The notes under the pieces: model-generated
What the model was told of the DNA's origin: nothing
The model's database searches: none
The model's input: only the letters and a program-made list of their open reading frames with translations
Program-made: the position numbers and the translations under genes
DNA from: Propionibacteriaceae bacterium
Lineage (GTDB): Bacteria > Actinomycetota > Actinomycetes > Propionibacteriales > Propionibacteriaceae
Direction of reading: 5' to 3'
DNA: 39,918 nucleotides
Assembly (NCBI GenBank): GCA_009780915.1
Contig: WQZD01000024.1
Coordinates: 1-39,918, forward strand
Shown: positions 1-39,918 of the stretch, one piece after another
How positions within the stretch are numbered: position 1 is the first letter of the stretch
Layout of the letters: every line of letters begins with the position of its first letter

Positions 1-390
1 GGATGATGGGTCGCTGGGACCATGGAAGGTGTTCGTCATGATAGTCATACCCCTTGAAGTACACGGATCAACCCCGTTCGTTGATCCTTCTTCGTTCATA
101 CTGGCACACTCCGGGCACATTTTCCTCGGCCACCGATGGGGTCGTGAGAAAAAACCTGGGGCGACATGTGAGGGTGGTCGGGGGGATTGATTCTGCACGG
201 ATGCGTGTGCGAATTCGGGTGATCGCGGGGCCGCCAGAAGATTGTGTCGTCACGGCGACACCATCGAGGGACCGCCGCCTCCGCGTCTCCCCTGAGGGAA
301 GGGTTCGTGCATCTGACGAAGAGCCCAGCGACTGGCTGACCTCCGACACGGTGATGATATTCTCACGATATGTGGTTGGTCAGGAGTGTC
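1..390. other. Leading region with no supportable gene
   Basis: No reading frame here looks like a protein I recognise. The frame at positions 3-41 could be the last codons of a gene entering from the left, stopping at TGA 39-41, but the fragment is too short to identify. The 54-443 (plus) and 68-349 (minus) open frames have Arg-rich, low-information translations without domain features. The stretch contains one small hairpin (65-87) and must hold the promoter of the antitoxin gene at 391. No tRNA, tmRNA or RNase P RNA signature was recognised. Confidence 0.5.
65..87. terminator. Small hairpin, possible terminator
   Basis: GGATCAAC (65-72) and GTTGATCC (80-87) form a perfect 8-bp stem with a 7-base loop. 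On the plus strand it is followed by a T-rich stretch (88-99), so it may end a transcript entering from the left edge. The stem is only moderately GC-rich. Confidence 0.35.
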
Positions 391-630
391 ATGGGCCGCA
401 TTGCCGCTGTGACGTCAAGGGGGCAGGTGTTGTTGCCTGTTGATGTGCGCCATGCGCTCGGTATCGAGACGGGAGACAGGCAGTCATTCACTCTCGCCGA
501 TGATCGTATCGTGGTGCGCCCAGCCCCCGATTTCCTGGCACTGGCCGGTTCGGTCGCCGTGCCCGACGACATCCGTGGACTACCCTGGGGCGACATTCGC
601 GACCGGGCACGCCAGGCGACACGGGTATGA
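391..630 (+). CDS. AbrB/VapB-type antitoxin-like DNA-binding protein
   Basis: A 79-residue protein with an N-terminal SpoVT/AbrB swapped-hairpin domain (roughly residues 1-45). It starts MGRIAAVTSRGQVLLPVDVR, the usual pattern for this fold in VapB/MazE antitoxins. The tail (about 60-75, DDIRGLPWGDIRDRAR) looks like the toxin-binding segment of such antitoxins. The start at 391 is chosen because AGGAG lies at 382-386; an in-frame ATG at 370 has no such site. Family members dimerise, bind their own promoter and neutralise a PIN-type RNase. No intact toxin follows: the frame that overlaps the stop (ATGA at 627) has no PIN motifs and soon runs antisense to the MerR gene. It is therefore an orphan antitoxin, a remnant, or a stand-alone regulator. 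Family assignment is good; function is uncertain. Confidence 0.75.
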   Translation: MGRIAAVTSRGQVLLPVDVRHALGIETGDRQSFTLADDRIVVRPAPDFLALAGSVAVPDDIRGLPWGDIRDRARQATRV

Positions 631-720
631 GCGTCGGCGTACAGGTGGGGGCTTGGCCGCTCTGTGCCGGTGGGAGACGACGCACCGCTTATGAGACCAC
701 GCACATCAGCTCCCTTGTGC

Positions 721-753
721 TCACTGGCTATGCTTGCCAAGCACAGCCAGTGA
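721..753. terminator. Hairpin between convergent genes
   Basis: TCACTGGCT (721-729) pairs perfectly with AGCCAGTGA (745-753). Inside, after one A-C mismatch, TGCTT (731-735) pairs with AAGCA (739-743) around a 3-base loop. It lies between the plus-strand antitoxin and the minus-strand MerR gene, so it could end transcripts from both sides. There is no clear T-tract, so rho-independent termination is not assured. Confidence 0.45.
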
Positions 754-849
754 CGATGTGCACCAGAACACGCTGCAGACCCATAGGTGGTGTCGACGCA
801 GGACGACATCGTGGGACGAAGCGTGCGGTCGATCGGCCACGTGGCAGGG

Positions 850-1383
850 TCAGGCGGCGCGACGGGCCTTGCGGCGCTCGCTCAACTCGTCGGTCCAGAC
901 TTGGTCGGGACGTGATGTCGGCAGTTCGACGAGAGTGCCCTCCAAGTCGTGCCACACGCCCGACAAGTCGATGGCGAACATGGCTTGGCCTCCCTTGACC
1001 AAGTCGATGATCTCGTCGTCCTCTGTGCACTCGAAGACCGAGGTGCCGTCGGAGAGCAACGTGATCGCCGTGACGTCCACATTGCCACGCGAACGCAGGT
1101 GGGAGATCGCCAGACGGATCTGCTGAAGGGAGATTCCGGCGTCGATGAGCCTCTTGATCACCTTGAGCATGAGTACGTCCCGGAAGCTGTACAACCGCTG
1201 GGTTCCCGACCCCTCCGCCATGCGGATCTGAGGGACGACCAGGCCGGTACGAGCCCAGTAGTCGAGCTGACGGTAGGTGATCCCGGCGGCGGAACACGCC
1301 ACGGGCCCACGGTAGCCGATGCCCTCACCCACGGCAGAGTAATCGCCCTCGAAGAGGGTGTCTTGCGTGTCGTGAGTGTCCAT
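850..1383 (-). CDS. MerR-family regulator (Rv1830-like)
   Basis: A 177-residue transcriptional regulator. Residues about 20-95 form a MerR winged helix-turn-helix (AAGITYRQLDYWARTGLVVP, then a wing ending LYSFRDVLMLKVIKRLIDAG), followed by a short C-terminal region with no recognised ligand motif. The ATG at 1383 is preferred over an in-frame start at 1533: the extra 50 residues lack conservation, and a good -35/-10 pair sits at 1412-1440 inside that extension. In M. tuberculosis a similar protein (Rv1830) lies near the FtsR-like Rv1828 with a bifunctional nuclease (Rv1829) between; here that nuclease is missing and only 222 bases separate the two MerR genes. Its targets cannot be read from sequence. 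Confidence 0.85.
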   Translation of the reverse strand: MDTHDTQDTLFEGDYSAVGEGIGYRGPVACSAAGITYRQLDYWARTGLVVPQIRMAEGSGTQRLYSFRDVLMLKVIKRLIDAGISLQQIRLAISHLRSRGNVDVTAITLLSDGTSVFECTEDDEIIDLVKGGQAMFAIDLSGVWHDLEGTLVELPTSRPDQVWTDELSERRKARRAA

Positions 1384-1411
1384 TGTGGCCTTCCGTGCTC
1401 GGGTATCAGAT

Positions 1412-1440
1412 ACGTTATGGCAGATCGACACGGTGTTCAA
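1412..1440 (-). promoter_or_regulatory. Promoter of the 850-1383 MerR gene
   Basis: Read on the minus strand, TTGAAC (1440-1435) and TAACGT (1417-1412) are separated by exactly 17 bases, a good sigma-A pattern. The predicted start is near 1405, giving a leader of about 22 bases. The second MerR gene can thus be transcribed independently of ftsR. Confidence 0.6.
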
Positions 1441-1605
1441 CGACCCTGGAATCCGTCGGCGTGGCGACAGATCTCCGCATCGCTTTCGAGACGACACGAG
1501 TCGATGGATATATGCCATGACAAGGCATTTCAAGGGGAAAAGATGATCGCCTCAACTCTCAACCACGGCTGAAGAGTCGTCAAGGAACACGCTCACGCGA
1601 GCGGG

Positions 1606-2289
1606 TCAGGAGTGGTCGAGACCCACTTGGAGAAGGGCCGCATGGGCCTGCATCACGAGCTCGGCGATCTCCAGGGTCGCGCGCTGGGAGATCTGGGGAC
1701 GTCGAGCATAGAAGGACGCGGTCAGCGCGATCAGCTCCACCTCCCTGTCGGCCGCCGCCTTGACCACGCGCAATTGGCGGGTCTCGATGCCCAAGGGCGC
1801 GACCTTGACCGCCACGATGGCCAGAGTGAGCGCCTCCCAGCCATAGTGGGACGCCCCCCGACGGGGACGGATGATCCCCTGGCGTTCCAACTCGATCAGG
1901 GTGGCCTCCGGCAACCCGCTGCGTTCCAGCAGCTCCTCGCGCGTCAGTCGCACCGGCGGACGCTGCCCGCCCAAAGTGTGCGCCGACTCAGGTTGGACCG
2001 GCTTGGGCACCGAGACGGGCTCGGGCGACGCGGGCTCGATCCCCTGGTCGATCAGTTCGAGATTGTCTCGGATGACCTTGAGGGGAAGATAGTTGTTCTT
2101 CTGGGCGCTGAGGATGTACTTCAACCGTTCGACGTCGGCGCGGGAGTACCGTCGAAACCCTGACGGCGCGCGCTCCGGAGTGATCAGCCCCTCGGCTTCA
2201 AGGAATCTAATTTTCGAGATGGAGATATCCGGAAACTCGGTCTTGAGCAGAGTCAGGACCTTCCCAATCGCGAGTCCCGGTGCAGCCAT
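1606..2289 (-). CDS. FtsR-like MerR-family regulator
   Basis: A 227-residue protein of the actinobacterial FtsR/Rv1828 family. The N-terminal MerR helix-turn-helix spans about residues 5-75 (ISKIRFLEAEGLITPERAPS, then GFRRYSRADVERLKYILSAQ). A Pro-rich linker (about 82-112) leads to a C-terminal helical dimerisation domain. In Corynebacterium the FtsR protein activates ftsZ; the same role is an inference here. Its ATG overlaps the FHA gene's stop (TGATG, 2287-2291), so the two are translationally coupled. The order pgsA-gcvH-FHA-ftsR-merR is characteristic of actinobacteria and supports the assignment. A weak 5-bp hairpin (1590-1603) downstream may end the transcript. Confidence 0.88.
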   Translation of the reverse strand: MAAPGLAIGKVLTLLKTEFPDISISKIRFLEAEGLITPERAPSGFRRYSRADVERLKYILSAQKNNYLPLKVIRDNLELIDQGIEPASPEPVSVPKPVQPESAHTLGGQRPPVRLTREELLERSGLPEATLIELERQGIIRPRRGASHYGWEALTLAIVAVKVAPLGIETRQLRVVKAAADREVELIALTASFYARRPQISQRATLEIAELVMQAHAALLQVGLDHS

Positions 2290-2777
2290 CAGTCGTGTCC
2301 AGCCGACCCAAGGAAGAAGATCATCTTGTACTTGCCGATCTGGACCTCGTCCCCATTACGCAGCAGGAAGACGTCCCTGAGCAACTGGCGATTGACGTAG
2401 GTCCCGTTCAGGGACCCCATGTCTTCGATGGAGAAAGACCCTTGGGCACGAGTGAAGTGCACATGGGTACGTGACACGGTGATGTCGTCGAGGAAGATGT
2501 CGGACTCGGGGCTGCGACCAGCCACCGTCCGATCCTCCTTCAGCAAGAAGCGGGCGCCCTCCCCCGGCCCCTTGAGCACGATGAGCAAGGCGGAGCCGCT
2601 GGGCAACGCTTCGATGGCCGCGATGTCTTCCGAGTTGAGCTCGTTCGTCAGCGTCTGGTCGTCCATGACAGGCATGGTGGACGTCGAGTCGGCGCTGGAC
2701 AGTTTCGTCCCGCACCTCGAACAGAATCTCGCCTCATCTGTCGCGTCAAACCCGCATGTCGGGCAGGTGATCATCAT
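2289..2777 (-). CDS. FHA-domain protein, GarA/OdhI-like, with N-terminal zinc ribbon
   Basis: A 162-residue cytosolic phosphothreonine-binding protein. The N-terminus is a predicted four-Cys zinc ribbon (C5, C8, C19, C22). Residues about 62-158 are an FHA domain with GR (87-88), SRTH (102-105) and SLNGTYVN (122-129), the phosphopeptide-binding loops. GarA/OdhI proteins inhibit 2-oxoglutarate dehydrogenase until phosphorylated on an N-terminal ETTS-type motif. The FHA part closely resembles them, but I see no ETTSVF-like motif; DDQTLTNEL (39-47) is the nearest Thr-containing stretch. An ATG at 2774 fits the AGGAAGGAG ribosome site better than the one at 2777. It sits downstream of gcvH and overlaps ftsR. 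Confidence 0.85.
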   Translation of the reverse strand: MMITCPTCGFDATDEARFCSRCGTKLSSADSTSTMPVMDDQTLTNELNSEDIAAIEALPSGSALLIVLKGPGEGARFLLKEDRTVAGRSPESDIFLDDITVSRTHVHFTRAQGSFSIEDMGSLNGTYVNRQLLRDVFLLRNGDEVQIGKYKMIFFLGSAGHD

Positions 2778-2811
2778 TGCTCCTTCCTCGCGCGCGCTCC
2801 TCCAACCGACG

Positions 2812-3195
2812 TCAGTCGAGTTGGCTAGTATACGCGCTCACGTCCAACAGCTCATCGAGTTGTTCCATGCCGGTGACCTCGACCTCGAAGAGCCAGCCCT
2901 CCCCATAAGGATCGGAGTTGATCAAGTCGGGGCTGTCGAGCACAGCCTCGTTGATCCGCGCGATCACCCCGGAGACGGGGGTGTACACCTCCGACACGGA
3001 CTTGGTGGACTCGAGTTCGGCCACGGTGTCTCCCGCGTTCACCTCGTCGCCGAGCGACGGAGGAGAGACGAAGACGATGTCACCCAACGCCTCTGTGGCG
3101 AACGCGGTGATGCCCACGCGCACGACGGACTCGTTGCCGACCTTGACCCACTCGTGATCGGCGGTGTAGCTCAGGTCCTCTGGATACTCAGTCAT
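2812..3195 (-). CDS. gcvH: Glycine cleavage system H protein
   Basis: A 127-residue lipoyl carrier that shuttles the methylamine intermediate of glycine between the P, T and L proteins. The lipoyl hairpin is clear, with the modified lysine at K65 in LESTKSVSEVYTP. The usual C-terminal PYGEGWLFEVE segment follows. The ATG at 3195 is chosen because it has GGGA upstream and begins the conserved YPEDLSYTADHEWV stretch; an extension to 3258 would run through the promoter -10. The gcvP, gcvT and lipoylation genes are not in the window, so the H protein is separated from its partners, as in many actinobacteria. It is followed after 34 bases by the FHA gene. Confidence 0.93.
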   Translation of the reverse strand: MTEYPEDLSYTADHEWVKVGNESVVRVGITAFATEALGDIVFVSPPSLGDEVNAGDTVAELESTKSVSEVYTPVSGVIARINEAVLDSPDLINSDPYGEGWLFEVEVTGMEQLDELLDVSAYTSQLD

Positions 3196-3223
3196 GACAG
3201 TCCCTTCTCGACATTTGTACTCA

Positions 3224-3229
3224 ATCATA
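3224..3229 (-). promoter_or_regulatory. Probable -10 box of gcvH
   Basis: On the minus strand TATGAT lies about 30 bases upstream of the gcvH ATG. No good -35 is seen 16-18 bases further up (closest GCAACT). It would start a gcvH-FHA-ftsR transcript separate from the upstream phosphatidyltransferase gene. Confidence 0.45.
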
Positions 3230-3276
3230 TTTCTGCCCACGATAGCAGTTGCCACCACGAATGTGGGGCGAGTTTG

Positions 3277-3903
3277 TCACATTCGCACCACGGGCGTTCG
3301 ACGGATGAACCGAGACCCCTGGTACATGTAGAGGATCGCGGCCCACCAGTAGAAGAAAGTGCCCCACAGTACCACAGCCCAGCCCAGTGTGGCGAAGAAG
3401 ACGGCGCCGGGGAACACCTGCTCCCCGACGAGGACGAAGGGGAAGGCGTACAACAGGCAGAAGGTCGCGATCTTCCCCAGGAAGTGGACGGGCAGACTGG
3501 CGTACCCTCGGGCCCGCAGCGACGGGATCAGGGTGGCGAGCATCACATCGCGAGCGATGAGCACCGCCACGAGCACCCACGGCAACACCCCGCGGATGGC
3601 CATCCCCAGGATGATCGCGAGGATGTACAGCCGGTCGGCGATCGGGTCGAGGACTTGGCCCAGCCGTGAGACCTGGTTCCAGGTCCGGGCCAGAAAACCG
3701 TCGAAGAAATCGGTCACGCCCGCCACGACGAGGATGAGGACGGCGATGATGTCCTGGTGCAGGTCCAACAGGCACCACAAGAAGACCGGGATGCCCGCCA
3801 AGCGGATGAAACTCAAGATGTTGGGGACGGTGAGGATCCGGGTCGTGTCGTACCCGGCTTCGCGTGGCGCCCCTGGATCGGGTTGGATGCCCACCTGGCT
3901 CAT
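3277..3903 (-). CDS. pgsA: CDP-alcohol phosphatidyltransferase (PgsA2-like)
   Basis: A 208-residue integral membrane enzyme of the CDP-alcohol phosphatidyltransferase family, which displaces CMP from a CDP-lipid with an alcohol acceptor. The full signature is present: D65, D68-G69, A72-R73, G82, D86 and D90, with the usual spacing, in an otherwise hydrophobic protein of about five to six helices. The sequence (TVPNILSFIRLAGIPVFLW near residues 25-43) resembles M. tuberculosis PgsA2 (Rv1822), the neighbour of gcvH there. By position after thrS-HIT one might expect phosphatidylinositol-phosphate synthase, but the motif context fits the PgsA2/cardiolipin-synthase type better. The start is set at the ATGA overlap with the HIT gene (3900-3903). 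The acceptor is not determined. Confidence 0.85.
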   Translation of the reverse strand: MSQVGIQPDPGAPREAGYDTTRILTVPNILSFIRLAGIPVFLWCLLDLHQDIIAVLILVVAGVTDFFDGFLARTWNQVSRLGQVLDPIADRLYILAIILGMAIRGVLPWVLVAVLIARDVMLATLIPSLRARGYASLPVHFLGKIATFCLLYAFPFVLVGEQVFPGAVFFATLGWAVVLWGTFFYWWAAILYMYQGSRFIRRTPVVRM

Positions 3904-4454
3904 GAGCGGCCCCACGCGGTCGCCAACATGTCACGGGTGTCGCTCAGGAGCTGAGGCATAGCCTTCGTCCTGCCCACGACCGGGAAGAAATTCGCGTCGC
4001 CGGTCCACCGGGGCACCACGTGCTGATGGAGATGCCCGGCGATCCCGGCGCCGGCCACCTGCCCCTGGTTCATGCCGATGTTGAATCCGGCAGGAGACGA
4101 GCTGGCCCTCAGCGTCCTCATGGCGTGCTGAGTCAACTCGGCCACCTCCCGTGTCTCCTCATCCGACAGGTCCGTGTAGTCGGAGACATGGCGATACGGG
4201 CACACGAGCACGTGTCCGGGATTGTACGGGAAGAGGTTGAGGATCACGAAGGCCGTCTCGCCCCGGGCGACGATCAGAGAATCCTCGTCCGACCGGGAAG
4301 GCGCGTCGCAGAAAGGGCAGGAGCACTCCTGTCCCCCCGTCGCGTTGGCGTCGATGTAGGCCATGCGATGCGGGGTCCACAGTCGCTCGAGCCCGTCGGC
4401 GACGCCGACCAGCCCGTGGGGTGCCCCCAGCTGCGTGAGGTCGTCCACGCTCAC
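3900..4454 (-). CDS. HIT-family hydrolase/phosphorylase (Ap4A phosphorylase-like)
   Basis: About 184 residues of the histidine-triad superfamily, nucleotide hydrolases or phosphorylases acting on dinucleoside polyphosphates or AMP conjugates. The HIT motif is H141-x-H143-x-H145, with H143 the expected nucleophile. A CSCPFC cluster (C44, C46, C49) is a likely zinc site, as in the actinobacterial Rv2613c-type Ap4A phosphorylases. The GTG start at 4454 overlaps the thrS stop (GTGA) and gives the N-terminus seen in relatives ([11 protein letters not shown]); a GTG at 4448 is also possible. The thrS-HIT-phosphatidyltransferase order is conserved in actinobacteria. Threonyl-tRNA synthetases can make Ap4A, which may explain the pairing (inference). 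Confidence 0.88.
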
Positions 4455-6445
4455 TTCCTCTCCGCGATCGTCGAGACGATCTCGGCGACCGCGTCGGCCA
4501 CCAGGACGCCGTTCTTCTGCGTCCCATCCCGATAACGGAAGGAGACCGCCCCCTTGGCCTGGTCCTCGGCGCCGGCGATCAGCATGAAGGGGACCTTGGA
4601 CCGGGTGGCGTTGCGGATCTTCTTCTGCATCCTGTCCTCGGAGTCGTCCAACTCCACGCGGACGCCGCTTCGGCGCAGGGTGTCCATGACCTCGCCCAGG
4701 TACTCGTTGAAGTCCGAGGACACCGGAACACCGACCACCTGCACCGGGCTCAACCACGCCGGGAATGCGCCTGCGTAGTGCTCGGTCAAGACCGCGAAGA
4801 ACCGTTCGATGGCGCCGAACAGCGCACGGTGGATCATGACCGGGCGCTGGTGGGAGCCGTCGGGGGCCGTGTACTCCAACTCGAAGAGCTCCGGCAAGTT
4901 GAAGTCCAGTTGGATGGTGGACATCTGCCAGGTGCGCCCGATGGCGTCCTTCACCTGGACGGAGATCTTGGGCCCGTAGAACGCCGCCCCGCCCGGGTCG
5001 GGGACGAGGGTCAGACCGGACTCCTCCCCCACCTGCCGCAGGGTCTCCGTGGCTTCCTCCCACGCCTGGTCGTCGCCCACGAACTTCTCAGGGTTCTTGG
5101 TGGACAGCTCCAGATAGAAGTCGGTCAGCCCGTAGTCCCGTAACAGATCCAGCACGAATGTGAGCAATGAGGTCAGTTCTGACTTCATCTGATCGCGAGT
5201 GCAGTAGATGTGGGCGTCGTCCTGGGTGAAACCCCGTGCCCTGAGCATCCCTTGGACCACGCCCGACTTCTCGTACCGGTAGACGGTGCCGAACTCGAAC
5301 AGTCGCAGGGGAAGTTCCCGATAGCTGCGCTGACGGGAGCGGAAGATGAGGTTGTGCATGGGGCAGTTCATGGGCTTGAGGTAGTAATCCTGCCCTGGCT
5401 TGCGCACGGTCCCGTCCTCGGCCAGTTCCTCGTCGAGGTGCATGGGCGGGTACATCCCGTCGGCGTACCACGACAGGTGCTGCGAGATCTCGTACAGCCG
5501 GCCCTTGGTGATGTGCGGGGTGTTGACGAAACTGTAGCCCGCCTCGATGTGGCGCTGACGGGAGTAGTTCTCCATCTCCATGCGAATGATCCCGCCCTTG
5601 GGGTGGAAGACCGACAGGCCTGGCCCGATCTCCTCGGGGAAGCTGAACAGGTCGAGTTCCGCGCCGAGTTTGCGGTGGTCGCGCTTGGCCGCCTCCTCCA
5701 TGCGGGTCTGATAGGCCTGGAGATCCTCTTTCGAGGCCCATGCCGTTCCGTACACCCTCTGGAGCGTGTCGTTCTTCTGGTTGCCCCTCCAGTACGCCGC
5801 TGAGGTCTTCGTCAGGGCGACGGCGGTCAAGTACCCGGTGTGCGGGACGTGGGGCCCACGGCACAGGTCCCGCCACGCCACCGACCCGTCCCGGCGCACG
5901 TTGTCGTAGATAGTCAATTCGGACCCGCCGACCTCGACGGAGGATCCGTCCTCGGCATGGGCGGCGCCCTTGTCGAGGATCAACTCCATCTTGTACGGCT
6001 CGTCGGCCTCCTCGATGCGGGCCTGCTCGTCGGTGACCACACGGCGGACGAACTTCTGACGCTCCTTGACGATGCGCGTCATGTCCTTCTCGATCGTCTT
6101 CAGGTCCTCCGGAGTGAGGGGGTCCACGCGGAAGTCGTAGTAGAAGCCGTCTTGGATGGGCGGACCGATGCCGAGCTTGGCCTGCGGGAAGACCTGCTGG
6201 AGCGCCTGGGCCGTCACATGCGCCGCCGAGTGGCGGATGATGGACAGACCCTCCTCGGAGTTGGCCAGGACCGGCTCGAGCAGGTCGCCCTCGCTCAGAG
6301 TGGTGGCGAGATCGACGGTCGTCCCGTTGCGGCGCATGGCGACGATGGAGCGGTCAGCCCCGAACAGGTCGAGACCAGTTGAACCCTCGTCCACCACCTG
6401 GGACTGGTGGTCGTCACCCTGGACGCGCACGATAGCGATGGGCAT
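4451..6445 (-). CDS. thrS: Threonyl-tRNA synthetase
   Basis: A full-length (664 residues) class II synthetase that charges tRNA-Thr. Domains in order: TGS (about 1-62); the editing domain with the HxxxH/CxxxH zinc-like site (H72, H76, C195, H199) that removes mischarged serine; the catalytic core (about 265-555) with the zinc-binding MNCPMH (C361) and class II motifs; and the anticodon-binding domain (about 560-664). The start at 6445 is supported by GGAAAGGA 8-15 bases upstream. The stop overlaps the HIT gene start. No T-box leader is recognisable in the 126 bases upstream. Confidence 0.97.
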
Positions 6446-6483
6446 ACGTCATCTTCCTTTCCTGCGGCGGCCGGGTCGCTCAC

Positions 6484-6504
6484 ATCAGGACTATTCTGCC
6501 TGAT
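6484..6504. promoter_or_regulatory. Inverted repeat upstream of thrS
   Basis: ATCAGG (6484-6489) and CCTGAT (6499-6504) flank nine bases, about 40 bases upstream of the thrS start. The spacer contains AATAGT-like promoter sequence on the minus strand, so the repeat could be an operator or a small RNA hairpin. Confidence 0.25.
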
Positions 6505-6571
6505 TCTTCCACAGGTTGGCGATCTCGCCACGGCTGCGCGGCCAGATCGATGAGAGGAAAAGCCTGTCAGA

Positions 6572-7174
6572 TCACTCCGTGACCTTCACGTGGATGACGC
6601 CGTAATCGTAGGCCTTGCGGCGGTAGACCACCGACGGCAGCGACGTGTCGGCGTCGACGTAGAGGAAGAAATCGTGGCCGACCAACTCCATCTCGTCCAA
6701 GGCCTGGGCCAGGGTGAGAGGCGTGGACCAGAAGAGCTTCTCCCGCACCACCATGGGGCCATCGCCTTGGATCTCAAGGCCGCCGACTTTCTTCACCGAG
6801 ATTGCGGTGTCCGGCTCCGCAGGTGTGGCCAGGGTCTCCGGCGCATACTCATCGAAACCGACCTTGCGGAGGTTGCGGTGGGTCCGCCTGCGGTCCTGGG
6901 CTTTGCGCAGGCGCGTCTTCAGGTGGTCGAAGGCCTCATCGAAGGCTTGTCCCTTGTCTTCCGCGATGGCTTCTGCCCGAACGACCGGGCCCTTGCCGAT
7001 CAACGTGATCTCGACCCGTACCGCCTCGCCGGAACCTCGCGGCTCGGCTTGGGCTTGCACTTCGGCTCGAATAACCTTGTCGACGCGGGAATCTAACTCT
7101 GCCATCTTCTTCGCGACCTGTTCGCGGAAGCTGTCCGTTACTTGTATTCTGCGGCCTGTAATGGTGACATCCAT
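6572..7174 (-). CDS. hpf: Ribosome hibernation-promoting factor, long form
   Basis: A 200-residue long-type HPF/RaiA. The N-terminal S30AE domain (about 1-100) binds the 30S decoding channel in starved or stressed cells. The C-terminal domain (about 140-200, with FFLYVDADTSLPSVVYRRK) dimerises and joins two 70S ribosomes into a 100S particle. The length is that of the Gram-positive long form, not the short enterobacterial one. AAGGAGGAATC directly before the ATG gives a very strong ribosome site. The 87-base gap to the upstream ComF gene holds a candidate promoter, so hpf is probably separately inducible. Confidence 0.95.
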   Translation of the reverse strand: MDVTITGRRIQVTDSFREQVAKKMAELDSRVDKVIRAEVQAQAEPRGSGEAVRVEITLIGKGPVVRAEAIAEDKGQAFDEAFDHLKTRLRKAQDRRRTHRNLRKVGFDEYAPETLATPAEPDTAISVKKVGGLEIQGDGPMVVREKLFWSTPLTLAQALDEMELVGHDFFLYVDADTSLPSVVYRRKAYDYGVIHVKVTE

Positions 7175-7211
7175 GATTCCTCCTTGAATGATGCGCCCGG
7201 GACTGGGTGTA

Positions 7212-7239
7212 GTTCTACGTTAGCCCGCACGGTGTAAAA
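7212..7239 (-). promoter_or_regulatory. Candidate hpf promoter
   Basis: On the minus strand TTTTAC (7239-7234) and TAGAAC (7217-7212) are 16 bases apart, about 40 bases before the hpf ATG. The boxes are imperfect; an alternative -10 is the adjacent TAACGT. Confidence 0.35.
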
Positions 7240-7261
7240 AAGGTAGTTCGGGCAGGAGATT

Positions 7262-7966
7262 TCATGGAGATCCTTCGTGTCGCCCGCGGTCGGCGGTGCT
7301 GGTATTGTGCAGGACGGTCGCCGCCACACTGCCCAGCCCGACGGGGTGGAGATGGGCCTCACGCAGGGCCCGCAGCCCCTCTGTCATGCTGGCCCCGGTG
7401 GTCACGACATCGTCGACGAGCACGATCCATCCCCGGCACCCATGGCTGCGTGCCTCCAGGGCGCCCTCCAGATTGGCGTGGCGTTGGTCGCTGGTCAAAC
7501 CCGATTGGTCTTGGACCCTCCGCACATGGACGAGCATGTCGGACACCTCCATGTCCATGCCGACCCGCCTCAGACGCCGAGCCGCCGCCCGTACGATGGC
7601 GCCGGTGACATCCAAGCCGCGCGCCTCGACCGAGGCACGCGTGGAAGGGAAGGGGACCAGACACCCTTGCGGCGGGAGGCGCAGATGGTCGGCCAGCGCG
7701 GCGACGGCGAAGGCCAGGCGAGTCCCCAGGATCTCGATGCCATCCCAGCGGTGGTGGTCTTTGGCCTGGGACACCACCCTCGGCACCGGAGGCTCGTAAT
7801 CTCCGGCGCACCACAGGGGAAGGTCGATCCCGGCACGGTCACGCGGGCCGACCCGGCCCGCCATCATCGCGCGCACGCAGGTCGGGCACACCCCGCGCCC
7901 GGGGCGCGCGCATCCGGGGCAGGTCCCCTGCAGGAGCAGGTCCACGGCTGCGTCCAAGAAATCCAT
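7262..7966 (-). CDS. ComF-family phosphoribosyltransferase
   Basis: A 234-residue ComF/amidophosphoribosyltransferase-related protein. The N-terminus has a four-Cys zinc-binding element (C16, C19, C27, C30). The PRPP-binding signature is at 181-193 (IVLVDDVVTTGAS). ComF proteins are needed for DNA uptake in naturally competent bacteria, but the gene is also widespread next to mtrAB-lpqB or hpf in actinobacteria that are not known to be competent. The actual substrate is unknown. The last 20 residues are polar and poorly conserved. The ATG at 7966 has only a weak ribosome site (GGTGTGA). It lies 53 bases downstream of lpqB. Confidence 0.85.
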   Translation of the reverse strand: MDFLDAAVDLLLQGTCPGCARPGRGVCPTCVRAMMAGRVGPRDRAGIDLPLWCAGDYEPPVPRVVSQAKDHHRWDGIEILGTRLAFAVAALADHLRLPPQGCLVPFPSTRASVEARGLDVTGAIVRAAARRLRRVGMDMEVSDMLVHVRRVQDQSGLTSDQRHANLEGALEARSHGCRGWIVLVDDVVTTGASMTEGLRALREAHLHPVGLGSVAATVLHNTSTADRGRHEGSP

Positions 7967-8019
7967 ACGTCACACCATGGTCGGCGGGCCGGTCGAATTG
8001 TCGTGGAGGCGTCAGATTG

Positions 8020-9735
8020 TTATGCGGGGTACGCGATGGAGGTGATCCGCGAGCCGAAATGGTTCCAGTACCCGTCCTGGTAGGACCACACGCTCCCATT
8101 GTCGTCCAAGACGACGATCTGGGGGCTGGTGCTGGTCGTCCGCGTGGTCATCTCGACTGGGGTCCACGCCTGGGGCAGGCCCCACTCATCCATCTCCAGA
8201 CCGTCGATGTCGGTCAGGAAGACCCCGGTTGTGCCCAACACGAGCAGGGAGGACGGCCCGAGCCATGCCACGTCCACAGGCTTGAGCAGGTTCCCCTCCC
8301 ACGTCAGCCTGATGGGTTTCCAGGCGGTGATCGCAGCCGGGACGTCGCCGTCGTACGTGATCAGTGCGACCCCCACCTCCGTGCGAGGACCATCCGGGGC
8401 GTCGACCTGACGCACCAGGGCGATCCGGTGGCCGTCGGGCGAGACCTGGAACCCTTGAATGTCGGTGGCCTCGATCTGGGAGGCGTCCACAGAGACGACG
8501 GCGTCGGGCGAAAGCATGGACACCGTGACCTGGCCCTGATCGCTGGACACGACCCACACGTTGTCATGGAGATCGAACTGCGGCCTGAGCAGACCGGGCG
8601 CCGCCAGCCTGGTCGTGGGCGGATCCTGGGTGATGGGCCCGACCAGCACTCCATCGTCGGTCACGGCCGCGATCTGGTCACCGTCGGAGTTCATCGCCAG
8701 TGAGTGGATGGTACGGGCGGTGGCGCCCCAGTCTCCGAGCACAGGCGTCACATCGTTGCCCGTCATCGTCGCGACGCTCCCGTCCTGGACCACGGCGAGG
8801 GTCTTGCCCGACCCGATGGGGATCGTGTCATAGGTGTTGGCCACTCCGATGGGCAACGACCCGTCGGCTGCGGCCCCTTGGAGGATGACGAGCCGAGTGT
8901 CGCACAGCAGGCGCACGCGGCTCACCCCGGCCATGTCTCGCATGGTCGCGGCGACCTCGACGGCGAGTCGGGTGGCATCGGCCACACCCGGGTCGCCCCC
9001 GGGGCACGACAGTGGCACGTCGGCCACCCCTTGGGCGGACAGAGACACGTCCTCGCCACCCCAGGCGACCCCGCGCTGGGGTTGGTCGTCGGCGACGGGG
9101 TCCAGCCAGGTGGACGGCCCGTCGACCACCAGACGCGCGGCCGTGGTCCGGTCCCAGGCCCCCCGCTGGACGTATCTCGGGTCGGGGATGAGAGTGGTCC
9201 CCGAGGTGGGGAAGAAATAGGTGTCGATGCGCATGAAGGTCTGGCTGAAGACGTACTGCGACAGGGCGAGCCCTGGAGGAGGACTCGAGATGCGCAACTC
9301 GCCGTTCTCGACCATCATGGCGAAGTCGTGGTTCCACATCGTCTCCTCCGAGCCGTGGAACGAGCCGTCGGCGTCCAGGTAGCCGATCAGAGGGGCCGAC
9401 ATGTTGACAAGATTCCCCGTGACCCGCGGGGTAGCGCCGCTGGCGTAGATGAGGACCTGCGAGTCGGGCTTCCAGTCCTGGGCCGCCTGGCGGGTCAGGT
9501 ACTCCCGCGCCGTGGCGTAGTCGAGGCTCGACATGGCCGTCAGGAAACCTCGGATGATCATGGACGCGGAGGCGCCCATGGGCGGCGGGTTGGGTTGGAT
9601 GGTCACCCCTCCCGTGCCTCCCATGTCCGCGGGCCGTGGCTGCGCCACGACCGGTCCGCTCGTGGGCAGTGTGGCGCACCCCGCGCCGACGAGAAGCACG
9701 ACGGCGCACACAAGGACTCTCAACCACTTGGTCAT
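8020..9735 (-). CDS. lpqB: Lipoprotein LpqB
   Basis: A 571-residue secreted lipoprotein, the conserved partner of the MtrAB system. The signal peptide is MTKWLRVLVC then AVVLLVGAGC, with the lipidated cysteine predicted at C20; the -3 position is Gly rather than the usual Leu. A GerMN-like domain follows in the first half and a beta-propeller-like region in the second. LpqB interacts with the MtrB sensor domain in mycobacteria and affects envelope and cell division. The ATG at 9735 overlaps the mtrB stop (ATGA) and follows GAGGAGCAGGT. The downstream comF gene begins 53 bases after the TAA stop. Confidence 0.93.
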   Translation of the reverse strand: MTKWLRVLVCAVVLLVGAGCATLPTSGPVVAQPRPADMGGTGGVTIQPNPPPMGASASMIIRGFLTAMSSLDYATAREYLTRQAAQDWKPDSQVLIYASGATPRVTGNLVNMSAPLIGYLDADGSFHGSEETMWNHDFAMMVENGELRISSPPPGLALSQYVFSQTFMRIDTYFFPTSGTTLIPDPRYVQRGAWDRTTAARLVVDGPSTWLDPVADDQPQRGVAWGGEDVSLSAQGVADVPLSCPGGDPGVADATRLAVEVAATMRDMAGVSRVRLLCDTRLVILQGAAADGSLPIGVANTYDTIPIGSGKTLAVVQDGSVATMTGNDVTPVLGDWGATARTIHSLAMNSDGDQIAAVTDDGVLVGPITQDPPTTRLAAPGLLRPQFDLHDNVWVVSSDQGQVTVSMLSPDAVVSVDASQIEATDIQGFQVSPDGHRIALVRQVDAPDGPRTEVGVALITYDGDVPAAITAWKPIRLTWEGNLLKPVDVAWLGPSSLLVLGTTGVFLTDIDGLEMDEWGLPQAWTPVEMTTRTTSTSPQIVVLDDNGSVWSYQDGYWNHFGSRITSIAYPA

Positions 9736-11315
9736 ACCTGCTCCTCGTCCATGTCTCCCGCGTCGGGGGGAACCAAGGGGATCGGCGAATGGGTCACCAC
9801 GACGTCGTCCATCCGCGGCAGCACCACGCGGAACTGGGCGCCCTGCCCCGGGCGTCCCCACGCATGGATCCACCCCTGGTGCAACCGGACGTCTTCCTGC
9901 GAGATGGACAGCCCCAGTCCCGTGCCGCCGATGTGACGGGCACGGGCGGGGTCGGCCCGCCAGAACCGGTTGAACAGTTGCTTGCCCTGGTCGAGGGTGA
10001 ACCCGACCCCGTGGTCCCTGACGGCGAACGCCACCACGGTGTCGTCGTGCGCGATCCTCACGTCGATGGGCTTGCCCTCCCCATGCTCGATGGCATTGGA
10101 GAGCAGGTTTCGGATCAGACGCGACACGCGACGGGTGTCGACCCAGGCCGTGCACGGGCCGTCGCTGACGAGCCGAAGCTCGGCGCCGGTGGTCGCGGCG
10201 AGGTCCTGGAGCGCCTCGATCTCCCCTTCGACCAGGTCGACCAGGTCCGCCTCCTCGACGTTCAAGATGGCCACACCGGCGTCGAAGCGGGAGATCTCCA
10301 GCAGATCCGCCAGAAGGGCCTCGAACCTGTTGACCTCTTTGTGGAGCAACTCCACGGACTTGGCCTCCACCTCCGGAAGGCACAGGCGCTTGTCATAGAG
10401 CACGTCAGCGGCCATACGCACCGTGGTCAACGGGGTGCGCAACTCATGGGAGACGTCCGAGACGAATCTCTGCTGGATGCGCGACAATTGTTCGAGTTGG
10501 CTGATCCTCTGTTGCAACTGGGTGGCCATGTGGTTCATCGACACCGCGAGTTGGGAGAAGTCGTCCGTCCCGCGCACGGGCATCAACTGGGTCAACTCCC
10601 CGTTCGCCAGTTTCTCGGCCGCCCGTGTGGCGACCCTCAGGGGGCGCAGGGTCTGGCGCGAGACCGCGTACGCCACCGCACCGATCCCGATGAGGACGAG
10701 CATCCCGGAGAAGCTGACCGCCGTGCGCACGATGCTCAGGGTCCTCTGCTCTTGCTCCAACGAGAAGACGAAGTAGACCTGGAACTGGTCCCGGTCCGCT
10801 CCCCCGCCCGACATCTGGGCGGCCACCACCAATCCGGGACCCATGGAGCCGTCGGTGAACACCACCTTGGTGGGGACACGATGGATGCTCTGCGGATCGG
10901 CGAGCACGGACGAGCGGATCGACGCCGGGATGACCGAGGAGTCGAAGTTCGCCGTCGAGAAGGTGCCGACGAGGGTCACGAACTGGACCTGGTATCTCCC
11001 TGAGGTGCTCCCGCGTTGGATGGCCGAGGTGACGATGCCCAACAACGCGTCGGAGTTCGCGTAGTCGTACCCGGCCGATCTCATCTGCTGCTCGATCTCG
11101 AACATGGCCTCGGTGGAATCGGTGAAAGCCGACTCCTGGGAATTGGAGACGACCCCTTCGGTGACTCCGTACAACAGCAGGTACCCTGCGATCGTGAGGA
11201 CGATGAGAGTCCCCACGACGGCCGAGGTCACGACCCTCATCGGCAAGGATGATTTCCATGCCCGTACCGGGGTCGCGAGCCAATGCCGGAACTTGAGCGA
11301 GTCGATCTCAGCCAC
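9732..11315 (-). CDS. mtrB: Two-component sensor histidine kinase MtrB
   Basis: About 527 residues. Two transmembrane helices (about 27-50 and 198-219) enclose an extracytoplasmic sensor domain of about 145 residues. A HAMP linker, the HisKA box with phospho-accepting H290 (VSDVSHELRTPL), and an HATPase domain with NLLSNAIEHG (N box), DHGVGF (G1) and GGTGLGLSI (G2) follow. It phosphorylates MtrA, and the pair controls cell-wall hydrolases, division and osmotic response in actinobacteria. Start: GTG at 11315 overlaps the mtrA end by 8 bases; GTG at 11336 is an equally open alternative, adding seven residues. The ribosome site is weak, suggesting translational coupling to mtrA. Confidence 0.94.
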   Translation of the reverse strand: MAEIDSLKFRHWLATPVRAWKSSLPMRVVTSAVVGTLIVLTIAGYLLLYGVTEGVVSNSQESAFTDSTEAMFEIEQQMRSAGYDYANSDALLGIVTSAIQRGSTSGRYQVQFVTLVGTFSTANFDSSVIPASIRSSVLADPQSIHRVPTKVVFTDGSMGPGLVVAAQMSGGGADRDQFQVYFVFSLEQEQRTLSIVRTAVSFSGMLVLIGIGAVAYAVSRQTLRPLRVATRAAEKLANGELTQLMPVRGTDDFSQLAVSMNHMATQLQQRISQLEQLSRIQQRFVSDVSHELRTPLTTVRMAADVLYDKRLCLPEVEAKSVELLHKEVNRFEALLADLLEISRFDAGVAILNVEEADLVDLVEGEIEALQDLAATTGAELRLVSDGPCTAWVDTRRVSRLIRNLLSNAIEHGEGKPIDVRIAHDDTVVAFAVRDHGVGFTLDQGKQLFNRFWRADPARARHIGGTGLGLSISQEDVRLHQGWIHAWGRPGQGAQFRVVLPRMDDVVVTHSPIPLVPPDAGDMDEEQV

Positions 11316-11994
11316 TGGCCCGGTACCCCACACCACGCACAGTGACGACGATCTCGGGGTTGTCAGGGTCTTTCTCGATCTTGGCCCTCAGTCGTTGGAT
11401 GTGGACGTTCACCAAGCGGGTGTCCGCGGGGTTCTGATACCCCCAGACCTGTTTGAGCAACTGCTCGCGAGTGAAGACATGTTTCGGCTGTCGGGCCAAG
11501 GCGAGGAGCAGGTCGAACTCCAGAGGGGTGACGTTGACGATCTGACCCGCTTTGCGCACCTGATGGGACTCGACCTCGATCGCCAGGTCTGCGATCTTCA
11601 GGGTCTCGATCTCGCTGGAGGACAGCCTGCGCAGACGGGTGCGCACCCTCGCCACGAGCTCGCGCGGAGCGAAGGGCTTGGCCACGTAGTCGTCGGCGCC
11701 TGCTTCGAGGCCCTTGACCACGTCGTTGGTGTCCGACTTGGCCGTCAACATCACGATGGGGACCCCGGACTCCAGGCGGATGTCGCGACAGATGTCCACC
11801 CCGCCTCTGCCGGGCAGCATCAGGTCGAGCAGGACGAGGTCGGGTTTCTCGGCTCGGAAGGCGTCCACCGCCATGTCCCCGCGCGAGCACCATGCGGTGT
11901 CGAAACCCTCCTGGCGCAAGACGATCTGGAGCATCTCAGCCAGGGACGCGTCGTCGTCGACGACGAGCACTTTGCCTTCTGTCGAATCGGTCAC
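11308..11994 (-). CDS. mtrA: Response regulator MtrA
   Basis: A 228-residue OmpR/PhoB-type response regulator. The receiver domain (about 8-120) has the acidic pocket VVDDD, the phospho-acceptor D57 in LLDLMLPG, the conserved Thr/Ser (MLTAKSD) and the switch Lys (AKPF). The winged-helix DNA-binding domain is at about 130-226. The GTG at 11994 is chosen over the ATG at 12018 because AAGGAGG lies at the right distance before it and the product begins at the conserved residues. The gene starts 42 bases after gatB, with only weak promoter sequence (TAACGT at 12017-12022, minus strand), so it may be transcribed partly from the gat operon. Confidence 0.96.
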   Translation of the reverse strand: MTDSTEGKVLVVDDDASLAEMLQIVLRQEGFDTAWCSRGDMAVDAFRAEKPDLVLLDLMLPGRGGVDICRDIRLESGVPIVMLTAKSDTNDVVKGLEAGADDYVAKPFAPRELVARVRTRLRRLSSSEIETLKIADLAIEVESHQVRKAGQIVNVTPLEFDLLLALARQPKHVFTREQLLKQVWGYQNPADTRLVNVHIQRLRAKIEKDPDNPEIVVTVRGVGYRASG

Positions 11995-12036
11995 ACCGTC
12001 CTCCTTGCCATGGGTCACGTTACACCCTCCCCAACC

Positions 12037-13542
12037 CTAGTTCCCCTCGGTCAAGGTCTCCAGGATGAGCTCGCGCACTTTGGCCGCGTCAGCCTTCCCG
12101 GACATCCGTCCCATCACGGCGCCGATGAGAGCCCCGACCGCTTGGACCTTCCCGTCGCGGATCTTGGCGGCCACATCCGGGTTGTCGGCGATCACGGCGT
12201 CGACGGCCTCCTGCAGGGCTGACGTGTCGGCGACCATGGCCAGCCCGCGGGACTCGACGATCGCCCGTGGGGCCCCGTCGCCGGCGAGCACCGCTTCGAA
12301 GACCTGACGTGCCACCTTGTCGTTGATCAATCCCTCGTCGACCAACTCCTGGACCTGCGCGACCTGCGCGCCGGTGATCGGCAGCTCGTCGAGGCCTAGA
12401 CCGTCGGCGTTGGCCCGACGGGTCAGTTCCGTCATCCACCACTTCGCCGCTGCCTGGGGGGAGCACCCCGCCTCGATGGTGGCCTCGATGAGATCCACCG
12501 CCTGGGCCGCGACCGCGTCGCGCATCTGGTTCTCCGTGAACCCCCACGCCTCACGCAGGGCGGCGCGCCGCATGGTGGGGTTGAGCGGAATGGTCGCACG
12601 CAACTCGTCGACCCACGTCCGCGACGGCGCCACGGGGACGAGGTCGGGCTCGGGGAAGTACCGATAGTCCTCCGCCTGCTCCTTGGACCGGCCCGCGGAG
12701 GTGTACGCCCCGTCCTCGTGCCAGTGGCGGGTCTCTTGCGTGACGGTCCCGCCGCGCGCGAGGATGGCCCCCTGGCGGCAGATCTCGTACCTCAGGGCCT
12801 TCGCGATCGAACGCAAAGAGTTCACGTTCTTCGTCTCCGTGCGGGTGCCCAACGTGGTCGAGCCCTTGGGCATCAACGAGACGTTGGCGTCGCACCGCAG
12901 GGAGCCCTGCTCCATGCGCACGTCGGAGACTCCCAGTGCGCGGATCATGTCACGCAAGAAGGTGACGTACGCGCGTGCCACCTCGGGCGCCGCCGCGCCG
13001 GTGCCCATCACAGGCCGGGTCACGATCTCGATCAGCGGAACGCCCGCACGGTTGTAGTCCATCAGGGAGTACGCCGCGCCGGTGATGCGCCCGGTGGAGC
13101 TTCCGCGGTGGACCGACTTGCCCGCGTCCTCCTCCATGTGGGCGCGCTCGATGGGGATGGTGTACGTCTGTTGGTCGACCTCGATGTCCACGCTCCCGTC
13201 GAAGCAGAGAGGCTCGTCGTACTGGGAGGTCTGGAAGTTCTTCGTCATGTCGGGGTAGAAGTAGTTCTTCCGGGCGAAGCGGCACCAGTCGGCGATGGAG
13301 CAGTTGAGGGCCAAGCCGATCCTGATGGCCGACTCGACCGCCTTCGCGTTGACGACCGGCAGGGCGCCGGGCAGGCCCAGGCACACCGGGCAGGTCTGAG
13401 AGTTGGGCTCGGCGCCGAACGCGGTCGAGCAGGAGCAGAACATCTTGGACGCTGTGTTCAACTCCACATGGACCTCCAGGCCCAGCACAGGCTCGTACAG
13501 GTCCATGACCTCGTCGAAGTCCATCAATTCGTCCATGCTCAT
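12037..13542 (-). CDS. gatB: Asp-tRNA(Asn)/Glu-tRNA(Gln) amidotransferase subunit B
   Basis: A 501-residue subunit of GatCAB that phosphorylates the misacylated Glu-tRNA(Gln) or Asp-tRNA(Asn) and uses GatA-derived ammonia to amidate it. The N-terminal kinase-like domain has the zinc cysteines C36, C38, C51 and C54 and the motif LGLPGALPV. The tail domain (about 350-501) is the helical GatB/YqeY region that contacts tRNA. The ATG at 13542 overlaps the gatA stop (ATGA) and has AGGAGG seven bases upstream. A frame extending further left on this strand is antisense-free but lies within gatA and is not used. Confidence 0.97.
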
Positions 13543-15041
13543 CGCACACCCTCCTGGGAAATCTGGTCGAGTAGCGGTCCTCCCCACCTGGCCTGGAGGC
13601 TGGCCTCCAGCACGGCGCCGACCTGGTAGAGCAGGTCGTCGCGCATGGGCGGGGCCATGACCTGGACCCCCACGGGGAGTCCGTCCTCCGGCGCCAGTCC
13701 TGCCGGGAAGGAGGCGGCCGCGTTCCCCGCCAGGTTGGAGGGGATGGTGCACAGGTCCGCCTTGTACATGGCCATCGGGTCGTCGACCCGTTCGCCCAGT
13801 CGGAAAGCCGTGGTCGGCGTCGTGGGCGACACCAGGACGTCCACCTTCTCGAAGGCGGCGGTGAAATCCTGGATGATCAGGGTGCGCACTTTCTGGGCCG
13901 ACCCGTAGTAGGCGTCGTAGTACCCGCTCGACAAGGCGTAAGTGCCCAGGATGATGCGGCGCTTGGTCTCCGCGCCGAGCCCGGCGCCACGGCTGAGCCT
14001 CATCACCTGCTCCACCGACCTCGTCCCGTCGTCGCCGACCCGATGCCCGTACCTCATCGCGTCGAAACGCGCCAGGTTGCTCGACACCTCCGACGGCATG
14101 ATCAGGTAATAGGCCCCCAAGGCCACCGGGAAGTGAGGGCAGGACACCTCCACGATCTCGGCGCCCGCGTCGGCGAGCGTCTCGACGGCCTCGGCGAACC
14201 GACGTTCCACGCCAGGCGCGTATCCGTCGCCGCCGAACTCCTTGACGATGCCGATCCTCATCCCCGTCACGTCGCAGCGACGCGCCGCCGAGACCACGTC
14301 GGGACCCGGCAGGTCGATGGACGTCGAGTCGCGCGGGTCGTGGCCGGACATCACCTGATGCAGCAGCGCCGCGTCGAGGACGGTCCTCGCGCACGGTCCG
14401 GGCTGGTCCAGCGACGAGGCCATGGCGATCAGCCCGTAGCGAGAGGACGACCCGTACGTCGGCTTGACGCCGACGGTGCCCGTCACGGCCGCCGGTTGGC
14501 GGATCGACCCCCCGGTGTCGGAGCCGATGGTCACGGGCACCTCGAAGGCGGCCAGGGCGGCCGCCGATCCCCCACCGGACCCGCCCGGGACCCGGTCGAG
14601 GTCCCAGGGGTTGTGTGTGGGGCCGTACGCGGAGTTCTCCGTGGAGGAGCCCATCGCGAACTCGTCCATGTTGGTCTTGCCGATGACGACCATGTCGGCG
14701 TCGAGGAGCCGTTGGACGACAGTGGCCGTGTACGGCGGTCGCCACCCTTCGAGGATCTTCGATCCCGCCGTGGTGGGCGTGTCGACCAGGGTGAAGGCGT
14801 CCTTCACCCCCACGGGGACCCCGGCCAGGGGGCTCAACGGTTCGCCTGCGGCTCTCTTCTGGTCGACCCGACGCGCCGCGTCCAGGGCGCGTTCGGCGTC
14901 GACGTGCAGGAAGGCGTGGACCTGCGGATCGACCGCGGCGACACGGTCCAGGTGCGCCTTCGTGACCTCTTCGCTGGACGCCTCGCCGGAGGCGATCAGT
15001 CCGGCCAGGTCAGTGGCGCTCATTCTCGTCCAGACCGTCAT
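13539..15041 (-). CDS. gatA: Asp-tRNA(Asn)/Glu-tRNA(Gln) amidotransferase subunit A
   Basis: A 500-residue amidase-signature enzyme that releases ammonia from glutamine and channels it to GatB. The Ser-cisSer-Lys triad is K80 (GVPVGVKD), S155 ([10 protein letters not shown]) and S179 ([11 protein letters not shown]). The family-typical length and the [20 protein letters not shown] stretch confirm the assignment. The ATG at 15041 overlaps the gatC stop (ATGA), with AGGAGG seven bases upstream; M7 is a weaker alternative. Confidence 0.97.
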
Positions 15042-15337
15042 TCGTCTTCCTCCTGGAGGATGCGGGGCACACGGATGCGCTCGTCTTCTGTGGCGGGGGC
15101 CATGGCCAGCACCGCGTCGACGGGCAGGGAGGGTTTGACCTCGTCGGCTCGCATGACATTGGTCAGGGCGAGCGCATGGGAAGTGGGCGCCACATCGGCG
15201 CTGGCGACCTGGCTCACCGCTGCCACGGCGTCGAGGATCGTGTCGAGTTGCCCGGCGGTGTGCGCCAACTCCTCGTCAGTCATCTCGATGCGCGCCAAGG
15301 CTGCGAGTCTGGCCACGTCTGCATGGGTCAAGGCCAC
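15038..15337 (-). CDS. gatC: Asp-tRNA(Asn)/Glu-tRNA(Gln) amidotransferase subunit C
   Basis: A 99-residue stabilising subunit that wraps between GatA and GatB. The N-terminal two-helix segment ([20 protein letters not shown]) and the C-terminal Pro/Arg segment ending [11 protein letters not shown] are typical. It begins with GTG; GGAG lies eight bases upstream. It is the first gene of gatC-gatA-gatB, each overlapping the next by four bases. Confidence 0.94.
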
Positions 15338-15373
15338 GGGGAAACTCCATCGATCAGGTGAATTGCTGACTTG

Positions 15374-15379
15374 ATTCTA
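15374..15379 (-). promoter_or_regulatory. Probable -10 box of the gat operon
   Basis: On the minus strand TAGAAT lies about 37 bases before the gatC GTG. No clear -35 is visible at the expected distance (CGAGAG at 17 bases). Confidence 0.45.
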
Positions 15380-15490
15380 GTGCAGCCCGATCCACCCTCT
15401 CGACGACGGTTGCGACGGAGGGTCGCGGCGACGACCCCTCCATCTGCGGACCGACGCTTGTGTCAGGCAGGTGAAAGCGGGGAAGTGGAC

Positions 15491-15496
15491 TAGGGT
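15491..15496 (+). promoter_or_regulatory. -10 box of a probable leaderless promoter
   Basis: TAGGGT ends seven bases before the GTG at 15503, so transcription should begin at or next to the start codon. This TAnnnT-to-start spacing is the hallmark of leaderless actinobacterial genes. There is no Shine-Dalgarno sequence. Confidence 0.55.
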
Positions 15497-15502
15497 GGAT
15501 GT

Positions 15503-16171
15503 GTGAGCCCATCTCGTACACACACGTCTACGTCGTCCACCTCTTTCGTGGAGGCGTACTTCACCGACACGGACCACGCCGCCCTCGCGCGTCGGGCCTC
15601 TTTCGATCTCGGCATCGAACCCGTGACCCCCGCCGCCGCGCACACGCTGACGCTTCTGACGCACGCCATCAACGCCAAGGCCGTCATCGAGATCGGCACC
15701 GGGGCGGGAGTGTCCTCCCTGGCCTTCTTCGCCGGCATGGCCGAGGACGGGGTCCTCACCACCGTGGACTGCGAGGCGGAGCACCAGATGGTCGCCCGCG
15801 AGGTGTTGAAGGACGCCGGCATCCGCCACACCCGGTACAGGCTCATCACCGGCGAGGCCCTGTCCATCCTGCCGAAGCTGCGCGCGGGAGCGTACGACGT
15901 GGTCTTCATCGACGCCGAGTTCCTGGAGTACCCCGAGTACTTGGAAGAGGGGCTGAGGTGCGTGCGCCCCGGCGGACTCGTGATCCTCTACCACGCCCTG
16001 CTGTCAGGGCGGGTGGCCAACGACGCCGATGTCGAGGACGACACCATGATCATCCGCGACACGTTGGAGGCGGCCCGCAATCTGGACGGCCTGACCACTG
16101 CGCTGATCCCCGTCGGCGACGGCTTGCTGGTGTGCTCCACCGCCCGTCTCGGCGCGATCACGGGGAGTTGA
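15503..16171 (+). CDS. SAM-dependent O-methyltransferase
   Basis: A 222-residue class I methyltransferase of the small O-methyltransferase (caffeoyl-CoA/catechol-type, Rv1220c-like) family. The SAM-binding glycine loop is E63-IGTGAG (63-69); an acidic residue after beta-2 (TVDCEAE) and the metal/substrate region FIDAEFLEYPEYLEEGLR follow. In most relatives the third motif is DxxK/DA(D)K; here it is DAEF, so the metal site may differ. The start is the GTG at 15503, preceded by a leaderless promoter. Its last 14 bases overlap the convergent lhr gene. Mycobacterial homologues lie near sigE; no such link is seen here and the substrate is unknown. Confidence 0.85.
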   Translation: MSPSRTHTSTSSTSFVEAYFTDTDHAALARRASFDLGIEPVTPAAAHTLTLLTHAINAKAVIEIGTGAGVSSLAFFAGMAEDGVLTTVDCEAEHQMVAREVLKDAGIRHTRYRLITGEALSILPKLRAGAYDVVFIDAEFLEYPEYLEEGLRCVRPGGLVILYHALLSGRVANDADVEDDTMIIRDTLEAARNLDGLTTALIPVGDGLLVCSTARLGAITGS

Positions 16172-19100
16172 TCCTCCCCCGACGACGGAACCCTTGCGGG
16201 ATCATGGTAAAACCGGCCGCTTCCAGGGCTGGTGTCCATGATCGGGCGTGGAGCGCCGGATCCTGGTTGATCCGCGTGATGGTGATCGTGTCCAACCGGC
16301 GGCGATCGACCCAGTCGCCGAGCATCGCCAACGCCGATCCGACGGCTTCCATGTCGGCGCCGAAGCTGACGACGGTATGACTGCCCCTTTCGAGGTACAC
16401 CACCGGGCTTCCATCGTCGAGGACGACGAGCGCCCCCGGTGAGCGCGAGGGGCGGTGACCCTGGGATGCCGGCCAGACCATGGCGGCGCCCCACGGATTG
16501 GCCGGATCGCAGGCGGCCACGACGGTCATGCCCGCGTCGGCCTGGTCCCGGAGCCGGTCCACGGCGCCGGGAACCGCGAACTGCGCCCCTCCCAGCCCGT
16601 CGACGAAGTAGCCCCGCCGGACCTGTGCCTGGCCCTCCATGGCCGTGAGGACACGGTAGGCGTCCATGAAGGTCGGCGTCATCGCCTCGGAGAGGATGCT
16701 CCCCCGCGTGAGGATCCCGTACCGGGTCAGCTCCAGGGCGACGGCGTCCACCAGGCGGACCGTGGCCGGTCTGGGATCGTCGGGAACGGCGAACCACCGC
16801 GCCCGGGACGTGGTCGGCCAGGACGTGACGCGCCGCACGACCCGACGAGGCGACGGGGTGTGGGGACGACGGAGGGCGCCCGCGCCGCGGGAACGGTCGC
16901 GGACCGGCACGAGGGTGTCCGAGGAGACCAACCCGGCCCAGACGAGCTCCCAGACGGCGGTGAGGGCCTGTGCGGCGTCCATGTCGTCGCCCGCGAGATC
17001 CGCCGCGGTCCAGGCGCCTCCTCCGGCGAGACGAGAGTAGACCTGCTGGGCGTGGTGGGTCAGGCTGGCCAGGTCTGGAGGCGGCGTCACCGGCGCCATG
17101 TCTGCGGGCCACAGGCAGATCCATCCATCGGCTGATCCGATGCTGCCCTGGCCGGTCCATGTCACCTGCGAGGAGAGCATGGCCTGATCGAGCATGCCTG
17201 GCTCGTAGTCGAGGACACGACCGGGCAGGATCACCGACTCCAGCATGGACGCCGGGAGGGGATACCCCGCCAGTTGCTCGACGGCGGCCATGAGCGCTTC
17301 GGCGCCGCGCCCGGGACGGTCGAGGTCCATCCACCGGGCCAGGAAGGAGGCGAATCTGGACTGCTCGACTGGCTGGACCTTGGCTCTCAGGGCCATGACA
17401 GCGCGTCTACGCACGCGGGCCGCCGTCTCGGACCAGATGTACCCGTGCTCGCCGTCGCCGAGGAACCTGCCCTTCTCCACCTGCCCCGCGTCGACCAACG
17501 CTTCCAGTGACATCCGAACCTGGTCGGGGTCGACCCCGTAGCGCCCGCAGATCTGGTCGACAGTGACGACGCCGTGATGGCGCACCCAACGGCTCGTCAG
17601 CCGACGGACGCTGGCGGGCGTCGCCATGGAGTCGAGCAGGGGCCGGTCATCGCTCACCGCCAGCATCGCGACTCCCGCCACGAGGACTTCGACCACCCGT
17701 CCTGTCTCGACCAATCTCGACACCCAGGACGCGGGATCCTGGGCGGATCGTCGGACGACCTCCTCTCGCGTCAGCGGTCCGAGGCTGCGGAGGAGATCCC
17801 ACACGGCTTCCTCGCTGGAGGCTCGATGCCCGCGTGAGCGCCGTTGGAGGATGTCCTCGATCTCAGCCAGGGCGTCCACGTCGAGCCCGGCGCCCGCGCC
17901 CGCGCCCACCAGGCTCGCCAACAGAGCGGGATCGACCTGGCTGGCCACGGCAGCCCTCTCGGCCAGGGGCTGGTCGTCGTCGTAGAGGAAGGCGCCGGTG
18001 TATCCGAACAGCACGGCGGAGGCGAATGGCGACGGCGTCGGCGTCGTCACCTCCACCACCCGCGTGCGGCCCGAGGCGATGTCGCGCATCAGCCCTCGAA
18101 GGCTCTCCATATCGAAGACGTCGTCGAGACATTCGCGCATCGCCTCCGCGATGATCGGGAAATCGGGGTAGTTCGACGCCACGCCCAAGAGCTGTGCCGA
18201 CCGCAGTCTCTGCTGCCACAAGGGGGAACGCTTGCCGGGATCGCGTCGTGGCAGCAGGAGCGCCCGTGCCGCGCATTGCCGGAAACGGGCCGCGAACATC
18301 GACGTGGTCCACATCTGTCGCGCCACGATGGCGTCGATCTGGTCGGGGTCGATCCCCAACAGGCGCCCGATACGGGGATCGTCGACTTCCCCGAGGCGGA
18401 AGACGATGCCGTCGTCGGTGACGAAGACACGCAGGTCCTCCCCCGTCCCTCCCGGGGCCTCCTCCCGGAGGCGATGCTGGACGGCGATGGCCCACGGCTG
18501 AAGGACCCCCCGACCCAGCGCGGCATGGACGCACACCCTCCACGCGCCCACCTCGTCTCGATTCGCCTCCACGAGGATGGCGCCCCCGTCGGGGACGACC
18601 CGCGTGGCGGTTCTCTGGTCGGCCACATAGGACACCAGGTTCCGTGTCGCCCACTCGTCCAGCCCCGACCGTCCGAAAGCCTCCTCGTGTGCCGGGAGGA
18701 CGCCGGACGCCGTGGGGCAATCGTCGACGCACGTCTCCATCGCCGCCACGAGACGCTGGATCTGACGCCCGACCGTGACCGAGCGGGAGAGTTGGTCCCC
18801 CCGCCAGAAGGGCATGCGTCCCGTCTGGCCGGGGGCCGGCGTGACGAGCACCTGGTTCGCGTCGATCCGGTCGATCCTCCACGCCGTGGTCCCCAAGGTG
18901 AAGACGTCTCCCACCCGAGACTCGTTGACCATCTCCTCGTCCAACTCTCCCACCCGACGGCTGACGGCGTGTTTCGAGGAGCCCGTCGACTGCGTGCCGG
19001 TGATGAAGACGCCGTACAAACCCCGGTCGGGGATGGTGCCGCCCGAGGTGGTCACGAGTCGGCGCGTGCCCGGCCGGGCGACGAGGGTGTCGGCTTCCCG

Positions 19101-20546
19101 GTCCCAGATCAGTCGGGGACGCAACTGCTCGAAATCCACGCTGGGGTACTTCCCGGTGAGCATGTCGACGACCTCGACGAAGGCCCGCTCGGGGAGGTCC
19201 GCGAAGCAGTCGGCCCCGCGCGCCACGCGCAGGAGCGTTCGCAGGGGCACAGGGCCGTCCAGGCACATGGACAGGATCTGCTGGGCGAGGACGTCCAACG
19301 GGTTGCGGATCCGATGGGACTCCTCGATGTCCTGGTCGGCCATGAGACGGGTCACGGCGGCCGTGGCGAGCAGATCGGAACGTGACAGCGGGAAGATGAC
19401 TCCCCGGGAGATCGCTTCCACCTGGTGGCCCCCACGCCCGATCCGTTGCAACCCGCTGGCCACGCTGGGCGGGGCGCCCACGTGGACGACCAGATCCACC
19501 GCCCCCATGTCGATGCCGAGTTCCAGGGAACTCGTGGCCACCACGCATCGCAGACGTCCGGCTTTGAGATCCGCCTCGATCTGGGCACGGAGAACCTTGG
19601 AGATCGATCCATGATGGGTACGTGCGATCACCGGCTCGGCCTCGTCGGGCGCCGCCTCGGCGTACAAGAGGTTGAGACGGTTGGTCAGCCGCTCGGCGAC
19701 CCCTCGGGAGTTGCAGAAACAGATCGTGGACCGATGGGCCATGATCAGATCGAGGACCGCCTTCTCCACATGCGTCCACATGGACGGCGCCGCCGACGAG
19801 GTGTGGGTCATGTCCTCGACCGGCACGCGCACGTCGATGACGAACCTCTTGTCCTGCGCGGGCTCGACCACTGTCACCTCTCGACCGGTCCCCGCCAGGA
19901 ACGCGGCGACCTGCCGGGCAGGACGCACGGTCGCGGACAGGCCGATCCTCTGGATCGGACCATGGGTGTTCATGGCCTCCAGCCTCTCCAGGCTGACCGC
20001 CAGATGGGCGCCTCTCTTCGTCCCTGCCAGATAGTGGATCTCGTCGACGATCACCGTGTCGATCCCGGTCAACGTCGCCGCTGCGCCCGAGGACAGCATC
20101 AGGAACAAGGACTCGGGGGTCGTGATGAGGATCTGCGGCGGGTGCGCGGCCAGGCGACGGCGCTCGGTGGGAGGGGTGTCTCCGCTGCGCACCCCCACGC
20201 TCACGGGATCCAGACAGATCCCCTGGTCGAGCGCCATCCCTGAGATCCCCTCCAGCGGCGCCCGCAGGTTGCGTTCCACGTCGACGCCCAGGGCTTTCAG
20301 CGGCGAGACGTACAGGACCCGAACCCCCTCGCGGGCCTGGCCCGGTCTCATCAGGGAGTCGACGGCCCACAGAAACGTCGCCAGGGTCTTCCCCGATCCG
20401 GTCGGGGCGATCACCAGAGCGTTCTCGCCCCGTTCGATGTGCGCCCATGCCTCGGCTTGGACAGGCGTCGGACGACCCAGACACCCCGAGAACCACGCCC
20501 GGGCGGGGGGTGAGAATCGTGCCAGAGGATCATCCAGGTCCGTCAT
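16158..20546 (-). CDS. lhr: Lhr-type large ATP-dependent helicase
   Basis: About 1,462 residues, the full actinobacterial Lhr length. The N-terminal part is a superfamily 2 DEAD/DEAH-like helicase: Walker A APTGSGKT (47-54), DEIH (168-171), SAT (204-206) and a second RecA domain with the arginine-finger motif QRIGRGGHQ. The Lhr-specific winged-helix and beta-barrel domain follows (roughly 420-860), then the long C-terminal extension. Lhr is a 3'-5' single-strand DNA translocase/helicase linked to DNA repair, and in mycobacteria is induced by DNA damage. The ATG at 20546 (MTDLDDPLARF) is preferred to an ATG 18 bases upstream. Its stop lies inside the methyltransferase gene on the other strand. 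Confidence 0.94.
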   Translation of the reverse strand: MTDLDDPLARFSPPARAWFSGCLGRPTPVQAEAWAHIERGENALVIAPTGSGKTLATFLWAVDSLMRPGQAREGVRVLYVSPLKALGVDVERNLRAPLEGISGMALDQGICLDPVSVGVRSGDTPPTERRRLAAHPPQILITTPESLFLMLSSGAAATLTGIDTVIVDEIHYLAGTKRGAHLAVSLERLEAMNTHGPIQRIGLSATVRPARQVAAFLAGTGREVTVVEPAQDKRFVIDVRVPVEDMTHTSSAAPSMWTHVEKAVLDLIMAHRSTICFCNSRGVAERLTNRLNLLYAEAAPDEAEPVIARTHHGSISKVLRAQIEADLKAGRLRCVVATSSLELGIDMGAVDLVVHVGAPPSVASGLQRIGRGGHQVEAISRGVIFPLSRSDLLATAAVTRLMADQDIEESHRIRNPLDVLAQQILSMCLDGPVPLRTLLRVARGADCFADLPERAFVEVVDMLTGKYPSVDFEQLRPRLIWDREADTLVARPGTRRLVTTSGGTIPDRGLYGVFITGTQSTGSSKHAVSRRVGELDEEMVNESRVGDVFTLGTTAWRIDRIDANQVLVTPAPGQTGRMPFWRGDQLSRSVTVGRQIQRLVAAMETCVDDCPTASGVLPAHEEAFGRSGLDEWATRNLVSYVADQRTATRVVPDGGAILVEANRDEVGAWRVCVHAALGRGVLQPWAIAVQHRLREEAPGGTGEDLRVFVTDDGIVFRLGEVDDPRIGRLLGIDPDQIDAIVARQMWTTSMFAARFRQCAARALLLPRRDPGKRSPLWQQRLRSAQLLGVASNYPDFPIIAEAMRECLDDVFDMESLRGLMRDIASGRTRVVEVTTPTPSPFASAVLFGYTGAFLYDDDQPLAERAAVASQVDPALLASLVGAGAGAGLDVDALAEIEDILQRRSRGHRASSEEAVWDLLRSLGPLTREEVVRRSAQDPASWVSRLVETGRVVEVLVAGVAMLAVSDDRPLLDSMATPASVRRLTSRWVRHHGVVTVDQICGRYGVDPDQVRMSLEALVDAGQVEKGRFLGDGEHGYIWSETAARVRRRAVMALRAKVQPVEQSRFASFLARWMDLDRPGRGAEALMAAVEQLAGYPLPASMLESVILPGRVLDYEPGMLDQAMLSSQVTWTGQGSIGSADGWICLWPADMAPVTPPPDLASLTHHAQQVYSRLAGGGAWTAADLAGDDMDAAQALTAVWELVWAGLVSSDTLVPVRDRSRGAGALRRPHTPSPRRVVRRVTSWPTTSRARWFAVPDDPRPATVRLVDAVALELTRYGILTRGSILSEAMTPTFMDAYRVLTAMEGQAQVRRGYFVDGLGGAQFAVPGAVDRLRDQADAGMTVVAACDPANPWGAAMVWPASQGHRPSRSPGALVVLDDGSPVVYLERGSHTVVSFGADMEAVGSALAMLGDWVDRRRLDTITITRINQDPALHARSWTPALEAAGFTMIPQGFRRRGRINSP
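16162..16179. terminator. Hairpin at the convergent methyltransferase/lhr ends
   Basis: GGGGAG (16162-16167) pairs with CTCCCC (16174-16179) around a six-base loop, spanning the methyltransferase stop codon just beyond the lhr stop. It could terminate both transcripts, but no T-run is present on either strand. Confidence 0.35.
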
Positions 20547-20639
20547 GATCCCATTGTCCACCATGGCGCCGACATTCCATTTTCACCCCGAAATGAGTCC
20601 ACCAGGATCGCCGTGACGCTGACGAGGACGCGCCGTCTG

Positions 20640-20655
20640 TGAAATATACTGAAAT
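20640..20655. promoter_or_regulatory. Direct repeat over a TATACT box in the lhr/S9 divergent region
   Basis: TGAAAT occurs at 20640-20645 and 20650-20655, ten bases apart, overlapping TATACT (20645-20650). One helical turn between repeats is a common layout for regulator half sites. A related half site TTTTCA lies at 20579-20584. Confidence 0.25.
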
Positions 20656-20658
20656 CAG

Positions 20659-20686
20659 CTTGCTTGTGCGGGCCATCGGGTAAAGT
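20659..20686 (+). promoter_or_regulatory. Leaderless promoter of the S9 peptidase gene
   Basis: CTTGCT (20659-20664) and TAAAGT (20681-20686) are 16 bases apart, and TAAAGT ends seven bases before the ATG at 20694, predicting a leaderless message. No ribosome site precedes the ATG. Confidence 0.5.
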
Positions 20687-20693
20687 CAGCCCC

Positions 20694-22574
20694 ATGACAC
20701 TGCTCCCCTACGGTCAATGGCCATCGCCCATCGGCGTCGCGGATGTCGCGCGAGGCCGACGCCGACTCGGGGACGGATTCATCAACCATGACCATGTCTA
20801 TTGGCTCCAGTCCGACCCCACGGACAAGGGACGCACCACGCTGGTGACCGTGGACGCGAGCGGTCGGCTCGTCGACCTGACCCCCAACAGAGACGTCCGC
20901 ACCACCATCCACGAGTACGGCGGGAGCGCTGCGGCCATGCGACACTCGCAGGTGTGCTTCTACGACCGATCGAGCAAGAGAGTGTGGATACGCCAGGCGG
21001 ACGGCACGACACGCCCCCTCACCGACGCGCCCCGGTGGGTCTATGGAGGGTTCACCTTCCTCAACGACCATCGCGTGGTGTGCGTGCGCGAGGACCACGA
21101 CCCCGACGCCAGCGAGCCCCGGGACTCCCTCGTCATCCTGGACACCACCGGAGACAACCCCACGGGCGGGAGGGTCGTCGCCAGCGGCGCGGATTTCTAC
21201 TTCTGCCCGGCGGTCTCGCACACCGGCTGGATCGCCTGGATGGAGTACGACCACCCGTCGATGCCCTGGGGCTCCACGCGCATCATGGCCCTGGCCCCCG
21301 ATCAGACACTCCACACGGTGGCCGCCACCCCGAACGTGGCCGCCGTGTACCCGCAATGGGACGCGGACGGCTCCCTGGTGTTCTTGTCAGACGAGTCGGG
21401 CTACTGGAATTTCCATCGCTGGCGGGCCGGACGGGTCACGCGTCTGCACGACCACCCGTACGATTTCTGCGGACCGTCCTGGGTCCTGTCGCAACCTCCG
21501 TACGCGCTCCTGGACGGCCCGGCGGGAACCACCATCGGCTGCTCCTGGTGGAGCGACGGCGACGCCCATCTGGGCCGTCTGTCCCCGGACGGGCGCCTCA
21601 CCCAGATCGGGGTCTTCGGAACGGCCACCGTCGCCCCGGCGAGCAACGGCGTCTCGGTGGTCGGGCTGGCGACCGCCACGGAGGCGTACACCGTGCACAC
21701 CCTGGACTGGACGCATCAGCGCCTGACGAGGATCGCGACCGAGTCCGAGGTCACCATTCCGCCGGCCCGTATCTCCCACCCCGAACAGATCCGATGGACC
21801 GGGGAGGCGGGCGACGTCGTGGGGTGGTTCTATCCGCCCACGACCCCCGCCGGCGCTCCGTGGGAGGGTCCAGCCCCGGTGATCGTCATGTCCCACGGCG
21901 GGCCGACCACCTTCTCCCCCGGCGTATTCTCCCCTGTCACGCAGTACTTCGCCACCCGAGGGATCGGCGTGTTGGACGTCAACTACTCCGGCTCGTCGGC
22001 CATGGGCCGGGCCTATCGCGAACGCCTCGACGGGAACTGGGGGATCCGCGACGTGCAAGACTGCGTCGACGGGGCTCTCGCCCTGATCCACCAGGGCAGA
22101 GCCGACGCGAAGAAGGTGGCGATCATGGGCGGGTCGGCAGGCGGGTTCACCACATTGTCCGCATTGACCACATCCGACGTCTTCTCCGCGGGCATATCCC
22201 TGTACGGCGTGGCCGATCTCGAAGCGTTGGCTCGGGACACCACCAAGTTCGAGTCCCATTACACCGACGCCCTAGTCGCGCCCTACCCAGCCGAACGCGC
22301 CACGTATATCCAGCGCTCCCCCATCTCACGGGTGGAGGCGTTGTCTTGTCCCATCTTGCTCCTCCAGGGCAGCCATGACCCCGTCGTGCCGCCCAACCAG
22401 GCCGTGACCATGTACACCGCGGTGCGCTCCAAAGGGCTCCCCGCCCAACTGGTGCTCTACGAGGGGGAAGGACACGGGTTCCGGCTGGCGTCGACGATCG
22501 AGGACGTGTACACGCGGATCCTGGTCTTCCTCTCCCACCTGTGGGGATTCACCGCCAACCCCCGTGCGACCTGA
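20694..22574 (+). CDS. S9-family prolyl oligopeptidase-like serine peptidase
   Basis: A 626-residue dipeptidyl-peptidase/acylaminoacyl-peptidase type enzyme without a signal peptide, so probably cytosolic. Residues about 1-370 form a beta-propeller; the C-terminal alpha/beta hydrolase domain holds the triad S481 (GGSAGG), D562 (GSHDPVVPP) and H594 (GEGHGF). Family members cleave N-terminal dipeptides or acyl-amino acids from short peptides. The start at 20694 is supported by the leaderless promoter; an in-frame ATG at 20664 lies upstream of the -10 box. It converges on yggS across a 93-base gap rich in CCGCAGATCCCC-like repeats. Confidence 0.9.
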   Translation: MTLLPYGQWPSPIGVADVARGRRRLGDGFINHDHVYWLQSDPTDKGRTTLVTVDASGRLVDLTPNRDVRTTIHEYGGSAAAMRHSQVCFYDRSSKRVWIRQADGTTRPLTDAPRWVYGGFTFLNDHRVVCVREDHDPDASEPRDSLVILDTTGDNPTGGRVVASGADFYFCPAVSHTGWIAWMEYDHPSMPWGSTRIMALAPDQTLHTVAATPNVAAVYPQWDADGSLVFLSDESGYWNFHRWRAGRVTRLHDHPYDFCGPSWVLSQPPYALLDGPAGTTIGCSWWSDGDAHLGRLSPDGRLTQIGVFGTATVAPASNGVSVVGLATATEAYTVHTLDWTHQRLTRIATESEVTIPPARISHPEQIRWTGEAGDVVGWFYPPTTPAGAPWEGPAPVIVMSHGGPTTFSPGVFSPVTQYFATRGIGVLDVNYSGSSAMGRAYRERLDGNWGIRDVQDCVDGALALIHQGRADAKKVAIMGGSAGGFTTLSALTTSDVFSAGISLYGVADLEALARDTTKFESHYTDALVAPYPAERATYIQRSPISRVEALSCPILLLQGSHDPVVPPNQAVTMYTAVRSKGLPAQLVLYEGEGHGFRLASTIEDVYTRILVFLSHLWGFTANPRAT

Positions 22575-22580
22575 CGCCGC

Positions 22581-22659
22581 CCGCAGATCCCCGCGTAAAT
22601 CCCCGCAGATCCCCTGACATCCCGCAGCGAGTTCAGATCCCACAGACCCCTCAGACCCC
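22581..22659. repeat. Short imperfect direct repeats between convergent genes
   Basis: CCGCAGATCCCC occurs at 22581-22592 and 22603-22614, then shorter related units: CCGCAG (22622), CAGATCCC (22634), CAGACCCC (22643) and CAGACCCC (22652). They fill the gap between the S9 peptidase and yggS stops. No hairpin is formed. Confidence 0.4.
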
Positions 22660-22667
22660 GCGGCCGA

Positions 22668-23372
22668 TCAGGCGACACGACGCCCGAAGATCGCCGTCCC
22701 CACACGCACACAGGTCGACCCATGGGCGATGGCCGAGGTGAAATCCGAGCTCATGCCCATCGACAACTCCTGCCATCCCGATCCGTCCCTGTCCTGGAGA
22801 CGAGCCTTCAGGTCCGCCATCGTCCGGAAACACTGCTCGGCGAGAACCGGGTCGGGATGGGCGACGGTCATCAATCCGCGCACGTCCAAGTGAGGCAGGC
22901 ACCGCAGATCCGATGTGAAGCCCATCACCTCGTCGACCCGGACCCCCGCCTTGGTCTGTTCTCCGGAGGAGTTCACCTCGACGAGCACTGTGAGCCGGGA
23001 GTCGGGGCGGATCCTCGCGCACGCCCGTTCCAGGGCCTCGGCCAGCGGGAGAGAGTCCACCGTCTGCACCTCGGCGGTGACGCGGCACGTGGGGACGGCC
23101 TTGTTGCGCTGGAGGGCGCCGATCATCACCCATCGGGCCTCGTCGCCAAGTTCCAGAGCCTTGCGAGTCATCTCTTGGACGCGGTTCTCAGCGAAGGTCG
23201 TCACCCCGGCGGACATCAGTTCGCGGATCAGATCCACGGAGACGGTCTTCGACACGGGCAATAACCGCACGGCATCCGCGGGTCGGCCGACGGACTCGCA
23301 GGCGTCCTCGATCTGGCGCGCGACTCGGACCCAGTTGTCCACCACCCACGACGACTGATCGCTCACGGCCAT
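22668..23372 (-). CDS. yggS: YggS/PLPBP-family pyridoxal phosphate-binding protein
   Basis: A 234-residue PLP-homeostasis protein with a single alanine-racemase-like TIM barrel and no racemase partner domain. The PLP lysine is K42 in LLPVSKTVSVDLI; FAENRVQEM, the region GLMTVAHPD, and the phosphate-binding SMGMSSDFTSAIAHGSTCVRVG are all conserved. Loss of the family disturbs vitamin B6 and amino-acid pools. The ATG at 23372 overlaps the upstream VWA gene by ten bases; a GTG at 23366 would give a GTGA overlap and is equally possible. It is the last gene of the moxR-DUF58-VWA-VWA operon, unlike the common actinobacterial location beside ftsZ-sepF. Confidence 0.94.
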   Translation of the reverse strand: MAVSDQSSWVVDNWVRVARQIEDACESVGRPADAVRLLPVSKTVSVDLIRELMSAGVTTFAENRVQEMTRKALELGDEARWVMIGALQRNKAVPTCRVTAEVQTVDSLPLAEALERACARIRPDSRLTVLVEVNSSGEQTKAGVRVDEVMGFTSDLRCLPHLDVRGLMTVAHPDPVLAEQCFRTMADLKARLQDRDGSGWQELSMGMSSDFTSAIAHGSTCVRVGTAIFGRRVA

Positions 23373-24325
23373 CTCGCAGCCAGGGACATCACCGCGATCA
23401 GGGCGATCGCTCCGAGGATCGTGGCGTAGCCGACGAATTGTTCGGTGATCTCCGTCTCCTGCTTCACGTACCCCACCGAGCGCGAGATGCCGTTGTACAC
23501 GTCCCGCAACTGGTTGAGCGAGTCGGCGGAGTACGCCTTGCCCCCCGAGAGGTTGGCGATGGTCCGCAGCTCGTCTTTGTTGACCGGCACGGGGTTGCGC
23601 TGGCCTCGATCCATGATGTAGCCGTTGGGAGTCCCGAAAGCGATGGTGAAGATCGGTATCTGCAACGACTTCGCCTGTTGCGCCGCCGCCGAGGAACTGC
23701 GGCCCGTGTTGGACTCCCCGTCGGAGATCAGGACGATGGCGGCCGGCGCCGGGTCGTTCGGATGGTTCGGGTCGGGGGGGATCAACGCCAAAGCGTCGAG
23801 GGCGGAGTAGATGGCGTCGCCGATGGCCGTGGACTGGAGCAGCTTCAACCCGTCGATGGCGGTGTTCACCTGTCCGCGATCCGTGGTGGGAGGCACGAGA
23901 AGAGTGGCCGTCCCCGCGAAGGAGATCAGAGACACGTTGAACCCGGCGGGCAACTCGGAGATGAACTCCTTGGCCGCCTCCTGCGCGGCGGCCAGTCGCG
24001 TGGGCGACACGTCTTGGGCCTGCATGGACAACGAGACGTCCATCACCAGGAAGACGGTCGCACGATCCTTCGGCACGTTGACGTACCCGTTGGGCATGGC
24101 CCACGCCAGCGTCAACGAAGCTATCGTGGCCACGGCGGCGACCACCGCCACATGCCTCTTCCAGGCTTTCCGCTTGGGGAAGAGGACGTTCAGCGCGCCG
24201 CGGTCGGTCGACACTTTCGAGCGTCTGGCCATGGTCCACACGAGATAGACGCCCAGGAGCACGGGCACGGCGAGGAGCGCCCAGAGACGATCGGGACGCA
24301 TGAAACCAATGGCGAGCAGCATCAT
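23363..24325 (-). CDS. VWA-domain membrane protein 2 (BatB-like)
   Basis: A 320-residue membrane protein. Two N-terminal helices (about 12-30 and 57-77) precede a von Willebrand A domain (about 88-280) with an intact metal site, DVSLS at 96-100, and a later ISDGESN loop; a final helix is at about 298-315. The layout (BatA N-terminal domain, VWA, C-terminal helix) is that of the MoxR-associated Bat proteins. These are thought to work with MoxR ATPases in assembling or protecting envelope proteins. The start overlaps the previous stop (ATGA). It is a clear paralogue of the neighbouring VWA protein. Confidence 0.88.
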   Translation of the reverse strand: MMLLAIGFMRPDRLWALLAVPVLLGVYLVWTMARRSKVSTDRGALNVLFPKRKAWKRHVAVVAAVATIASLTLAWAMPNGYVNVPKDRATVFLVMDVSLSMQAQDVSPTRLAAAQEAAKEFISELPAGFNVSLISFAGTATLLVPPTTDRGQVNTAIDGLKLLQSTAIGDAIYSALDALALIPPDPNHPNDPAPAAIVLISDGESNTGRSSSAAAQQAKSLQIPIFTIAFGTPNGYIMDRGQRNPVPVNKDELRTIANLSGGKAYSADSLNQLRDVYNGISRSVGYVKQETEITEQFVGYATILGAIALIAVMSLAARWP

Positions 24326-25290
24326 CTGAACTTGACTCCCAACATCACAGCCCCCACCGCCGCGACGAAGGCGAAGATCAAGCCGAGCCCGGCGGCGGTG
24401 GCGGTGATCTCCTTCTTGACGCTCACGTACCCCACTTCCGAATGGATCCGCTTGTACGCGGTGTCCAATTGACCGAGGTTGTCAGCCTGGAAAGACACCC
24501 CCGAGGTGATGGAGGCGATCTGGTCCATGAGCGCGTGGTCCGGCGGGACCGGGTTGCGCTGCCCGTCCAGGTCCACGTACCCGTTGTCCGTCCCGAAAGC
24601 GATGGTGTAGATGGGGACTTTCTGGTCGGCCGCCTCCTGGGCCATCTGGAGAGGCGCCTGGCCGTTCGTGTTCCCCCCATCCGACAGCAACACGATCATC
24701 GCCGGCGCCGCCGAGGTGCCGTCGCCCTTGGGCGCCAGGGAGACCGCCACGAGAGCGGCCATGATGGAGTCTCCGATGGCCGAGGAGTCCTGTGGGGCGA
24801 GCGCCTGGATAGCACGTACGACCGACTCGTGGTCCGTCACCGGAGGAAGCCTCACAGCCGGGTTGCCGGACAGGCTCACCAAGGCCACGTTGTATCCGGT
24901 CGGCAGGGCTCTCACGAAATCGATCGCCGCCGTCTTCGCCGCGTCGAGCCTCGTCGGAGACACATCGGTGGCCGTCATCGACCACGAGATGTCGATGACC
25001 AGGACCACGGTCGCCCGCTCCTGGGGCACGCGCTCCATTCCGACCGGTCGCGCCCAGGCCACCCCCAAGGCGAGCATGCTCAGCACCGACAGGCTCACGA
25101 TCACGTGGCGCAGCCATTGGGACTGCTTGGGCAGGACTTGGCCCAAGACGGTGGTGTTGGTGTACCGCATGCCTGTCGTGGCCCGATGTCGGACGATGAG
25201 GATGTACGCGACGATCAGAGCGGGGATGATCAGCAGCAGCCACAACCGGGAGGCCGCCTCGAAACCGTAGAAGGGGATGGAGAGGATCAC
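24322..25290 (-). CDS. VWA-domain membrane protein 1 (BatA-like)
   Basis: A 322-residue protein with the same plan as its downstream neighbour: helices at about 15-33 and 61-80, a VWA domain with MIDAS DISWS (100-104) and LLSDGGNT, and a C-terminal helix (about 298-318). The two share stretches such as IPIYTIAFGT/IPIFTIAFGT and QRNPVP, so they arose by tandem duplication. It starts with GTG overlapping the DUF58 stop (GTGA). The VWA faces outside or inside depending on topology, which sequence alone does not settle. Confidence 0.88.
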   Translation of the reverse strand: MILSIPFYGFEAASRLWLLLIIPALIVAYILIVRHRATTGMRYTNTTVLGQVLPKQSQWLRHVIVSLSVLSMLALGVAWARPVGMERVPQERATVVLVIDISWSMTATDVSPTRLDAAKTAAIDFVRALPTGYNVALVSLSGNPAVRLPPVTDHESVVRAIQALAPQDSSAIGDSIMAALVAVSLAPKGDGTSAAPAMIVLLSDGGNTNGQAPLQMAQEAADQKVPIYTIAFGTDNGYVDLDGQRNPVPPDHALMDQIASITSGVSFQADNLGQLDTAYKRIHSEVGYVSVKKEITATAAGLGLIFAFVAAVGAVMLGVKFR

Positions 25291-26342
25291 TTGCTCACCC
25301 CCTGGGGAGGAGTGTGCAGTTGGGAGGCGATACGGCGGTAGGCCAGCACGAACCGGGCGATGTCTTGGACCCAGTCACGGTCGGTGCGCAACTGGATGTG
25401 GGCGGCGCCCGACCGGCGGATGGCCACCCGGATGCGTTCGCGCTGGGCGCGGGTGGCCGCGTTCAGACGGGCTCGTGCGGCGGCGTCCGAGGTGTCGACG
25501 TACCTGTCGAAGTGTGTCTCCGGGTCTCGGATCAAGATCTCGCCCACATCGGGGAACTCCAACTCGCGGAAGTCCACCACCTCCACGCAGATCACCTGGT
25601 TGCGCACCGACAACTTCCTCAACGGCCTCTCCCAGACCGTCTCGACGTTCGGGTCGAGTTGGGTGTCGCCGGTGGTCAGGAAGTCGGAGACCACCATGCG
25701 CAGCCCTCGCCGTCGTTGGGTGCGGGCCATCTGCTCGATGCCCGCCGCCAAGTCGATCGGCCCCTCGGTGTTGTCGTGGACGATGGGGGTGGTCAGCATG
25801 GTGCGCAACAAGGCGTACAGGGCCATACGGCCCGAGCGCGCGGGGATCCTCCTCAACCCGGTGGGCTCCATGATCAGGCCGCCGAAGCGGTCGCCGATCT
25901 TCTGGGACAAGAACCCGATGGTGGCGATGGCCGCGATCCCCAAGTCGCGTTTGGTGACTCCGCCCGTGCCCCAGTTCATGGACGGAGTGACGTCGAGGAG
26001 AGCCCAGACCTCCAACTCGCGGTCGGCGATGGTGTCACGCACGTGGGGGATGGTCGTCCGCGCCGTGACCGCCCAGTCCATGCGTCGCACGTCGTCTTGG
26101 CCGGGGACGTACTCCCGCGCGTCCGACGTGTCGGAGCCCGGGCCCGGGAGCAGACCCAGATGGTCGCCTTGGAGGAAGCCTTCCAATCGGCGCACGATGG
26201 TCAACTCCAACCGTTTGAGCGCGGCCTCGGGGGCGAGCTTGCTCAGCGGCACCGTCGCGGCGACAGGCTCGGAGACCACTGTCGTCACCGCAGACTGTGC
26301 CGGCGGAACCGACGGGGGCGCGGCGAACTGGACCTGGGACAT
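25287..26342 (-). CDS. DUF58-family protein
   Basis: A 351-residue cytosolic protein. The DUF58 signature REYVPGQDDVRRMDWAVTAR (77-96) precedes a VWA-like fold whose metal site is D118-VTPS. DUF58 proteins almost always accompany a MoxR ATPase and VWA membrane proteins and are thought to be adaptors of the chaperone-like complex. The N-terminal 30 residues are low-complexity and Ala/Pro/Val-rich. The ATG at 26342 overlaps the moxR stop by one base (TGATG). There is no signal peptide or transmembrane segment. Confidence 0.9.
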   Translation of the reverse strand: MSQVQFAAPPSVPPAQSAVTTVVSEPVAATVPLSKLAPEAALKRLELTIVRRLEGFLQGDHLGLLPGPGSDTSDAREYVPGQDDVRRMDWAVTARTTIPHVRDTIADRELEVWALLDVTPSMNWGTGGVTKRDLGIAAIATIGFLSQKIGDRFGGLIMEPTGLRRIPARSGRMALYALLRTMLTTPIVHDNTEGPIDLAAGIEQMARTQRRRGLRMVVSDFLTTGDTQLDPNVETVWERPLRKLSVRNQVICVEVVDFRELEFPDVGEILIRDPETHFDRYVDTSDAAARARLNAATRAQRERIRVAIRRSGAAHIQLRTDRDWVQDIARFVLAYRRIASQLHTPPQGVSK

Positions 26343-27379
26343 CACGACCCCGGTTGGGCTGAGGCGCCTTGCTGCTGGTTCCACACCGGGGTGGGCGGCG
26401 GCACCATGGCGATGATGCGCTCGACCACGTCACCGGGGGCGATGTTGTCGGCGACGGCGTCGAAGGTGAGCATGAGCCGATGGGCCATCACGTCTTTGGC
26501 GACGGACTGCACGTCGGTCGGCAGGACGTAATCGCGTCCGTGGATGAGCGCCAAGGCCCGCGCCGCCGCGACGAGTCCCAGGGTGGCACGAGAGGAGCAT
26601 CCCACGGAGATGACGTTCGCCAGGTCGGGCATGCCGAAGTCGGCTGGGTTGCGGGAGGCCAGGACCAGACGCACGATGTACTCCGCGACCAGGTTGTGGA
26701 CGAAGACCTGCGAGGCCCGGTCCTGGAGTTGGAGGACGATCTGGGGGTTCAAGACCGGGTTGGGCTCGGGCGCCTCGACCGACATGCGGCGCAGGATCTC
26801 GAACTCCTCGTTGCCGCGCGGATAGTCCACGTCCACCTTCAGCAAGAAACGGTCGCGCTGAGCCTCGGGAAGGGGGTAGACGCCTTCCGACTCGATGGGG
26901 TTCTGGGTGGCGATCACGATGAACGGCTTCTTCGCGGGGTACGTGCGCCCCCCGATGGAGACCTGCTTCTCCGCCATGATCTCCAGCATGGCCGACTGCA
27001 CCTTGGCTGGCGCCCGGTTGATCTCGTCGGCGAGGACGAAGTTGACGAACACCGGCCCCAACTGGATGTCGAAGGTCTCCGTCTTGGTGGAATAGATCCG
27101 GGTGCCCACGATGTCGGAGGGCACGAGGTCCGGGGTGAACTGGATGCGCGCGAACTCTCCGCCGACCACGGTGGCGAAGGACCTCACGGCGAGGGTCTTG
27201 GCTGTGCCGGGGACGCCTTCGAGCAGACAGTGCCCCTTGGCGAGCAGCGCCACCATGAGTTGCTCCACCATGTGCTCCTGGCCCACGATCACACGTTGGA
27301 CCTGGGCGATGGCGTCCGCCAGAAGCTGGGACGCCTCCTGGGCAGACTGCTTGACGGGTGGGACTGGTGTCGAAGTCAC
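26342..27379 (-). CDS. MoxR-family AAA+ ATPase
   Basis: A 345-residue AAA+ ATPase. Walker A is GVPGTAKT (55-62), Walker B LADEINRAPAK (D118, E119), sensor 1 ATQNPIE and a YPLPEAQRDRF segment; the C-terminal helical lid spans about 235-325. MoxR proteins act as chaperones for metal-cofactor enzymes or envelope complexes together with VWA proteins. The GTG at 27379 has AGGAGG at ideal distance. It is the first gene of an operon in which all five genes overlap, implying fixed stoichiometry. Confidence 0.93.
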   Translation of the reverse strand: MTSTPVPPVKQSAQEASQLLADAIAQVQRVIVGQEHMVEQLMVALLAKGHCLLEGVPGTAKTLAVRSFATVVGGEFARIQFTPDLVPSDIVGTRIYSTKTETFDIQLGPVFVNFVLADEINRAPAKVQSAMLEIMAEKQVSIGGRTYPAKKPFIVIATQNPIESEGVYPLPEAQRDRFLLKVDVDYPRGNEEFEILRRMSVEAPEPNPVLNPQIVLQLQDRASQVFVHNLVAEYIVRLVLASRNPADFGMPDLANVISVGCSSRATLGLVAAARALALIHGRDYVLPTDVQSVAKDVMAHRLMLTFDAVADNIAPGDVVERIIAMVPPPTPVWNQQQGASAQPGS

Positions 27380-27583
27380 ATATCCTCCTGCGGTGTCGAC
27401 TCACGTACCTGATAACGATACCCTCTCTCAGCGCGACATGCTTGCTTCTGCCGCGGATGTGGCCCGAAACGACCGTGATAGGGCAGACTTAGATGACGAG
27501 GATCCGTGTGTCGGGCGACTGTGTCCCACGATGCCGGACCGTTGCGTCGAACCCGGCTGGAAAGGGAATCACTTCACACGATC

Positions 27584-28609
27584 ATGAGCACGCAGTTCCC
27601 ACCCGCCTCGCCCCCGGACCCGTCCCAGCCCGGATCCGACGCCGACGCCACGATGGACTCCACCCCGACGATCGCCCCTGTCGACGCCCTCCCCCCCCAG
27701 GTGACCACTTACCCGCTCCACCCCGTCGACCCGCCCAAGATCGGCGATTTCTGGCCCTCCGCCCGTCTGGTCGCCGCGCCGTCCGGGGTGGCGTACCTCG
27801 CCTACGAGGACAACGGCACAGCCCCGGTCATGGTGATCCTGCTGAGCCAAGGGGCCAGCGCCGATCCCGCGGCCCGGGACCGTCTGGCCGGCCAGGTCGA
27901 CCGGATGGACATCGACACCGTCATCGCCCGTGGCGGGCTCGATCAGGACACCGGACGCATGGGCGGGAAGTTCCGATCCGAAGCCGACGATCCTCAAGGC
28001 GTGGACGCGCTCACCCAGTCCCCGTGGGTGGCCTTGGCCTTCGACCAGACCCAGGCGGCGGTCGACGAGGCACGACGCGTCCTGGCCGAGGTCGACTTGA
28101 CCAGACTCCCCTCTCAGGGAGACCCGTCAGGCCCCGACTACCGCCTCCACTGGGCGGATCGGGTCGCGCCGGGCTTGACCCGAGTATGGCCGCTGCCCTG
28201 GCCTGGCCGCCGCGAAAGAGGGGGACGGTTGTCCATCCTGGCGTCCTGGCTGTTGATGTTCCTCCTGGGGGCCATCGCCGTCCTGATCGCCATCCTGCTG
28301 TTCTCCCAGGCGCCGCCGACACCCCCGCCGCCGCCGATCCCGCCGACGGCGCAGTCGGCTTCTCCCTCGTCCGAGTCCCCACCGCCGTCCACCAGCCCCT
28401 CCCCCAGCCAGTCTCCGAGTGGATCCCCCAGCCCGTCCGAGTCGGCGAGCCCGAGCCCCACGCCCAGTGGATCGCCCTCGCCGAGCGAGACCGTGTCGCC
28501 ATCCCTGTCGCCTTCGCCATCCCCCACCCCGTCGCCGTCACCCATAAGGACACCGGGACCCTCGGGTCCGACCGTCGGCGGCTCCCCCACGCCGCCATCT
28601 CGGTTGTGA
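27584..28609 (+). CDS. Single-pass membrane protein with Pro/Ser-rich C-terminal tail
   Basis: A 341-residue protein of no recognised family. Residues 1-55 are low-complexity and Pro/Asp-rich. A globular part follows (about 56-200; FWPSARLVAAPSGVAYLAYE is its most structured stretch). One transmembrane helix spans about 216-241 after Arg-rich GRRERGGR. The rest (243-341) is almost only Pro, Ser, Gly, Thr and Glu. Positive-inside logic puts the globular domain in the cytoplasm and the Pro/Ser tail outside, spanning the wall. Codon use is normal. It is divergent from moxR across about 200 bases. The ribosome site is poor (GGGA about 17 bases upstream). Confidence 0.72.
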   Translation: MSTQFPPASPPDPSQPGSDADATMDSTPTIAPVDALPPQVTTYPLHPVDPPKIGDFWPSARLVAAPSGVAYLAYEDNGTAPVMVILLSQGASADPAARDRLAGQVDRMDIDTVIARGGLDQDTGRMGGKFRSEADDPQGVDALTQSPWVALAFDQTQAAVDEARRVLAEVDLTRLPSQGDPSGPDYRLHWADRVAPGLTRVWPLPWPGRRERGGRLSILASWLLMFLLGAIAVLIAILLFSQAPPTPPPPPIPPTAQSASPSSESPPPSTSPSPSQSPSGSPSPSESASPSPTPSGSPSPSETVSPSLSPSPSPTPSPSPIRTPGPSGPTVGGSPTPPSRL

Positions 28610-28676
28610 AGGTCGGTCCCCGCTCGCACTCGCCCCGGCGACTGCTCGTCCACGCCAGCGCTCCTCCCCGACCATG

Positions 28677-28696
28677 AACATGATTCATGTTATAAT
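28677..28696 (+). promoter_or_regulatory. TATAAT promoter with an abutting 15-bp palindrome
   Basis: A perfect -10 box TATAAT is at 28691-28696. Immediately upstream, AACATGATTCATGTT (28677-28691) is a perfect 15-bp palindrome around T28684 that shares its last T with the -10. A dimeric regulator bound there would cover the -35/-10 spacer. No -35 consensus is seen. The only gene downstream is the DUF2079 protein. Confidence 0.55.
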
Positions 28697-28722
28697 GCCT
28701 ATGCGAGCAGAACGCTGGGAGG

Positions 28723-30330
28723 GTGAGACGCGCATGGGTGAGATCTGGCCGACCCGACGACGAGTCGCCCCCCCCCCAATGGGTCAGTAGCCCATGGACC
28801 CCTTGGGCTGTCTTCGCCGTGGTCGCCGTCCTGTTCTGCGTGTACGGGGTGTCGCGCATCGACACGTACCTGGTCAGCGGATACGACCTGGGGATCTTCG
28901 ACCAGGCCGTGCGCCACTATTCTTTGTTCCAAGCGCCGATCGTCACACTGAAGGGCGACGGGTATTCCATCTGGGCCGACCATTTCCATCCGATCATCGC
29001 GGCCTGGGCGCCGTTGTACTGGATATGGGACGACATCCGCGTCCTCGTCATCGGACAGGCGCTGGTCGTGGCGGCGGCCGTCTTCCCGCTGTGGGCCTTC
29101 CTGACCCGGCGTCTGGGACGTGGGGTATGGCCCATCGTCTTCGTCGGCGCGACGATGCTCGGGTGGCCGATCCAGTGCCTGATCGACTTCGACGTGCACG
29201 AGATAGCGTTCGCTGTTCCCCTGCTCGCCTGGGTGGTGGAATCGCTGGACGCCCACCGCGATCGGACCCTGCTGATCGCCTGCCCCCTTCTCCTCCTCGT
29301 GAGAGAGGACATGGGCGCCCTCGTGTGCGTGATCGGGCTGGTGCGCCTGATCTGGGGCCGACCCACGCGCGCGATCCGGCCTGCGGACTGGCGCGCGGGG
29401 CTCGCCTTGATCGTCGCCGGAGTCACCGTGTTCGTCGTCGTGACTCAGGTCGTCATCCCCGCGTTCGCCCCGCAGGGCTTCCAGTACTGGGACTATCCCG
29501 TCCTGTCGGCCACAAGCGGCCCGGGCGGAATCCTCGCCACGGCTGGCCATGCGCTGGCCGACCTGGTCACTCCGACGGTGAAGATCTGGACCTGGCTGGC
29601 CCTGCTCGTCCCCGTGGGGTTCCTGGCGCTGGCGTCTCCGTACGCCCTGATCGCGGCGCCCATCATGGCCGAGCGCATGCTGGCCGCCCGTGAGCCTCTG
29701 TGGACCACCCACTTCCATTACAACGCCCCTGTGTGGATGATCCTGTGCCTGGCTGCGGTGGACGGTGCCGAGCGGCTCTGGAGACGATGGGGCGCACATG
29801 GGAGGGCGGCGCCACAGGCGAGCCCTGTTCATACGACCCCCGACGCCACGACACGAGCCCCTGCGTCGACGAAGGTGCTGACGGCCTGGCTGGCGGGGTG
29901 CATCACCCTCGGCATGGCTGTGTCGTTCTCAGGCCTCCTCCCCCGGGTCACGGAGATCTTCCCCCTCTACCGCGTGGTCGCCGGGTCTGCGTTCCGTACG
30001 TCCCCCCAAGCGGAGTCTCGCGCCGAGGTCGTGGCCTGGCTTCCGGCGGACACCTGCGTGGCCGCCGACGACCGCGTGGCCGGGCACCTCACCCACTCCA
30101 ACAGGGTCACCGTCCCAGGGGTGAGCGAGCATCGGCAGGTTTTCTACGTCCTCGACCTGAGCGAGCCGCGACCCGCCACGACCGACGCGGACTGGAGCAC
30201 GGCTCACTCGCTCGACGTCGCGGAGGGCCTCGGATTTCGCCAGGTCTTCCAGGCGGGCTCCATCATCGTCCTTCAAGCCCCGGATTACGCAGGACCTGAC
30301 CCGCTCGCCTGTGGACCGACCGCGCCATGA
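28723..30330 (+). CDS. DUF2079 polytopic membrane protein
   Basis: A 535-residue multi-pass membrane protein of the DUF2079 family, distantly related to GT-C glycosyltransferases. The N-terminal signature SGYDLGIFDQAVRHYS (about 52-67) and WADHFHPI (about 84-91) hold the conserved Asp, His and aromatic residues; roughly ten hydrophobic helices occupy residues 28-350, and a soluble C-terminal domain of about 110 residues (420-530) follows. No reaction is established for this family; a lipid-linked sugar acceptor is a guess. The GTG at 28723 abuts GGGAGG with almost no spacing; the GTG at 28738 is also possible. Promoter and palindrome lie just upstream. Confidence 0.82.
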   Translation: MRRAWVRSGRPDDESPPPQWVSSPWTPWAVFAVVAVLFCVYGVSRIDTYLVSGYDLGIFDQAVRHYSLFQAPIVTLKGDGYSIWADHFHPIIAAWAPLYWIWDDIRVLVIGQALVVAAAVFPLWAFLTRRLGRGVWPIVFVGATMLGWPIQCLIDFDVHEIAFAVPLLAWVVESLDAHRDRTLLIACPLLLLVREDMGALVCVIGLVRLIWGRPTRAIRPADWRAGLALIVAGVTVFVVVTQVVIPAFAPQGFQYWDYPVLSATSGPGGILATAGHALADLVTPTVKIWTWLALLVPVGFLALASPYALIAAPIMAERMLAAREPLWTTHFHYNAPVWMILCLAAVDGAERLWRRWGAHGRAAPQASPVHTTPDATTRAPASTKVLTAWLAGCITLGMAVSFSGLLPRVTEIFPLYRVVAGSAFRTSPQAESRAEVVAWLPADTCVAADDRVAGHLTHSNRVTVPGVSEHRQVFYVLDLSEPRPATTDADWSTAHSLDVAEGLGFRQVFQAGSIIVLQAPDYAGPDPLACGPTAP

Positions 30331-30394
30331 CTCCTCAGGTGCCGGCGCGTCGTCTCACCAGAAGACACGGCGTCAGGTCCGTCCTGTCGTCGCC

Positions 30395-30400
30395 TAGAGT
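30395..30400 (+). promoter_or_regulatory. -10 box of the YciI-like gene
   Basis: TAGAGT lies about 24 bases before the ATG at 30424. The same hexamer precedes the short ORF at 36159. No convincing -35 is visible. Confidence 0.4.
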
Positions 30401-30423
30401 GGTCGGACACAGAAAGGCACGAC

Positions 30424-30729
30424 ATGAGTAACCACTTCGTCATCCTGGGTGACAGGGCGCGCCCGTTCACACCCGAGGTCATCGAGCGCCACATCGACCA
30501 TCTGCGCTGGCTGGACGACACCGGGCACCTGGTCATCTGCGGCCCCTTCCTCGACTATCCCGGCGGCATGATCATCCTGACAGCAGAGGATCTCGATGAG
30601 GCCGACCGATTGGCCCGTCAAGACCCGTTCGTGGACGAGGGCTACTGGACCTATCAGGTCAGGAGCCTGCAGGTGTCGAGCAAAGAAAACGGATATGGGC
30701 TCACCGTTGTCAAATCGTTATTCTTGTGA
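30424..30729 (+). CDS. YciI-like protein
   Basis: A 101-residue protein of the YCII/dimeric alpha-beta barrel family. The pattern is HFVILGDRA, then RHIDHLRWLDDTGHLVICGP (with the conserved His), then GGMIILTAEDLDEADRLARQ and DPFVDEGYW. Such proteins dimerise, and a few are dehalogenases or hydrolases; most have no known function. The ATG has AAAGG at good distance. The gene stands alone between DUF2079 and livK, with its own -10 box. The last 15 residues (KENGYGLTVVKSLFL) are less conserved. Confidence 0.8.
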   Translation: MSNHFVILGDRARPFTPEVIERHIDHLRWLDDTGHLVICGPFLDYPGGMIILTAEDLDEADRLARQDPFVDEGYWTYQVRSLQVSSKENGYGLTVVKSLFL

Positions 30730-30742
30730 TTGTGGACAACTG

Positions 30743-30771
30743 CTGACACCCGGTCGGCAGTGGGCTATGCT
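30743..30771 (+). promoter_or_regulatory. livK operon promoter with internal dyad
   Basis: CTGACA (30743-30748) and TATGCT (30766-30771) are 17 bases apart, a good sigma-A pair about 37 bases before the livK ATG. An imperfect inverted repeat, CTGCTGAC (30740-30747) and GTCGGCAG (30753-30760), overlaps the -35 and spacer and could be an operator for a regulator of branched-chain amino-acid uptake. Confidence 0.6.
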
Positions 30772-30807
30772 TCCCTCCAATCAACTATTACTCCCTGAGG
30801 AACACAT

Positions 30808-32001
30808 ATGAAAACCAAGAGAGCAATCCAGGGTCGGCGGGCAGCCGCTGCGGGCCTGGCAGTAGCTTTGGGTGTGTCGGTTCTGGCCGGCTGCTCATCC
30901 ACCACCCCTGGCGCCGGCACCACGTCGGACGTCATCAAGATCGGCGTCAACTACGAGCAGTCCGGCGCCGTGGCCACCTATGGCAAGGACAGCATCGACG
31001 GCATCACCATGGCCGTGGACGAGATCAACGCCGCGGGGGGCGTCAACGGGAAGAAGATCCAACTCGTCACCTATGACACCAAGTCCGATCCCGCCGAGGC
31101 CACCACCTTGGCCACCAAGCTCATGACCCAGGACAAGGTCGTCGCCGTCCTCGGCCCGGCCACGTCCGGCTCGTTCAAGGCCACCGTGCCCGTCGCGAAC
31201 CAGAACAAGATCCCGGTCATCTCCGGTTCGGCGACCGCCGACGACGTCACGGTCGCGCCCGGCGGCGCGGTCCAGCCGTACGCCTTCCGTACGTGCTACA
31301 CCGACTCCTTCCAGGGCACCGCAGCCGCGAACTACGCGTCCAAGACCCTGAACGCGACCACGGCCGTCATCATCAAGGACAACTCCAGCGATTACGCCAA
31401 GGGCCTGGCTGACAACTTCACCAAGACCTTCACCGCCAACGGTGGCACGATCGTGGGGACCGAGGCGTATGTGGCCGGCGACACCGACTTCAACGCGATC
31501 CTCACCAGGATCCGCTCCATGCAGTACGACGTGATCTACCTGCCCGGGTACTACCAGGAGGCCGGTCTGATCATCAAGGCCGCCCGCGACCTGGGCATCA
31601 CCCAGCCGGTCATCGGCCCCGACGGCTTCGACTCCCCCGACCTGCTCTCCCTGGCGGGCGCGTCGGCGTTGAACAATGTCTACTTCACCAACCACTACTC
31701 CTCGCTCGATCAGGACCCGAAGGTGCAGGCGTTCATCGCCGCCTTCACCGCCAAGTTCGGCCGCGCCCCCAACGCCTTCAACGCCCTCGGGTACGACACG
31801 GCCAACCTGGTCGCGGACGCCGTCAAGCGGGCGAGCGGCCTCACCGGCGTGGACGTCATGAACGCCCTGGCGTCCACCAAGGACTTCCCGGCGGTCACAG
31901 GGACGCTCACGATCGACGCGGACCACAACCCGGTCAAGGCGATTGTCGTGATCGCTCTCAAGGACGGCGTACAATCGTCCAGCGAGAAGATTTCCGCCTG
32001 A
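30808..32001 (+). CDS. livK: Branched-chain amino-acid ABC transporter, substrate-binding lipoprotein
   Basis: A 397-residue periplasmic-binding-protein type I lipoprotein that captures leucine, isoleucine or valine (or a similar amino acid) outside the membrane. The signal peptide runs to LAGC, with the lipidated Cys at C29. The ligand-binding fold then follows (IKIGVNYEQSGAVATYGKD, IPVISGSATAD, GPDGFDSPDLL). TGAGGAA precedes the ATG at good distance. It is the first of six genes reading the same way, and a 16-bp hairpin separates it from livH, a usual way to make more binding protein than permease. Ligand identity is inferred from the gene set, not from residues. Confidence 0.93.
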   Translation: MKTKRAIQGRRAAAAGLAVALGVSVLAGCSSTTPGAGTTSDVIKIGVNYEQSGAVATYGKDSIDGITMAVDEINAAGGVNGKKIQLVTYDTKSDPAEATTLATKLMTQDKVVAVLGPATSGSFKATVPVANQNKIPVISGSATADDVTVAPGGAVQPYAFRTCYTDSFQGTAAANYASKTLNATTAVIIKDNSSDYAKGLADNFTKTFTANGGTIVGTEAYVAGDTDFNAILTRIRSMQYDVIYLPGYYQEAGLIIKAARDLGITQPVIGPDGFDSPDLLSLAGASALNNVYFTNHYSSLDQDPKVQAFIAAFTAKFGRAPNAFNALGYDTANLVADAVKRASGLTGVDVMNALASTKDFPAVTGTLTIDADHNPVKAIVVIALKDGVQSSSEKISA

Positions 32002-32015
32002 CGCACAACGCACTC

Positions 32016-32056
32016 ACGCTCCCGTGCCCGGTCGGTTCGGCCGGGCACGGGAGCGT
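32016..32056 (+). terminator. 16-bp hairpin between livK and livH (attenuator)
   Basis: ACGCTCCCGTGCCCGG (32016-32031) pairs base for base with 32041-32056 around a nine-base loop. There is no T-run behind it, so it should be a partial terminator or an mRNA-stabilising 3' structure, raising livK over the permease and ATPase genes. It ends 21 bases before the livH ATG. Confidence 0.65.
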
Positions 32057-32077
32057 CTCGACACAGAAAGGGCGCCG

Positions 32078-32962
32078 ATGGAAGAGGTTCTACAGCAGGT
32101 GATCAACGGCCTGTCACAGGGCAGCATCTACGCCTTGATCGCCTTGGGCTACACCATGGTCTACGGCATCATCCAACTGATCAACTTCGCGCACGGCGAT
32201 GTCTACATGATCGGCGCCTTCGTGGGCTACTTCTCCATGACCTCCTTCCACATGGGGTTCGTCGAAGCGCTGATCACCGCCATGGCGGTGTGCACGGTGC
32301 TCGGGGTCACCATCGAGAGGATCGCCTACCGGCCCTTGCGGAACTCCCCGAGGATCGCCGTGCTGATCACCGCGATCGGGGTGTCCTTGATCCTGGAGTA
32401 CACGATGATGTACTTCTTCGGCGCCAGTGTGCGCTCCTATCCTCCCCAGTCGGCGTTCATGAGCGGCTCGTTTAACGTCCATGGCGTGGTGATCAAGAAC
32501 ATGCAGGTGGTGATCATCGGCATCTCCGTGACACTGATGCTCATCTTGCAGTACATCGTCAAGAGGACGAAGGTCGGCAAGGCCATGCGGGCCGTGTCCC
32601 AGGACGCCGAGGCCGCTCGCCTGATGGGCATCAACGTGGACACCACCATCTCGCTCACCTTCGCGCTCGGCTCGGCTCTGGCCGGCGCCGCAGGCGTCCT
32701 CGTGGGCGTGTACTACAACTCCATCAACCCCCTCATGGGCATCATGCCCGGCCTGAAGGCCTTCGTCGCCGCGGTGTTCGGCGGCATCGGGCTCATCCCC
32801 GGCGCCTTGATCGGCGCCTATGTGATCGGCCTGTTGGAGACCGGCGTCGCGGCCCTGGGGTACTCCCTGTTCCGTGACGGCGTCGTCTTCGCCGTGCTGA
32901 TCATCGTCCTCATCGTCAAACCCACCGGCCTGCTCGGCAAGAACACCAAGGAGAAAGTCTGA
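32078..32962 (+). CDS. livH: Branched-chain amino-acid ABC transporter permease LivH
   Basis: A 294-residue membrane permease with about eight helices. The N-terminal NGLSQGSIYALIALGYTMVY and GIIQLINFAHGDVYMIGAF motifs and the EAA-like loop MRAVSQDAEAARLMGINVD (about 190-208), which contacts the ATPase, are typical. The ATG at 32078 follows AAAGGG; an in-frame ATG at 32024 falls inside the preceding hairpin and is rejected. The stop overlaps the livM start (TGATG). Confidence 0.94.
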   Translation: MEEVLQQVINGLSQGSIYALIALGYTMVYGIIQLINFAHGDVYMIGAFVGYFSMTSFHMGFVEALITAMAVCTVLGVTIERIAYRPLRNSPRIAVLITAIGVSLILEYTMMYFFGASVRSYPPQSAFMSGSFNVHGVVIKNMQVVIIGISVTLMLILQYIVKRTKVGKAMRAVSQDAEAARLMGINVDTTISLTFALGSALAGAAGVLVGVYYNSINPLMGIMPGLKAFVAAVFGGIGLIPGALIGAYVIGLLETGVAALGYSLFRDGVVFAVLIIVLIVKPTGLLGKNTKEKV

Positions 32963-33921
32963 TGGCACGGATCCTTCCCCTGTTGGCCAAGGTGGTCGCC
33001 GTCCTCGCGGTCTACCTCGTGGTCCAAGCCATGATCATGACCGGCGTCGTGGACGACTACATCCTCATCACGATGGTGACGATCTGCGTCAACATCATCC
33101 TGGCCGTCAGCCTCAACCTCATCACCGGTTTCACTGGACAGTTCTCGCTCGGCCATGCCGGGTTCATGTCGATCGGCGCGTACACCACAGGGCTGCTGAC
33201 CATGCACTACCCCACCTGGTGGGCTTTCCTGCTCGGGCTCCTGGCCGGCGGGGCCATCGCCGCCATCATCGGCTTCCTCGTGGGTCTGCCCACCCTGCGG
33301 CTGCGCGGGGACTACCTGGCCATCGCGACCCTGGGCATGGCCGAGATCATCCGCGTCCTCTTCCTCAACTTCCCCTTCACCAACGGCGCGGCCGGTCTGT
33401 CCGGCATGCCGAGATTCGTGAACTGGACCTGGTTGTACGTCTTCACCGCCGGAACGGTGATCCTGATCTCCAACTTCCTGCGCTCCATGCCCGGTCGCAA
33501 CCTCATCGCCGTGCGGGAGGACGAGATCGCCGCCTCGTCGATCGGGGTCAACGCCGTGCGCGCCAAGACCCTGGCCTTCGTCGTCGGCGCCTTCTTCGGC
33601 GGGCTCGCCGGTGGGCTCTACTCGTCCTACTTCTACTTCATCAAGCCCGACCTCTTCGGCTTCCAGAAGTCCATCGACATCCTCATCATCGTCGTCCTCG
33701 GCGGCCTGGGGAGCCTGACCGGATCGGTGATCGCCGCGATCCTCCTCGCCGTGATCTCGAGCTTGCTGCAACCCTTCCCCGAACTGCGCATGGTGATCTA
33801 CGGCCTGATCCTGGTGGTCGTCATGGTCTTCCGTCCCCAGGGGCTGATGGGCGACCGCGAGCTCACCTTCAGCGCCATGAGACGATTACTTCCGCACCGA
33901 TGGCGGGAGGCCCGACCATGA
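32962..33921 (+). CDS. livM: Branched-chain amino-acid ABC transporter permease LivM
   Basis: A 319-residue second permease forming the channel with LivH. The conserved LNLITGFTGQFSLGHAGFM (about 51-69), LPTLRLRGDYLAIATLG and the ATPase-coupling loop VREDEIAASSIGVNAVRAKT are present, within about nine hydrophobic helices. Its first base is the last base of the livH stop and its stop overlaps the livG ATG (ATGA), so livH-M-G-F are tightly coupled. Confidence 0.94.
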   Translation: MARILPLLAKVVAVLAVYLVVQAMIMTGVVDDYILITMVTICVNIILAVSLNLITGFTGQFSLGHAGFMSIGAYTTGLLTMHYPTWWAFLLGLLAGGAIAAIIGFLVGLPTLRLRGDYLAIATLGMAEIIRVLFLNFPFTNGAAGLSGMPRFVNWTWLYVFTAGTVILISNFLRSMPGRNLIAVREDEIAASSIGVNAVRAKTLAFVVGAFFGGLAGGLYSSYFYFIKPDLFGFQKSIDILIIVVLGGLGSLTGSVIAAILLAVISSLLQPFPELRMVIYGLILVVVMVFRPQGLMGDRELTFSAMRRLLPHRWREARP

Positions 33922-34706
33922 CCGAGATCCTGACCATGTCCCAGGTGAGCCTGAACTTCGGCGGCCTGACCGCCGTCTCGAGCGTCGACCTGAGCCTGTC
34001 CGAAGGTGAGCTGGTCGGACTGATCGGCCCCAACGGCGCCGGGAAGACCTCCATCTTCAACCTCCTCACCGGTGTGTACGCGCCGTCGGCGGGCGCCATC
34101 CATTTCCACCGCGAAGGATCGACGCTGAATCTGGGTGGCAAGAAGCCGCATGCCATCTGTCATGCCGGGATCGGCCGCACCTTCCAGAACATCCGCCTCT
34201 TCCGCAACCTGACCGTCCTGGACAACGTCGTGATCGCGGCGGCGCAGAACCAGCCCTACGGCTTGGTCGCGTCCTTCCTGCACACGCCCAAGCAGCATCG
34301 GTGCGAGCGTGAGACCCGTGAGCGCGCCATGGAGCTGTTGCGCATCATGGACCTCGCCGACAAAGCCGACGAGTTGGCGCAGAACATGTCGTACGGCGAG
34401 CAGCGGCGTTTGGAGATCGCCCGCGCGATGGCGACCCAACCCGTCCTGCTCCTCCTCGACGAGCCGGCCGCGGGGATGAACCCGGCGGAGACCGCCAGTC
34501 TGACCGAGTTGATCGCCTGGCTTCGTGAGACGTTCAAGTTGACCATCCTGCTCATCGAGCACGACATGTCCTTGGTGATGAACATCTGCGAGCGGTTGTA
34601 CGTCCTCGACCACGGGGTGCTGATCGCGTCGGGGACCCCCGCCGAGATCCAACACGACCCGGCCGTCATCACGGCGTACTTGGGCGAGGAGGTGGCCGAT
34701 GCTTGA
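33918..34706 (+). CDS. livG: Branched-chain amino-acid ABC transporter ATP-binding protein LivG
   Basis: A 262-residue ATPase. Walker A is GPNGAGKT (37-44), the signature is MSYGEQRRLEIARA (the usual LivG variant of LSGGQ), Walker B LLLLDEPAAGMNP and the switch His in LIEHDMSLV. The C-terminal 20 residues are the LivG-type tail. The ATG at 33918 has GGGAGG seven bases upstream. It overlaps livF by eight bases. Confidence 0.95.
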   Translation: MTEILTMSQVSLNFGGLTAVSSVDLSLSEGELVGLIGPNGAGKTSIFNLLTGVYAPSAGAIHFHREGSTLNLGGKKPHAICHAGIGRTFQNIRLFRNLTVLDNVVIAAAQNQPYGLVASFLHTPKQHRCERETRERAMELLRIMDLADKADELAQNMSYGEQRRLEIARAMATQPVLLLLDEPAAGMNPAETASLTELIAWLRETFKLTILLIEHDMSLVMNICERLYVLDHGVLIASGTPAEIQHDPAVITAYLGEEVADA

Positions 34707-35400
34707 GATTCGTGACCTCAACGTCCACTACGGCGGCATCCATGCCCTCAAAGGCGTGTCGCTCAGCGTCGAGAGCGGGGAGATCGTCACCCTGATCGGC
34801 GCGAACGGCGCGGGCAAGTCCACCTGCCTGCGCACGATCTCCGGGCTGAAGAAACCCACCTCGGGCCAGATCCTCGTCGACGGCAAAGACATCACGACCT
34901 TGTCCGCCCAGGCGCGGGTCAAGTTGGGTGTGAGCCAGTCCCCGGAGGGCCGCCGCGTCTTCCCCCAGATGACCGTCCAGGAGAACCTCGATCTGGGCGC
35001 CTTCCTGCGCCCGCGTCGGGACGCCGCGCTCGACCTCACCCGGGTCTTCGACCGGTTCCCCGTCCTGGCCGACCGTCGTCGACAACTGGCGGGGACCCTG
35101 TCCGGGGGCGAGCAGCAGATGTTGGCCATCGGACGCACCATCATGGCCCACCCCAGGATCCTGCTCCTCGACGAGCCGTCGATGGGGCTCGCGCCACTGT
35201 TCGTCCAGGAGATCTTCGACATCATCGCGGACATCCACGCCTCGGGCACGACGATCCTGTTGGTGGAGCAGAACGCGCACAAAGCCTTGGGCATCGCCGA
35301 CAGGGCGTACGTCCTGGAAACAGGTAAGATCGTCATCAGCGGTCCGGCCGCCGAACTGTCCGCGACCGAAGACATCAAACGGGCATATCTAGGAGGATAA
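34699..35400 (+). CDS. livF: Branched-chain amino-acid ABC transporter ATP-binding protein LivF
   Basis: A 233-residue partner ATPase. Walker A is GANGAGKS (34-41), the signature LSGGEQQMLAIGR, Walker B ILLLDEPSMGLAP and switch His replaced by the usual LivF Gln (LVEQNAHKAL). AGGAGG stands before the ATG, inside livG. It is followed after two bases by the CBS-ACT gene, which shares the operon. Confidence 0.95.
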   Translation: MLEIRDLNVHYGGIHALKGVSLSVESGEIVTLIGANGAGKSTCLRTISGLKKPTSGQILVDGKDITTLSAQARVKLGVSQSPEGRRVFPQMTVQENLDLGAFLRPRRDAALDLTRVFDRFPVLADRRRQLAGTLSGGEQQMLAIGRTIMAHPRILLLDEPSMGLAPLFVQEIFDIIADIHASGTTILLVEQNAHKALGIADRAYVLETGKIVISGPAAELSATEDIKRAYLGG

Positions 35401-35402
35401 GG

Positions 35403-36041
35403 GTGTTTGTCAGAACGAGGATGACGGCGAATCCGTTCACCGTCACGCCACAGAACTCCGTCCCGGACGCCACCGCCATGATGAAGAAGCATGCGGTGCG
35501 CCACCTCCCGGTGGTCCAGGGCTCTCGCGTCGTCGGGGTGGTGTCCCAGTCCGACATCGCCAAGGCCTCCCCGTCGTCGGCGACCTCTCTGAGCGCCAAC
35601 GAGGTGACGTACCTGCTGTCGAAGCTGAAGGTCTCGTCCATCATGACCCGGGACCCTGTCACGATCTCCCCCGACGCCCTCCTCGAAGAGGCCGCCATCG
35701 CCATGCGCGACCACAAGATCGAGATGCTCCCCGTGGTCGAGAACGACGCCCTGGTCGGCGTCATCACCGAGAGCGCCATCCTGGACGCCTTCATCGAGTT
35801 GCTGGGCTTCCGCGACCCGGGCACCCGCCTGACCATCGACACCACGGACACCCCGGGCGTCCTGGCTCGCCTGGCGCTGGCCACCGCGCGCCATCATGCC
35901 AACATCCAGCACCTGGCCGTGTACCGGGGGCAGGACCGCTCGACCATCTTGGTGGGCGTCAACACCCCCAACACCGAGGCTCTCGAAGAGGAGTTGTCCG
36001 CCGACGGATTCACCGTGTTGATGAAACTGGTCAACCCCTGA
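35403..36041 (+). CDS. CBS-CBS-ACT protein, liv operon regulator candidate
   Basis: A 212-residue cytosolic protein with two CBS domains (about 3-58 and 79-137) and a C-terminal ACT domain (about 140-212). CBS pairs bind adenine nucleotides; ACT domains bind amino acids. It resembles the AcuB family. Being the last gene of the liv operon (GTG two bases after the livF stop, with AGGAGG upstream), it is likely to sense branched-chain amino acids and energy state and adjust uptake or metabolism. That role is inference. There is no catalytic domain. The ACT part starts TRLTIDTTDTPGVLARLALA, the typical ligand-loop pattern. Confidence 0.88.
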   Translation: MFVRTRMTANPFTVTPQNSVPDATAMMKKHAVRHLPVVQGSRVVGVVSQSDIAKASPSSATSLSANEVTYLLSKLKVSSIMTRDPVTISPDALLEEAAIAMRDHKIEMLPVVENDALVGVITESAILDAFIELLGFRDPGTRLTIDTTDTPGVLARLALATARHHANIQHLAVYRGQDRSTILVGVNTPNTEALEEELSADGFTVLMKLVNP

Positions 36042-36061
36042 CGCCACCTGAACGCCCATGA

Positions 36062-36097
36062 CGGCAGGTTCCGCTCGTCGCACACCCTGGGCTGCCG
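36062..36097 (+). terminator. Weak hairpin after the liv operon
   Basis: CGGCAG (36062-36067) can pair with CTGCCG (36092-36097) across a 24-base loop, about 20 bases after the CBS-ACT stop. The stem is short and there is no T-run; it is only a possible terminator. Confidence 0.25.
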
Positions 36098-36146
36098 GCC
36101 GTGCCGCCACATGGTGATACCACGACTGCGGGGCGCCCGTCGCGGC

Positions 36147-36152
36147 TAGAGT
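36147..36152 (+). promoter_or_regulatory. -10 box before the leaderless upstream ORF
   Basis: TAGAGT ends six bases before the ATG at 36159, so the transcript probably begins at that ATG. It should serve both the short ORF and the phosphodiesterase gene after it. Confidence 0.5.
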
Positions 36153-36158
36153 GGATCA

Positions 36159-36215
36159 ATGATGTCGAAAGAGAACTCCGGTCGCTGTCCCCGCTTCTGT
36201 GACGCGAGGCCGTGA
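36159..36215 (+). CDS. Candidate 18-codon leaderless upstream ORF
   Basis: ATG at 36159 opens an 18-residue frame, MMSKENSGRCPRFCDARP, ending in TGA at 36213-36215, immediately followed by the ATG of the phosphodiesterase gene (TGA-ATG with no gap). With the -10 box six bases upstream, the short ORF would be translated as a leaderless message and the downstream gene by reinitiation. Two Cys (C10, C14) and four Arg or Lys-rich positions make a regulatory leader peptide thinkable. Its existence as a protein is not shown. Confidence 0.4.
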   Translation: MMSKENSGRCPRFCDARP

Positions 36216-36992
36216 ATGGCGACTCTGCGACCGTGGGGTCGCCGCCGTGTCGACCTCGACCCTTTCCAGAGCACCTACATCGCCCATCGAGGCCTGTTCG
36301 ACAACGAGCGAGACTACCCGGAGAACACGTTGGCGGCGTTCTCGCGCGCGGTGGACGCGGGGTACGGGATCGAGTTGGACGTGCGAAGGACCAAGGACGG
36401 CAAGATCGTCATCGCCCACGACGCGGGACTCGAACGGATCTGTGGACGCCGTGTGGCGATCTCCGACATCACGTACGACGAGTTGCGACGCCACCGCGTC
36501 CTCGCGTCCAGGCAGAGGGTCCCCCTGTTGAGCGAGGTCCTCGACGTCGTCGCGGAGCGCGTCCCCCTGATCGTCGAGATCAAGCCGGACCTCGGGTACA
36601 CCCAGACCTGCGTGCGCACGGACGCGGAACTGCGCACCTACTCCGGCACCTACTGCGTCGAGTCCTTCGACCCGAGGGTCCTCTGGTGGTATCGACGCCA
36701 CCGCCCCTGGGTGATCCGCGGACAACTGTCCGAGGACTTCTCCAACGGGGACGGCACTGGCATACGCCCCTTGGACTGGGCGTTGACGAACATGCTGTTC
36801 ACTCCGGTGACCTGGCCCGATTTCATCGCGTACAACTGGGAACATGCGACCAAGTCCATCCTCCATTTCTGGCGTCGGGTCCTGCGCTGTCCCCTCGCCG
36901 CCTGGGCGATCACCTCCCAGGCCCAGCTTGACCGGGTGAAAGAGGATTTCTCCGCCTTCATCTTCGATGGTTTCATCCCCGACGAGACGTGA
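36216..36992 (+). CDS. Glycerophosphodiester phosphodiesterase family protein
   Basis: A 258-residue GDPD enzyme, hydrolysing glycerophosphodiesters to glycerol-3-phosphate and an alcohol. Conserved residues include H24-R25-G26, E37-N38-T39, E53-x-D55 and H68, plus the metal-binding IVEIKPD. No signal peptide is present, so it is cytosolic (UgpQ-like rather than secreted GlpQ). It has only a weak ribosome site; its start codon directly follows the stop of a short upstream ORF. The C-terminal part (about 180-258) is less typical of the family. Confidence 0.88.
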   Translation: MATLRPWGRRRVDLDPFQSTYIAHRGLFDNERDYPENTLAAFSRAVDAGYGIELDVRRTKDGKIVIAHDAGLERICGRRVAISDITYDELRRHRVLASRQRVPLLSEVLDVVAERVPLIVEIKPDLGYTQTCVRTDAELRTYSGTYCVESFDPRVLWWYRRHRPWVIRGQLSEDFSNGDGTGIRPLDWALTNMLFTPVTWPDFIAYNWEHATKSILHFWRRVLRCPLAAWAITSQAQLDRVKEDFSAFIFDGFIPDET

Positions 36993-37108
36993 GGATGGCT
37001 GGCTGGCGGGTCGTCGGGGTGCCGTGTCGCAATCCTGGGGACGGGCGTCGTGGACGTTCATCCTGGCACGACCGCCGATGCCAATCAATGACCAAACCGT
37101 GAGATGTC

Positions 37109-37137
37109 TTGTCTTTTGACTTCCACCATGATAGCGT
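37109..37137 (+). promoter_or_regulatory. Promoter of the secreted DPGT-repeat gene
   Basis: TTGTCT (37109-37114) and TAGCGT (37132-37137) are 17 bases apart. The predicted start near 37144 gives a leader of about 100 bases before the ATG at 37244, longer than usual here. An alternative -35 is TTGACT (37116-37121). Confidence 0.45.
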
Positions 37138-37243
37138 CCAATGTGTCATCAAGCGTCACGTGAGCTGGGGAGCGCACACGACAAAGGGGGTCACGCAGCA
37201 TCGAGGCTTGGTGGCGAGTCATAACTATCAGAAAAGGAAAACA

Positions 37244-37750
37244 ATGACACAGACACCCAAGCGTCGCGCCCTCATCACGGCCGCAGTCGGTATCGCAGCT
37301 GCCATGATCATGGCGCCCACGCTCGCGTTCGCCGCCTCGACCACCGCCAACAACACCAACAACTCCAGCGCCAACGCGTGCACGAACAACGGCGGCACCA
37401 ACAATGGCAACGGCAAGGCCACTGGCAACAATGGTGGGACCAACAATTCCTCCAGCGCCAACAACCAGAAGGGCAAAGGCGGAAACATGGGCTGCGAGCA
37501 GAGCACCGATCCTGCCGACCCCGGCACCGTGGACCCCGGTACGGACGACCCCGGCACCGTGGACCCCGGTACAGAGGACCCGGGCACTGTCGACCCCGGA
37601 ACTGAGGACCCAGGTACGATTGACCCCGGAACAGAAGACCCCGGAACCATCGACCCCATCACGCCGACTCCGCAACCCACCAAGCCGCCGTGCAACGAGA
37701 ACAAGGGCAACAACAACTGCCAGGGTCAGAACAACAACAGCCAAAAATGA
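37244..37750 (+). CDS. Small secreted Asn-rich protein with DPGTx repeats
   Basis: A 168-residue protein of no known family. The signal peptide is residues 1-30 (positive MTQTPKRRA, hydrophobic core, AFA-A cleavage). The mature part is Asn/Gly/Ser-rich (31-88), then nine pentapeptides DPGT[VDEI] (92-136), then Pro/Thr and Asn/Lys/Gln-rich ends. Four Cys (two near residues 43 and 83, two near the C-terminus) may form disulfides. It has no LPXTG or membrane anchor, so it is probably released or wall-associated. AAAAGGAAAACA precedes the ATG. A strong hairpin follows. Confidence 0.75.
   Translation: MTQTPKRRALITAAVGIAAAMIMAPTLAFAASTTANNTNNSSANACTNNGGTNNGNGKATGNNGGTNNSSSANNQKGKGGNMGCEQSTDPADPGTVDPGTDDPGTVDPGTEDPGTVDPGTEDPGTIDPGTEDPGTIDPITPTPQPTKPPCNENKGNNNCQGQNNNSQK
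37517..37651 (+). repeat. Nine tandem 15-bp DPGTx-coding units
   Basis: Nine units encode DPGT followed by V, D, V, E, V, E, I, E, I, mostly alternating acidic and aliphatic. Third-codon positions differ between units, so the array is older or more diverged than the TPR array at the right edge. Confidence 0.8.
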
Positions 37751-37819
37751 TCCAGTTCATCGGCTGAGCGGGCCGGCCTCGGCACTGTCGAGTTGAGGCG
37801 GTCCCCGCATTCTGACACA

Positions 37820-37850
37820 TGAGGCGCCCGGGATACCCCCGGGCGCCTCA
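37820..37850 (+). terminator. Strong hairpin after the secreted protein gene
   Basis: TGAGGCGCCCGGG (37820-37832) pairs perfectly with CCCGGGCGCCTCA (37838-37850) around five bases. It lies 69 bases after the stop at 37750, without a T-run, the common actinobacterial terminator form. Confidence 0.6.
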
Positions 37851-37874
37851 CTCATGCGCGATGACGACATCACG

Positions 37875-37898
37875 GCATCTGGCACAGGAGCCAGATGC
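37875..37898. other. Second hairpin upstream of the NTPase-TPR gene
   Basis: GCATCTGGC (37875-37883) pairs perfectly with GCCAGATGC (37890-37898) around a six-base loop. Its place 126 bases before the next ATG allows a terminator, an operator or a 5'-leader structure. Confidence 0.35.
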
Positions 37899-38023
37899 GC
37901 CGTACCCCCCTGCCCATCGACACGCTCGATGTCCAACAAGAAACACTCCGTTGGCCCATGGCAAGCCCGTGACATACACTGAAGACATCTAGCACTCATA
38001 ATCGAACAAAGGATTCAGTTCAC

Positions 38024-39918
38024 ATGGGCAAAGATGCACGATCCTGGGATCCAGCAACGTCATTGCCATGGGTCCTTCTTCCCCTCATTCTCGGGGTTGT
38101 CGGCGTGATGATCTCGTCTCTCACCAACTGGGGCGTGATCGGAATCACGGTTGGAGGCTTATTGGGGGCGCTCGTCGGCGTGTTGATAGAGAGGCTCACC
38201 CCACTCAAGGATTGGCTATCTGCAAGGGCCATGCGCAAAAGGGCGGCGAAGGAGGCTGGGTACGGCGGAACTGCCTGGGACCGTACCCTTGAGCAGTTGG
38301 GCGTCCACCCCTCCAGGCCAGATCTAGACAACACCGAGTTTGCACCACGTGACATGTATCCCAGGGTGTGCGCTGCGCTCACGAGCTCGGGGCCCGTGCT
38401 TGTCGAGGGCCCGCCTTTTGCTGGGAAAAGCCGCCTCATCATCGAAGCAATACGCGAAGTCTTGCCAGATGCGCAACTGTGGTACACAGAGCACGAGGAC
38501 GCCATCACGACCCTCCAGGACTCCAGGCAGTACCCTGACAAAGGCTCCGTGATTTTCCTTGACAATGTTGACCGGTTCATAGCGAATCACTCACTGACTG
38601 CCAACAGACTCGACTCGTGGTTGGATTCCGACTGCCGAGTGATCGCGACCATCACACCGTCCAAGTACGCCGAGTGGCCGGACGCCATGGCACACCATGT
38701 ACCAGGATCGGAGGTCATGAACCGCTTCACCACCCCAATTCACCTTGACACCCTACCCACCGAGACGGAGATCGAGGCGATGCGTCATACCGGGTACGCT
38801 GACATGATCGATGACTCGCGACGCTTGGGATTTCCATCCATTATGGGAGGCGCGCACCTAGCTAAGAATAAGTTTGCGACCGGTCGCGAAATCAGATCAT
38901 GGGGATGGGCCTTGGTACGGGCTGCCGCAGACCTGCGTCGTGTCGGACTGGGTCCGGCCAGCAAAGAGCAGATAGAGAAATTGGCGCTGTCGTATGCCTG
39001 TATCCCCCTGACGGATCCTGCCTGGCCTGACGCATGGTCGTGGGCGACCGACCCCATCAGCGAGACCCTGGCTCTCATCCAGCGAGTGGCGAAAGACCGG
39101 TGGGAGGTCCTCGATCTGATAGCAGACGCGGCTGATTGGTCTCTGCTGCGCGAAACGCTCGAAGCGATGGATACCCTAGGCCTCAATGCCGCTCAATGCC
39201 TTGCCCTGGGGGCGCAAGCGTACCGAGAAGCCAACTACAACGGCGATGACTGGATCCGCTCCCTCATAGACCGGGCAGTTGACTCGGATGCCCGTGATGT
39301 ATACGTTTCAGCGACCCTCATCAGCAAACTCCTGGACAACGAGCCAAAGCCTGGAAATGCTCCTGGAATGGTCGACGAAGCCCTGGGTATCACGCCAGTC
39401 AAGCTCTCTTTGCGTGCTGAGTTCACTCAGTATAGGAACGTGCTTGGCACCACGTTAGATGAGGTTCATTTGCATGCTAGCCATCGAGAATGGCACGGCA
39501 ACTCCATCGAGAATGACCTGACTGAGGCTCTCATCGATCGCAGCCTCAAGATGAACCCACAGGATGCGAACAACCTCGGCGGCTACGCCCTGTTCCTCCA
39601 TCAACAGGGCCGGGACCCCGACGAGGTCGACACCGCCTACCACCACGCCATCGACGCCGACCCGCACCACGCCGACAACCTCGGCAACTACGCCCTGTTC
39701 CTCCATCAACAGGGCCGGGACCCCGACGAGATCGACACCGCCTACCACCACGCCATCGACGCCGACCCGCACCACGCCGACAACCTCGGCAACTACGCCG
39801 TGTTCCTCCATCAACAGGGCCGGGACCCCGACGAGATCGACACCGCCTACCACCACGCCATCGACGCCGACCCGCACCACGCCCGCAACCTCGGCAACTA
39901 CGCCCTGTTCCTCCATCA
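38024..39918 (+). CDS. Membrane-anchored P-loop NTPase with C-terminal TPR-like repeats (runs off the window)
   Basis: The frame is open from ATG 38024 to the window end, at least 631 residues, 3' incomplete. Two transmembrane helices (about 14-33 and 37-56) are followed by a cytoplasmic P-loop NTPase: Walker A GPPFAGKS (129-136), Walker B SVIFLDNVDRF (D180, D183) and an IATITPSKYAEW sensor-like strand. A helical middle (about 240-510) leads to 35-residue TPR-like repeats from Y521. AAAGGA precedes the ATG. The plan resembles STAND-type NTPases of actinobacteria, in which TPRs sense and the NTPase switches; that function is inference. Codon use in the NTPase part includes ATA, CTA and TTA, unlike the neighbours, suggesting acquisition. 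No effector domain other than the membrane helices is seen. Confidence 0.8.
   Translation, partial: MGKDARSWDPATSLPWVLLPLILGVVGVMISSLTNWGVIGITVGGLLGALVGVLIERLTPLKDWLSARAMRKRAAKEAGYGGTAWDRTLEQLGVHPSRPDLDNTEFAPRDMYPRVCAALTSSGPVLVEGPPFAGKSRLIIEAIREVLPDAQLWYTEHEDAITTLQDSRQYPDKGSVIFLDNVDRFIANHSLTANRLDSWLDSDCRVIATITPSKYAEWPDAMAHHVPGSEVMNRFTTPIHLDTLPTETEIEAMRHTGYADMIDDSRRLGFPSIMGGAHLAKNKFATGREIRSWGWALVRAAADLRRVGLGPASKEQIEKLALSYACIPLTDPAWPDAWSWATDPISETLALIQRVAKDRWEVLDLIADAADWSLLRETLEAMDTLGLNAAQCLALGAQAYREANYNGDDWIRSLIDRAVDSDARDVYVSATLISKLLDNEPKPGNAPGMVDEALGITPVKLSLRAEFTQYRNVLGTTLDEVHLHASHREWHGNSIENDLTEALIDRSLKMNPQDANNLGGYALFLHQQGRDPDEVDTAYHHAIDADPHHADNLGNYALFLHQQGRDPDEIDTAYHHAIDADPHHADNLGNYAVFLHQQGRDPDEIDTAYHHAIDADPHHARNLGNYALFLH
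39584..39918 (+). repeat. Tandem 105-bp TPR-coding repeats
   Basis: Three complete units (39584-39688, 39689-39793, 39794-39898) and the start of a fourth. Units 1 and 2 differ at one base, units 2 and 3 at three. Each codes for YALFLHQQGRDPDEI then DTAYHHAIDADPHHADNLGN, a 35-residue variant of the TPR. GC of unit 2 is 71 of 105, against 30 of 60 in the NTPase sample 38821-38880. Such an array can gain or lose units by slippage or recombination. Confidence 0.92.

Follow-up and report, generated by a model that had tools for sequence, protein, structure and literature searches.

What does a protein do that combines two membrane helices, an NTPase and an array of nearly identical repeats? The window, i.e. 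the whole stretch of 39,918 bases analysed here, is the complete contig C24 of a 2.78-Mb Propionibacteriaceae genome (G000), and it ends inside a gene of this kind. We find that the gene probably encodes a self-contained alarm or defence protein, with defence as the likeliest, although unproven, role.

A gene cut off at the contig end

The gene lies at 38024..39918 on the forward strand and reads as a single open frame of 631 residues, free of stops through the end of the window. It starts with the ATG at 38024, and ten bases 5' of this codon there is an AAAGGA (38008-38013). An earlier note on this DNA had described two N-terminal helices, a Walker A and a Walker B motif, a linker and near-identical TPR-like units, as well as a gene cut by the right edge. 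All of this is confirmed: the frame is still open at the window end, which is also the contig end. The contig breaks off among the repeats, so that the 3' end of the gene is missing. Queries with the gene DNA, with the protein and with the C-terminus of L003, a relative described below, recovered no second piece from the same genome. As the window is the whole contig and these queries gave no second piece, the gene cannot be extended in this assembly.

The genes upstream are a branched-chain amino acid ABC set, a CBS-ACT gene, a GDPD gene and a gene for a repeat protein without a Pfam match. This last protein (37109-37750) looks secreted and has a Gly-Asp-Pro-rich repeat of 15/30 bases (GTVDPGTEDP-like). 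The spacing between the upstream gene and the gene studied is about 270 bases, and a perfect 12-bp inverted repeat with a 5-base loop is located there (37821..37849, unstranded; arms 37821-37832 and 37838-37849). On a reading of the sequence, it suggests that the gene is a separate transcription unit. An ordinary transport operon, which according to the earlier note would speak against defence, was not found, as the CBS-ACT, GDPD and repeat protein genes separate the ABC set from the gene.

The predicted NTPase fold resembles STAND proteins

Sequence and alignment place the Walker A motif, GPPFAGKS, at residues 129-136 (38408..38431, forward strand, as for all parts of the gene given below) and the Walker B region, SVIFLDNVD, at residues 175-183 (38546..38572). 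In an alignment of 22 rows, the window protein and 21 relatives, we find the Walker A and the hhhhD Walker B that are seen in the STAND superfamily. R109, G129, G134, K135, R137, L179 and D303 are invariant in all rows and D180 is nearly so, indicating that the NTPase motifs are not due to chance. A GxP motif after the core is a further feature of STAND proteins. The window protein has GFP at residues 269-271, and among the 22 rows the G is nearly invariant but the P is not.

In the predicted models, residues of about 100-365 (38321..39118) form the NTPase core, a helical module and a winged-helix-like beta hairpin, where the hairpin (352-362 in the AF2 model) occupies the winged-helix-like place. 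A core followed by helical and winged-helix modules is the order of the STAND superfamily, and it is seen in the predicted model, in the Foldseek order and in VIA alignments to 9jap and 6mfv, which have high rmsd. Residues 366-505 (39119..39538) form a helical linker in the AF2 model, partly at low confidence. The pLDDT is 78.6 for the whole protein and 86.9 (pTM 0.82) for residues 84-425. When AlphaFold2 and Foldseek are combined, the nearest fold matches of the NTPase are the STAND proteins EfAvs5, SAMD9 and 6mfv, and MalT is also among the matches. PDB 6mfv, which we take to be PH0952, is an archaeal STAND protein with a TPR sensor and shares 14% identity with the window protein. For the NTPase core alone AAA+ proteins tie with STAND proteins, while alignment of the whole domain favours STAND, but with high rmsd. 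A structure alignment of the full model yielded rows only for its helical and TPR regions, and sequence searches of the PDB (alignments A1 and A3) returned mostly generic P-loop/AAA matches, including Avs5 9nah at E 0.016.

Family models give no such placement. At E <= 1 only TPR-type, glycine-zipper and nSTAND3 models of Pfam match the window protein, and NCBIfam gives only weak matches, in the TPR part. The Pfam scan contains no Sir2 or AlbA match and, at E <= 1, no NACHT family. An ExeA/GspA-type or other housekeeping AAA family, which the earlier note had named as evidence against its proposal, does not match at E <= 1 in Pfam or NCBIfam, a range in which the HMMER filters let few matches above 0.1 through.

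With the nSTAND3 model (PF20720), whose cut-off is 27.2 bits, the window protein reaches 12.0, and five of the 22 aligned members match at E <= 0.01 (best 3.4e-6). However, at E <= 0.001 the same model matches all 96 relatives and all 14 control genomes, and exceeds its cut-off in 41 and 7 of these, respectively. A profile-profile comparison with two strong nSTAND3 proteins gives a probability of 58.6, while a poor control pair reaches 2.3. Because the model is unspecific at low score, a weak nSTAND3 annotation says little about kinship. We therefore rejected membership in nSTAND3: the window protein is below the cut-off, and the model is unspecific across both relatives and controls. In summary, the earlier proposal of a STAND-like NTPase with a TPR sensor is borne out by the predicted fold and the family architecture but not by family models alone, and a STAND-type NTPase is supported at the level of predicted structure.

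The membrane hairpin

Hydrophobicity and the predicted model agree on a two-helix membrane hairpin, residues 14-77 in AF2 (38063..38254). Two hydrophobic segments, residues 16-34 and 37-55, score 2.16 and 2.33 (Kyte-Doolittle, 19-residue span). The AF2 helices cover 14-33 and 37-77; confidence is low in the membrane part, where the block means for residues 11-60 are 54-67 pLDDT. The hairpin is rich in glycine and contains three GxxxG motifs; the five nearest relatives have one to three. The Pfam glycine-zipper 2TM model matches the window protein at E 0.023 with 15.0 bits, below its cut-off of 24.2. Given the basic stretch that follows the hairpin, the positive-inside rule leads us to expect both termini and the NTPase in the cytoplasm.

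The repeat array

Residues 506-631 (39539..39916) form the TPR array, which consists of near-identical units of 35 residues and is matched by TPR_17 of Pfam at E 6.8e-12. C-terminal repeats that form a superstructure, a STAND trait, are thus present in the window protein. TRF detects the array from 39570 on, with a period of 105, 3.3 copies and a 97% match, and the three whole 105-bp units are 94-97% identical in DNA.

We scanned 45 family genes for repeats. Arrays with a period of at least 90 bases are present in ten of them; the window alone has a match over 95%, and only one more gene, L065 of genome G329, exceeds 85% (6.9 copies of 96 bases, 89% match). In L003 one complete unit is of the window type (93-96% to the window units), two are at 78-83% and two more are diverged before the stop. 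Three contigs, those of the window, L003 and L027, break off within the TPR region; the L029 contig ends where this region starts, and in L028 a gap of 1,133 bases falls there, so that the arrays of the nearest relatives are not measurable. After position 12653 of L028 the frame following the gap differs from the one preceding it and meets a stop while still in the repeats; past them, a C-terminus resembling the L003 one can be read in another frame. Difficulties of this type are described for fungal NLRs, where short-read assembly of repeat arrays fails (excerpt of PMC12222747). Highly conserved repeats of fungal NLRs are described as being under concerted evolution (excerpt of PMC4986451).

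Distribution of the family and exchange of the front

The N-terminal 493 residues match nine of 96 genomes: the genome itself, none of 18 others of the genus, one of 38 others of the family and seven of 39 of the order. These last are seven of the eight genomes of a single family, f4. In the two f4 surroundings that were read, L020 and L022, the neighbour genes are the same, and together with the presence in 7/8 genomes this gives the gene the look of being kept vertically there. In the f4 member L026 (8787-12167) the two Walker motifs, A and B, are separated by a long insertion in which Arg, Gly and Thr are abundant. Within the genus of the window an empty-site comparison is hindered by the strong divergence of the upstream GDPD gene, for which the best long match reaches 43% and one partial match reaches 64%.

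Among the 296 genomes of the class, 34, the window's own included, are matched by a six-member profile, which also gives 25 loci in the genome collection; a scan of genome contigs with a single protein finds no relative, and the profile scan does. Alignment A2 contains 21 of the 25 loci. Left out are L032, whose frame breaks early, L047 and L048, which resemble L046 in their length and Walker A position, and L051, a weak match. Among 50,697 phage records tblastn gives no match, and two records of the plasmid collection match weakly.

The core of NTPase and TPRs is constant in the family and the fronts vary. Most are two-helix fronts, some Streptomyces have a trypsin-like front, and another type, mostly in Streptomyces, was taken as helical by eye. 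Trypsin_2 of Pfam is found in four of the 22 aligned members. The two-helix label was given to 24 rows. Two segments exceed the cut of 1.6 in 18 of these, one segment does so in three (L028, L056, L059) and none in three (L030, L031, L067); the rows short of two segments were labelled by alignment or by eye, as were, by eye, the trypsin front of L066 and all six other fronts. In a tree of 41 rows the window groups with Tessaracoccus, Propionibacterium and three Actinomyces at 100/100, and on this tree the label changes six times for two-helix, twice for trypsin and once for the other front. Published work on STAND conflict proteins describes NTPase cores with exchanged fronts (excerpts of PMC8195603 and PMC7159879).

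Shorter proteins also occur: L054-L059, all from family f23, have about 460 residues (one has 548), with a hydrophobic front and an NTPase but no long TPR array.

GC content and transfer

In seven of eight loci the G+C of the gene is below that of its flanks. The gene and flank values are 59.9 and 65.9 in the window, 47.7 and 48.0 against 69.8 in Actinomyces oris, 57.1 and 74.1 in Actinomyces dentalis, 58.4 and 71.6 in Nocardioides, 53.8 and 62.6 in Propionibacterium, and 62.8 and 67.4 in Tessaracoccus. At the Arthrobacter locus (L033) there is no difference (57.5 and 57.4).

Propionibacterium sp. oral taxon 192 and A. dentalis belong to different families, and their DNA is 79% identical across the gene together with the preceding 59 bp. 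There is one further match of 60 bp, and the right flank in A. dentalis lies past its contig end. Further, in two A. oris genomes the proteins are only 61% identical, compared with 97.1-99.5% for five neighbour proteins. By part, the identity is 65% in the hairpin, 71% in the NTPase and 47% in the C-terminal part. Such divergence fits diversifying pressure on the sensor, or repeated replacement by transfer.

Genes in the neighbourhood

Neighbourhoods were read by eye at 15 loci, on a rough G+C-based gene call and with a Pfam scan for part of the proteins. The conflict-type genes recognised there are only a KAP NTPase gene and the toxin pair of L003. The KAP gene (PF07693, E 9e-57) adjoins the relative in Arthrobacter sp. 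9V (L033, 6911-9076), where resolvase-like and ParA-like genes, named by eye, lie farther off; the locus is possibly a defence or mobile island. In Nocardioides a serine recombinase gene, by eye, is close to the relative. In both A. oris genomes the gene is located between CNNM-type genes and oxoglutarate dehydrogenase, and in A. dentalis it adjoins a CNNM-type gene (names by eye).

Two side observations can be added. A GDPD-type gene is found within a few kb both in the window (36216-36992) and, by eye, in A. oris (L030, 3972-4727; L031, 3697-4452), which may be chance. In Streptomyces (L038, 3796-9226) two or three genes of 462, 866 and perhaps 541 residues directly precede a member with a protease front and may form an operon with it.

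L003, an IMG/VR contig, carries a gene end that is closely related to the 3' end of the window gene (86% in protein, 90% in DNA). In L003 the end of the TPR gene is followed by a RelB-like antitoxin and a PemK/MazF-like toxin (1116-1677), then by an intact tRNA-Met and next by an integrase. L003 and contig C4 of the window's genome have a 50-bp tRNA end in common. The idea that this match is phage cargo was rejected on these grounds: TPR end, toxin pair and intact tRNA-Met all precede the integrase, and the tRNA end is shared with C4. We read this order and the shared tRNA end as placing the TPR gene end on the host flank. Beside the 50-bp copy of the tRNA-Met 3' end in C4, and adjoining pyrimidine genes, there is a region that by eye is phage-like (120602-142737; L072 and L073). 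It looks like a prophage end at the tRNA used in L003. A stretch of 75 bp in contig C10 (1301-1375; L018) shows 89% identity with the L003 sequence at the junction of antitoxin and toxin.

Comparison with known systems

No model of PADLOC-DB 2.0.0 matches the window protein at E 0.01; the best two, at E 0.033 and 0.05, cover 31 and 57 residues. In the 22 aligned members (E <= 0.01) Avs1b and LmuA match four each, the PDC-S01 models three and two, and the RT-Protease_XI models two each. Where ranges are shown, they lie mainly in the protease front or the P-loop region. The literature searched, in which the bNACHT work is not covered and an earlier report is possible, contained no description of a family of this architecture.

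Avs5 (AVAST type 5; Sir2, nSTAND3, TPR/Sel1; excerpt of PMC12931631) is the first fold match of the NTPase and winged-helix model, and it likewise has a STAND NTPase followed by a TPR/Sel1 sensor. However, its front is a Sir2 effector, whereas that of the window protein is a two-helix hairpin. Further, the window protein is below the nSTAND3 cut-off and has no PADLOC match to Avs5, which is matched weakly (E 0.019) by the relative L035. The SAMD9 family also has a STAND-like NTPase followed by TPRs, includes bacterial members from actinomycetes and is a fold match to the model. It differs in that GGT/S replaces GKT/S in Walker A (excerpt of PMC5445408), while the window protein has GKS and matches neither AlbA nor Sir2. 

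The fungal HET-D/E and TPR NLRs (excerpts of PMC4986451 and PMC12222747) resemble the window protein in the STAND core, the near-identical sensor repeats and the exchangeable front. The repeats of HET-D/E are WD40, in contrast to the TPRs here, and the window protein is bacterial with a membrane hairpin as its front; concerted evolution is an observation from fungi. In LypB, a CARD-NLR-like protein (excerpt of PMC13236601), an NTPase and TPRs are joined in an NLR-like manner, as in the window. But LypB needs partner genes and controls the release of gene transfer agents, while no partner is visible for the window gene, whose downstream side is lost.

What the protein may do

The reading that we prefer, with about as much doubt as belief, is a single-gene, membrane-anchored, NLR-like (STAND) conflict or defence protein that senses through its TPRs and acts on the membrane through the hairpin. 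In a resting cell the array and the winged-helix module would keep the NTPase closed. The array would bind a ligand, either a protein of a phage or other foreign element or a host protein altered by it, and by comparison with STAND proteins the NTPase would then open and oligomerise. The oligomer would cluster the glycine-rich hairpins, so that the membrane is perturbed or permeabilised, and the damage would stop the infected cell.

That the two helices breach the membrane, as also suggested in the earlier note, is a hypothesis in agreement with what is known of effectors with two helices. In immunity such effectors can assemble into pores when they oligomerise; an example is Cap1 of type III CRISPR, in which a pair of TM helices forms a gated pore upon oligomerisation (excerpt of PMC12642688). 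The likeness to Cap1 is by analogy only: Cap1 is driven by cA4 via CARF-like domains, while the window protein has a STAND NTPase. 

The conflict or defence role proposed in the earlier note is favoured indirectly, by the exchange of fronts, the patchy presence, the low G+C, the transfer between families and the fast divergence. Against it stand the housekeeping neighbours in the window and, for our reading as a whole, also the missing PADLOC model, the tie with AAA+ for the core and the relatives in 7/8 genomes of f4. The low and unspecific nSTAND3 score, the high rmsd of the whole-domain alignments, the Arthrobacter locus with its equal G+C, the weakly modelled hairpin and the six two-helix rows short of two segments count against it as well, and the A. 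oris divergence may stem from replacement by transfer instead of selection.

STAND-type proteins are not always defensive, as shown by LypABC and its control of gene transfer agent release (excerpt of PMC13236601). The protein could instead be a membrane-tethered regulator or scaffold, comparable to regulatory STAND proteins of the MalT type, with helices that are only an anchor and TPRs that gather a signalling or envelope complex. We find this possible but somewhat unlikely. Such a role agrees with the retention and shared neighbours in f4, with MalT among the fold matches and with the housekeeping genes near the window gene. It is harder to reconcile with the absence from all 18 other genomes of the genus, the low G+C, the transfer across families, a front exchanged for a protease and a divergent sensor end.

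A switch for kin or strain recognition is improbable. Here the repeats would reshuffle as in fungal HET NLRs, and the specificity would be directed at other strains and not at phages. The identity among the window repeats and the divergence of the A. oris pair are in line with allorecognition, as is the concerted evolution described for fungal conserved-repeat NLRs (excerpts of PMC4986451 and PMC12222747). Yet among 45 genes highly similar arrays are limited to the window and, at the lower level, L065, although in three of the nearest relatives this region is truncated or interrupted by a gap. Cell fusion is not known in these bacteria, which we also count against allorecognition. 

Finally, it is hard to credit that the protein is an ordinary AAA ATPase with added TPRs that serves secretion, division or transport (ExeA/GspA type), given the family models that do match, the whole-domain alignment in favour of STAND and the patchy presence.

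A bolder form of the defence reading, which we regard as unlikely but worth stating, is that the protein is a one-gene bacterial counterpart of the fungal HET receptors. This NLR would be embedded in the membrane. Its near-identical TPR array would gain, lose and reshuffle units by recombination and thereby change specificity fast, and the NTPase ring would gather the glycine-zipper hairpins into a membrane lesion. A single protein would thus serve as sensor, switch and executioner, with neither a partner nor a second messenger.

For the family the findings carry a warning, as short-read assemblies lose exactly the part with the repeat array. The window protein is covered by no PADLOC model, and the loci read contain few obvious defence neighbours. 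If this is true, a family present in 34/296 genomes sampled from the class would consist of NLRs that need no partner and act at the membrane, and the sensor logic of repeat reshuffling known from fungal NLRs would extend to bacteria.
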